A program made the position numbers and the translations under genes. A stretch of 64,000 nt of DNA from Lobulomyces angularis (lineage: Eukaryota; Chytridiomycota; Chytridiomycetes; Lobulomycetales; Lobulomycetaceae): the NCBI GenBank assembly GCA_027604685.1, contig JADHYX010000001.1, positions 5,045 to 69,044 on the forward strand. The letters are read 5' to 3'. Positions 1 to 64,000 of this stretch are shown piece by piece. How positions within the stretch are numbered: the stretch's first letter is position 1; the number at the start of each line of letters is the position of its first letter. The notes beneath the pieces are model-generated. The model was not told the DNA's origin. It worked only from the letters and a program-made list of their open reading frames with translations, and ran no database searches.

Positions 1-71
1 TTTTTAAAAAAGTTTTTGTGATAATAAAAAAATTATTATTTAATTTATTTTATTTTTTGTTAATATTCTAG

Positions 72-1270
72 ACTTTGGATGACCTTAATATGGAACTCAG
101 ACCAAGCTTTTTGATAAATTTTTTTAATTTATTTAAAACTTTTGATGAAATGCATAATGGTATTAACAGCAATAAAATTTTTATTTATTAATTCATTTTT
201 TTTGTTTGTTAGGTAATACTGTTTTGACTTTTATAGAAATTGAAGAGTTTCATAATGATTTAAATACTTTGATTTTAATGTTAATAAACTTAATTTTGAA
301 TAACTCGCGCTATTTAGTTGAGAATGATGTTACAAAAGAAGAGCTTTTGGGTTTAATAATTTTTTCCACAAAAGTTATTTTGAAGCTGTTAAAAAAATTG
401 GGATTTTTTAATTTTCAAGAAAAAAATAGCAATTCAAACATGTCAACTTTAAAAAATTTTTTAAATTTAATCAGTAATTTGATAAAATACTTTCAGCAAA
501 AGATTCAACAAATTTTTTTAATGCAAAAAGAAAGCGACGATGTTGAATTTTTTAAAGAAATTTTTGAAATTTTTAATTTAATATTTGTAAACATAGAAAA
601 TTTGGAAATTATATATGGTGAAATTTACGTCAAAGAGACTTTCTTTTTAATATTTGAGGGCTGGGATAGTTTAGGTGAATTTTGCTGGTTCGAGATCAAT
701 TCTAAAGGTTGATGTGATAATTAGACTTTCTTTAACTGAATTTTTTTTTTTTTTTTTATTTTTTGGATTATAGGCTCAGAATATTCTGTTTCATTTTTAT
801 TTCCTTATTTCGATAAATTTTTAACAAACATTTTTGAATTTTTTTTACTGAAGGACTTTGATTCCAGTTTATTTGACACATTTTGTAGAACTTTTTATTG
901 GTTATCCTTGATAAGAAATGTAAGAAAAAATTTAATTTTTAATTTTTTATTTTTTTATTGTGTAAATAAATTAATTAATAAAAATTAGCAACACTATTCA
1001 ACCCTTGTTCAGCAACTTCTAAACTCACAAAATTTTGAAACAGAAAATCTGTATCAATTTGAACCTAATTTTAAAAATAATTATGAAAGGTTAAACGAAG
1101 CTCTTCGAAAATTCAATATCGTTTTTAACAGTATTCTGCATCAACTTAAGGGAGTAAATTTTAACACTAATTCAAGACTCAAAAATCCGTGTGATCAATT
1201 TTTTGCAGATTTCAAGAGTAATTTTATGGATTTTTTAATTGATCTACGTGGATTTTTGAGAGTCAAATAA
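72..1270 (+). CDS. Unrecognised alpha-helical protein, 3' part only
   Basis: This is the 3' end of a multi-exon gene that begins upstream of the window. Exons I can join in frame are 72-159, 213-707, 774-919 and 989-1270, with GT...AG introns and a TAA stop. The joined product is rich in Leu, Ile, Phe and Asn and looks all-helical, with runs such as LNTLILMLINLILNN and LISNLIKYFQQKIQQIFL. That is the texture of a helical-repeat scaffold (exportin, nucleoporin or vacuolar-sorting type), but I see no diagnostic motif and give no function. No ATG is needed in the visible part because the first exon follows an acceptor at 70-71. The splice model is well supported by frame; the identity is unknown. 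Confidence 0.6.
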
Positions 1271-1606
1271 GAAAAATCTGTAAAAAATAAATAAAAAAAA
1301 AAATTGAAAATTAAAATTAAATAATAAAAATTTAAAAAATTAATCTGAAGATATACCACATTTTATAAATTAATAAATGATAAAAAATAAAAACATAATT
1401 TAGAATTTTTTTTTAAAAATTACAAATATGGAATTTAAAAAATCTTAATAAAGTAGTGTTAATATCCATTATAAAAGACATTATTCTTTTAAATTTTTTG
1501 TTTTAAAACATGTAAAATCTTTACCGGAATAACTAAAATTTCATACCTCCACCACAAATTTGAACTTACTAAAAATATAAAAAATTTAAAGAAGTTTTTT
1601 TTTTAT
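1271..1606. other. Intergenic, AT-rich
   Basis: Spacer between the stop of the first gene and the ATG of CEP104. It holds A/T runs only; I see no coding sequence or RNA gene. It must contain the 3' end of the upstream gene and the CEP104 promoter. Confidence 0.6.
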
Positions 1607-4600
1607 ATGACTCCGGCATTAAAAAAAATTCTGTTTGAGATAAATTCATGCACTGGATATCACGAAGATTTCTCACCAAATGAATTATTGACAAAAAATC
1701 ACTCACCATTAGCAAAAGGATGGCAAAGTGAACGGTAAAAAATTGAAGGAAAAACATAAAAATGAATTTTTTTAACATTTATAATTTACAAAAAAGAAAA
1801 CAAAAAAAAAAAAAAAAAAATACATATAAAATTTGAAACAAATTATACAATATTTATTACATTCATTTCTAATTTTAAATAAAAATAAAATATATTATAT
1901 TTAAATATATTCACAGGTTCTGCGTATTTCCACAAATAATAAAAATAAATTTAACACCTGGCAATTGTTTAATAAGAAAAGTTCAGATACTTTCTCATCA
2001 TTTTAAAATTTCAACAAAAATCGATTTGTATTGCGGGAGAAGAACGAAACGAATTCAAAATAAATATTGCGAAAATGACGAAGATATAGAAGATGTAGAA
2101 TACGAAAAATTGGGTCACGTAAATTTTTGTCACAATACACAGAGTGGATTTCAAGCAAGGGAATTGAAATCAATTCATTTAGAAGCGGAGGGTGACAGCA
2201 TAAAATTCGTAATTCACAAATGCCACATTAATTCTTTAAACCTTTACAACCAGGTAATTGTATTAAAGAAATAACTCTTAACTTGCTTATGTTGTGATCT
2301 TTTTATGCTTTTTATTAGGTTGGAATTGTTGCAATTAACATATTAGGAGAAATAAATGATTCAGACTATTTTGTAAAAACGTTAAGTGACCCCTGTAGAA
2401 CTCTTATTGGTGTAATTGATAAAACGATTGATGATTAATACTAATTTAAAATAATAATACTAATACTCAAGCTGGATCCACTGGTTCCCGATCCAAGTTG
2501 GAATGTAGAACATGACAATCACAACGCCGCTTTCTGGGGCCTTGTTCAGAAAGATGAACATAATGAATTTTCAATAGATGACTTAGGTAAAAAAAAATAT
2601 CCAAAATCCAAAATTTTTTCTTCCTTCATATTTTTTTACTTAGTAAAGAATAAAAGAAAAACTAACAAAAAATAAATACTTTTTTATAAAAAGCTTTCGA
2701 TATATACCAAGATAGACAAATCGCCAAAATGATCGCTGCAGTTATGAGGTCAAAAGAGGTAGCGGTAATTGGTAATAGAAAAATAAAAAATGAAAATAAA
2801 AGTTGACAACTTAATTTTGTTTAGGAGAAAAATATTCAATGGCCAAAGCACTTAAAATTTTATTTGAGTTATGTAAAAAGGTAAGGTAGAAGACTTTAAA
2901 TAATATGTGTTAATCTACAAAAAAAAATTAGGCAGGTGAAGAAGTTGCGAGATTAGAAGTTACAAAACAAAGAGCGATCGAGGTGGAAGAATACGATATT
3001 GCTGAAACACTTAAGTCTGATGTTCAAAAAATTAAACATGCACTGATGGTAAAGATGAAGTCACTTGGATTAAAGCTTAACGAACATGGTTTAATCGTGA
3101 TGTTAAGTGAAAATGATGAAGCAGATATTTCTAAGCAAGTAGAATCTGACCCCGATTTAACAGTTGACAGACCAAGATCTGAACCTTTCGATACTGATGT
3201 TCAACCGATTTCAATATTTCCCCCAAAAACTCCTACTGAAGGAAGCAAACCTACAGAGCCTCTAAAACCATATCAGCGTTCTGGTTTAGACGACCCTGAG
3301 CAGCTGACAGACGAAGAAAAAATTGAATTTGAAATTGCAATTTTAGTTTTTGGAGAATTTTTAATACAATGCCTACTTAGCAAACAATTTAAATTGAGAG
3401 AATGGGCACTTACACAAATTTCAGCTAGAATTGATGGATGGGATCAGAAACTTAAAAAGGAAGAATTAAAAAAAAAAAAAAATCAACTGCACCCTCGTCA
3501 TAAAGATTTTGAAAGTGAAGAAAATCAACGATGCTTGAATACACCTAAAGATAAAGGTAATACTAAAAATACCCACCCATCTGTAGGAAAAGTTTCAAGC
3601 CAGAAAGAGCTACCAGAAGCAGGATTATGGGATGAAAACGATTTGCTAAATCAAGAAAAAATTAGAACTGGTTGGTTTGGTGAAGCAGAGGCTAAATTTG
3701 TTGATAAGCAAACATTTTCTGATGCCGTGTTCAAAATTATTTTAAAAGGACTGGATGATAACAGAGAAAAAGCCATCCAATTAGTGATTTCCTTATGGGA
3801 TCAGTGGACAAGTATTTATCAAATATTGATTTCATATATTTAGGAATTAAATATAGGAATCTGTATTTTTCACAAAATAAGTGAAAGAATTATTTTCAAG
3901 TGGTTTGATTCGTTAATACCAACTTTATTAATAAAGGCCTCTGATGTAAATAATAGGATTAAATCGGTAATTAAATTAGTGTTTTACGTTTTTTGTTTTA
4001 TTAGTATAATTTAATTATTAGGGCTGCCAAGACTTGACAATAGCAATTGGAAATGCATATCATAAGCTCCCCTACAGCATTTTCCCGTTTTTATTGGCAG
4101 AATTTAGTCCTCCTTGTGGCAAAGAAAACAAAAAAATTAAAAAAAATCATGAAAATAACATCAGTACGATACACTGGAGATTAATTAAAGGAAGATTAGA
4201 AATGATAAACTTTATCTTAAAAATTTTTAATATTGATGATTTTGGATTAAGAAAAAATTTAAAAAGAGAAAAAATCGGATTAAACTTTGACAATGTGTTA
4301 GAGTTTATAGTTCCTTATCTTAACAATGGAAACCTGGAAGTTAGAGAAGAAGCAATAAAAGTTATTATTATTCTAGCAGAAATTGTTGGTCTGGATGAGA
4401 TTGAAAAATTTTTAAATAATCTTAATTTGAATGTGCAAATTCTAAAATTAATTAAGGATAAACTATCTGCTTTAAATAAAAATTCAGGTAATAAAAACAT
4501 GTGAGCTCTTAATTTTATTGTTCTATACAAATTAGTTAGAGTTGTTGTGGAAAAGGTTAAGAAAAAAGAGGAATCTACTAGTAAGAAATTAACTAAACAT

Positions 4601-5603
4601 TTTAATTAATTATTTTTTAGATGTATGTCAATATAAAATATCAAGATTATCTTATAATCAAAGTATTCTCAATCTAATATTGTTTTTTTTTTTTGGCGCT
4701 ATACTACAGCTGGATAAGAAGGTTACCGCAGTAGTTAAAGAAGATGGTTTAATTTAAGAAAATTTTATTTCATTACTAAAAATGTAAAATTATTCATAGG
4801 AGATGGAAAAAAATACATTGAAGTAAGAGATAATCCAGAAAAAGCAAAGTAACCAAAAAAAAACTTAATTCAGAAAATTTTATATAACACAATTTTTTTA
4901 ATTTCAATAGAGCTTGCATATTTTGTGATTATAGGAGCACTAGTGTTAATTTTCAAGAGAGTAAAGACCTTGAAAATCATTATTGGTATCAATGTCCCAT
5001 GCTTTGCTGTTGCCCACTCTGTCAATCTGTAATTATTTATCAAATGCTTTTTTTAAATTTATCAAATTCATGCAGGTGGTCGAAATACAATTTCTCACAA
5101 GCCACATGACAAGCGAATGCACTGGAAAAAATTTAATTAAGCAGTGCCCAAGATGTTCCGAAGCTATTATGAGGGAGGAATTTAGTAATCACATTAATAG
5201 ACAGGGATGCACTGGTAATAAAGCACCATTGTTCCTTCAAACTTATTTTATCGTTATAGTCTGCCATAATCCTTCATTAAGATGTCCTTTCTGTCACTTT
5301 GATGTTTCGGACGGAGAGAATGGATGGAAAAATCATTTGGTTAATGGTTACGGATGTTTTGGAAATCCTAGAACGAAAAAGGAGCATTCCAATAATTCAG
5401 CTTCAAAAAGGAAATTTCTAGTGAAAAAGGCGGATTCTTCCTCTCCCAATAACGACCATGCTGAAAATTTTTTAAAGAAAAATAACAATGCAAATGCCAT
5501 TATTATTAAGATGCAAAAAAATGATGCAAAAAAGAGAGAAAATATTGCACGAGAACATAAGATTGAAAAATTACCAATAATAACTGTAAAAAGAAGAAAT
5601 TAA
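1607..5603 (+). CDS. CEP104: CEP104 / FAP256-like ciliary tip protein
   Basis: CEP104 is a centriole and cilium-tip protein that binds tubulin through a TOG domain and acts at growing axoneme ends. Exon 1 (1607-1734) ends in GWQSER and joins exon 2 (1917-2253) in frame. The N-terminal jelly-roll is clear: VQILSHHFKIS, ARELKSIHLE, NLYNQ/VGIVAINILGE. A coiled coil follows (AFDIYQDRQIAKMI, QRAIEVEEYDIAE), then helical repeats typical of the TOG region (about 3290-4490). The C terminus has the paired zinc fingers with CIFCDYRSTS, CPLCQS, CPRCSEA and CPFCHFDV. Total is about 1,000 aa, close to animal CEP104, in some 15 exons. The junction between about 4580 and 4710 does not resolve cleanly by eye. 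The next gene downstream, on the same strand, also looks ciliary. Confidence 0.93.
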
Positions 5604-5932
5604 AAATACTTAACTATGATGGGAAAAATATCCGGCAATTGTAATTTATTATTTATTAACTAAATATACCTTTGAATACCATACTATTCCGTCCCCAAAA
5701 TTTTTTTTTGAGTATAAAATTTCGTAATTAGTAGTACATCTAACACTTCTCGCACATTTTAAGGACATCCAAATATCATTTTCTGACAAGTATTCCAGAA
5801 ACAATTCTAGAATATTGTTTTAAAGATTAATATTATTTGTTTATGTCCAATCACTTTCTAGAAGTATAAAAAAATACGATAAAAAATTAATATATCTATT
5901 TTGTAACCTTTATTAATAAAATTTAATTTCAA
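5604..5932. other. Intergenic, AT-rich
   Basis: Spacer between CEP104 and the ERICH3-like gene, both on +. I see no gene or structured element in it; it should hold the downstream gene's promoter. Confidence 0.6.
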
Positions 5933-8900
5933 ATGGGAGAAGAAGTATCCACATCCGAATTTCAAAGCGCATTTAAAGAGCCTTTAAGTATATCGTCTCC
6001 ACCACAACCTTCCGATACCCACATTCCTAAAATAAACTTTAATGATACCCATGGTCATGAAAAGCGAGCTACCAAAAAAGCTACCTACACACTTCCACCA
6101 AAAGATAGGTATTCTTTTAACAAAAATTAAGACATTTACGATTTAATTTTCAGATTGGCATTAAGGAAAAGAGAGAGAAACTATGACCTAAACCTTGTGA
6201 TGCCAGTCAATTATAATATGCCGCCTTACGAACCTCTTTTGGATGAATACTTGGAAGATTATTTTGAGTCCAAACAAAATAAAAAGCACTTATTAAAATT
6301 AGGGTTGGTAAGATCTGAACTTAACAAAATTTTTTTTTTACTTTATGGTAATTATCATATAGATTGACAAACAGGGGCATTTGGTAGATGCAAAAACATT
6401 CAAATACAATCAGATTCGTCTAGATAAAAAGGAATACGAAACTAAGATTTTAAAACTACACGATGCAAAGGAGCTGGACAGAGATATTGAAGTAAGTTTA
6501 ACGAAGTAATTGGTTATTAAACTTTTTCAACGCTACAGGTAAAAATTTTTAAAGATCAGTTGCTCAAGCCTAATAGATCTTCGAAATTTACACATTTAAA
6601 ACAAGTGAAGGTAGCAGAAATTAATTTTTTTTTTGAAAACAAGGCATTAATTTTTTGCTTTCTAGAATTATTTCCCTTATCCAGATTTCTTGTCAAGTTA
6701 TCCTATAACAATGTACAGAACAGCTATACTTTATTCAGAAGGAGCTATAAAATCAAAACTAAAGGCTCAGAAACTTCGTCCACACGCTCGAGTACATAAG
6801 ACATCCTACCCTAATGTTAATGAATTTGAAAATGAAATTGATGAGCAAGGTTGTGAAGATATGGAGGAGGAAACTGTCTCAGTTGCAGATCAAGAAGAGT
6901 TTGATGAAACATTTTTTAATGCAAATGATGGCGTTGAGTGGACAGATAACGAAAGAACTATTGTAAAGACTATGGCAGGACAAATAAGAAAACTTGGTGG
7001 TGATGTATATGAGGTAATTGAATTTCATTGAAACAGCTTCTAATAAAATTAGGTTCTCCCTAGCTTAGTATCTAAGAAGCAATCATCTGGTGATCAAGCA
7101 CTAATTCGACCAAAATCCGCTCGTCCAAGTCGCACTGCACAGTTCCCTGTTGGTGAATTTAGCGACGCCAGTTCTGCAAGTGCTTACTCAGAGGATTTCA
7201 ATAAACAGGAGAAGAGCACTGTAGATGCTGTAAGAAAACAAAAAATTTAACAGTGTGCTAATAAAAATTTAAGAGTACCTATTCTGAGTTGGAAGCTGCC
7301 ATTAAGCTAGAGGCAGCACCTAAAATAGAAAATACTGAAGATGGAGCTCATCCTTATAAGGAATTAGCCGAAGGTAGCACAGCTCATCAATCGAACAACC
7401 CAGAAAATGAGCAACCACCAAGTTTTATGCAAGAAACGCACGAAAACATGTCATGTCGAGAAGTTGACAGTTGGGAGCCCGAAAAAGACAACAGCAGCAA
7501 CAAATTTCAAAATGAAGCCCAAGCCGACTCCACTTTTGAACAAACCGAGAACCAGAACCATTCTAAAAAAGCATCAACCCACTCTTTAGTCGACCCAGTA
7601 GCTATGCCAGTCTTCTCGAATGCCAGCACTCGCAAACACTCAGTAGTGTCTGTATCAGAAATTCTTCCCAAGAGTAAAACTATGAGCCGAGCAATGAGCT
7701 CATCTTCAATATCGAGTTTACAAAAAAAAGTTCTGGTTAAAAATTTAAAAAATAGTCAAAATGAATTAAGAAAAAGTAATCTGGAGCTAGGCAGCCAAAG
7801 TGAGATTAAAATCATATCTGGCCATAAATCTGAAAACATGTCCAAATCCAACTCTCAAGACAATTTTAAAAATTTACTTAGTAAAACCGGAAGCACTACT
7901 TCCGTTATCCGTGATGTCCATCCTTCTCTGGAATCCAGTGTTGATCAAGCAGCAGAAAACACAGCAACAGATTGCGTAGATATTTTATTAAGTTTGGAAA
8001 AGTCAATGAAAGTTGAAACTTCACAATCCATCATCGAAGAAAATTTGTATGAAACCGATACTGCCTCCAAAAGTCCTTCACATGCTAACAGCACTAGTTT
8101 AATAGAAGAAGAAATGGATTTCCATCATTCTCCAAAGATTGGATCAAAACAACCCTCTCATGTTGAAAGCTCCCACTCTCTACATCAAATTTTAATGAAT
8201 GACCAAGTCAGGTCGTCAGGTGCATCTAAAATTTCTTCAAGGGTAGGAAGTTCACACACTTTACCTGCTCCCTTTGAAACAAACCACAAAAATGGTGAAG
8301 AGATGGGTGAAGAATTTTCGGAAGTAGCACAATCTTTAGTAGTTGTTTCTAATAAGGAAAAAGATTTAACCAAAACCACTAGTCAGGCTAACGTTAAGTC
8401 CGCCAAAAATTCTAATCAACATTCAAAGCAAGTAAGTGAAAATAAAGTAGAAGGAAAATCTCTATCAACCAGTAGAACCCAAAGCCAAATAAAGATAGAG
8501 AAAACCTTAAGTAAAAGTAGCAGTAAAGGCTCAGTTACTGCAGTTAAAGACAATGAAGCTACCATAAGCCATTCAAATAGTCAAAGGTCAATAAAAAATG
8601 TCGACGATCAGATCAATAACGAAGGACCTGTGGCATTGAGTGAAACAAAAAGTAAGGCTTCCCTGAGGGATTCAATTACTGTGGCAGATAACACCATTGC
8701 TAAGAAGAGCAGCGAAGTTTCTTTAAGAAGTCCTCAAACCTCTGAAGCACTAATAAGTAAAAAAAACAGCTCTGCATCACTTAAAAAATCAGCATCCCGT
8801 GAATCAACAAAAATGCCAAGTTTTGATAAAGAAAAAAGTAGAACTTCGATTAAAAGTGCTAATACGGATCATGATGTTAAAAGTAATGCAATACTAAGTA

Positions 8901-9754
8901 AAGAAAACAGCAGAATGTCTGCTGAGGAACTAAAAAATGCAGCATTTAGCAAAAAAAACAGCTCCACTTCCCTTAAGAAGGAAGCCACAGACGAAAAAGT
9001 AATGGCTTCTTTTGAAAAAGAGTACAGCTACAGTTCAATTAGAAATGACAGCAGTAATTCGCAAAACCAGCAATCAATAAGTAAAAAAAATAGCACTGCC
9101 TCTTTGCAGAAGTCCTCTTCTCAAATAAATCACCAAAATCCCACTCCACTGAGTAAAAAATCTAGTAATAGGTCAATTACCATTCAACAAGATTCTGTAT
9201 CACCTAGACACTCTACCACTTTAGTAAATAAGACAATTAGTTCAAGTCAAAGTAGAAGTAGCCTCAGTCAAGAAGTACACTCACCCTTGAGTAAAAAAAA
9301 TAGTTCAGTTTCCATTACAAAATCTTTATCTGCAGAAGAAAAAGTTACCGTTCTTAGCAAAAAAAATAGTTTAGTAGGAGTTGATGGGCCCAATTTTAAT
9401 GAAACATCAACAACTTTAAGTAAGAGTAACAGTAATTCTGGTTTAAGTATGGTGCAAAATAATGGATCTATAACTAAGACTGACGAAGAGATACTTCCTA
9501 GTGATGCAAAAAGTAGACGCTCCAGTTCTAATTCTTTGCGTGAAAAACAAGGTTCTATAAAATCGGCTTCCAGAACTGGTAGTGTGGGAGCTTTTGCAAA
9601 ATCTTCAAAAGGCGGAAGTAGGACATCAAGTAGATTGTCATTGATACAAAAAGCATATGATATTCATCCAGAGCTTCCAAACTCTGAAAAACACAGCAGA
9701 AGAGGGAGCAATAAATCCATAAGTCAAAAAGAAGAGACATCTTCTTCAACTTAA
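5933..9754 (+). CDS. ERICH3-like protein with long Ser/Lys repeat tail
   Basis: Seven exons join in frame (introns near 6107, 6308, 6491, 6609, 7015 and 7230) to give about 1,180 aa. An N-terminal block contains PPYEPLLDEYLEDYF, then KKHLLKLGLIDKQGHLVDAK and KKEYETKILK. This order (a 'Y..L.D..L..YF' helix, then 'HLL..GLI...G.ll', then a Lys/Tyr helix) resembles the N terminus of vertebrate ERICH3, a ciliary protein. The match is from memory of the family and is modest. A middle block has MYRTAILYSEGAIKSKL and an acidic stretch ending WTDNERTIVKTMAGQIRKLGG. The last exon, more than 2.4 kb, is low-complexity Ser/Lys/Asn sequence with repeated SKKNS motifs. Lying just behind CEP104 fits a flagellar role, but that is inference. 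Confidence 0.6.
8740..9450 (+). repeat. Degenerate SKKNSSxSL protein repeat inside the ERICH3-like gene
   Basis: The motif (L/I/F)SKKNSSxSLxK recurs about every 15-45 residues: ISKKNSSASLKK, LSKENSRMS, FSKKNSSTSLKK, ISKKNSTASLQK, LSKKSSNRS, LSKKNSSVSITK, LSKKNSLVG and LSKSNSNSGLS. The DNA keeps an 'agtaaaaaaaa(c/t)ag' core, so each copy carries an A run. The basic-x-Ser pattern would suit basophilic kinases; that is inference. Confidence 0.75.
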
Positions 9755-10093
9755 TCTGTGCAAGACAGCTAATAAGAAGGTCTTTTGTAGTATTAATTTG
9801 CAAGCTTTCCTGATTTTTTCTTATATTTTTTTATCTTAGTTCTTAGCTAATAGATGTTATTATTTTTTAAATTTTGTTTGATGATTTCCCAAGTAATATA
9901 AAAGTTAAAACAATAAGCATAAAAATAAGAATGTTAATACACAGTGGCTTAAACTAAATCTAAATTCCACATTATATTCCTACTTTTGATTAAAAAGTAA
10001 AATAGGGAGTACATTCTGAGATATTTGATTGCATTCACTTTTATTCATTTAGTAATCATTTATTTCAAATTTTAGGACAATTTAATAGAACAG
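9755..10093. other. Intergenic, AT-rich
   Basis: Spacer after the ERICH3-like stop, up to a possible BMT5 start codon just before the assembly gap. I see no additional gene. Confidence 0.55.
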
Positions 10094-11395
10094 ATGCAAA
10101 AAAAAAANNNNNNNNNAAAAGGTGAAATTGAAGAAACATAAATTAATGTAACAAAAAAAAAAACAATGTTTAATATTAAATTATTTTTATTTAGGAGGGT
10201 ACGAAAAAAGTCTCAAAAAATTAAAAGTGGGAAGAAGTCGGGAAAAATTCAACAACTAGTTAAGAAAGTAAAAAAGAATAGAATTATTGTTTACAAACAG
10301 AATAAGCCAGATACTAAAGATATTAATGACGTGACTTCTGAAAATACAGTTGGGGAAACCAGTGCTCCTGCATTAATTGAACATTCTGTTCAAAACAATA
10401 AGAAAAATAGTCCAGGGCATTCCAAAATTCCATATAGTGCTAAAGAAAAAATCCTTTTGGTGGGAGAGGGTGACTTTAGCTTTAGTTCTTCATTAATTCA
10501 ATTATTGAATAATGCAAGCAATGTAATAGCCACAAGTTTCGATTCAGAAAAGACTGTAGCAGTAAAATACCCTAATAGTAGAGCTTTTATTGATCATATA
10601 TTAAATGTAAATGCAAATGAGGAAGATTTCGAAAATAAAGGAAAGGTACTGGTTAATTTTTTTTACTTTAAACACGTTGCTTTTCTTTTATTTTTAGATT
10701 TTATTTGATGTGGATTGCACCAAGTTGGAGAAATATAAAAAATTAAAGGAAAAAAGATTTGATAAAATTATTTTTAATTTTCCTCATTTGGGAAAAGGAA
10801 TCAAGGATCAGAATGTCACAATTATAGAGCATCAAGTAGATTTCTGTAATTATTGTTAAGTTAATTATTTTTTTTTTAGAAATTGCTAGAGGCTTTTTTT
10901 AAAAGTGCAAGTCCCAAATTAGCTTCTAAAATGCAGTTTAACGATGAGAGTGATGGTGAAATACATATTACACTAAAAACTGGAAGTAAGAATATATATA
11001 TGCTTAATTAAATGTTTCTAGAGCCTTATGATGAATGGGATATTAAAAAAGTTGCCAAGTTAACTGGTTTAAAATGTAAAACTTCTTTTGCATTTTCTCC
11101 TGAATTATATCCTGTATACAGACATCAAAGAACTCTTGGATATCAAGAGGGTGTTTCAGTTAAAGGAAATGAGGAAATTTTGAAAAGCACTCCTAGAACA
11201 TTTGTTTTTGTGTTAAAAGAAGTTTTTATCCCAGAGCATGAAAAAGGCAGCGCAAAAAAACTTAAATCAAAAAAAGTGAATGATGACGATATCGAAATAA
11301 TGGATGAAGTTGATGATGAAGAAAAATCATTGGATGCTATGGAAGAAGATTTTAGCTTTAAAAATCAATATCCAAAATATTTTGGTTCTATTTAA
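10094..11395 (+). CDS. BMT5: BMT5-like 25S rRNA (uracil-N3)-methyltransferase domain protein
   Basis: Members of this family methylate N3 of a uridine in large-subunit rRNA in the nucleolus, using S-adenosylmethionine. The product has a Lys-rich nucleolar-type N terminus, then the Rossmann SAM motif ILLVGEGDFSFSSSL, the strand/loop IIFNFPHLGKGIKDQN that marks the Bmt5/DUF2431 family, and a C-terminal PYDEWDIKKVAKLTG segment. Introns at about 10648, 10845 and 10988 splice in frame. The start is uncertain. An ATG at 10094 runs into an A tract and the N gap, and the exon after the gap ends at a donor near 10120 that joins the exon starting at 10197 in phase. The ATG at 10166 would lie inside that intron. 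An acidic/basic tail (about 11240-11390) follows the catalytic domain. Confidence 0.88.
10108..10116. other. Assembly gap (9 N)
   Basis: Nine unknown bases flanked by A runs on both sides, apparently inside the first exon of the BMT5-like gene. The gap probably marks an unresolved poly-A tract; its true length is unknown. Confidence 0.95.
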
Positions 11396-11553
11396 AATAA
11401 ATTAGATTTATTAATTTTGAATATCATTAAAATAATTTGTCTTCGTGAATTTTGCTCTGCCATGAGGGTGTTAGAGGGAGTTTATTTAAGGCCAATTAAA
11501 CTGCATGAAAAGATTATATATGCTGAATAATAATACACGCTGTATAAATTATT

Positions 11554-11697
11554 ATGGTTAAGAGTAACCAAATATCAAAAGAAAGACAGGTTAAATATTC
11601 AAATGGAAGAAAAACAGCTCTTGAATACAGGCAGCAATCACAAATAGTTGATACTTCATTAAATAATGAAACTGCGAAACAACAAAAGAAAGTTTAA
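11554..11697 (+). CDS. Doubtful small ORF, 47 aa
   Basis: An uninterrupted ATG-to-TAA frame encodes a short hydrophilic Lys/Gln-rich peptide (it begins MVKSNQISKERQVK). A possible donor overlaps its end, and an acceptor near 11758 could extend it by about 20 codons. Codon texture is slightly more coding-like than the surroundings. I recognise no family. It could be a small real gene or chance. Confidence 0.22.
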   Translation: MVKSNQISKERQVKYSNGRKTALEYRQQSQIVDTSLNNETAKQQKKV

Positions 11698-11979
11698 TTA
11701 TAACTCTAAAGTTGTCCTAATATCGTTAATATGCAATGCAAGATACAGATCATACTGGATTTACCAAATGGTTTTCTGATCAAGCCTATTTTGTATTCAA
11801 CTCAATTAAACTTTAAAAAATGATTTAAAAAAACGAATTGTCCAATAGTTATCAAAATAATATCAGTGTATATATGTTGGTATTTTGGCTCTTTTTATTG
11901 CATTTTTCAATCGCTGCATGAAGGTGCTTTAACTGAAATTAAAATTTTGTGTTGAATAAAATTAAAATAAGCTCTGAAA

Positions 11980-12317
11980 ATGAAGAACTTAGAATTCGAT
12001 ACATTGTAAAACAAAGTAAGTTTGAAAATGATATCAAAAGCTAAATTTTAAGGAATAAAAGACAAGGCAGATACAAGAGGAAGAAAAACTTTATGATAAA
12101 CCGACTTAAAAGAGTCCTACACAAATTTAAGAGTATTGATAAAATAGAAGTTGCAGATTCCTTTCCAAAGAACGCAGGATGGACACTCCTTGTAGCTGAT
12201 TTTTTAAAAGGTGGTGTTTTTATTGCCAACCGAAGAGTCTTTTTTTTTAACAATGATGAAAAAAATTGTGGTTTACAAAATACACTAAAAATTAAAAATA
12301 CATACCTCATTCGTTAA
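11980..12317 (+). CDS. Putative small basic protein, two exons, unrecognised
   Basis: An ATG at 11980 opens a short exon that can be spliced at 12005/12053 (intron of 47 nt, gt...ag) to the frame ending at 12317, giving about 96 aa. The N terminus is very basic (KRQGRYKRKKNF). It is followed by a less polar block, NAGWTLLVADFLKGG and IANRRVFFF, which does not look like random AT-rich translation. I do not recognise the family. Other splice choices hit stops in this frame, which favours this model, but it remains tentative. Confidence 0.35.
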
Positions 12318-12746
12318 GTTGATAGCGATTTTCCATCGTTGCTATTAATATTTATAGTTAATAACTTTATTAAGGTTTATCACTGCCTACTATTTTTTCT
12401 GTCAATGGTGGATTTCTTTGGAAGTTAATTTTTTGAAAAACTTGTTTTATATAACTCTATTACAATTTCCCTAATTGTTACTATATCGTTATCATTGCCA
12501 TACGTTATTTAATATACTTTCAATATATACTTGGTAATTTATTAAGCACATGTTAGGATATATTGTGAATATTCAGCATAGTAATCGTTGACAATAACCA
12601 GCATAGAAGTATAATTTAAGTTGAAACATATATGTTTATCTTTTTTTCTTCTATTTCCGTGTATAAATTACTTTATTACTACTGATATTTTTCGAAAAAT
12701 ACAAAAAATTTGAATAATAAAACTCATTAAAAAATTTAGCAGCAAG
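12318..12746. other. Intergenic, promoter side of USP5
   Basis: AT-rich spacer between the small putative gene and the USP5-like gene. I see no gene; it should contain the USP5 promoter. Confidence 0.6.
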
Positions 12747-15698
12747 ATGAGTGAAATATGTAATCATCCAAAGTCTTTGAACTTACCAACGCAGTACTCA
12801 AAGATTTACAAAGACGAATGCACCCTTTGCTTTGATAGCCAAGTAAAAAATATTTCACTTTGATTAGATCTTTTATCTTATTGAAGGATTCTGATTGTGG
12901 CATAAATGTGTGTTTAACTTGCTTTAACGGCTCTTGCATTTCCAATTCTCATACTAATCTTCACTTCAACAAAACGAATCACCCTTTGGTAAGTAAATTG
13001 AACTTTGATTTTGATACACCCGTTGATAGGTAGTTAACATTAAAAGAATTAAGAAAGTGCGTGATCCAGGAACGCCTCCTCCTCAGAAACTTACTAAAAT
13101 AGAAATAAAGGTTACTATTGACGTACAACATGACTCTTTAACATGTTAAACTAGGCTGAAAACGAAGCAGACTTATATGAATTTGTCACTAAGCCTATTT
13201 GTTTACCGTGTGGTAATGTTGAGATTAATCGATCTGAAGGAAACGTAAGTATAATTTTTTGAGGAGGTTTAAAAGTTATATAGATAAACGCTGTTATTGA
13301 ATCTGTATTAAATTCTCTCTCTGCTAAGAAGCAATCGGAGATTAAGGCTTGGGAAGAAGATATAACATCTTGCAAACACACAAAGGAAGTGGTGCAAGAA
13401 GAAAACGTACAGCTATCAAACCACGGTATGTTTCCAAAAATTGAACGATAAACTTATCCATATAAATAGCTCAAGCCCATTGTGTTAATTGTGAATTGAA
13501 GGAAAATTTATGGTTATGCTTAACGTGTGGAAATTTAGCTTGCGGACGACAACAATATGGTATTATTGTCTTCGATATTTTATTAACCAAAGTAGGTGGG
13601 ATGGGTGGGAATGGCCACGGCCTCCAGCATTTTGAGCAAGCGGGACACTCCGTTGCTGTCAAATTAGGAACAATAACTCCAGAAGGTCAAGCCGGTAATG
13701 AACTGGAATAATTTTACTTTTTAAAATAATTTTAAAAAATAAAAGATGTATTTTGTTATTCTTGTGGTGAAGAACGCTTGGATCCTTTACTCGGTCAACA
13801 TCTTGGAAATATTGGGATAAAGATTGCTGATCAACAAAAAACGGAAAAGACCTTAACTGAGTTACAAGTTGAACAAAATTTGAAGTTCGATTTTAGCATG
13901 GCAACAGAAGATGGAAAAACTTTTACTCCGTTGTTTGGTTCTGGACTAACGGGACTAAAAAATTTAGGAAACACGTTCGTCTTTAATTTATCTATTAATT
14001 TTTATTTTTAGCTGTTATATGGCCTCTGTTCTTCAAACTTTATTCTCCATATCAAAATTTCAGGATAGATACATCAACTTATCAAAGAGTCATCACGAAC
14101 ACTGCGGTTCAATACCAGCTGAATGCTTTCATTGCCAAATTTGCAAACTAGGTAAGCAGTTAAAGAAAAAATGCAATCGTATAATTATTTACAGCGGATG
14201 GTTTACTTAGTGGGAGGTATTCTTCCAGAGAAAAGCAAGTAACAACCACGGAAGAAGGGAAAGAAGTTATTATACAGCAAGGGATTTCACCGTCAATGTT
14301 TAAAAATTTGATAGGAAAAGGTCATCCTGAGTTCTCTACTATGAAACAACAGGTACACTTTATTGTCAAAGTTTTATTAAAAATTAGTAATTTTAGGATT
14401 CTCAAGATTATTTGACGCATCTTTTAAGTATAATTGAACAAAAAGAAAATAATAATATAGCGAATCCTACGAAAATCTTTAATGTTAGCTTTGAGCAAAA
14501 ATTACAATGTTTGGAATGTTTAAATGTAAAGTACACCAGCAGCGCTGAAACTGGAATTCTACATTTATTCATGAACACAAAGAATAACGACGAGAAGGAA
14601 AGCATTAAATTTGAAGATTGTTTGGACGACTACTTTAGCGAAAGTCGAAGTGAAGGTTGGAATTGTCCTAGAGATAAAAAACCTACTACCTGTGTGAAGT
14701 AATATATTGAAATTTAATTTATTTAATCTAATAATCAACAGATCTAATAAATTTCAAAAATTTCCTGAAGTTATTGTATTTGTTATGAAGCGATTTGTTA
14801 TCAGTGAAAATTATGTCATGAAAAAATTAAGTAAACTTTTTAATTGTTAAATATGTTAAATAAAGTGTTAGATTCACCTTTGGAAGTACCATTTACTTTG
14901 AACTTAGATGCATATAGAGCCAAGGGAATACAAGAAAATGAAGAAATTTTACCAGAAGACACTGCGTCTTCTGAACCAGCATTTAATGAAGAATTATTGA
15001 ATCAACTGCTTCAAATGGGGTTTCCTGAAATACGCTGTAAAAAAGGGCTTTTAGCTACTGGAAACACCAGTGCTGACTCTGCAATGAATTGGTTATTTGA
15101 GCACATGGATGATGCAGGTTTCATTAGTGTAAATTTTTGTTACTAACTTATATTATAAGATATTGATCACCCAATTATTCCTAATAATAATGCTGGCAGC
15201 CAAAATTTCGACGAAAATGACGTAAACTCGTTGGTTGAAATGGGATTTTCTAATGCACAAGCTAAAAAGGCATTAAAAGAAACTGTATTAATTTTTTTAA
15301 GGAAAAAAATATTTTAATTTTATTTTTACATTTCGAAGGGAAATAATGTTGAAAGGGCTGTGACTTGGCTATTCTCACACACTGGTGATCCAATGCTGGA
15401 AGATGACCAACTTTCATCCAAAACTTCCAATAGTATTTTTTCATTAAAGTAATGTTTTTATTTTTTTGAATTAGGTGTTGAAATCGATTCCAAACCTGCA
15501 AATTACCAGCTGTTTTCCTTTATTTCACATAAAGGCACCTCAACTTCGTGTGGTCATTATGTATCACACACTTTAAAAGTTATTGACGGAAAGAAAGTCT
15601 GGGTACTATTTAACGATGAAAAAGTTGTCTTAGTACCCGAAAAAGAAATTCAAAAAAGCTTAAGAGAAGGGTATCTTTATTTTTATAGAAGGATTTAG
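12747..15698 (+). CDS. USP5: Ubiquitin C-terminal hydrolase, USP5/Ubp14 type (isopeptidase T)
   Basis: This enzyme disassembles unanchored polyubiquitin chains and so recycles ubiquitin. Domains come in the family order. First is a degenerate Cys-rich N-terminal finger (CNHPKSLN, CTLCFDSQ). Next is the ZnF-UBP that reads the free ubiquitin C terminus (HCVNCELK, LCLTCGNLACG, GGNGHGLQHFEQAGHSV, VFCYSCGEE). The Cys box is GLKNLGNT/CYMASVLQTLF, with the catalytic Cys just after an intron. Two UBA domains follow (LLQMGFPEIRCKKGLL and LVEMGFSNAQAKKAL), and the His box is SCGHYVSHTLK. The UBAs sit inside the catalytic domain, as in USP5/USP13/Ubp14. About 14 short introns splice in frame and the stop is TAG. 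Its 3' end is 218 bp from that of the convergent kinase gene. Confidence 0.95.
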
Positions 15699-15916
15699 TG
15701 AACTAGTGAATGTAATTTTTTATTAGAAACAAGAAAGTGAATTTTGATATTTAATTACATTATCACAATTTGAAATTATAGCAATAATGTTACTACTTCA
15801 TTATCGTCTTTATTTGCAAATTAAATATCGTGTACATGTCATCGGTTTTGCAAATAAATGATGCTAAAATATTTTTTTTATTATAAAATTGCTCACTCTT
15901 AAATAAAACAATTCAA

Positions 15917-18165
<2,249 letters not shown>

Positions 18166-19194
18166 TTTGTGATGTGATGTATGAAAATTTAATGCAGTTT
18201 AAAAGAATTGAAGTTAGAAAATTAATTTTGTACTTAATTTTTTATAGTGATTTCTATGTTAAAATTTTTTTATTAATTTTTTTTTTAAAGGTGATTCTAT
18301 AAAATTTTATCAACCAATCAACATTAAAAAAAAAGTTGAACTACATTTATTAAGAAATTTAAACACAAAAAGTTTTTTTGTATTGGTTGAAATATACTTA
18401 AACTTAAATAACAATCTATAAAATAGTCTCCAGTTTATATTGGGTTAAAAAAGTATAAAAATTTGTTTTGGTGTATACTAATTGAAAGAAAGAAACAATT
18501 ATTAAAAATTGATCAAAAAAATCAATTCAAATATAAAACTGGAGTCCCTGTTCAATTGTGGAATCTGATATTAAATGAACTTTAGTTTATATATATTAAG
18601 TGATGAATTTAATGATCCTTAAATCTATTTGTATCCAAATGGTTCCAAATGGCAGTTGGCGACGTGGGTGAGTTTTATTTCTTAACTATTTTTTTAAGTT
18701 TTTTTATTATATTAAGTATAAAGTGTTCTGATAATAAAGAATTTATCTGAATTTTATTGACAGCGCCAACTATTTCCAAAATTGATTGGGGAATAAAAAA
18801 AAAGAATATTTTAACAACATTTTCTGATTCTTAAAAATAATAAGGTAGATCTAATTAAATTTTAATTATGAAATTCATTCTGATCAGTTTAAAGACTGGA
18901 TATAAGTTAAATGTATTAATTCATATCTAAGTGTGGAGATATTGGAAAATTGTTTCTAAGTTCAATTCCAAAGCAAATGCTGGTAATCAATAACCACCAG
19001 TGCCACCACTTGTTTGACATTGGGGAAAATGGGGAGAGAGGAGAATGTAGATGGGGTTGGTTTGATCTAAATAAACCTTTACTTTATTTGATTCCAATTC
19101 CACAAATAAACATATACAATACATTTTTATATTATATAGAGTTCTTCTCCAAAAATTTATATTGGAGAGACCTTGCAACTTTTAACAATAGGAA
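18166..19194. other. Intergenic between divergent kinase and cyclin genes
   Basis: About 1 kb of AT-rich sequence upstream of both the CDKL kinase (-) and the first cyclin gene (+), so it should hold both promoters. An open frame at 18950-19198 lacks coding character. I see nothing else. Confidence 0.55.
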
Positions 19195-19853
19195 ATGAAT
19201 AGGTTTCCTAATTTAAATTACATCTTTTCACCAAATGAATACCGAATAGCTTGTGAATGCACTAGAAAAGAAAATAAAGTTGAATTTGGATTATTAACTT
19301 TTTTATCAAATGTAATTTTCACTTTTACAGCATCATCTGCTCATAATTTCTTTCATCAAAAATTGGAAACAGACATTAGATCAATATTATCTCAGTCTAA
19401 AGTTTCAGCATCACATATTATTGTTTCATTATTGTACATAAAAAACCTCTCCAATGAAACAAACTTTGAAGTAAAGGACCCCTTCAAAGTGTTCTTAGTT
19501 GCTTTACTATTAGCAGATGCTTACTTAAACGGTAAAAGAAAAAAAATATCTTTTGGACTAATTTTTATCTTTTAGACGTTCCTTTTGAATTTAAGTTTTG
19601 GGTAGAATTATCAAATATCCCTCGCTACGAGTTAGTTTCCATGAAGTCTTCTTTTTTAAAGATTTTAAATTTTAATCTCTACGTAGGCAAAGATGAATAT
19701 TTTTTCTGGTTGACATATCTAGATTCTGAAGTTAAAAGGATGCGATCAATATTAAAAATTCGGTTTCAGTATATACCAAAACCCATTACACATAATAAAG
19801 GGTTTGGCTTAAGTAGATTTCTAACCAAAGTTAAAACTTCCGCATACAATTAA
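19195..19853 (+). CDS. Cyclin-box protein, Pho80/PCL type
   Basis: The protein begins MNRFPNLNYIF and has one intron (19530-19574; AAC G/AC junction). The cyclin box is visible: SKVSASHIIVSLLYIKNL (helices 1-2), PFKVFLVALLLADAYLND (helix 3), then VELSNIPRYELVSMKSSFL and LNFNLYVGKDEYFFWLTYLD (helix 5 and the 'NL.v...Y..WL' end). This layout is typical of Pho80/Pcl cyclins, which partner Pho85-like kinases in fungi. The last 30 residues are basic. A second cyclin gene faces it tail to tail 760 bp away. The partner kinase is not evident from the sequence; the nearby CDKL kinase is not a known cyclin partner. Confidence 0.85.
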
Positions 19854-20614
19854 GAATAATATAATCATTATTTATGTATATTTGTAAAACCTTTTTTTTT
19901 TTAATAAATTAATCCACCATTATTTCACACAAAAAAAATGTTAAAATATGTTCATTTGTATTTTATTCAACTCAGAGGCATTGACTCAAAAGCGTTCTTG
20001 TGCTAAGGTAGTTGATGAGTAGGTGAGCAGTTTAAGAGGTAGAACTTTGAAAACTTTGTAGTGCGAACATGGTTTCGATTAAAACTGAATAAAAGATTTT
20101 GAAGTGATGATTAAAACTGTTGACATTTCTATGTATTTTTATCTTCATCTGTTTTTATTTTCATTTTCTATGCAGTATGAGCAAATAATTATATATTGCT
20201 TTGATTGTTATTTGTAAGGGATGGTGACAGAAGTGGCTTTGAAAATGTTGCATAAATCAATGAAAATTTATTCAAGAATTAAGAATGATAGTACTATGTA
20301 ACGCGATCTCAAAAATTGAGAAACTGGACTACCTAGAGATTGTAAAAAAACTTGAGTTATTAGGAATTTAAATTTCAGTACTAAATTATATTATTCTAAT
20401 ATTAGTATTATAGATTATTAGCATAAATTTAAACTAATACATTACAGTGTTTCTTTTTTAGTAACTAATGATCACAACTTAAATGCTTAAAGAACAATTA
20501 TTGGAATTTAACCAGATAGTTCTTGTAAAATAAAATATGGGCAACAACTTTACACAAAGTGACATCATTGGCTCTTCATTGTATCTACAGTTTGATAAAC
20601 TTAAGCAAAGTCAC
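19854..20614. other. Intergenic between tail-to-tail cyclin genes
   Basis: AT-rich sequence joining the 3' ends of the two cyclin genes. A stretch near 20020-20095 recalls a tRNA at first glance but does not fold (see rejected items). I see no gene. Confidence 0.55.
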
Positions 20615-21136
20615 CTAAGAGATACTGATTGTCATTTTCAATAGTTTACTCTCCAATGTTGATAACCACTCCACGTACTGATTGTTGTTAATAAACAAGT
20701 TGTAACCAATTGCGTGCAAAAAACTTCTCATTAAATAATTAAGTTCTTTTTTATTAACTCCACCAATCAATATCCATTTTTTCATTGCTATTGGTGAGTC
20801 TGCAAGATATGTATCCGCTAGTATCAATGAAACCAAAAATAATTTATATTCCTTTCCTTGAACTAAAGGAACCTGCTTTGATAATCGTTGAAGGTACTTT
20901 AAAGAGACTAAAATAGTGCTTGCACTTACTTTCGTTAGTGATAAAATGAAACGAATATATTCCACAAAAGATTTGTTGGGTAATTTATTCGTTTTTTTAG
21001 TAGTGTAAGCATGAACTATTGTAGCTATAAAATTTGGAAGATTTGAGATTTTACTTTGACCTAAATGTTGATAAGGATAATTCATTGGTGAAAGAACAAC
21101 TTTTAGTAATGTAAACGATTGTTTTTTGGCTGCCAT
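20615..21136 (-). CDS. Second cyclin-box protein, Pho80/PCL type
   Basis: A single uninterrupted frame of 173 aa from ATG at 21136 to TAG. The cyclin box matches its neighbour: SLTKVSASTILVSLKYLQRL, YKLFLVSLILADTYLAD, NKKELNYLMRSFLHAIGYNL and NNQYVEWLSTLES. Shared positions (SxxKVSAS, LFLVxLxLADxYL, the WLxxLES end) identify it as a paralogue, but the ends differ and the similarity is moderate. It has no intron, unlike the partner, which has one at the end of helix 3. Likely a regulator of a Pho85/CDK5-type kinase. Confidence 0.85.
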   Translation of the reverse strand: MAAKKQSFTLLKVVLSPMNYPYQHLGQSKISNLPNFIATIVHAYTTKKTNKLPNKSFVEYIRFILSLTKVSASTILVSLKYLQRLSKQVPLVQGKEYKLFLVSLILADTYLADSPIAMKKWILIGGVNKKELNYLMRSFLHAIGYNLFINNNQYVEWLSTLESKLLKMTISIS

Positions 21137-21985
21137 AAATTAAGATCCTTACAATTTAAGTTTTTTTATTGAACGAAATCAAAAATCCTTTTATTTAAGT
21201 TCTCCTATTGCTTTGTCAGAGATATTTGTTTAAAAATAATAAATTAATAAAAACGATAAATCAATTTTTTCATCTCCCGAAATCTTCCTTATGTCAGTTT
21301 CTATCATTCAAAACAAAATTCACCATATCGTCATAATTAATTAATAGACTCAAAAATTTACCCACATTTAACGTTTTGGCACAAGCTTTAGCAAGCAAAA
21401 TAGCATTACATGATTGCACCATTGTACCTTAACTACAATTTATCATGATGAAGCTGTAAAAATCAATTTGGTAGATGCAAATAATTGCTAAAGATTTAAT
21501 TTTTAAATAAGTTAACCTAAGATAAAAAATTGGACAAGAAGTTTATAAACTAGAATAAAAAATGCAGTTCGCATATAACTAAATTTGGTTGACTTATTTG
21601 TATTAAAGTAATAACCATATTGCTCAACATTGAAAAATTGGAGAAAAAAATTGGTTGATTTGTGTAATTCAAAGATGATTATGACGTCTTTCAGTTTTTG
21701 CAATGTGGAAATTGAGTCTTTTTTTTTCATTTTAACCTCAATGTAATATGAAAATGAATTTTGAGTGACCGTTTGTTAAATTTTGTAGCAATTAATGAGA
21801 AAGGCTCCAATTTTGTTTTAAGATTTACATCTATGTTCTACTCTAGCAAATTATTTTAATAAAAATATCTAACTCTAATTACTGGAAAAACAATTATTTG
21901 AGAAAAAATTAAATTTTTACACATTACCATTTTAATTCAGATGCAACTGGGAATACTTTAAGATCGAATTAACTTTCTTCAATAA
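21137..21985. other. Intergenic
   Basis: AT-rich spacer between two - strand genes. A 72-aa open frame at 21512-21730 is Phe/Lys/Asn-rich without a motif and I do not call it a gene. Confidence 0.5.
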
Positions 21986-24403
21986 TTAATATTCATATCT
22001 TTTTTTTTGAGTTAAATGGGCATTTTTGGTATGTGATTCAACATTCCGAGTTTTTGCACTGGCTTGGTTTACAGAATTTAAAGGTGTTACATCATATCGT
22101 GAATTTTGTGGTAATCGTTTTGGAACGTAACTGGAACTAGAAACAAAGCTATTTAGATCGAACTCAGAACTTCCTCTCGATAAAATGCTTTCCCTGCTAT
22201 CCTGCAAATCATTATTTTTCAAATTGTGCAATGAAGAACGTTGCTTAATTGAAGCATCATTTGTTGATAAATGTCTCATTGGCCTCTCTATTTTTTCTTT
22301 AGAAATATGCGATTTAGTCAATTCTTGTTGTTTTAAGCGATTCTCTTGAAATCTTTTTTCCATATACAACATAAAATCCGAATGCTCATCCGTTTTTCTT
22401 TCATTCATAGACTTTTGACGAAGTAGTAATTCCTCCATTCGATTACTCTTGTTGATTGCTGTTTTAGACCTGCGTAACTCATCAGAAGCATTCCGAGCTG
22501 GGAAAGAAGTCGTACTCGAAGTCAAATTTCTTTGAACAACTCTACTTTGCATAGAATTATTTTCCGAATTATTTTTATTGTCAAAAGTGGAATTGAATGA
22601 TATACTTCTGTCCAAAGATTTTTTATTATTAGATGTTAATGATCTCAAGTCCGCAGATTTTCTCATCTCTTCGCCACTTAATTCTGTCTGCCTTTCCTTG
22701 TAACTTTTGTTCATGCTATTTTTATGCGAGTATCCAGGCTCCAATCTATCTCTAGAAAAGTACGAAGACTCGTCGCTCACATCATTCTGAGAAGTCTCTT
22801 TTCTGTTACTATTAAATGTATCGAAAAATGAAAATGATTCCATATTGTCGATACTCTCTCGATTTTTAGGTTTAATAACCAGATCGTTCCCTTTCGAATT
22901 TCCCTCTTCAAGTTTTTCGTCCAAATAGTTAAGATTATTATTGACCACTTCCGTTGATTTTTGTTTTTCAAGTTTTTTCAAAAAAATAGTTTGTAAAATT
23001 AAAATTATAGAAAAAATGAAAATCAAGCAAAAAAATAATATTTCTAAAAAAATATAATTCAACTGAAAGTCATTCAAGATTTTCTTATTATTATCTTTTT
23101 CAGTAAATTCAATTTCTTTTGGTGAATTTGTAATTTTTAGTAATTTTAATCCCATGTAACAGTTTAATATTCCGAAAACTAATACTGATGCCCCAATATA
23201 ATTAAAAATTTTTTTTTTGAGGTTGCTAAGGAATAAATTTTTCACCAAAATACAACCTATTGTAAAAAGTAGTATTAAAACAAAGCTTAAAAGTCCCATT
23301 ATCTATATTTTAATTAATATTAAAAAATTTATTATTATTCAATATTAATTTGAAAAAGCTTACTTTATGCCCGTACATGTCTTTACCAAAGTGTGGACCG
23401 TTTAACGATAATAATTCTATCAATAGTCCGGCTATCGAAGTTAATCCAGTGAATACTATAAAGACAAGCAAAGGAGCAAATTTTTGTAGCCAATTGTTTT
23501 TATTGTCCAGCATAAAGTTAGACAAAAATATTACTAGGAATGGAGTAATAACAAAAGCAATAAAAAATAATATTCCGTGAATAGCATGAATAGTCGATAT
23601 CGGTACGTTAGTAAAAAATGTTGAATTTTCTTCTAGCTTTGAATTTACTGGTGAACTCGTTGGTGTTGCGGAAGTAACGGAGCTGATACTCTTAGTCGCA
23701 GATGCTATTTCGCTGGTTTCAGACTTTCGAATTGAAGTGGCAGTAGTACTTGTAGTTGAAATAGTAATTGCTGGTGGTAAAGGTGAAAGAGCTTTTAAGT
23801 TAACAGCAGCAAAATTTCCAAACTCTGTATGCATTCCAAAAGAAGACGCGGGATTATCAACATCGTCCTTAATTTAAAAATTAGCATCGTTTTTGGTTAG
23901 AGGAACACTTACCGGTAGGGTTGATGACGCAGCCCACATGTAGTTTGTTTCTGTCCCAATTGTAACTACTGAAGATGCAATTGGCCTTGAAAAGGTTATT
24001 TTCAATAAATTTTGTGAGTTAAGGAGCTCAGGAAAAGAAATTGTTTCATCAAGAGCTAAAATTTGAAAGTCAACATCAACTGAAAGAGGAAGAGAGTGGC
24101 CAGTTGCAGCTCTCTTAGATAAGGTCACAGTATTATCTGATCTTTTCCATGCCACATACATATCACATCCACTCATTTCTGCCAGAGTTGAAGAAACAAT
24201 GTAGAGAAAATTTAAAACATACCTCCTGAGCCGCCAATACCAATGCCTACGTAACCAGCGTAGGATGAGTGTATTGTATACTGTACATTATCAGAAGCCA
24301 ACTTTCCTTCTATACAGACTTGACCTTGTTGACTGCTGCTACAGGTTGAGAAAACTTGAGTAGTTAATTGCAAAAAAAAAATACATAAATAAAGCACTTT
24401 CAT
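21986..24403 (-). CDS. Secreted DOMON plus cytochrome b561 membrane protein
   Basis: Begins with a signal peptide (MKVLYLCIFFLQLTTQVFS, from 24403). Next is a DOMON domain with SSYAGYVGIGIGG and CDMYVAWKRSDN, ending near TNYMWAASSTLP. A Ser/Thr-rich linker follows (about residues 170-240). Then come cytochrome b561-type helices with haem-ligand-like histidines: STIHAIHGILFFIAF and GPHFGKDMYGHK, then IMGLLSFVLILLF. Four exons join in frame. The last, of 437 codons, carries further membrane helices and a long cytosolic Ser/Arg/Asn-rich tail (about 300 aa) that looks disordered. DOMON-b561 proteins move electrons across membranes, for example to ferric iron or ascorbate radical; the substrate here cannot be read. 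It is divergent from the polyproline gene. Confidence 0.85.
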
Positions 24404-25008
24404 ACTATATTTATTATTCTAAATGCAATGTGTTTATTAAAATAATAAAAAAAAAGAAAAAAAAAAAGGATTTAAAAGCTGTTTTCATTCCTATTTTTGC
24501 AAAGCTTGGAGGGAAACATTTCTGAAATTCTCGAAATTTAAAACAAACAAAAACCTTTTATAAATTTGCTAAACTGTAGCATTCATACTTGCCAAAGTTA
24601 CCGTATATTACCATTTAGGCAAAGGGAACTAACTAAACAACTTTTTAAAAGACTGCTTCAATATTAAATTCAACGCAGTTGTCAATAAAATAGTTCACAA
24701 GTGCATTAAAAAATGCATTAGAAAATTTACTATTATCATCTACTCAAGGCATTCCAATGTATAATTAGTAACCCTTGCCTTTTGAATGCAGAACATCTTG
24801 CTTGATTTTCAACAATAAATCAAAAAAAAAAAAAGAAAAAAAAAAAAAAATTTTTTACAAAAATTTGAATTAACTTTTTTTTACAAAATTCTATATTCAC
24901 TATTATCTTGACTATTAATTAACTAACAAACATTTAATTAGCCTGCTGCAAAAATTTTCAATTTGAATTTGGAAATTTTTATTTATTCTTATCGAAATTA
25001 TTTTTTAA
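24404..25008. other. Divergent promoter region
   Basis: About 600 bp between two divergent genes (the DOMON/b561 gene on - and the polyproline gene on +), with long A and T runs near 24440-24470 and 24820-24860. I see no gene. Confidence 0.6.
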
Positions 25009-28000
25009 ATGATGTCAGATGAAAAAGTTGAATTAACCAAAAAAAAATCAACTGTTACAATTCAAAGAAAGTTAACGACTATTCAAAGGTATTACTAAAG
25101 TAAATCTTACATAGCCACTTTTAGACCATTGAAGATTTTTGAAATTTTTACCTCTCTTTCTTTTTGATTTTTTTATTACTAACTCTGTTTTTAAAAATTT
25201 TCATAGTGGTCCCCTTCCTGTTCCTGTAACATTACCAGTTAAGGAAGATGAGCCTAACAATTCCCAGACCTTTACAATATTTTTACAATCTAGTAAAGGT
25301 GCAATGCCTATACAATGTCCAATTGATGCTGATTTAAATTGGCTTTTACAAACTGCAACTATAAGATTTTCAATGCGTGGGTTACTATGCCCATTTGTTT
25401 GTGCTCGAACGGAGGAGGGAGTAACTTTAACGGAATTTGACAATTTAGCCGATATTCAAAAGCAACATGGTATTTTTTTATTCACAGAGCAAGAAACAAA
25501 GCAGATGCCCGAATTAGCAAAATATTTTTTTAATCCTGATGTTTTAGGTATATCATTTTTTCTTAAATATTTATAACTAATTTTTATAGAACTAGAAGAA
25601 ATTAATAAAACAAACACTGATGATGACTATTTGGTACCGGAACCAGCAGAAAGTTTAAAAAGAAGGACAGGAATGAAAAGAGATTCTTTCCTCACTTCCA
25701 AGAGTTTTTTAGATAAGGAAAAAGATAAGCTTGGACTTTCTTCTTCTCCTTCTCTGAGAGATTCTGTTTTAGGTTTACATTTAAGTGAGACTGATTTAAG
25801 TGACCCAGATGTGCAGAGAAAAATTGAAAAAAGAAAAATAGCTTTTGAAGAAATTGATTTCGAAATTGGTCCGGAGGTTACTGATATACCAAAAATTGTG
25901 CTTGGCGAATCCACTTTGCATTTAGAACAAGGTCAACATGAAAAGACTAAGCACGATGAAGATACAACGGATGATAGAAAACCTTCTGGATTTCTATCAG
26001 AACTAACATCAGTTTTAAAAATTAAAAAACCTGTTTTGCCCACTGTGAAAAAAGTTTTGGATGCTGAGGATTTAGAAAAAATTAATTTAAGAAAATCTAA
26101 GCAGAGAATCGAACATTCTAGTCTAAACTTGAACTATGTCACTGAAGCAGAGTTTGAGGATGATATTGATAGTGAGGAAACTGAAGATAACACTTTTGAG
26201 GCTGATATTGAAGGGGACATAGGAATGAAAAACTGGAATAAAGAAATGGATATTATTAGAAAGAAAACTTCTAATACAACTAAAAAAAAAATTGGTATGC
26301 GATATTTTTTATTGGTTAATCAAATTTTGTAGTATCTCACTCCGATACAATTGCAATCACATTTCCAAAATTAACCAATGGTTTGTTCTTTATTAAATTA
26401 CAAATTGTAATTTCTGATAATTTTAAATTATAGATGTTACACCAAATTCTGTTAAAGGTAAAGTAATTATGCTGTTTACTCAGACTATTTTTTAGGACTC
26501 CCTCCACCTGCTCCTCCAGCTCCACCTTCAACTATTGGAGGTAAATAAATATCCAATTTTGTTAAATTTACTTATTTAGGTCCACTACCACCAGCTCCAC
26601 CTCCAGGTCTCAGCGGTTAGTATTTTTATATTATATTAGTGTGGATCTGATCTACTTTTTTTTAAATAGGACCACCACCACCACCTCCTCCTCCAGTTCT
26701 CAGCGGTTAGTATTTTTATATTATATTAGTGTGGATCTGATCTACTTTTTTTTAAATAGGGCCACCACCACCACCTCCTCCTCCAGGTCTCAGCGGTAAG
26801 TAATTTTATTATATTAGTGTGGATCTGATCTACTTTTTTTCAAATAGGACCACCACCATCACCTCCTCCTCCAGTTCTCAGCGGTTAGTATTTTTATATT
26901 ATATTAGTGTGGATCTGATCTACTTTTTTTTAAATAGGACCACCACCACCTCCTCCTCCTCCAGGTCTCAGCGGTAAGTAATTTTATATTATTGTGGATC
27001 TGATCTACTTTTTTTCAAACAGGACCACCGCCACCACCTCCTCCTCCAGGTCTCAGCGGTTAGTAATTTTAGACTATATTAGTATAGATTTGCTCAACTC
27101 TTTTTTAAATAGGTCCACCACCACCTCCTCCTCCAGGTCTCAATGGTAAGTATATATTTTATCAGTAAGTTTAGATTTGTCTTTTGAATTCTTAAAATTA
27201 GGACCACCACCACCACCACCTCCCCCCGGATTTAACTGTAATTTTTCTTATCTTTTATTTTAATTGCTTTTTATTTTTAGGCCCTCCTCCCCCTGTATTA
27301 GGAGGTAATGAGACTTATAAGAATTTGTGTAGTTTCTTATAAAATAAAAAAAACACCAATTTTTTAACGTTATAGCTCCTCACCCAGCAAAGCCAGTTTC
27401 CAGCGGTCCCGTTGAAGTATCTGCGAAGGATCTTCAAAATCAACTTGCTTTAATGAAAAAAAGAAAGCTAGAACGTCAGAAATTAGCAGCCGAAAAAGCA
27501 GCTGCAAACCTCGCAACTACAGAAGAGGTGGGTAGTGCTGCTGTCACTGACGAATCGGAAAAAACTGCAGAACTTAAAAAACTAAAGTTAGCTGAAGAGC
27601 GCCAAAATATCATTATAGAAGTATTGGGGTATATGCAGGCATCCTCAAGTGGGTCACTGGAAGAAATAATTGAAAAAGCAAATAAGTCTACGGCAATTGC
27701 CAGAAATTTTATTTACACTTTAGTAAGAAAGCAGTGGGTAGAAGGATTTCGTATCATTGACCCATCGACTGAGCCTGAAGCTCTTAACGATTTTCAAAGT
27801 GGGTCAAGAAAAAAAAAAGAAAAAGTTCCTTGCATTGTTTATCCAGGGAAAGAATATTCAACTACAATTACTCTACAAGATAAAACTATTGATGAAATAA
27901 ATAATATATATCCAAATCAAGATTCTTTTGTTGCAGAAGCATCCATGTACCGATTTGACGCGAACTTGCAAAAGCATGTTTTGGATAAAATAAAATTCTA

Positions 28001-28844
28001 CAAGACAGCTTTATTTCCAAAACCCTACGAAGCTTTTATGGAACCGGAGCCACCACAAGATAGTAGTTTAGAAAACAGAAATAAATGGGAACAATGGAAT
28101 AAAAATAAGTTGGTATTTTTTAACATAATTTCCTGTGTTTTAATTTATTGTATTAATAATTTAAGGATCACGAGCAAAGCGACTCAGCGCAATACAATTT
28201 AATATACAATAAGTTGAAAGCAACAGATTTAATTACCGTTACTGCTTTCCAGAGCTTGGAGCAGACTATATCACAGATGAGGGAAATGAATGATAAAGTA
28301 AATGCAGCTTTTAATGACATGCCTATTACAGAACTCAGAAAGGTTGGTTTTTTTCTTAACTTATCATAAAACCGTAAATTTTTTTCAGTTACCTGCACTT
28401 ATTCCTAGGGAAATAAAAAATTTGGCTGCCAGACTTCATAAAAAGAATGGAATTATAATTAAAGATGAGGATTTAAAATTGACACCAACATTTTTGGTAA
28501 TAGATAGTGAAAATATTACCGTGAAACTAAAACAATAATAAATAAATAGGAAAGTTTGATGGATCCTGACGGTTTAACGAAAGAAGAAAGAATGGAAAAG
28601 GATAAGAAAGAAGGGCTGGTGCAAGAAAGAAAAAATAAAAACTTGGCATCTTTTCCAAGGGAAAGCGTGGATTTATTGTAAGGAAATTACTTTTTTGTTT
28701 TTAAAATTTAGTTACTTAAATGTATTACATGCTAACTTTCTCGTCTCTAGATTTAAAACTTTTTATGATTTAAAAATGAAAGAACAAAAGCAGGCAGCGA
28801 AAATGGGTTCATCTGTTCCTAAAAGATCTGGTACAATAGCATAA
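25009..28844 (+). CDS. Polyproline protein with tandem micro-exon array, unrecognised family
   Basis: About 915 aa in at least 17 exons. Part 1 (exons 25009-25088 and 25207-25547) has a possible ubiquitin-like or Ras-association fold: TFTIFLQSSKGAMPIQC, then DADLNWLLQTATIRF. Part 2 (to about 26296) is charged and disordered, with LSSSPSLRDSVLGLHLSE. Part 3 (26496-27304) is proline-rich, made of ten very short exons of the type GPPPPPPPPGLSG. Part 4 starts VEVSAKDLQNQLALMKKRKL and continues as a helical/coiled domain (IIIEVLGYMQASS, IARNFIYTLVRKQWVEGFR, LALIPREIKNL type helices) to a basic C terminus. The layout recalls formins or WASP-like proteins, but I see neither an FH2 domain nor a clear WH2-CA tail. 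Polyproline suggests profilin or SH3 partners (inference). Confidence 0.8.
26580..27145 (+). repeat. Tandem exon-intron array coding polyproline
   Basis: Seven exons at 26580-26615, 26670-26705, 26760-26795, 26848-26883, 26938-26973, 27023-27058 and 27113-27145 are 36 nt long (the last 33) and code P-rich units ending GLSG, VLSG or GLNG. Every intron interrupts a Gly codon in phase 1, so any exon can be skipped or added without changing frame. The intervening introns are also nearly the same, sharing a 'gtggatctgatctac' core before a T run and the acceptor. Unit spacing is 85-90 bp. Flanking exons at 26496-26540, 27202-27237 and 27281-27304 are diverged relatives. Confidence 0.93.
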
Positions 28845-29025
28845 CAGCGCATAGTAGATTTTTAAAATATTAATATAATATATATTTTTTTAATATAATT
28901 TTTGTTATTTATTATCATTTTATGATGTATGAATTTAATAGAGGGAAACAGCATATATATATATAATTTCAATAAAAGATCAAGAATTAAAAATATTGTT
29001 TTTTTTTTAACTAAACTGAAATGTG

Positions 29026-31221
29026 TTAATTCCTATCTTCATTTAGTAAAGCAAAATTTCGAAATTCTAGAGCCCCAACATTTTTAACAAAGTTAAAGCT
29101 GAAGTCAAAACAACCAACTTCTTCTAAACTTTTTGGAGCTAGATTCAAATATCTTTTTTTGTTTTGCTCCCATTCCTCTAAATCTAGTATATATTTGTCT
29201 GTAGACAACTTTAGTTGATAATGTACTCCAGGCTCTCTGTGATTTACAGCAAGGGCCTTCTCGCGAAAATCAGGGTATAAATTGTATAAGCCTTTTTCTG
29301 CTACAAAAGCAATGAAATGAAAGGTCCATGCAGCACCCTTTGTTGAAATTTTTTTTTTTTGTTAAATTTTAAAATTTTTCATCAAACATACTTTATCACT
29401 TGAATGTTTAAACCAAAGGTTACTTTTAAGGTTACCAAATAATGGTTGGTATAAAGTAAACTTAGTATGTGGTTGTTGCTGCTTATCTAATACAATACTT
29501 TTTTTATGTACCATTTTTAAATCTAACCATGACAAAAATTTTCGCCATTGAGTTGGGAATAAAAGTTGCCCCCATGTTCCTACCTGAAGAGAAAATTAAA
29601 AAAATTTCTATTTTTTGCATACCAGTTGATATTTGTAAACTGGAAAACTGTTTCCTTCTTCTAATCCATGAATTTGACCCTTTTGGAAATTTACATAGCA
29701 CTTTGGATAAATTCTTAGACAAGTCTGCTGCCCTTGTAACGAAATTCCTAAATTTTATCCAATATTAAAAATTGTTTATAATCTTATATTACCAAATGCT
29801 CTTGGATCCACTTCTTCAGTATCAAAATAATATTTATTTACAGCAGTCGATAACCAGGTGAACCACATCTTGAAATAAATTCGTATTAGATAAAAATTAT
29901 TTAAAAATTAAACCGGAGCTACTTCCAAATCGTCTTCCAAAATAAATGCAACTTCATTATCGTCCTCATCCGGATACCAAACTTCATGCCACTGTGCCGC
30001 AAGACCAACGTTTTTATATCTAATTCAAATGTAAATTTTTTCTTTCAATTTTTACAATACCTAACATGAATAAGCTTTTCTCCATATTTCCACTCCCAAT
30101 TTTCTGCCACTTTCAAAACTTCCTTTCGAACAATTAAATTACTTAAATTTGGTAGTTTAGGATAATCAATAAATATATCAACGTTAATGGAATTGAAATT
30201 ACTTCCATTTAAAAACAAAATTTCGTAATTCGAATTTGATAAGGAATTTAACAGCCGTCGCAAACTATTTGGCCGATTATACGTTAAAATTTTTATCGTG
30301 AACCTGGAATTGCTACTTAATTTGTTTTTACTAACTGCAAATTGTTCGTTTAAACACCCATTATCTCTTCCTTTCAGCAAATCAAACTTCGATAAATAGT
30401 TTAAACTTGCATTCCTTATCAGAATTGGCCAAATATCCAAAGAAGCATAGTTCTTGTAATTTTTAGAGAAGTTGTTTTCCCCTGTAATAATTAGTGGACT
30501 TGACATTGATAGATAATTGACGGTTAACAGAAGTAGCGTCTCAGTTTTTTTCCACCATTTAACAACAATTTTACTTTCACCGCTATTAAGTTTTAATTTA
30601 TTGATTCTTTTTCCAGTCTGAATCAAATTATTAAAATTGTGTAAAAAACTTTTTTCTGCCAAGTAGAACTTGGCTTTAAATAATTCTAATATTACTCTAG
30701 TTGAATCTATAATCAAAGAAAAAATAATATTTAATTTAACTTTATTAAATAAAAATCTTACTCGATGGTTTGAAAACAACGAAGGAGTCAACTATTTTTT
30801 CATTGCTAGCAACACTTGATAATACAAAATCCAGTTCCTTGTGCTTTTTAAAATAGTCTAGTGATATCTGTAATATATCATTTAACCAAGTGTCGCTGAT
30901 TTTCCCAAAAAACACTGGTAATTTCTGATCTAAAATTAATTCTAGTGACAAAGTCAACGCATACTGAAAATCCATTTCGGACTCATCATATAAGATGGTG
31001 TTAATTTTTTCATTTTTTTTTTTATCTAAAATCCAATAATTTCTTAAATTTAAAATTTTTGCTGTACATAGAAAGTTATCTATAAATGTTGTGTTGTCGA
31101 GCTCAAGTAAAATAATATGGGACGTTTGATTTTTTAATATTTTACTTAAATTTTCCAATAGTATACTACCTTGAGTTAAACATACTACCGTTAAAAAAAG
31201 AAAAATCTTTAAAATTATCAT
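29026..31221 (-). CDS. Glycosyltransferase-like protein (GT-A fold), secretory pathway
   Basis: Start at ATG 31221 with a signal peptide or membrane anchor (MIILKIFLFLTVVCLTQGS). An N-terminal region of about 240 aa has no recognised motif. The GT-A nucleotide-sugar core follows: TIKILTYNRPNSLRRLL, NVGLAAQWHEVWYP, and the metal-binding FILEDDLEVAP with its acidic ED-D cluster. Next come WLSTAVNKYYF, VGTWGQLLFPTQW and a C-terminal LYNLYPDF...REPGVHY block, in an order I know from a eukaryotic family of GT2-like proteins. At least five introns splice in frame (for example 30057/30017). The donor sugar and acceptor are unknown. It is divergent from carnitine acetyltransferase, with an assembly gap between the two starts. 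Confidence 0.75.
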
Positions 31222-31380
31222 CAATTTTTTTTTGAATCTTTTAAACTCCGATAAACATTCTAAATTACTTGCCTAAAGCAATATGATTGTTTTCATCATT
31301 TGCAAAGAATAAAAAAATGTGTAAGTTTTTTTGAATTCAGCAAAAGAAACTTTTTTTTATTTATACATATAATAAAAAAT

Positions 31381-31390
31381 NNNNNNNNNN
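31381..31390. other. Assembly gap (10 N)
   Basis: Ten unknown bases in the short intergenic region between the divergent glycosyltransferase and carnitine acetyltransferase genes, so part of both promoters may be missing. Confidence 0.95.
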
Positions 31391-31406
31391 TTAATTATAT
31401 ATATAA

Positions 31407-33979
31407 ATGTTGAGATCTTTTAATAAGTTTTCAACCATAAAGAGAAATTTTTATGCTACAAATAAAAACTATATTACCTTTGACAATCAAGTAAATTTAC
31501 CGAAATTACCCATTCCCCAAATTGCAGATACTGCTCACAGGTAAAGCTATCTTTTATTTGAAATTTTTCTATTTATTGTGAAATTAAAACTGAACTGTAA
31601 TACTGTGAAGTACTTAAAATTTACCAAAAATTTTTAATAAATAGATACTTAGAATCTACAAAACCATTACTAAGCCCACAAAAATTTGAGGAAACTAGTA
31701 AGCTAGTTCAAAAATTTACGGAAAAAGGTGGATTAGGTGAAAAACTTCAAAATCGATTAATAGATTATGCGGCAACGAGACCGGTTGACCAGAAGTTTAT
31801 CTGTAACTAACTAATTCATTTTTTTTTTTTAGAATTCGTGGTTAGAGGAGATTTGGTTAAATAAAGCATATTTGGAATGGAGAGAACCATCTCTCATAAA
31901 TGTTAACTGGTGGTGCAATTTTCTTGATAGTCCAGTACATGATAAACTTTTACTTAAGAAACCACCTCCTAGTGGAGTGTTGTCCAATTTTCAGATTGAA
32001 AGAGCGGCAGGCTTAATAACCAACTTATTAAACTTTAAGCATTTAATTGAAACGTAATTATATTTTCATGCTTTTATTTAATTTTTACCTAATTTCTAGA
32101 GAAACTTTACCACCTGATGTTGCTAAAAATGTTCCATTTTGTATGAATCAATATAGATATTTATTTCATACTTGCAGAATTCCGCAGCCAAAATGCGATA
32201 AGCTGGTAGTAAACCCTGGAGCTACCCATATTATTGTCATGCTAAAAAACCAGATGTTCAAGGTTCAGGTGTACGGTAAAGGTTGCTCCAGAGTATCCAC
32301 TGCTGAAATTACCAGGTGAACCTAATATCTATGCTTTGAAATTTCTCTTATGGCGTTGTTTTTAATAGACAATTACTTGCAGTGGGTAAGGAAGGTTTGA
32401 TATCAACTGAACCACCTATAGGATTATTAACAGCGGCCCATAGGGATACATGGACAAAAGTATTATTATAGACCCTATTTTATTTTTAATCTTTTAGGCA
32501 TACAACTACCTTTCAAAATCTCCTAGCCATGCTAAAAATTTAAAATTAATTCAAGATGCAATATTTGTATTATGTTTGGATGACCATTCAACAAAAAATA
32601 ACCCAGATCATACTCATTTACAATTTTTCCATAATTTCAACGCAGAAAATAGATGGTTTGATAAATCTCTGCAATTTATTGTTGCTTCAAATGGTAAAGC
32701 CGGTGTGAATGGAGAAGTAAATTATTATTAATTTTTTTTTGTTAAACCTTGCATTTATATTTCATGAAGCACTCACCAGTTGATGCGGTTATTCCAGGAA
32801 GACTCTTTGATTATCTGATTCAAAAGTATGCTGAACATTTATTAGTTGTTAATATAAATTTTTTTTTTTAGTGAACCTGCAGTCGATCCTGAAAACGTCA
32901 CAGAATCATTGTTACCTCCTCCAGAGTTATTAAAGTGGCGGGAAACTACTGAAGAGCTGACTGATTTAATAAACGAAGCAAAGACCACCGTTAAAAAATT
33001 AATTAATGAAACGGAAAGCGTCTTACTGCATTATCGAGTGTATGGTGGTAGATATATCAAAGAAATAGGTATGTGAATTTTTTATAGAGATTCTTAATCT
33101 TTAAATTAGCGGAGACCAGTCCAGATTCTTTCATGCAATTGGTTTTGCAAGTGGCATGGTTGAGACTTCATAAAGAACCTACAGCTGTATATGAAACTTC
33201 ATCAACTAGAGCATTTCTTCATGGAAGAACTGAAACAGGTAGATCACTTTCAAATGAATCTTTAGAGTTTGCAAAAAGTTTTGGCAATGATGACATTTTG
33301 GTATAGTATTTTTGTAAAAACAGCATTTTAAATACTTCACACTTTAGTATGATGAACAAAGAAAGCTCTTTAGAAATGCTATTCAAAAACATTTAGAGAC
33401 CATGAAACTTTGCGCCGCAGGAAAGGGTATTGATAGACATTTGCTTGGCCTAAGGTGCATGTTACAGGGTGATGAGGCCAAAGACTCCCTTTTTTCTGAT
33501 GAAGCCTTCGTAAAATCAATGTAAGTTCAATTTTTATAGCAATCCGTAATATTTTTTTTATTTAAGGTATTTTAAACTATCAACTTCCAACATGAGTCCC
33601 GGAAATAGATTTTATGGTGGATTCGGTCCTGTAGTACCAGAAGGGTACGGAGTCAATTACGCAATTGACAAAGATGTAATTAAACTTTCCATATCAGGAA
33701 AGAAAAACACTAAAACGAAAAAAAATGCCCCAGACGTTTACCAATTCAGAGCAATGATAGAAAGAACTTTGACTGATTTTATGATACTGTTTCCAAAGAG
33801 GTACTAATTTATTTGCGTCAAATATTTAAAAATTTTTAAGATCTTCAATTTGGGGAATGGATTGGAAAAATTTGCATGAGGAAGAGAGAAAAGAAGAAGT
33901 ATATTTCAAATCTATGGCAAAGGCTAGTGAGGACTATTTAAAAAGAAAAACTAATTTAGAAAAGAAATATCTACAATAA
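31407..33979 (+). CDS. CRAT: Carnitine O-acetyltransferase
   Basis: Transfers acetyl groups between CoA and carnitine in mitochondria or peroxisomes. The choline/carnitine acyltransferase fold is complete: LPKLPIPQIADTAHRYLES, WLEEIWLNKAYLEWREPS, NVNWWCNFLDSP, PFCMNQYRYLFHTCRIP, GLLTAAHRDTWTKAYNYL, FIVASNGKAGVNGE/HSPVDA with the catalytic His right after an intron, LQVAWLRLH, TAVYETSSTRAFLHGRTET, LLGLRCMLQ, and the C-terminal GGFGPVVPEGYGVNYAI. About eleven short introns are in frame. The first 25 residues are basic and hydroxylated (MLRSFNKFSTIKRNF), consistent with a mitochondrial presequence. I see no clear C-terminal peroxisomal SKL, since the end is KKYLQ. Stop TAA at 33977. Confidence 0.95.
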
Positions 33980-35158
33980 TAAAATTAATAAATTTATTTT
34001 ATCACCCTAAAATTTCTTTTATCCCAAATTTTGCGATTACTATTTTTAAAAGAACAAAGGAATATATGTCATAATTACGTAGTTAAGTGTAAAACATACA
34101 TTCATTTTTAAATGAATTTATACATATACAAGGTGAACTAGAATGAAGGAAGAAATTTTTTTTTTTTTTTTAACAAAATTTATAAAGGTAGCATTCTTTT
34201 CAATAAAATTATACTAATATTTGAGATATTAGTCATATTTAACAATAATATTTATTAATAAAAAAAAATTTATTATAAAATTAGAATTTTTTTATAAAAA
34301 TCCCTAGTTCCTATCTTCCATTCTTTTTCAAAAAATCTTAAAAAATCTTAAATAAAAAAATTTCTTCTGTGCAAAGTACTGTCACTACACCTTTAAAATG
34401 GCATTTCAGTTTTATACTTATTTAAATGTGGTAATAAAGATCTATGGGACTATGATAGTATAAATTTATAGATTGTATTTATTTAAGTGAGGCTTCTGCA
34501 TAAATAAAAGACATCATAGTCAAATTGCACATCAATGTTAAAAACACCTGGATTCAGCAACCTGAAAAGCATTGCATTAAACAAGAAAAAAATTCTACAT
34601 TAATCTGATAGAACTTTGCATTACGCTATGTTTTTTTACTAGTTTAGGAAGAGAAAATCCAGTCAAAATCTTTCTTTTTCAAATAAATTCTATTAGGGTT
34701 TTTCAGGAAAGAGAATAGAAAAGAATTTTTAATCCACAATCTTTTTCTTCTGAACTTCTTTCTTGACATTTTAAGTTTTCGGTGTAACTGTTTGAGTTGC
34801 CCTTGCCATAAAAAAAATTGGTGTATTTTATTGTAAATTGCAGAAATTTTCTTAAATGCTGTCGTGAAATTCAATTCTTCCGTCCTAGTGAAGAAATGGC
34901 TAGATAATAGATTCTTTTAATTTTCTTTTTTATCTACAAATTTAAAAAAAAATCCATCTGAATAGAAGTATAGAAAAATGGATATTTGTAAATAGAATTT
35001 TAAAAATTTTTTTAGTGATATTGGCATATAAAAACAAAATTATTTTCAACTAAAAGTTTATTTTAAAAAATAAAAAGTAAAATATTTTACAGTAGAAATA
35101 AAAAAAATTTATATTATCAGTTATCATTAAGATTATATTAAAATAGAAGAAAAAAAAA
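33980..35158. other. Intergenic, about 1.2 kb
   Basis: Long AT-rich spacer with many homopolymer runs. A 76-aa open frame on - at 34644-34874 is Lys/Phe-rich without a motif. I see no gene or RNA. Confidence 0.55.
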
Positions 35159-36480
35159 ATGAAATTAAACCTTTTTACTCTTGTTACCTTAATTGCTTCA
35201 ACATTTGCGATACCAGTTGGTGAAAAACCTGAAAATGCTAACCTTAGAAGAATTTCAACTAAAGAAGGTGAATCACAATGGATGACAGAAGATGAGGTAA
35301 TTGTCTCATATTTAAAACTCTCTACTAAGTACATTTAAAACAGATTGCAGTTTTAATACGTGATGTAATCCCTTTTATTGACTTAACTGATGAAGTACCA
35401 ACCAATAATTTTAGACCAGCCCCTAGACCTATTAGAGCAAACCCTTCCACTCCTACGCAGCAAAGTTTGGTTAAACCATTAACTGAACAAATAGATTTGC
35501 AACAAATGAAAGATTTCCTAACTACTTTCAGCACTTTTAATAATAGATACTACAAAAGTACTTCTGGTAAGGAATCCTCAATATGGCTACAGGGTCAGCT
35601 AGAAGCGGTTGCCAAATATAGTAACAGTACCAGTGTTAAAGTTGAGATAGTTCCTTTTACACACCCATCATTTGCACAAAAAAGTCTTATCGCAAAAATC
35701 ATTCCTACTCAACCAATAAATGCTGGTAGAACAATAGTTGGTGCGCATCAAGATTCCATTAATGGCCAGTAAAAATAAAAACCAATTGGTCATCTAAAAT
35801 ATTGTTAAATTTATCTAGAAATGCATTAAATGGGAGAGCACCAGGTGCAGATGATGATGGTTCTGGAACTGGGTCAATTTTCGAAGCTTTCCGTTTACTT
35901 GTTGTTAACAACTACGTACCAAAAAAAACACTGGAGTTCCATTTCTACGCTGCAGAAGAAGCAGGTTTATTAGGATCTCAAGCTATCGCAGTCAAATACA
36001 AATCTGACAATGTCATCGTTGATGGTAAATAATTTATCATGTTTGATTTTTTTTTTTTTTTGTAAACTTCGTTTTTTTTTAAAGGAATGTTACAAGTCGA
36101 TATGACTGGTTATGTGAAACCAGGAACCACTGAAGTTATCGGAATTGAGACTAGTAGATATGCAGACACTTCTATTTCAACATTTCTTAAAACTTTGTCT
36201 GCTGAATACGCAGCAATTCCAGGTGTTTCCACTTCTTGTGGTTATGCGTAAGTGTAAAAAATTTAATCAAATGGTCTAAATATCATATTTACATAGTTGT
36301 TCGGATCATGCGAGCTGGACAAAGAATGGATACAAAGCAGCATTTCTGTTTGAATCATTATTTGAAAATCATAACAAGCAAATACATACTGCTAATGACA
36401 GCTTAGAAAAAGTATCTTTTTCGCACATGGCAGAATTTACGAAATTGATTTTAGGTTGGGCAGTTGAAATGACCGCCTAA
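35159..36480 (+). CDS. Secreted M28 leucine-aminopeptidase-like metalloprotease
   Basis: A di-zinc exopeptidase that removes N-terminal residues from peptides. The signal peptide is [19 protein letters not shown], followed by a propeptide-like segment. The M28 zinc ligands are in order: GAHQDSI (His), ADDDGSGTG (bridging Asp), [10 protein letters not shown] (catalytic Glu and ligand Glu), QVDMTGY (Asp) and CSDHASW (His). Four introns splice in frame, including one between GAHQDSI and the ADDDG motif. Length (about 385 aa) and signal peptide fit fungal extracellular leucine aminopeptidases of the LAP1/Aeromonas-aminopeptidase type. It ends in ...GWAVEMTA with TAA. Confidence 0.93.
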
Positions 36481-37331
36481 ATATATAATCTTTTTGTATT
36501 CATTAAAAAGTAGTTCATTTTATTTTTTCTTTTAATTTGTTAAATAAAAGTATAGTCATGTACCAATATTTTTTTGTTAAATTTATTTAAAAGATTTCGA
36601 ATTACTTGAGTTGGAAAATTACGTTTTAATGAATTGAAAAGTTGTTAAAAGAAAAATTCAATAAAAACTTGAAAAAAAAAATAAAAACCATCTTAAATAG
36701 CAATTTTTAGTAAAAATTTAATGTGGTATTTTGTTTAAAAAAAGGGATTAAGAGATTTTATTAGTTCTATGCACTGATAGAATTATAGCACAATGAAAAA
36801 ACAATGAAATTATTACATATTATTATAATTTTAAATCTTTGTGGCGCAGTATATATAAATTGAAGAAAAAAATTTTTTTTTTTTTTTTTTCTTTAAAAAG
36901 CAACGTTAGCGATTCTGCTACACAATTGAAGTTTTTGTATCCATAACTAAATTGTTCCAATCGTTAACAATATATAAAATTGTGATAAATATTAGGAAAC
37001 TATTTCTTCAAGCGAACCCCTGGTTCTAGGAAGTCTTTGGTGCCAACTTTATCAGATATTTTCCTTCTTTGAATTATAAAAATTATATTGCAGCAAAGCA
37101 TATTAAATTTTAATTAGATTCTTTTTCTTTTTTAAATTGCCAAATAAATCATTTTTTAGCATGTTAAAAAGAATCAACAATTCAGATGGATTTTGAATGA
37201 TTGAATTCAACGTAAAGAACTATAACAAAACCATGTTTTTAAATATTGAATTGAAATTAATTAATGCGTATGATTTTCTATTGTAATAGTATCTTTTTTT
37301 AATTGACAGAAAAGTTTTAACAAATTCCTTT
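36481..37331. other. Intergenic between convergent genes
   Basis: About 850 bp of AT-rich sequence between the 3' ends of the aminopeptidase and the AIG2-like gene. No coding texture and no structured RNA visible. Confidence 0.55.
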
Positions 37332-38035
37332 TTAAAGATTAAAAGTTTGGTTAAAATATTCCATAGTCCAATCATTTTTACTCAATAAATGAGGTCTCAA
37401 ATAGACGTAAACGTCAACTTCTAATTCTGTTTGATCTTTTAATACAACAGAAACTGTATTTCTTATGTACTCCTTGAAAAAATGTGTTAAAAAATAATTC
37501 TTATTTTTGTTATCATACATTTCCTTCAAAATAATCTAAAAGTTTAACGTGATCTGTTGATTGTGGAAAAATGACACAACCTTCAACTGTAGAACCTAAA
37601 ATTTTTATTTTCAAGATAAACAAAATTGAATAAAAGTTAAAAGTTTTTTTTAAAAAAATTATACCTTCTTTTGAAATTATGCCTGGGTAAGATTTTCCTA
37701 ATAGGAAAAAATACAGTAATTAATTTTTTTTTTTTTTTTTTTTCTAATTTAATTTTTATTTTGTACCTTCAACAGTATATCTATGAAAATTTTTTAGAGT
37801 TGCACATTTAGTAACTAATTTATTATCTGATTTTACCTTTTAAATTTTTATGTAAATAATAGTTAAATGCAATTTTCACTGTAATTTATTTTACAACTGT
37901 ATTGTAAACTTTTTCATTCATCAATGTTCCATAAGCGAAAATCGGTCTAGGAGTAGAGGATTGATTTGGTTTAACATTAACTAAACATGTTGAAGTTGGA
38001 TGGAAGAATTGTTCTTTGGAATTTTCATTTTTCAT
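37332..38035 (-). CDS. Gamma-glutamylcyclotransferase-like (AIG2 fold) protein
   Basis: Small enzyme of the GGCT/AIG2 family, which releases 5-oxoproline from gamma-glutamyl substrates. Motifs: PIFAYGTLMNEKVY (substrate loop), LKNFHRYTVEG, KSYPGIISKEGS, VEGCVIF and LLDYFEGN/EYIRNTVSVVL, with the family's conserved Glu in FEG. Five exons. A reading-frame jump at about 37514 is explained by a 47-nt intron (gtatga...ttcaag) that joins FEGN to EYIR exactly where the family continues. The other introns are near 37862, 37766 and 37659. Start ATG at 38035. The substrate cannot be deduced. Confidence 0.82.
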
Positions 38036-38766
38036 TTTTAATAAAAAGATTTTCACAAATTTTTTTAATACAATTAAAAGTATCTAAAAAGTATAGAGGA
38101 AATGTACAATGGATACATGTTGCATGGGATACAATTGGACTAGGAAATAGGCGATTTTGATAAGTACTCTTCATAAACAATTGGCATAAGTTAAATAGCT
38201 TGCCCTAGCTGATCTGTTGTAAAAGAATTAACTTTCTTTATTTGCAATTAAATGCAGTAACTTCTCAATTAATTTTATAATATTCTGTTTTTTTTGAACA
38301 TGATGGAATCGTCTTCGTATTATCCTCCTTTAGTTCAGCCCATTGTGAAAAGTTGGATGGTATTTTTAAAAAATACGAATATGGAGAAGGCAGTTTCTAA
38401 TGTAGTATAATTTTATTGACCATATTTTTTATTTTTCTTTTTTTCTTTACTATTTACATTTGTCTTTTTTCTCTCTTTGGGAGAAAATATTATATATTTT
38501 GACAAAAAAAAAAAAAAAGTTAAGATGATATCAAATTATTTTAAATTTTTGTTACTATAATTTTTTTTTTTGGGTATTTAAAATAACACGAAAAATAGAA
38601 AAGTTATAAAAAACTTTTTTAAAAATTACTTAAAATAAATGTAATAATACTAACAAAAAAAAAAAATAATAATAATAATTCTATTAAGTTAATGCAAAAA
38701 AAAAAAAGAAAAAAAAAAAATGTCCAGCAATATGTAACTGAAATAAATTTGAAAATGATTGATTTA
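38036..38766. other. Intergenic
   Basis: AT-rich spacer between two - strand genes, with long A runs near 38500 and 38700. A 36-codon ATG frame at 38300-38410 on + is too short and featureless to call. Confidence 0.5.
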
Positions 38767-41700
38767 TTATTTTTTCTTAAATTTTTTTTTCGGCGGACCA
38801 TCCTCGAAAGCACTTCCACTTTTACCCATTTTCTCGTAAAACTCTTTTACTCTATCTTTTTTTTTTCTTAAACTTTTTTCTTCACTGAGAGCTTTTTTCT
38901 TTAAATATACTTCCTTCTTTTCTTTATCTTTAACTTTTCTTTTTAAATCTTTTTCATTTTTTATTGTATTTATTTGTTGGATCAAACTATACACTTTTTT
39001 TTCATCTGCCTCCATTACAACCGCCCGCTTCTGCAAGTAAGTCTTTTTTTGTTGCTTTTTTAACAATTTTGGTTTGGTTTTAAATGGCAATTGGCTTTGC
39101 AGTGATTTTGGAACTTTTAACTTGTTGAAGACTCTAGGTTTTCTCTCAATTTCCTTAAATAAAAAAGATTTAGTTTGCAAACAAAACTTAACATTATTAC
39201 AAACCTTATATGTTGAATCTACCAAATTTGGTACTGCTAACCCATTTTCATAACGTACTTGACCAGTTGACCTCATACCCTTCCATTCTGTATTACCACC
39301 AATCAACAAAGATGAAACGGGGTTATAAAGTTTCTTTGGTTTTACCGGATACCAAGCTCGCAGAAAGACAATATCTACAAAAATTACATTTCCTTAAAAA
39401 AAATTTTAAAATTACCACTCATCAAAATTTTATCTTCAAAAGTAGCCCTAAAAGCACCTTCAGGTTTCTAAAAAAAGAAAAATTTAATGAGATAACATAA
39501 TCAATTATTCATTTACCGTTAAATATTTTTTAACTTGTCCTCTAATTCCTGAAACTGTTCTGATACTAGCTCCTTCGAATTTTGCAACTTCTAATGAAGA
39601 AGTAAACATATCCTTAATAAATGCAGTGTGTTTATAGATTTTTATTGGAGTTCCAATTAACTTTAACTTTTTTACAATTTCAACGCTTTTGTTTATATCC
39701 AGGACCACTCCAGTAGCCGCAATTCTGAAATTTGACTAAGAAAAAAAAACCAAATTAAAGTTAAGTAAGAAAGTAATTATTTTTATCATTTTATGATAAA
39801 CAAATTTTAAAATTAGTTTATAAGAAGTCATAAAAATACCGTATTGTCGGATAAAGTTTGAAATGCACAAAAACCCGTATTTGGTGATGAAATGGGACCT
39901 TAAAGTAAATCAGTTTAATTTTAAAGTTATTATATAAACCATAAAATGTAGCTAGACAATGCATATGTTCCGGTGTATATTTTAAAATTCTATTTCGACT
40001 TCCATCATCAAGGGAATACATAGGTAATGTCTGAAACCTTCGCCATCCTAATGAAACTACAAAAGGATCGTTGCTTTTTAAAATTTTTTTGTACCAACGG
40101 TGTCTTTTCAATCTCACTTGAATAAATCCAAAGTTATCCTCGCTACTTAAAATCCCTCCCACTATTACAGGGTAGCAAGGATCAAACTTTTCTATGAATT
40201 CTTTTGGCATTTGGTGAATAACTATTCTGACATATTGACCGGGTTTGTAACCTTCTAATTTCAATTTGGTAGTTTCATCAACTCCCTCAAATTCTTTATC
40301 GTTAATGACTTTTTGATGAGCAAATTCTGCTTTAGTTTTTTCAAATATATTAGAAGAGTTTAACGGTGAATCAGACATATCCGAATCCGAATCATATTGT
40401 GCATCAAATTTTTTTTTCAAAACTTCTTTTTTTCTCGCTAGGTCTGCTTCTTCAGATATTTCTGTGGACTCTGCTTCAACTTTTTCACCTGACTCTAGGT
40501 CTTCAAAATCTCCAAAAACCTCCTCCTCCTTGTTCTCTTCATTCATTTCTGAGTCCCCTGTAATAAACATGTGCCTAATTGAGTCTAAAAATTCCTCTGA
40601 TCCCCACTCTTCGGCTAAATCATCATTTAATATTTCAACTTTACTGGTATCAATCGCTGATAAGGTAATATTTTGAAAGTTTTTTTTTTTTTTTAATTTA
40701 AACATATTGGTATCATCCAAATCAGACATTTCCTCCTCAACAGAATCCAAATCTTCGTCTAACGATGGTTCAGGGTTATTCGAGTCGCCATATATTAAGT
40801 ACATCAAATTTTTTTTCCGCTGCTCAGCTTTTGCCTTGTGATAATTTATACTGGCCTTCGATGCTAAATTTTCCTTCCAATTGAAACTGTCAATTTCCAA
40901 GTCATTAGGAACATTTTCGTCATAATCATCTTCTAAAATTTTTCCATCAAATAGATCAGAACCTTGATTGAATTTTTCGAGAACTTCACGGCCACGATGT
41001 TCAATGATTTCCTCATCCCCACTCAAGTCATCATCGCTATCGGCAAAAGCAATATCAATATTTTTCTTTGCCTTTAAGCTCTTTTTCTTATTTTCGTTTT
41101 CTTCAATATTTGCGTACTTAAAATCCTTATCGACTCTTCTTCTTTCCCCTGTTTCTAAATTTCCATCATCTGACTCTTCCTCAAAATCTTCTTCATCTTC
41201 AGAACTTTCTTCCTCACTGTTAACATCTGTAAATAATAAACTTCATTACAAAAAATTTGGAAAGTTACCAGTAGAAGAATTATCTTCGTCGTCTTCAGAA
41301 TCATTGCTAAGTGGCAACTCATTCTCTTCCTCCTCCTCCTCATTACCAAATAATATTCTTCTTCTAGTGCGGTCATTTTCAACAACATTTTCTACTACAT
41401 AAGGAAGATCATTAGCCTTCATTGGAGTTGAAGAGCTAAAGATTTTTACTTCAGAATTGCCGATCTGATCAACTAAAGTTTGCTTTGTATCCTGCAAATT
41501 CATAACCATCTTTTCCCCTGAAGACTTTTCAAAAATTTCATCATCTCCTCCTTGCGGTTTATTAAAGTTGCTTCTAACATTTACATACACAGCATCCTTA
41601 TCATATAATATGCCCGCGACATCCGACATTGGGGCGTAAATCAATTTTTGCTTTTCATTTAAGGATCGTCTAACTTTTTGCGCCATAGGGCATGGATCAG

Positions 41701-42911
41701 GAAGAATAGAAATATCTGCAACAATAGAATCACCGACCCCTTCGAAATTTAATAAAAAAGCCAAGTATTAATATCAAAAATTTACCTGCTATGTGAACTT
41801 TAGATCCTTCTTTCAAATTTGTTCCTCTGGTATAACCATACAATGTAACAGTTCTGTCACATTTCGGGTTGTCAGCTATATCTGCAGGATCAGTAATATC
41901 TTCCACACGATCAATAAGTAAATAAGGATGCGTATTTCTCCATACAATAGGTCTAAATTTCATAACACTGATAAATCGACAAAGATTTACAATTTCATTT
42001 TTTGGATATTTGTTGTTTATCAACCCAGAGAGGTAAAACAATTTAGCCCCTTGATATATTTCAGTCCAAAATCTGTGTTTTAATTTTTTTTTAGTCGTTT
42101 TTAATCTTTTGTTGTCCTTAAAATGATCCAAATGCGTCAGGATACCCATAATTTTTGGGAAACCATGTGTTTGTAGAATATTTAAAAATTCAAATGTTTC
42201 CTTAATAAAAAGTTAAATTGGAATCAAAAAGGAAAGAATTAAAGGATATTGTAAAGTGTGATAGCAAAAACGGTTTTGCTAAACAACTCTCAAATTTTAA
42301 ATGTCGCATACCATTTCAAAACCAAAACTTGCATCAATCATTAATAAAACAAGATCTGTAACTTTTGCCAAATCAATCATGGAATTCAAGTCGTTATTTG
42401 CTTCAAAAAATGTCAATCGTCGATGCTTGCCTATTCTAATAAATAAATGAATATACATATAATTCATACCACTAACTACAGTGATCGGCCCTTTTATTTC
42501 ATTTAGGTTATGCTTTGTGAATTTTTTAACAAGGGAGCGTATCTATAATAAATAAAATGAATAAATACTTGAATTTTAATATTAATAGCACCAATGTAGT
42601 TTTACCACATTTTGGTGGTCCTACAACGGCTATAACAATTGGAGGTGGTTCCAAAGTTGACCTATCAATTAAGGGAACATGAAGTTTATGCTCACTATTA
42701 TCCAAATTTCTTCTAGCAGAGCGCTCGGCTCTTGCGCCAGAATTAAAAGCAAACGCCTTATTAGAAAAATTTACAAAATCAAAGTTGATAAAAATATTAC
42801 TTTCGGGTTATTCTTTTGTTGATTTTTCGGTTGTTTCTTTTCTTTTTTCTTATCAGCTTTCCTTCCAGATTTTGGAGCTGTATGCTGCTTTCTATCTACA
42901 TTTTGATCCAT
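38767..42911 (-). CDS. BMS1: Ribosome biogenesis GTPase BMS1
   Basis: BMS1 is the essential nucleolar GTPase of the small-subunit processome that delivers Rcl1 to pre-ribosomes. The start (ATG 42911) is Lys/Gln-rich ([15 protein letters not shown]). The G domain shows the P-loop [13 protein letters not shown] and [14 protein letters not shown], followed by [16 protein letters not shown]. Then come [18 protein letters not shown] and [18 protein letters not shown] (translation-factor beta barrel). A very acidic middle (about 40400-41390) is followed by the conserved C-terminal part: [65 protein letters not shown] and [19 protein letters not shown]. The tail is very basic. About ten short introns. 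Roughly 1,050-1,100 aa, near yeast Bms1. It is divergent from mitochondrial EF-G2. Confidence 0.95.
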
Positions 42912-43843
42912 TATCCAAATGTTAACTGAATTGTATTAAAAAAAAAAAAAATAAAAAAAAATGTTGAATTCTGCAAAGGATGTTTGCGCTATCAAAATTT
43001 TATGAATTCTTCTATGATAAAAGTTGTTTTATTTGAGTCGATGTGTGAAATTTGCAATGATGAAATTGAGTAGTCTGGGTGGAAAAGTTGATATTTTTTT
43101 TTCAATCATTTACCACGTTCAAAAATTTTGAAACTAAGTAATTATATTTTAAAAAAGATTCATCAAGACGATTGAAAATTTTTGATAAACTCATGTAAGC
43201 AAGTTGTCATGAAAACGTTTGACATCTTTGAAATTTGTAGTTAAAGAAAACTGCATTAGCTTGTTTTTAATCATATAATTTGTGTGATGTAGATGTGCAA
43301 ATGGAAAAAAAATAATGAACTTGCAAAACTGTAGTGATATTTTACTAAAGCGTTCACCATTCATTTTGTGGAATAAAATTTCGTCACAGCAATTTATATC
43401 CTATCTAAATTACTTATTCTACTGTAGCATCAATATTGCCTTGCCCGTTACATATAGAAATAGGTTAAAAAAGAAAAACTGCCGTTAATGCAGAGCTAGT
43501 TAATAGATCGAATAAAACATGAACAGTTGTTTAGAACAACGTATAAAAGGAAAATTCAGCAACCATTTTTTTGCCATTCGAAAATTGAATATATATATTC
43601 TTAAAAATTCTTTTACAAAAAGTTTTATTTTAAAACTCTGTACATCAAATAAATTTTTCATTGATCTCAACTTTCTTATTCCACCAACCTGTTTCACTTT
43701 TTCATCTCATAGAGAAAGATCTAATTGATACTTAATCTGAGTAGCATCTTCTAAATGAAATGTTTTATTGAAGAATTATTAATTTATTTTAATTTTCAAT
43801 CATTACTTTTTAACTTTTTTCGTGTGTAACAAGTAGTAAAATC
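42912..43843. other. Divergent promoter region
   Basis: About 930 bp between BMS1 (-) and mitochondrial EF-G2 (+). Open frames on both strands around 43500-43728 are antisense to each other and lack coding texture. I see no gene. Confidence 0.55.
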
Positions 43844-46803
43844 ATGAATTGGTTTGCATACTGTAAATCAATTAACTCATGTTTTTTAAAAAAGAATGTT
43901 TTTGCTGTTAACATTTCCAATAGTTTAAGATTTTCTTCATCTATAGTTGATTCAAAAAAAATTCGGAATATTGGAATTATTGTAATGTTTAATTCCACCA
44001 GGTTCTAGCTAATTTTAAGATTTTTGAATTATTTAGTCACATATTGATGCTGGAAAAACTACAACCACGGAAAGAATTTTATTTTATGCAGGTCATATAA
44101 ATAAGTTAGGAAGTGTGGATAAAGGTTTGAACATTACTGGGATCTTCATTTTCGTTGCTAGTTCTATACATACTCATCTTAAATATAAAACTTTTTTACC
44201 TATAATTGATGCCACTCATCAAATACTAACAATGAATTTCACTAAAATTTAAAGGGTCTACCGTAACTGATTTCCTTCCACAAGAACGAGAAAGAGGAAT
44301 CACCATTCAAAGCGCTTGTATTCCTTTGGGTTGGAAAAATCATCTAATAAATTTAATTGATACTCCAGGGCACATTGATTTTACCATGGAGGTAAATAAA
44401 AACTAAAAGTTAAACAGCTTTCCAGAATTTAAATATTTGGATTTATTTAAAATGTATTGAAACATTTATAATGAAAGGTTGAGAGATGTTTAAGAGTACT
44501 TGATGGTGCAGTAACCATAATAGATGGGGTTGCTGGGGTTGAAGCTCAGACAGAAACCGTAATTAGAATTTTGAATAATGTTTTTAAATCTTTTATTTAG
44601 GTTTGGGATCAAGCAAATCAATATCAGATACCAAGAATTCTATATATTAACAAAATGGATAGGGAAGGAGCTAGTGTCAGCAGAAGTTTAAAAGAATGCA
44701 GTGCGAAGTTGAAGGGGTAAATTGTGATTTCAAAAAACCTATTTTTTAAACATTGCTAAGTTGGGGTAAACCACTACTGTGTCAATGGCCGATAGTTTTA
44801 GATGGCAGTGCAAGAGTGAATGGGTACGCACCAAATTTTCATTTTTATTACTAAGAGTAAGAAGAGGTGGTAGTGGGGGTGCAGGATTTGAAGGAATTGT
44901 TGATTTAATTTCTTGGGAAAAGCTTCATTTTGACAAGGATACTTTTGGAACCAAAATTTTTAAAACCCCTATGGCACCTTCTGCGGATCTGGCATTATGT
45001 GCATTATACGAGGAGTCGCTGCAGGCAAGAACAAATTTAATTGAACAGCTTAGTGACGTTGATGATGAGTTACTTGAATCATTCCTGAATGAAGCTAATG
45101 GAGACCCATTAAAAGTAAGAGTAATTGACATAAAAAATGCGATAAGAAGAATGACACTTAGCGGAAAAAGTATACCAGTTTTCATCGGTGCCAGTTTTAG
45201 AAACATTGGAGTTCAACCTCTGATGGACGCGGTTGTCGACTATTTGCCATCTCCTTGTGAGCGACCGCATGCAGCGGCAATCACCACAACTAAAGATGGA
45301 GATAAAGTGGCAAAGATTTCTTTAAAAAATGACCAAATGTTCGCTTTAGCGTTTAAAGTGACCCATGATCCAATGCGAGGTGCTTTAGTATTTGTAAGAG
45401 TGTACTCAGGTGAGAATTGTACAAATTAAATGATTGCCCATTATTTTTACTTTAAAAGGAATTCTGGAAGCAAAGTCAGTTTTAATTAATACTTCACAAA
45501 ATCAACAAAAAGAGAGAGCAACCAAACTTTTACAGGTATATGCTGATGATTATGAGGAAATAACCAGTATTGGAGCTGGAAATATAGGAGCAATACATGG
45601 CTTAAAATTTACCAAAACTGGAGATACCCTTACAAATAAAATAAATAATAAAGCAATTACTAAATTAAAAGAAATAACTCTACCGCCACCTGTATTCTTT
45701 TGCTCAGCGGAACCCTATAGGTTTTAAATATTGTTTTCTTAATTTGACTTACTTTTTCTTTATTATGTAGTAAGAGCGACGAACGTAATTTTGAAGAGGG
45801 GTTAAATGCATTAATTAGGGAAGATCCTTCAATTCGCTTGAGTGTAAGTAACGACACAAAACAAACTTTGATCGGTGGTATGGGGGAATTGCATCTTGAA
45901 ATCGCTTTAGGTAAAATCTTCATTTACGTTAATCACATTATTGTCACTATGTCCTTAGGCAGACTAAGGGATGTTCACAAAGTCGACGTTAGAGCAGGAA
46001 ATGTGGTGATTGGTTATAGGGAATCATTAAATTTTGATGAAAATTTTACACAGGAATCTTCGTTTGTGTATGATAGAGATTTTTTAGGAAAGAAAGCCTG
46101 GGCATCCGTGACTGTTCAATTGAAAACTTTAGGTGACATTGAAACATTGAGAGATCACGATGAAGTTAAGGAGGGGGATGGAAACAAAATCCTGATAAAC
46201 TTTGAGGAATTAGGATTATCTAGCTTTGTAAATATGGCAAACAATAAATCGGACATATTAGAAAGCTTAAAATCTGGAATTCAAGGTGCATTTTCTAGAG
46301 GTCCGTTTTTAGGTTTTTCGATGACAAATTTAAGTGTCAAAGTTACACGTGTTGAAAAGCATCCTATTTCTCCAGAGTTAACAACTATAACTGCAATTAG
46401 AGCAGCTGCATTAAGGGCAACTCAGCAAGCCATCTTAAAAGCTGCAGTTGTAGAATACGCCCAAACTAACCCTTTTGGAAAATTTGGTATTTTATTAGAA
46501 CCGATAATGAACGTAAATATAAGAATCCCAGAAAAGTATGGTGGCATGGTGGGAAGAGACCTTGGTGGTGTGAGACGAGGTCAGATTTTATCTTTAGAAA
46601 CTGAAGGCGAAGAGATCTCTCATAATGAATTTTCTAGAAGAATAATCAAATCATTAGTTCCCTTATCTTCGATGATGGGATATTCTACAGCACTCAGAAG
46701 TTTAACTCAAGGAACTGGTAGTTTTTCTATGAATATAAGCGGCTATGGTTTAGTAAATCAAGATAAATTGAAAACTGTTATTAAAGTTTTTAGGGGATAT
46801 TAA
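43844..46803 (+). CDS. MEF2: Mitochondrial elongation factor G2 (ribosome recycling)
   Basis: A translational GTPase that, in the GFM2/Mef2 branch, splits mitochondrial ribosomes with the recycling factor rather than translocating. The first 40 residues are basic, Ser- and Asn-rich (mitochondrial presequence). G motifs: [19 protein letters not shown] (G1, split by an intron), [12 protein letters not shown] (G2), [16 protein letters not shown] (G3) and [11 protein letters not shown] (G4). Domain II has [24 protein letters not shown], domain [20 protein letters not shown]. The C-terminal domains end with [19 protein letters not shown] and [21 protein letters not shown]. About eight introns are in frame. 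The loop after 'VNG' needs an intron at about 44820-44870 to reach [12 protein letters not shown] favour EF-G2 over EF-G1, but a phylogeny would settle it. Confidence 0.92.
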
Positions 46804-47137
46804 AAATTAATTTATTTTTAGTAATGTTTAAAACTTTAATTTATTATTTTTAAATTATTTCATTCATATTTTTTTAATAGATAAATATAACTAAGTTTAA
46901 TATTTTCAAGCTATTTACTAAAAAGATGAGGCCTTCCAATTGTTTGAAAGTTTACTTCTTTGACTTTTTCAAAAAATCTTAATTACTAAATACTACTCAA
47001 CTTTCATTTAATGATATAAATAATATATACTTTAATTTAAAAAAAAAAAAAAAAAAAAAAATATTAAATATAAATGTTCACGGTAATATACTAGTTTTTT
47101 TGGTGGTAGCAAAATTGTAGAAGAAAATCTAAATGGG
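46804..47137. other. Intergenic between convergent genes
   Basis: AT-rich spacer between the 3' ends of MEF2 and the EPL1-like gene, with a poly-A run of about 22 near 47040. Nothing else seen. Confidence 0.6.
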
Positions 47138-49816
47138 TTATTTAACAGCCAAAGTCGAAAGTATTTCATCTCCGTCAACCAAACTAGTTTCTTCTAGATC
47201 CGTTAAACCAGCAGATGGTAAAAGATTGGCCGCATTAGTTGCAGAAGAATTGTTGATACTAGGTTGGGTTTGAGGTAAACTAACCACAGGGAACTGATGC
47301 TGTGGTAAAAACATACGCTGTTGATGCAAAAGCCTTTGCTGGTATTGTTGATGCTGAAAAAAAATATTATTCTGCGGGTATGGAATACCATTTTGTGAAA
47401 ACATTTGCTGTTGCTGTGGAATTTGTGCTCCAGCAGGATATCTGGCATTAGGATAAAATTGCATATTTGGTCGAATCGGCTGCTGTCCTGTTAAAGGATA
47501 TTGACCGTTCTTCGGCGGTGAAATTGTTGAAGTAGAGGGTAAAATTGGTATATTATTAGAGGGATTTGGTAATATTAGAGTATTGGCACCATCTAAAAAT
47601 TAGATATCTTTTATTAAAAAAGAAGAAAAACACATCGTCCTTACTTGGTGCTTGCTGAATAGGAGCATACTGCGATTGCATTGCGGCGTTCTTCTGAGAA
47701 ATTTGCAGCATATTTTTTAATGCAGATTGACGAGGATCCATTATATCTTTTTTTTTTGTTGAAGAACTATCCTTTTTATTTGATTTTTTGATGGTTTCGG
47801 TAGCAGTGTTCACATTTGAAACTTTTTCATCACTTTTACTATCAGTATCTTTATTTTCTAAAGCCGTTAAGGAAGGTCTGCTTAAAGCTAGTGCTTTTTT
47901 ATTTGCTTTTGTGATATTATTATTTGGCAAAGATGAAATGTGGAAACTTTGATTTATTGATTGGTTATATAGTTGCGCCCGCTTCTCATGATTATACGGA
48001 ATAATTGTTGTTTGTTCTGGAAAACTAGGTTTATTCATTAAGCTTCTGCATTCAGCTTCGTTTCCTGGAGCCAAATTAAATGCTCGGTACATAGTAAACC
48101 TAAAAAGTTCATAAACTTAAGGTGTTTAATAAAATATATAAAAACCTTGCTTGCTCTTCAAGTTCAACAATTTTATCTTCGATATCTTCATCTGAACAAT
48201 CAAATTTCCATTTTTTGATAAATTTTGTTTCAAATGTATCCTCCTCTTCAGAATCAGTGTTTTTTGTGATATATTTTTCACATCTCACCAAATTCAAGAG
48301 TTCATTTCGATTATAATGACGATCAAAAATGATCCTTCCTCCTCTGCCGACTCTTCTCCTGATTAAAAGATTTTGTCGCCCAATCAAAGGTTGTTGAATT
48401 TTCGTCAAATCATCAGGAGAATCAAGATGCGAAGTTGCAGATTGTAAAGACCAAAAATTATGACCAGGATGTGCTGGTAGTTGAGGTATATAGGGATATT
48501 CTGTGAAGTCACCAACTCCATCTTTTTCATCTGTCAACCTTCTCTTCTTGATACGCGACTCAATTGGTTGCGGCTCCAGTGACGATCCTTTGTCCCATAT
48601 AGCAGAATCTCCTTTTTTTAAGCTAATCTTAATTTTGGCATGCGAATTACTTCTTTAAAAAAAAAAAGCTTATTACAAAAAAAAAAAAACAAAAACTAAT
48701 ATACTTGTTATATTTTCTTCGCGCCTTTTCTGGGCTATTTTCAACATCCTGCGATGTCGTTGCAATGCCTAAAATTTTTTTCATCTTTCGAACTTTAATG
48801 CGTGCTTCAAACACGTCAATTTCAGATTTAAGTAACTCTTTCCTAAGTTTTTCTCTAGTACAAACCAATTCTAATATCTCTCGAGCTTTCTTCATCTCGT
48901 CTCTAAGCTTCTTCAATTTTTCCAACGAAAGTGTATCACACCTTCTCGTTTTTCTCATCGTTTTTATTTCACGCCTTCGGAAACAAACATATGGATCATT
49001 TTCCACCCCAAGAGCCTCTTCATGCACTAACGAAGGAGTAATTGCCTTCCCTTTTCTTTCAACATATCGCCTTGTCTTCCACCATGAAAAAACTTTATCA
49101 AAATACTGCTTTAATTCCAATGTTTGCGGGCTATGTACTTGAACCAACTCATAAAACTCTTCTAAGCTTGGACACTCCCCTGTTAGCTAAAAAAAAAAAA
49201 ATTTTTTTATAATTTACATTACATAACTTAATGTCATATTTGAAATTAAGCAATTTTTCTAACCTTCTCTTTCGCCAACATTTCAAGGTGAGACATTATG
49301 TCCTCAAACCCATCTTCGTTCAACTTTCTGCTGTCAGTAGTTTCATTTGCCCAAATTTCTTCCTCTAGCCACGCCATATCTCGCTCATCTAAGTTATAAT
49401 GAGCACCTATACAGTCTTCAATTTGGCTTGAAAACTTTATTAGGGTTTTAGGCTCTACAAATTCAGTTTTATAAAATTGTTGAAAATTTTTTAGATTGAC
49501 TTTTGTTGCATCGGGGGTGGGTATATAAACACTAGCATGACTTTCCCCCGTATGTTTAGAATTTAAGGCAACTTGTAAATGGTGTTCCTATTTTATTTTG
49601 AGTTGGAAAAAAAAATTTGGGTCACGTGATCAAATAATGAAACCATACCTCTTCTTCTTCTTTCTCTACTCCAGTTGCAATAACTGCGTTAGATCTATTC
49701 AAAGAATTTGATTCATCCAAATCAGGTAGATCGTCTTGTCTGTGTACGTTTAAACCTTTTTTAAAATCGACTTTTCTACTTCGCAAACCACCACTATGGT
49801 GACTATTGTTAGTCAT
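47138..49816 (-). CDS. EPL1: Enhancer of polycomb-like protein Epl1 (NuA4 scaffold)
   Basis: Epl1 holds the Piccolo NuA4 core (Esa1, Yng2, Eaf6) together for histone H4/H2A acetylation. The EPcA domain is clear: SRKVDFKKGLNVHRQDDLPDL, ATGVEKEEEEEHHLQ, ASVYIPTPDA, IEDCIGAHYNLDERDMAWLE and LTGECPSLEEFYELVQ. Then come FSWWKTRRYVERKGKAI and PYVCFRRREIKTMRKTRR. The middle part has GRQNLLIRRRVGRGGRIIFDR, and the C terminus is Gln/Asn/Pro-rich like many chromatin scaffolds. Start at 49816 is fixed by the family N terminus. Five or so introns. An open frame without ATG lies just upstream, and its TGA overlaps this ATG. Confidence 0.93.
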
Positions 49817-50948
49817 TTGCTACTACTTGAATGAGAAAAAATTGGTAGCAACTGATAGAGCTTGATTATGCAGTTCTTATTTTGATGGTATTTTTTACTT
49901 TTTGAAAGTAGGTTATTGATGTATACAGCCTTTAAAACAGGTTTTTTTTGATTTTTTTTACGAGGTGGCGTAAATATTTTGCTTTTTTTTGTGTAACAAT
50001 CGAAATCTAAAAAAAAAATATTTGTCAAGTTTCTAGCTTAATTTGGTTTGAAGATTCAGTTCGATTCAAACGCACGCTAATTAGATGAAGTCTTTTTCGT
50101 TTAAAAAAAAATTTTTTTTTTTTTTAGCTCTCCGTTTTCCACATATTCTGTCTGGTAAAAACGCGAAATTTTTAATTAGTAATACAAGAAATCTTGCCAT
50201 TTACTCACAACATCAAGATTAATAGATTAAAATTTTGAATGCGATAAATCTGTAAAAAGAATTGAGAAGAATAAGTTTGGAAATTGAATTATTTATCCTT
50301 TTAATAGTCATCATTTTTGTAATATTCACGATTATACTAATTTAAAACTGAAATTTTAAAATTTTGTAATTTAAAAATTTCAATTAAAGTTATAATATTC
50401 GAATAATTCTGATACAGCAAAAAAGAAATCAACAACAATATAGTAATAAGTTATGAAAAATAGTGGAAATAACCTTTTTTGAATATAATTAAATTTCTGG
50501 AATAGTGTGAAAAAATCAAGGAATAAGGGAATAGAATAGGTCCTTTTTTTTATATACAATATATTTTTTTAAATTTTTTTATTTATTTTTACTTGAAACT
50601 TTTTTTTAAACTGTAAAGCACTAAAGTAAACATGGTGATGTATAGACTTGGACAATATGTTTTTTTAATTCAGGACAAAAATAAATTAAACAGTTACACA
50701 AAAAATTTTTAAAAATACCTGTCTTCAACATCATTTGGCAAGAGTAGCGAACACTACTCAGGAAAAATAATGAAAGCAATTTAAATCTTGTGCATTAAAT
50801 TTTTTAATTTATATAAATACCAAAATTAAAAAAAAAAAAAAAAATTAAAAAAAAAATTATATAAAATAAAGTCAAATTAAAATTTATATACATTTGAAAT
50901 AAAAAGATAACTGTTACAATAGAAGGCATTAAATAAATAAAAACTTAT
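49817..50948. other. Intergenic upstream of EPL1
   Basis: About 1.1 kb of AT-rich sequence. On - an open frame of about 70 codons (to 50028) abuts the EPL1 start. It has no ATG and would need an upstream exon at the acceptor near 50008, so I treat it as 5' leader sequence. Nothing else seen. Confidence 0.5.
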
Positions 50949-52376
50949 TTATAACCCCATCATCGCCAAGACATTTTTATCTGCAGCATTTTTTTTCTTT
51001 TCATTCAGAATTCGCAATTCCTCTTCACGTCTAAGCTGCTCTTCAATAGAGCGATTAAACAATTCATCTTTCGATATGTCAGAATATCGAGGAGCGGGGC
51101 TGAGAGTCCCTTGGCTAGACTTCGCTGATGAATAAGTATTTCGATTACCAAAGTTAGAAAAAAAATTTTCCTCTGATTTAGTGCTTTGGAATGTATCTCT
51201 TGCACCAATACTACCATTAGAAGAACTTCCTCTTCTAGGAGAAAAGTTTTCTGTAACAGAATGTTGTGAACCTGATCTAGTGTGCCAGCTAGAGTTAAAT
51301 TCATTTGGATGGTCTGCAACAGCTTGCGTTCTGAAGAAATAAAAGTGTTATTCATAATTTGCATTAATGGTGAATAGGCAAATACCTTCCCATTCTTGCT
51401 TCATCTATTACTTCTCTAAAACAGTCTAACCACACCAACATCTCATCCTTATCCTTACACTGTAATTCCAAATTTTTTTTTTGAGTTACAGTTTCTTTAA
51501 GATCTAAACCCAGTTGCTGTTAATAAAATAAAACATTAAAAAATTAATTTGTTAAGAAATATTGCTTTTTACATTTGTCTCATCTACTAATCTAGTGAAA
51601 GTCCATTCAGTATAAAATTCCAAAACAAAAGTCCCCTTTTCAGACACTCTAACGTTAGACAAATTAGTTATAGGATAACAATCTTCATAGTCATCTTGAA
51701 ATTCATCACTTTTCGAAAAAATATATAATGCACAATTGGCCAAAATCATGTACTTCTTTTTAAGGGATCTAGATTTTAAAAAGTTATAGGAAACCTAAAA
51801 AAAAAAAGAGCAAAAAAAAAGAGTAAAAAAAAAGTTAATTAAAGTCAAAAAAAATTGAAGAAAATAGTACCTTTTGAAGCCAGCCACCAAAGGCATCTGG
51901 TAAAGTGCTTATTGTAGAAAGAGTTTTGTCTTTTGGAGCTACATAACCAGGATGTAGTTCTGGAAAAAATTGCTTTGATGAGTTTGTAGTGCTACTTGGG
52001 GATAAGGTTACTTCGGATTTTCTCCTAACTTTAACTTCTCTGTCAATTAATCCCATTCGAGAATCACTTCTAGGTTCATATTTAGGTACATTTAATACAG
52101 TTGGACCATTTTTTTGCTGCTGAGGTTGATAATTACTCTGCATAGATTTTTCATTGTAGATGTTTCGCTGAGGAGGAATAGGTAGTTCCTTATTATTTAC
52201 TAATAATAAAATAAAAGTTAAAGCTTCAAGATAAGTAATTGAAAGTTACATCTGATTTTTTCATCCTCCATTAGTTGTTTGGTTCTTTCAGTTTCCTCCT
52301 CCTCCTTCAAGTCATAGATGACATCGTTCAAATCAGCAAGAAGCTGGTCGACAGTGTTAATCAAATTGGCAGTCAT
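50949..52376 (-). CDS. PH-domain protein
   Basis: About 400 aa. An acidic N-terminal helix (DQLLADLNDVIYDLKEEEE) is followed by a disordered Gln/Ser-rich linker. A pleckstrin-homology domain follows: GGWLQK/VSYNFLKSRSLKKKYMI (beta 1-2), ALYIFSKSDEFQDDYEDC, FVLEFYTEWTFTRLVD, and the C-terminal helix with its conserved Trp (DKDEMLVWLDCFREVIDEAR). The tail is Ser/Asn-rich and ends in a charged helix (NRSIEEQLRREEELRILNEK). Four introns in frame, start ATG 52376, stop TAA at 50949. PH domains bind phosphoinositides or small GTPases; the ligand cannot be told here. I recognise no specific orthologue. Confidence 0.82.
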
Positions 52377-53847
52377 TTAATTTACAACAATTCGTATGTT
52401 TGAATTGTTAAAAATAGATGAGTGGTTTTTGTTTTTTAGTGGTTTAGCTGCAGTGGCGTGGATCTACCGCCAAGGTGAGGCTCAAATGGCTCTTTCAATG
52501 TGAATGGAAGTACAATGGAAAGGACTTTGACAAGAAATCAAGCAAAGTGATGTAAACAAGCACAAATACCCTGCACAAGCTTCTTCTGCAACACAAAAAT
52601 ACCACTTCAAGCCAAGATTAAAGCACAATCAAGTAATATGATTTAAGATATATTAGCACTACATGAAGCATAACGAGCTCGGCAACTAATTAAAAAAAAT
52701 TAATTAAGTTTATTTAAACTTTTTTTCCCTTGAAATTTTAAGTTGATGGGACTAATTTTTAATTTTAAATACTTCAATCCAACTTAAAAATACTTCGGCA
52801 GAGTTTAAAAAAAAAACAAAAAAAAAACTCTTTCTTTTTAATAAATATCAACTCATTATGGATTGCTCTAAATTGCCTATATGTACTGTAAAACCCTCTC
52901 TTCCGAAGTAAGCTTCTTTTGTGGCCCTTTTCCTATATTATAAAGTTTTTTTTTTGAAGTGCCTCCAATATTTTAAAAACTAAAAATGAACGAATATTTT
53001 TCAAGCAACTGTACGACAAACCCTTATTTTCAACCCTTGCTTTGAGAAATCGAGATTTGATGTACTCGATGCAACTCAATGCTGCTTGATGCGACTTTGT
53101 TAAAAAGTATGTTTAACCTCTTCTGCTCAAAATATACATAGATAAACAGTAGGAGGCTTTTTCAATGGTTTTTGTATGGAAGAAGGTGACCTCATTCAAA
53201 AAGACATACAATAGAAAAAAAAAAATAAAACAAAAAAGTATAAAAACCAAATTCAGCTTTATCAGAAAATTCTTCAAAGTTTCCAATTTCGATTAAAAAA
53301 ATAAATAAAACATAATTTTGGTTAAATCATTTTTATTCTTTTTAAACTAAATAACTCCAAACAATTTTGGTATAAAAAAAACTAATTCAGTAATCAATAT
53401 CAGCTCATAATTTTATTGTGTTATTGTTTGTTAAAAAAAAATACTTAAATTTTTTTAATAAAATTTATTTTTGTTTTTGTTTATTTAAAATTTCCTTTTA
53501 CAAAACGGAACTATCTTTGAAATATCTAATAGTAGTCTAATATTAGTCTAATAGTAGTCTAATGATATACTTTTTTTCAGAATTAATGATATACATACAT
53601 AACATTATAAAGCTATCATATGAAAGTTATAAAGTTAGTATTATATTAGTTATAGTTAGTGACAATTCCATATTGTTTGGTTAAGTGTAAAATTTTATAC
53701 AAACTCTGGACAAAAAATAACATTATATGGTAAAATAATGTAAATTAACAAAAATGTATTGGTTGAAAATGTACAATTGTCGTTTTGTTTAAAAAAAATA
53801 TTAATCTAGTTATATCTACAAAAAAAAAAAAGAAACCAAAAAAAAAT
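52377..53847. other. Intergenic, about 1.5 kb
   Basis: The longest gene-free stretch in the window, between two - strand genes. It holds only very short frames and a small 11-bp tandem repeat at 53525-53566. The PH-gene promoter should lie at its left end. Confidence 0.55.
53525..53566. repeat. 11-bp tandem repeat, about four copies
   Basis: The unit tctaatagtag is repeated about four times, the second copy with 'tatt' in place of 'tagt' and the last diverged. It lies in intergenic sequence. Confidence 0.8.
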
Positions 53848-55798
53848 TTATATGAAAGTGAATCCACCACCTTTCATTCCAATTCTCAATCCCTGATCAT
53901 ACTTGTTAAACTCGGGTAAGTAAATCATCGAATTTATAAATGGTGTTAGCATAATCGAAGATAAAAAATAAAACATAATTCCGAATAATATACCTAAACA
54001 ACAAAAAATAAAAATTTAATTATTTTCCTCATTTTTTATTAAGTTACTAATTGGTAATGCTGGTAATGCCTTTCCATAAATTGCTAAAAGAAATATAGTC
54101 ATATTCATTCCAGTCATCACACCTATTGTAGTGGCTATTGTTGTAGTCCAGTCAAATAATGCACTTCTGGCAACACTATGTCAATAAATGAAAATCTTTA
54201 AATACAAAATTTAAAAAATTCGCTTTTTTACAGGACGGAATAAAAAACAAAGTCTCCTAAACCCAATTTCAATCCACTTCTCTCCACTTCCTCATCTTCC
54301 ATTTCTAGGTGATTATTTTCAGTAGAAGGATTAACATTTCCTGTAACGTAAACTCCATTTCCCACTATTTTATTATTAACTTGATTTAACGGGGCAATGG
54401 AACCAACATTTGAGGAAACTGCATCGTCTTCTTCAATTTCACTTCCAAGCTGCTGTTGAATTGAGGTACCTTGACTATTTTCAACTACCGCTTTTGGAGG
54501 CTGCTGAATTTGGATTACATGTTTATTACTTTTTTTTGAATAACCATTCGTATTTTCTTCAAAGGCCATAATCCAGACCATAGTACTATATAAAAGTGCG
54601 GGTATTTCTACTTCCTGATCTCTGCTGCTTTCAATTAACAATTTTAACGGTCCACTACCGTAATAAATTTGTAGATAACAAAATTTTAATCAACAAAAAA
54701 AAAAAATATATGTAAAAATATTACAAAGGGCATAAAACAGCAATCAAATCCCAGACGGCTAATAACGATAATAATATCCAAGAAGTTAGCGGATCGTAAG
54801 TTGACAATGAAAATGCCTTTAACATAGGAAATTTAGAAAATATCAAAAAAAAAATTTTTTGGTTATTTTTTTCGATTTATACCATCAAACTACTCATTAA
54901 AACCTTTTTATTTTTTTTAAAGAAATTAATAAACATGAATTTTATAAATTTGAATTACCAAATATCCTTGATTTAAAATTTGAGGACCTTTCCAAAATAT
55001 CTGTATCAGTCCTACACAAGTAAAATTCCACAGTAAAAAAAAAAAGGTAATGTAGTCAATTGGTAAGTTATAAGTAACCAAAAGTACTATCCATAAAGTA
55101 AATCCAAAATATCCGAGTAGGGCTAAGGCTATCAATCCTATTAACCCTTTTAAAATTCTTATAAATCCATACTTAAATAAAAACAGAATTAAAAACGTAG
55201 CACCTAATAAGATTATTTTTTAATTAAAATAGATTTTTTTAATTTTTAAACCAATTATCTGGGCTAAAACTATTAATGCCGTTTTTAGTGACACCGAGAT
55301 TTCACCGCTGCTGGGAAGTTGACCTGTTAAAAACATGATTTTATTAATATGGAGGTTTTATAAAGGAAATGAAAGATAATAAAAATCCTGAAGTTTAAAT
55401 ACCTGATCCTCCCCCAGCAGGAATGTCACCACCACCCGTAGTGCCATTGCCAACAGTTCCGTTTCCATTTATTGGAGGAATTTCATCAGCTCTAACAAGA
55501 AAAAATATAATAACATGATGTCAACAAGAAAATTTAAAGATAAAATTTACCTAAATATGTAATATTCCGAAACAGGATTTGCTGATTTTACCCAAAAAAT
55601 GCTTAGTATGATACAAATCAGAACTGGTTTGATAATTTCATAAACTTGAATCATATAAAACTTTAAATCTTCTATTCTTTCCTCCTCACTAAGCTCTTCT
55701 TCTTCAGATGCACCATTAACTTCACTAACTGTTGAACTCCGATTATTATTTTTTGAAAATTTCTCAAATAACTTTTTCCCTAAATTTACATTAAACAT
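53848..55798 (-). CDS. PSEN: Presenilin (gamma-secretase-type intramembrane aspartyl protease)
   Basis: Presenilin is the catalytic subunit of gamma-secretase, a GxGD aspartyl protease in intracellular membranes. Both catalytic sites are visible: LSLLAVWDLIAVLCPF in TM6 (usual family form YD; here WD) and GLKLGLGDFVFYSVLVARS in TM7. The PALP motif IYGKALPALPIS opens TM9. Between TM6 and TM7, IESSRDQEVEIPALLYSTMVW is followed by a Gln/Asn-rich cytosolic loop of about 90 aa. The N terminus is short and acidic (SEEEELSEEERIEDLKFY), then several hydrophobic helices. About seven introns in frame; roughly 480 aa, near the usual 450-470. Stop TAA at 53848-53850. Other gamma-secretase subunits are not in the window. 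Confidence 0.94.
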
Positions 55799-55932
55799 TT
55801 ATATTTTTTATTATCAAAATTTTTTTTTTTGTTTTTGAATTGGTATTAAGTTTTACAGAGTATGACTGAGGTGAAGTATAGGGAGTATCACAAACAATTT
55901 TTTTTTGCATTTGTTCTTTTTTTAAAATGTAT

Positions 55933-56333
55933 TTAATTACTTTTTTTTTTTATCAGAACAGAAATATTTTCTCGTCCCTGAACACTTGAAGATTGTGGTT
56001 GTTGATCTAGGTTGACAGTATTTTCTTGTTGTTCATGTGTGGTGTCAGGGTAAATTTGTCTATTTACTCCACGACAAACATTCCTTGTTTAAAAAAAATT
56101 AAAAAAATAAAAAAATTAAAAATAATTTTAAATTGAGAAAAAGTGAAATATATATGTATATAATTTTTTCTACAGTGAAAAATCTATTTCTTTTCCACAA
56201 AAATTTACTTGTGTTCTTTCCAATCATCTGTTTGACAAACTTCAGAACAGTAAAATATTTGTTGAGTTGTACAGCTAGAACACATAAATTTTGCTTTTTT
56301 GTTGCATACTCTACACTTTGCGTTTACATCCAT
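55933..56333 (-). CDS. Small MYND zinc-finger protein
   Basis: Two exons joined across an intron of about 120 nt (HK/NV junction) encode about 90 aa. The MYND ligand pattern is complete: CRVCNKKAKFMCSSC, then YCSEVCQTDDWKEHK and a final NVC after the intron (C-x2-C, C-x2-C, C-x3-C, H, C). The remaining 45 residues are Gln/Asn-rich and end in KKKSN. MYND fingers bind short proline-rich peptides. The protein is little more than the finger, so it probably works as an adaptor; the partner is unknown. It lies 134 bp upstream of presenilin on the same strand. Confidence 0.8.
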
Positions 56334-56627
56334 TTTTGGTTTTTTTTCAAGACCAAAAAAATTGAAACAAATAACAGCTTTACTTAAACAGCTTTGGTTG
56401 TTTAATATTTAATCTTATATGATGCAATTGTTTTTATTTTTTTTCTTTTTTAATGCTTTTTTAGTAGTATTCTGCAATATTTCAATTATTTTAAAAAAAA
56501 TTTTTCAATTTTAAAAAAAAAAACAGTTAACAAAAAATTTCAAATGGTAACAACATTTAAGTATTTAATGAGAAATTCAAAACAAAAATAAACAAAAAAA
56601 AGGTTTTTTTCTAAAAGCTAAAACTAT

Positions 56628-58298
56628 TTAGAAGTGAAATCGCTCACTCGCAATTTCAGCCTCTACAAATTTCAAAAAATTGTTTGCATCAAAAAATTGT
56701 TCATCTTCTTCAGTAACTTCCAAAACACCAACGCCTTTCAAATTATCAAATATCACTTGATTTCTTTTTCTTTTTCTGCTGCTTAAAAAGTCATTGTTCC
56801 AACCTTTTTGCTTATCTATTTCACGAAAGTCTTCTTCCATCAGTTCAAGAGCCACGTTGCTATTCTTATTGATACTGTCTGCTTCGTCACTCAGATTAAA
56901 ACTAGTATTTAAATTAAATTTCAAATTTTCTGGATCTATTCCTATGGAAGTCAAAAACTCTTTTGTTTTTCCCATAGAAAATGGAAATGATACCAACATT
57001 TCTACCGCACTACATAAAAATAAGTAAAATTCTACAAATACATTATTCTTACCCATCAGTTAAAGTATTTGTAGTGATAAAATCTTTCTTAATGCCGTTG
57101 AAGGAAAGCTGCTGAATGATATTCAATATTTCAATATTATCTAAAAAAAAAAATTAAAAAACAAAAAAAACTAAATGTGATTTTATTTATACTATTAAAG
57201 CTCATCTTAAAATTATCATCTAGAACTTGACAAGCCATAAGGTCGATACCAGAATTCTTATTCAATTTACTCAACTCATCAAAATCTATATTATTAGAAG
57301 GTTAAAAATATCTGTTTCGTATTTTTACCCCAACTTGGCGGTGATATAATCATTGACATTGTAGTTGTAAAACAAGAATCTTCAATTCCATTTAACAAGA
57401 TAAAGTTAGAAAAATTGTCCCATGAAACTTCTTTTTTTTCTATTTTGTCAAAATTTTTACAAATTTCCAAAAATTCGCTTTGAAAAAAATTAATTTTTTC
57501 ATTAATTTCTTCTCTAACTGATTTGTCTTCAATTTCCAATTGTTTATGAGCAACTTCAAAGTCATCAAAGTTGTTGCTAAAGACAGTGTTAAAACAGGAA
57601 ACTTTGGTTTCATCGCTTAGTTTAAATTTTTTAAATAACTCTGTCTTTTGCGGCGTTTTTACTGAATTTTCATATTTATCACCTATAGAAAAGAAAAAAA
57701 AATCAGATTTTCCTTTAATTCAGATTTTAAGATACCATCCACTGATTTAGATAGAATTCCAGGAAATAATTTTGCAACAGAATTAATATTGAAGCCATTG
57801 TTAAAAGTTTGCTGAGAGACTAAAAAGTAATTTAAAATTTAAAAAATATAAAACACAGATAAAGATACCAGTGGTAAAATTTCTTGAATGAGGCCTAAAA
57901 CGACCAAACGAATTAAAGTTTACGTTACTCGCTCTAGCATAAGCATAAGCAGGAGCGTAGCCAACACGTTGATAGTTGTGCAAATTGCCCTTATTTTTGA
58001 AAAATATTTCAAACAACTTATTGGAAAATCTTCCTTCTAAATTTTTAATGGGATGCAATAAATTTTTGAAAGGAATTTTAGCTTGTAGTTGTTTTCCAAG
58101 AAGAAGCTCAACTATATTAGCAGGAAAAAACTTTTTTATAGCATTTTTAAACATTCCATTGAAATTATTGACAGAAAATGTTGCTGATGAATTAGTAGAA
58201 AATCTTTTGGAATAATTTGATTTTTTTGAAATTGAAATTTTAGAGTGCTGAATTAGCAAAGGTGAACCTTTAAAAATTCCACTCAAGATGGTAGCCAT
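56628..58298 (-). CDS. Unrecognised protein, possibly mitochondrial
   Basis: Start ATG 58298. The N terminus is basic and Ser-rich (KISISKKSNYSKRFST), like a mitochondrial presequence, followed by helices (FFPANIVELLLGKQLQ) and a Tyr/Ala/Arg segment (RVGYAPAYAYARASN, FRPHSRNFTT). The rest is helical and acidic, with GIDLMACQVLDDNFKMSF near the last third, and ends in FVEAEIASERFHF. About six introns splice in frame. I do not recognise a family. The order resembles some fungal hypothetical proteins with a conserved Tyr/Arg-rich start, but I cannot name one. Confidence 0.6.
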
Positions 58299-58599
58299 CC
58301 TAATAGGCTACTTGCTTAAGAATATTTTTAGTTGAAAAAAAGAAAAAAGTAAATGAACCTACTTTTTTAAATATATATGAAGTAAACGAAAAATTTTTTT
58401 AAGTTCGAAATTTATATGAATTTCGCCACGGATAACATGTTGAACCACGTACATCCAACGTGGAAAAAAAGTCACAAAATCAAATTAACAACATTAAATA
58501 AACAAAAGTAAAAAAATCTATAAAACTGAATGATAATTTTATCTACAAAAAAAAAAGGACCTTTTTCTAGCAGCAATAACTAATTTTCAAAGTTGCTTT
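58299..58599. other. Intergenic
   Basis: About 300 bp between two - strand genes; AT-rich with no visible gene. Confidence 0.6.
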
Positions 58600-59523
58600 T
58601 CAGCCAAAGCTTTCTTTTTTTTTTTTTTTTAATTTTTCCTTTAACTCCTGCATTCTCTTGTTAATTAAGTATTCATCATCCATTTCCTCCTCCTCCTCAT
58701 TCAGCTCTGTTTCATTCATCAGCTTCTTATTCAAACTCAAAATCTCCTTGTCTATTAGCACTTTACTAGAACTATTATTAAATGTAATATGTTGCTTTAC
58801 TTCTCCATTCTCTTCTTTTTTTACTCTTGTTAAAAATAGTCCGCCGTCCTCTTTGCTCTAGAAAAACAAAAAAAAAACCATTAAAATTTTTGGTTACTCC
58901 TGGCTAAATTTACATTTGGTTGATTAAAATGGTAGGCACAAAAAGCTGGAAAATCATTCTCTAATTGTATAATTTTATCTTCAATGGCTTTTAATCTTTC
59001 AAAGATATTTAAACTATCATCTTAAAAAAAGAAAAATATAACTTTCTAACAAAAATTTCTTTTTATTTTACCAAAACTCATTTTTAGGTGTTCAGATATG
59101 TTGTTTAGCCTCGTTTGTATAGAAACGTTTGAGGTAGAAAGAAAATCATTTTTAACAACATTTGTTGTAATAATTCTATCGCTAATTTCAGAATCAGTTC
59201 TAGCGGAACCTTCAGATTCATTTAACTTCCTTTTTTTAATAAATTCTTCTTCATTGCTTGTAGTATTAAATTTTCTTTTTTCTGTTACCAGCTGCTCTAT
59301 GTTTAAATGAACCTATTATATAATTTTTTTAATTAATCATGCACTATATTGATTACTTTGAGGTATTGGTTTTCATTAATTATAGTGTATTAAAATACTA
59401 TGTGTTAATTCAAATAAAATTGTTGTTTTTCCAGAAAACATTTCAGATTTCAAAATAAGAAATTTTTTTCTTGGTATACATTGTATTTACCTCATCTGTG
59501 TCAAAATTATACAACTGTTGCAT
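58600..59523 (-). CDS. Short coiled-coil protein, MBIP-like
   Basis: Four or so exons: a first exon of 11 codons (MQQLYNFDTDE), then a Lys/Ser-rich part, two short amphipathic helices (SIQTRLNNISEHLKM and FERLKAIEDKIIQLEN) and FPAFCAYHFNQPN, then an acidic and finally Lys-rich tail ending ESFG with TGA at 58600. The pair of helices 'RL..I..HL' and 'RLKAIEDKI..LE' is reminiscent of MBIP, a scaffold of the animal ATAC acetyltransferase complex. That likeness is from memory and weak. The tail contains an A run of about 16, so its exact end depends on sequencing accuracy. Identity is tentative. Confidence 0.55.
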
Positions 59524-59727
59524 AAATTTTTAAAAATTGATTTTTAAAAAAAAAAAAAAATTAAAAAATAAAAATTAAAAATTTATTCAAAATTTGATAA
59601 AATAAATATGTAAAATTAATAAAAAAATAAAAAAAATCTAAAATATGAACTAAATGAGAAAAAGAAATATGAGTTTTTTTTTTTTTTTTTAATAAATAAA
59701 TAAATAAATATTTTTCTTTTCCATTTT

Positions 59728-62168
59728 TTACAGTAAATTAAATAAATTTTCCATTTCTTGTTGCTTGGCTTTTTCAACTTTACATTCAATGCTAATTTTA
59801 ACATTCTTTATTAAAGGGTTTGTTAAACATTGATGTTCCAACAAATTGAAAAAAATTTCAAAAATAAAATCAAAGCATTCTTTTCGAATTATATAATTTT
59901 TTGTCCAACTTCTATTAGTTTTAAAACATAATAATATAGCGTCTTTTAAATAATAATAATAAAAAAGAAATGTTAATTTGAATTTATTAAAATATTTTTT
60001 TTATACCTATCAAATTTAAAATTACCCAACATAAATTAGGATCGTTTGAAATTTTATATCTAAATTCGTCACATATAATTTCGTTTTCTTTGCTAATCCT
60101 AGGGTCCTTTTTAAATAAAAAAACCAATGACCTAAAGGCCAATAAGATAAATTCGTATGAATCAACTTGTCTATCAGTTAATCTGGATATAAAAAACAAA
60201 TCCACCTCTGCCCTATCAGGGCAGCTTTTTATGTTGTAACAATGCAAAGCTATTAAACTATAATTTATAAAACACAAAAATTGAAATTAATAAAAAAACT
60301 TTAAAAAAACCTTAAAATCCATCCAAGGATAGGTTGCAAATTTAAAAAAGTTTCATTTTTTCTCAGATGAATAAAAGAAAAAATACTATTTTCGTCGAAG
60401 TTTGAATTTAATCCTAAAAAGTCAGCTAAAGAAGAAAATAGTTTAAATTCATTATCCAAATTGTCATGCCAGTTCACTAAGCACTGATTGAGATTGTTAA
60501 CTGTGATTAAATTATTATTTTGTATTCTAAAATTTGAAAAAATTATGTTTTTGGTTTCTAATGATTCAGTAATATCCAATAAATTTTGCAAGTTACAAAA
60601 TCTTAGCACCTTTCTGTACAAAAAAGTTATTTCTAAATTCATAGATATTCGTTTTGCTGTGAAGTTTAATCTGGTTTCACTTGCTAAAGGGATTCCTAGC
60701 ATTAACCATTCATTGACATCTATGAAGTAAAAATAGTCATTTTCATTCAAAATTAATGGATCGTTGTATAAACTAGAAAGTAAAGTTGTTATATTTATTA
60801 AATATGCCCAACATAAGCGTCTGGCAACGGCATCAAATTGGCTTTGAAGTACAAACGGATTACTTTCCGTATCATATTGGGAAGGTCTATCCCAGTTGTA
60901 TTTAAATGCCACATTAATTGCATCTCCTATATAATGAAGGTGTGTTAATCTGCTAAGAACTTTACTAATTTCTTACCAATTAATTTTCTAGCAGGATCAG
61001 GAGAACCGATTTGTAAAAAAAAACTTGACAATAATATAAATGATTGTAGTGTTTCGACTGATATCATTTGAGATTGATTTAACTTTGAAATTTCTTTAAA
61101 TGCTAATTCTGAAAAGTATCTTGCAGCATTAAGAGGAGAAATTAGAATCTAACAAAAAATTACGTTATAATTCTAAAAAAATTGTTTATTTTTTACCTGG
61201 ACTAAAAATGGGTTGCGTGATTTAAAGGCCGCTAAGGAACATATTGCATTTGCCAAAATTTCAAATTGGAGTGACTGAATCAATTCATTTTTTTCTAATT
61301 TACAAATGAAATCGTCAACATTGTCAGTAAATAACGGTGGATATCTGATGGAATTTTCAAACCATTCAGCAATTAAAATTTTCTTTAAAAGCAACATTGA
61401 AGAGCTTGATTGAGTGTAAGTAGTATATTGTATAGGAGAAAGGTTGGAATCAAATGGTGTAATTTCGTTTATTATTTTTTTCAGATTTTTTTCAGCGTCT
61501 AATGAGAGAATAATTTTGTTTCATAAAAAAAATAAAAATAAAAAACAAAAAATACCATTTTCAATTGAAAAAGAGTTCTTGTCAACAGAATCTAGATAAT
61601 TAAACTCCATAGATGTGTTAATTAAGTTGGAAGAATTGTAACTAAAACTATTAGAATTCAAATTTGACCATGTTGGACTTAACGTATAACCATCAGTAGA
61701 AGTTAATAGAGTTAATTCTACCGAGTTATTCATTTGCGAAGAAGAATTAGAACAGCTAGGTGTTAAATTTTCAGTTTTTAATTTTGAACTCTCATCTAAA
61801 GAAATTGAATTTGTCAACTCCAGCGAAGAATTCATACTTGGGGAATTAACTGAATTAACACTAGATGAATTAATACTTTCAGTAGTGGTTGGAGAAGGTA
61901 ATTGGTAACTAGGTGAGTCTTCTCTCTTTAGTTCCAACTCCTTGTCTCTTTCAGTATAAAGTTTTCGTTTATAAGGAATATATTTACAGATTTCAGTACC
62001 ATTTTTTCTTACAACCCTATGGTTTTTTTTTTTTTTTTTTTAAGGATGAAATTAGGTATTTGTTCACCTCGTAGTGCTACAATTTTTACAACTAGGTAGT
62101 TTTTTGTTACATTTTCTTTTTTGAATACGACATCGCTCGCAAGAAAACGGACTAAATTCTTCCTGCAT
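59728..62168 (-). CDS. Zn(II)2Cys6 fungal-type transcription factor
   Basis: A binuclear zinc cluster at the N terminus, SCERCRIQKRKCNKKLPSC followed by KNC and, after an intron, EIC, gives the six Cys of the fungal Gal4-type DNA-binding domain. A basic linker (YIPYKRKLYTERDKELELKR) and a Ser/Asn-rich disordered region follow. A large helical middle domain comes next, of the fungal-specific transcription factor type (SILLSSFFLQIGSPDPARKL-like helices, AFKYNWDRPSQYD, RRLCWAYLIN). Start ATG 62168, stop TAA 59728. About six introns, one inside the zinc cluster between the fifth and sixth Cys. Its presence supports a fungal source. Target genes are unknown. Confidence 0.88.
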
Positions 62169-62485
62169 AAATTTAACTATATTTTTAATGTGCTGAAAAT
62201 TACAAAATTTGCAAGAAAAAAGAAAAAAAAAATTGTTGCACCATTTGCATCGGAGAATTTGGGTTTTAAGAAAATTTTCAAAGTGGCGTCACAATTAGAA
62301 AATATTTGAGCTAAAATGTACATAAGCTCATAAAACAAAATAATTATTTTTTGGCAAGGATAAATAATTAGTTTTAGTTTGAATACAAAAACTAACTAAA
62401 ATTGTTGAAATTAAAAATTACGAATTACAACATAATTATTAATTCTTATTATTTTCATTTAAAATTATTGTTAAAAAAATCGATT
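62169..62485. other. Intergenic, promoter of the Zn2Cys6 gene
   Basis: Short AT-rich spacer between the NAP1 stop and the start of the transcription factor, both on -. A 62-aa open frame on + at 62121-62309 is antisense chance. Confidence 0.6.
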
Positions 62486-64000
62486 TCAAACAATATTGTT
62501 AACACTTCCTAAACTCAAATTATTATTGTTTAAGGATTTTACCCCCGCTAAATCTCCTACAACGCTCTCCAAGAAAAAGTATGGAATTATATTCTTTTTT
62601 TTAATATTTTCTAGCTCTACCGAGTCAATCAACTAAAAAAAAATTTGCAGATAATTTATTTATTAATTGTAAAAAAAAAATAAATCAGTTTACCCTTTTC
62701 AAAACTGAAATAGAAGAGTTCAACTGTTTTGAGTTAAAATCTTTTTCATAACTTTTTTGTTTCATTCGAAGCAAAATAGTTCCAGTTATCTTCACTGTCT
62801 CTGTTAAAATTAACTCCTTATCCTCTTTTTTAGAAAATTGGGGATTGTTTCGAGTTGCATTAAGGAGTGTTAAGAAACCAGTCGTAATGTATTGTCCATT
62901 GTTCTCCAAACCTAGTTTTAAAGAGTTAAAAATTATTACTTTTGTATTTCCTCTAATTTACCATCTATTGTGGGGTTATAGATAGCAGTTTCATCAACTG
63001 CCAAATACCATAACGAAGCGGCAAAAAAAGTGGGTAGTGTATCCCAAATAGCATGATCCAAAACATCGTTCACTAAACAAGCAGCTTTTGATATCCCATC
63101 AAAGAATGATTTGGTTTCATAACTATTAATTCCAAGCAAGTCTGCCACATGGTCAAAGTCCTATTGTTGTAAACATATAAAACACATATATTTTTAAACT
63201 GCATTACCGCCAAAGGTTCTGCAACATCACTACTCATTAACTTTTCATTACTAACAGCTGTCATAAAAGTCATCAAAGTTGCGTTGTTATCAGAAATAAC
63301 AGTTGAGATTGCTTTATAAATTAGTTTCCGAAATTCCATTATTACCCCAAATGAAATAAATTTTAGATTTGTTTCCTTAATCACTAATAAAATCAAAAAA
63401 AAAAATAAAGTTAGTTTAATTTTTTTAAGTTGTTTAATTAATTACTTTTTAATTTTTTTATTAAATCCACTGATTTTATCTCATCAAACCAAAATTTTTT
63501 TAAATTTTCTAAACTATCTTGATTTTGTGCCAAGACCTCCTAAAACACAATGTTAAAAAAAATCCAAATATATCAAACCTTTATTATTATTGCAAGTTGA
63601 ACCACTGTAACCAATAATCTTTCGTCTAAAAAGCTTATACCTTGAGGCCCAGTGATTTCACATAGCGCGCAAAGCTCTAAACAAGATAGAAATTATTCCT
63701 TTACTACCTTATAATAACTAATAATTTAAACCTGTAAAATCAGTATATTGCTCAACATGTATTTGAGGGGAGGCTTTACTGAAAAGTATTGATTTGTCAG
63801 ATGATAAAACAATACTTGCAGAATGCATTTTTGTAGATAGCAATTCCACATACCTAAAGAAAATTAAATTTACAATCTATCAAAATTATCAAAATTATAC
63901 CAGTAAGTGTAAATTAGTAAAACAGATGGTGAAAAATTGGTTGCTCTGGAAAGTTTTTCTTTTTTTTGTTGTTTATAGCTGTTATTACTATTAAGTGAAA
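62486..64000 (-). CDS. NCKAP1: NAP1/NCKAP1 (HEM family), SCAR/WAVE complex subunit, 3' half
   Basis: The C-terminal part of the HEM protein that, with Sra1/CYFIP, Abi, Brk1 and SCAR, forms the WAVE regulatory complex controlling Arp2/3 actin nucleation. Matches to the family order: LELCALCEITGPQGISFLDE, EVLAQNQDSLENLKKFWFD, NLKFISFGVIMEFRKLIYKA, ADLLGINSYETKSFF, TLPTFFAASLWYLAVDETA and YNPTIDGKLEEIQKGLENN, ending ...IPYFFLESVVGDL near a TGA at 62486-62488. At least seven introns splice in frame. The gene runs off the right edge of the window, so the N-terminal half is not seen. Confidence 0.85.

Follow-up and report, generated by a model that had tools for sequence, protein, structure and literature searches.

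A gene of Lobulomyces angularis, located in a window of 64,000 nucleotides (the whole stretch of contig JADHYX010000001.1 that was analysed), contains a polyproline tract encoded by a tandem array of very short exons that alternate with similar introns. With a probability of about three in four, this structure is a young, homogenised array of cassettes of approximately 90 bp, placed in a gene for a probable actin regulator, that has expanded at the DNA level and whose exons are constitutively spliced. The repeating unit is constituted by one phase 1-1 exon of 33-36 nt and one spliceosomal intron of 49-54 nt. Since its phase is equal on both sides and its exon length is a multiple of three, the unit is frame-neutral, and the near-identical introns provide a longer match for recombination; these two properties make gain and loss of units by unequal crossing-over or gene conversion the simplest history of the array. 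Such an exchange between units would presumably add or remove about 12 residues, with a run of 7-8 prolines, while keeping the reading frame.

The gene model was made by hand and all its splice sites are predicted from DNA. A splice parser was also used, which has no preference for proline, learned codon usage on eight further open frames within the window, and draws its splice-site weights from 16 distinct introns, all of them from the array gene. The parser recovered 15 of the 18 introns of the hand-made model, including introns 6-13, and made five further predictions that differ from it; because its weights were learned on the array gene, the fact that it finds the array does not count as independent evidence. 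The features of the gene are as follows:

25009..28845, plus strand: whole gene, 19 exons, 915 amino acids; open across 18 GT-AG introns and collinear with the Clydaea vesicula ortholog P0001
25207..25547, plus strand: exon 2, N-terminal region, including an SKG stretch that is conserved (gene model, homologue alignment)
26333..26380, plus strand: probable extra exon of 48 nt, phase 1-1, within intron 3 (parser and P0001; absent from the hand-made model)
26434..26457, plus strand: exon 4, 24 nt, phase 1-1 (gene model)
26496..26540, plus strand: exon 5, 45 nt, phase 1-1, GLPPPAPPAPPSTIGG (gene model)
26580..26615, plus strand: exon 6, 36 nt, GPLPPAPPPGLSG, first array unit (gene model, unit comparison)
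26616..26669, plus strand: intron 6, 54 nt, GTTAGT..TAG, identical to introns 7 and 9
26670..26705, plus strand: exon 7, 36 nt, GPPPPPPPPVLSG (gene model, unit comparison)
26706..26759, plus strand: intron 7, 54 nt (unit comparison)
26760..26795, plus strand: exon 8, 36 nt, GPPPPPPPPGLSG (gene model, unit comparison)
26796..26847, plus strand: intron 8, 52 nt, GTAAGT..TAG, 91% to introns 6, 7 and 9
26848..26883, plus strand: exon 9, 36 nt, GPPPSPPPPVLSG (gene model, unit comparison)
26884..26937, plus strand: intron 9, 54 nt (unit comparison)
26938..26973, plus strand: exon 10, 36 nt, GPPPPPPPPGLSG (gene model, unit comparison)
26974..27022, plus strand: intron 10, 49 nt (unit comparison)
27023..27058, plus strand: exon 11, 36 nt, GPPPPPPPPGLSG (gene model, unit comparison)
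27059..27112, plus strand: intron 11, 54 nt, least similar member of the related set, 72-83% to introns 6-10
27113..27145, plus strand: exon 12, 33 nt, GPPPPPPPGLNG (gene model, unit comparison)
27202..27237, plus strand: exon 13, 36 nt, GPPPPPPPPGFNC, eighth unit, beyond the coordinates of the initial annotation (gene model, unit comparison)
27281..27304, plus strand: exon 14, 24 nt, phase 1-1, CPPPPVLG (gene model)
27376..28845, plus strand: exons 15-19, containing a WH2-like stretch and a conserved C-terminal domain for which Pfam gave no match (gene model, homologue and domain searches)

The seven exons of 33-36 nt that the initial annotation had placed at 26580-27145 are exons 6-12 of this model (36, 36, 36, 36, 36, 36 and 33 nt). 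Their successive starts are spaced 90, 90, 88, 90, 85 and 90 nt, in agreement with the 85-90 bp first described; the introns between them (all GT-AG; 54, 54, 52, 54, 49 and 54 nt) had been called nearly identical, and this applies in full to three of the six, all six being related at 72-100%. Each of exons 6-12 is in phase 1-1 and its junction codons are split Gly codons (GGN), so that their description as frame-neutral cassettes bounded by phase-1 Gly codons holds. Exons 7 and 9 carry PVLS instead of PGLS. On either side, exons 4, 5, 13 and 14 extend the phase 1-1 run to eleven symmetric micro-exons in a row (exons 4-14, 24-45 nt), with a probable twelfth of 48 nt at 26333-26380 that was predicted by the splice parser and whose residues are also present in P0001. 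The split codon is Cys after exon 13 and Ala after exon 14. The introns adjoining the array are only 38, 39 and 43 nt long (window 26458-26579 and 27238-27280), and lengths of 38-43 nt are near the lower limit for spliceosomal introns.

Array repetition is far from chance: Tandem Repeats Finder scored the region 26577-27153 with 874 at a period of 90 and with 910 at a period of 178. Similarity among exons 7-11 is 92-97%, and between these and exon 6 it is 83-89%. Introns 6, 7 and 9 have the same sequence (54/54); introns 8, 10 and 11 show 72-91% identity to these three and to one another. Values for intron 12 (62-69%) and intron 13 (58-62%) against introns 6-11 fall within the range of the unrelated introns of the array gene (pairwise mean 57%, maximum 69%), indicating that the homogenised block comprises six introns only (6-11). 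Exons and introns 6-11 thus share common descent, and the proposal that exon and intron were duplicated as one unit is supported, since both are alike from 6 to 11 and introns 12-13 are not. Exons 6 and 7 differ at 5 of 36 bases, yet the introns downstream of both are identical; the start of the exchanged tract is therefore probably within an exon. Because units two apart reach 97% identity and the period of 178 outscores that of 90, some duplications were probably of unit pairs.

A different history, which we regard as unlikely, is that a repeat that already existed acquired its introns singly and gene conversion made them alike afterwards, with no duplication of units. Two formins of the same genome (on contigs C200 and C11, described below) would fit such separate gain, since their exons repeat while intron resemblance stays at chance. 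However, it does not predict the joint similarity of exons and introns 6-11, though conversion could yield both.

With respect to splicing, the units would be constitutively joined, and retention of an array intron would stop translation; an in-frame stop is found upon retention of each of introns 5-14. It has to be considered whether the symmetric exons are instead skipped in varying number, giving isoforms in steps of 12 residues in the manner of schistosome genes. Any skip would stay in frame, since the exons are in phase 1-1 with lengths in multiples of three, and the donors of the six array introns are mixed (GTTAGT in four, GTAAGT in two), GTTAGT being a weaker donor than GTAAGT. However, the short introns (49-54 nt) point to intron definition as the mode of splicing, whose errors result in retention, and retained array introns stop translation; moreover, the units are nearly identical and the isoforms would therefore differ chiefly in length. 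A splicing cassette of this kind seems improbable to us, and DNA-level expansion with constitutive splicing is preferred.

The number of units can be compared with a public protein. The best protein match of the array gene is HK099_003816 (P0001), a hypothetical protein of Clydaea vesicula with 96% identity. Their full alignment has 848 paired positions and 5 differences. Of these, one falls within the proline array and three fall beyond it; the fifth is at an exon junction on which the gene models disagree. While the window has 8 units, the predicted protein P0001 has 5: GPLPPAPPPGLS, GPPPPPPPPGLS, GPPPPPPPGLS, GPPPPPPPGLN, and GPPPPPPPPGFN. The third of these, with seven prolines followed by GLS, is absent from the window, so that the DNA of the two loci must differ somewhere. 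A difference in copy number is likely from this comparison, and it indirectly supports the suggestion that unit number changes at the DNA level. P0001 ends 30 residues early and carries VGFFLTYHKTVNFFQ at the position of intron 16 of the hand-made model; its gene-finder may therefore have skipped units too, and skipped micro-exons or a collapsed repeat in this predicted protein could mimic part of the difference.

Tandem repeats are often mis-assembled, and the unit number of the window, or its difference from P0001, could for this reason be an assembly artefact, the more so as P0001 is only predicted and its contig measures 26.6 kb. We consider this quite improbable: the units can be told apart by their own substitutions and lengths, P0001 holds a unit that is missing from the window, and the longest exact repeat within the array (79 nt) is below the common size of short reads, so that collapse by such reads was not inevitable.

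The intron core, searched with at most three mismatches in the assembly (20.76 Mb, 533 contigs), gave five matches, all in array introns 6-10, and the reversed-pattern control gave none; the core is thus confined to the array locus. That mobile, introner-like elements were repeatedly inserted at the Gly codons of a proline repeat is hardly credible, since near-identical introns at equivalent positions would fit it but the exons were duplicated along with the introns, and dispersal would be expected whereas all 5 of the 5 core matches in the 20.8-Mb assembly lie inside the array. A 44-base match on contig C102 was rejected as an intron copy; it covers a proline exon of another gene, not the array intron.

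Pfam gave no match to the window protein at E values up to 1. A formin identity was rejected, as FH2 was not matched in that same search (Pfam, E up to 1); the 18 FH2 matches of the genome are on five contigs other than that of the window. Ten homologues were found, P0001 included, whose common features are a C-terminal region of about 350 residues and the proline tract. Seven of the ten bear an organism name, and these we take to be chytrids; a second search gave eight more relatives, the one with an organism name being a Rhizoclosmatium. Among nine homologues scanned for WH2 only P0004 gave a match, below the cut-off (E 0.0095, 16 bits vs 23.1), and none was obtained in the window protein. 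Weak PDB matches of P0004 were with N-WASP (E 0.03), talin-1 (0.045 and 0.054), and a gelsolin/cordon-bleu/thymosin chain (0.08). When the fold of the C-terminal domain (window 27376-28845) was compared with the PDB by means of a predicted model of homologue P0103 (mean pLDDT 70.8, pTM 0.50), nothing matched at an E value of 0.001 or better, and the comparison was therefore no help in naming the domain.

Taken together, the proline tract, the WH2-like stretch and the conserved C-terminal domain point to actin regulation as a probable, though not established, role of the protein. Polyproline runs of formin FH1 regions and of WASP-type proteins adjoin actin-binding parts. The proline tract of the window protein presumably binds profilin or another polyproline-binding protein and, given such a partner, unit number would set the count of docking sites.

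The initial annotation had considered a repeat borne by micro-exons as unusual in a genome with such short introns. This is not sustained here, since phase-1 micro-exons are predicted for proline tracts of several other genes of the genome as well; some of these exons have 9 nt, and one, in the formin of contig C200, just 6 nt. For instance, in the DAAM-like formin of contig C11 (L025, L053) the proline tract is predicted to contain 18 consecutive exons of 9-30 nt, all in phase 1-1. The C. vesicula protein P0011 has identical residues for 16 of these 18 micro-exons, the final two being absent. The introns of this gene show a mean identity of 54% and a best pair of 71%, against a mean of 53%, a 95th percentile of 63% and a maximum of 69% after shuffling. 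In the C200 formin (L033 576-1449), predicted exons of 27 nt and 9 nt alternate four times, all in phase 1-1, and the introns are mutually dissimilar (best pair 65%). Intron similarity close to chance in both formins fits old duplication and separate gain alike.

A pattern of acceptor, Gly and five Pro codons was found 6 times in the array and 7 times outside it (13 sites), against 5 for the reversed control, so that single sites of this kind prove little; three of the contigs with sites outside the array carry FH2 matches (C11, C147, C515). Seven genes were parsed: the window gene, the formins of C11, C515, C147 and C200, a WASP-like gene on C296, and a gene on C102. They comprise 115 internal exons, 44 with at least 40% proline, 57 with less than 20%, and 14 between. 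Phase 1-1 was present in 43 of the 44 proline-rich and 17 of the 57 proline-poor exons, and a length of up to 45 nt in 41 of 44 and 17 of 57, respectively (34/35 vs 13/48 and 32/35 vs 16/48 with the window gene left out); the phase contrast is weaker than these counts, because array exons are related, the parser errs and the genes were chosen for their proline tracts, and the figures thus describe a gene set and are not a genome test.

Runs of six or more CCN codons occur on 24 contigs, and the parsed genes cover runs on six of them; on contigs outside the parsed genes only the stop-to-stop length was taken. Stop-to-stop spans shorter than 150 nt were counted in 12 of 30 proline tracts outside the window, 6 of 6 inside it, and 1 of 18 glutamine tracts, which gives weak support to micro-exons in the proline tracts, as the proline spans were counted by eye, 7 of the 30 had no stop on at least one side of the piece and were scored as not short, many of the proline pieces measure just some 420 nt, CCN runs may in some cases lie on the antisense strand or in another frame, and the 18 glutamine tracts were drawn from the first 30 of 160 matches, one locus supplying four of them. 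A counter-example is the formin of C16, with an open frame of 582 nt upstream of its proline tract, and some other proline tracts likewise lie within long open frames.

These data suggest, tentatively and at less than even odds, that in this chytrid lineage proline tracts of actin-assembly proteins are regularly strings of phase-1 micro-exons (6-36 nt, with 27/9-nt alternation in the C200 formin), in which introns cut a GC-rich triplet repeat and whole profilin-binding sites become the unit of gain and loss; arrays with alike, young introns would change rapidly in copy number, and those with diverged introns, as in the formins, would be frozen. Judged by intron similarity, the window array appears to be the youngest of the arrays compared. 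When public proteins are compared, the C11 formin, with its diverged introns, has the same residues in the shared exons, whereas the window array, with alike introns, differs; with one sequence pair per gene, any link between intron similarity and array change may serve only as a lead.

The window array is of a known kind, for which CNN00420 of Cryptococcus neoformans and MaSp2 of Argiope are precedents, and it belongs to the tandem intron-bearing coding repeats, as exon and similar intron repeat as a unit (units 6-11). Its closest relative is CNN00420, in which, according to the parts of the report consulted, a coding repeat of about 107 nt consists of exon ends and a full-length intron, the introns are identical and EST-supported, and the number of intron-bearing repeats varies among resequenced strains (Sharpton et al. 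2008, PMC2395259). Both are fungal coding repeats that carry their introns. However, the window exons have 33-36 nt, copy-number change is based on one predicted protein, several genes share a related architecture, and the array is a proline tract, which is not mentioned for CNN00420 in those parts (PMC2395259). In the MaSp2 spidroin genes of Argiope, as far as the text consulted goes, repetitive coding units are bounded by homogenised introns, which in most MaSp2.2 paralogs lie inside a Gly codon, and some genes alternate two intron types (PMC9779670). The window array shares homogenised introns within Gly codons as unit borders, but an ensemble repeat of MaSp2 occupies one exon or exon pair with introns averaging 97.6% (PMC9779670), while the window units have 11-12 residues and introns of 72-100%. 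The coding regions of schistosome micro-exon genes are mostly composed of very small symmetric exons, alternative splicing generates variants, and the products described in the sections consulted are found in secretions and glands (PMC4350168). Exons 4-14 of the window gene are small and symmetric in the same way; unlike the schistosome products, its product is a probable actin regulator.

What appears to be new here are the proline tracts of several actin regulators, formins and a WASP-like gene among them, as strings of exons of 6-36 nt predicted from DNA. We know of no report of formin FH1 or WASP-type tracts with this exon structure, and literature searches on fungal micro-exons and FH1 exon structure gave no such tract design among the matches listed, mostly non-subscription papers. 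If the splice models hold, arrays of one type but of different age coexist in one genome, that of the window being homogenised and those of two formins having diverged introns, which would permit a test of whether intron similarity governs the rate at which protein repeats change in length. In formins, profilin-actin delivery is believed to be tuned by the length of the proline tract. Exons of 9 nt in a row would further probe how such short exons are recognised by a spliceosome that handles introns of about 50 nt, and they are a warning that in standard annotation some of their parts may be skipped or read through.

Many DAAM-like proteins of chytrids contain PPPPPPPPGxGG repeats of 12-13 residues. 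In the Terramyces/Boothiomyces proteins P0005, P0006 and P0024, proline runs are broken by peptides such as YANTNSR, YSININSR and YLAINSS. When peptides of the YANTNSR type are back-translated by hand they can be read as GTAT...TAAT..TAG in 21-24 nt, and they may, tentatively, be very short introns that were read through. Odd peptides, GKKLIFMKIPDHVPTIG and GKDCLLTIG, are also present between proline units of P0022 (Rhizoclosmatium) and P0042 (Globomyces); going by the protein sequences, inspected by hand, these could be read-through phase-1 introns, hinting at interrupted tracts in other chytrids.
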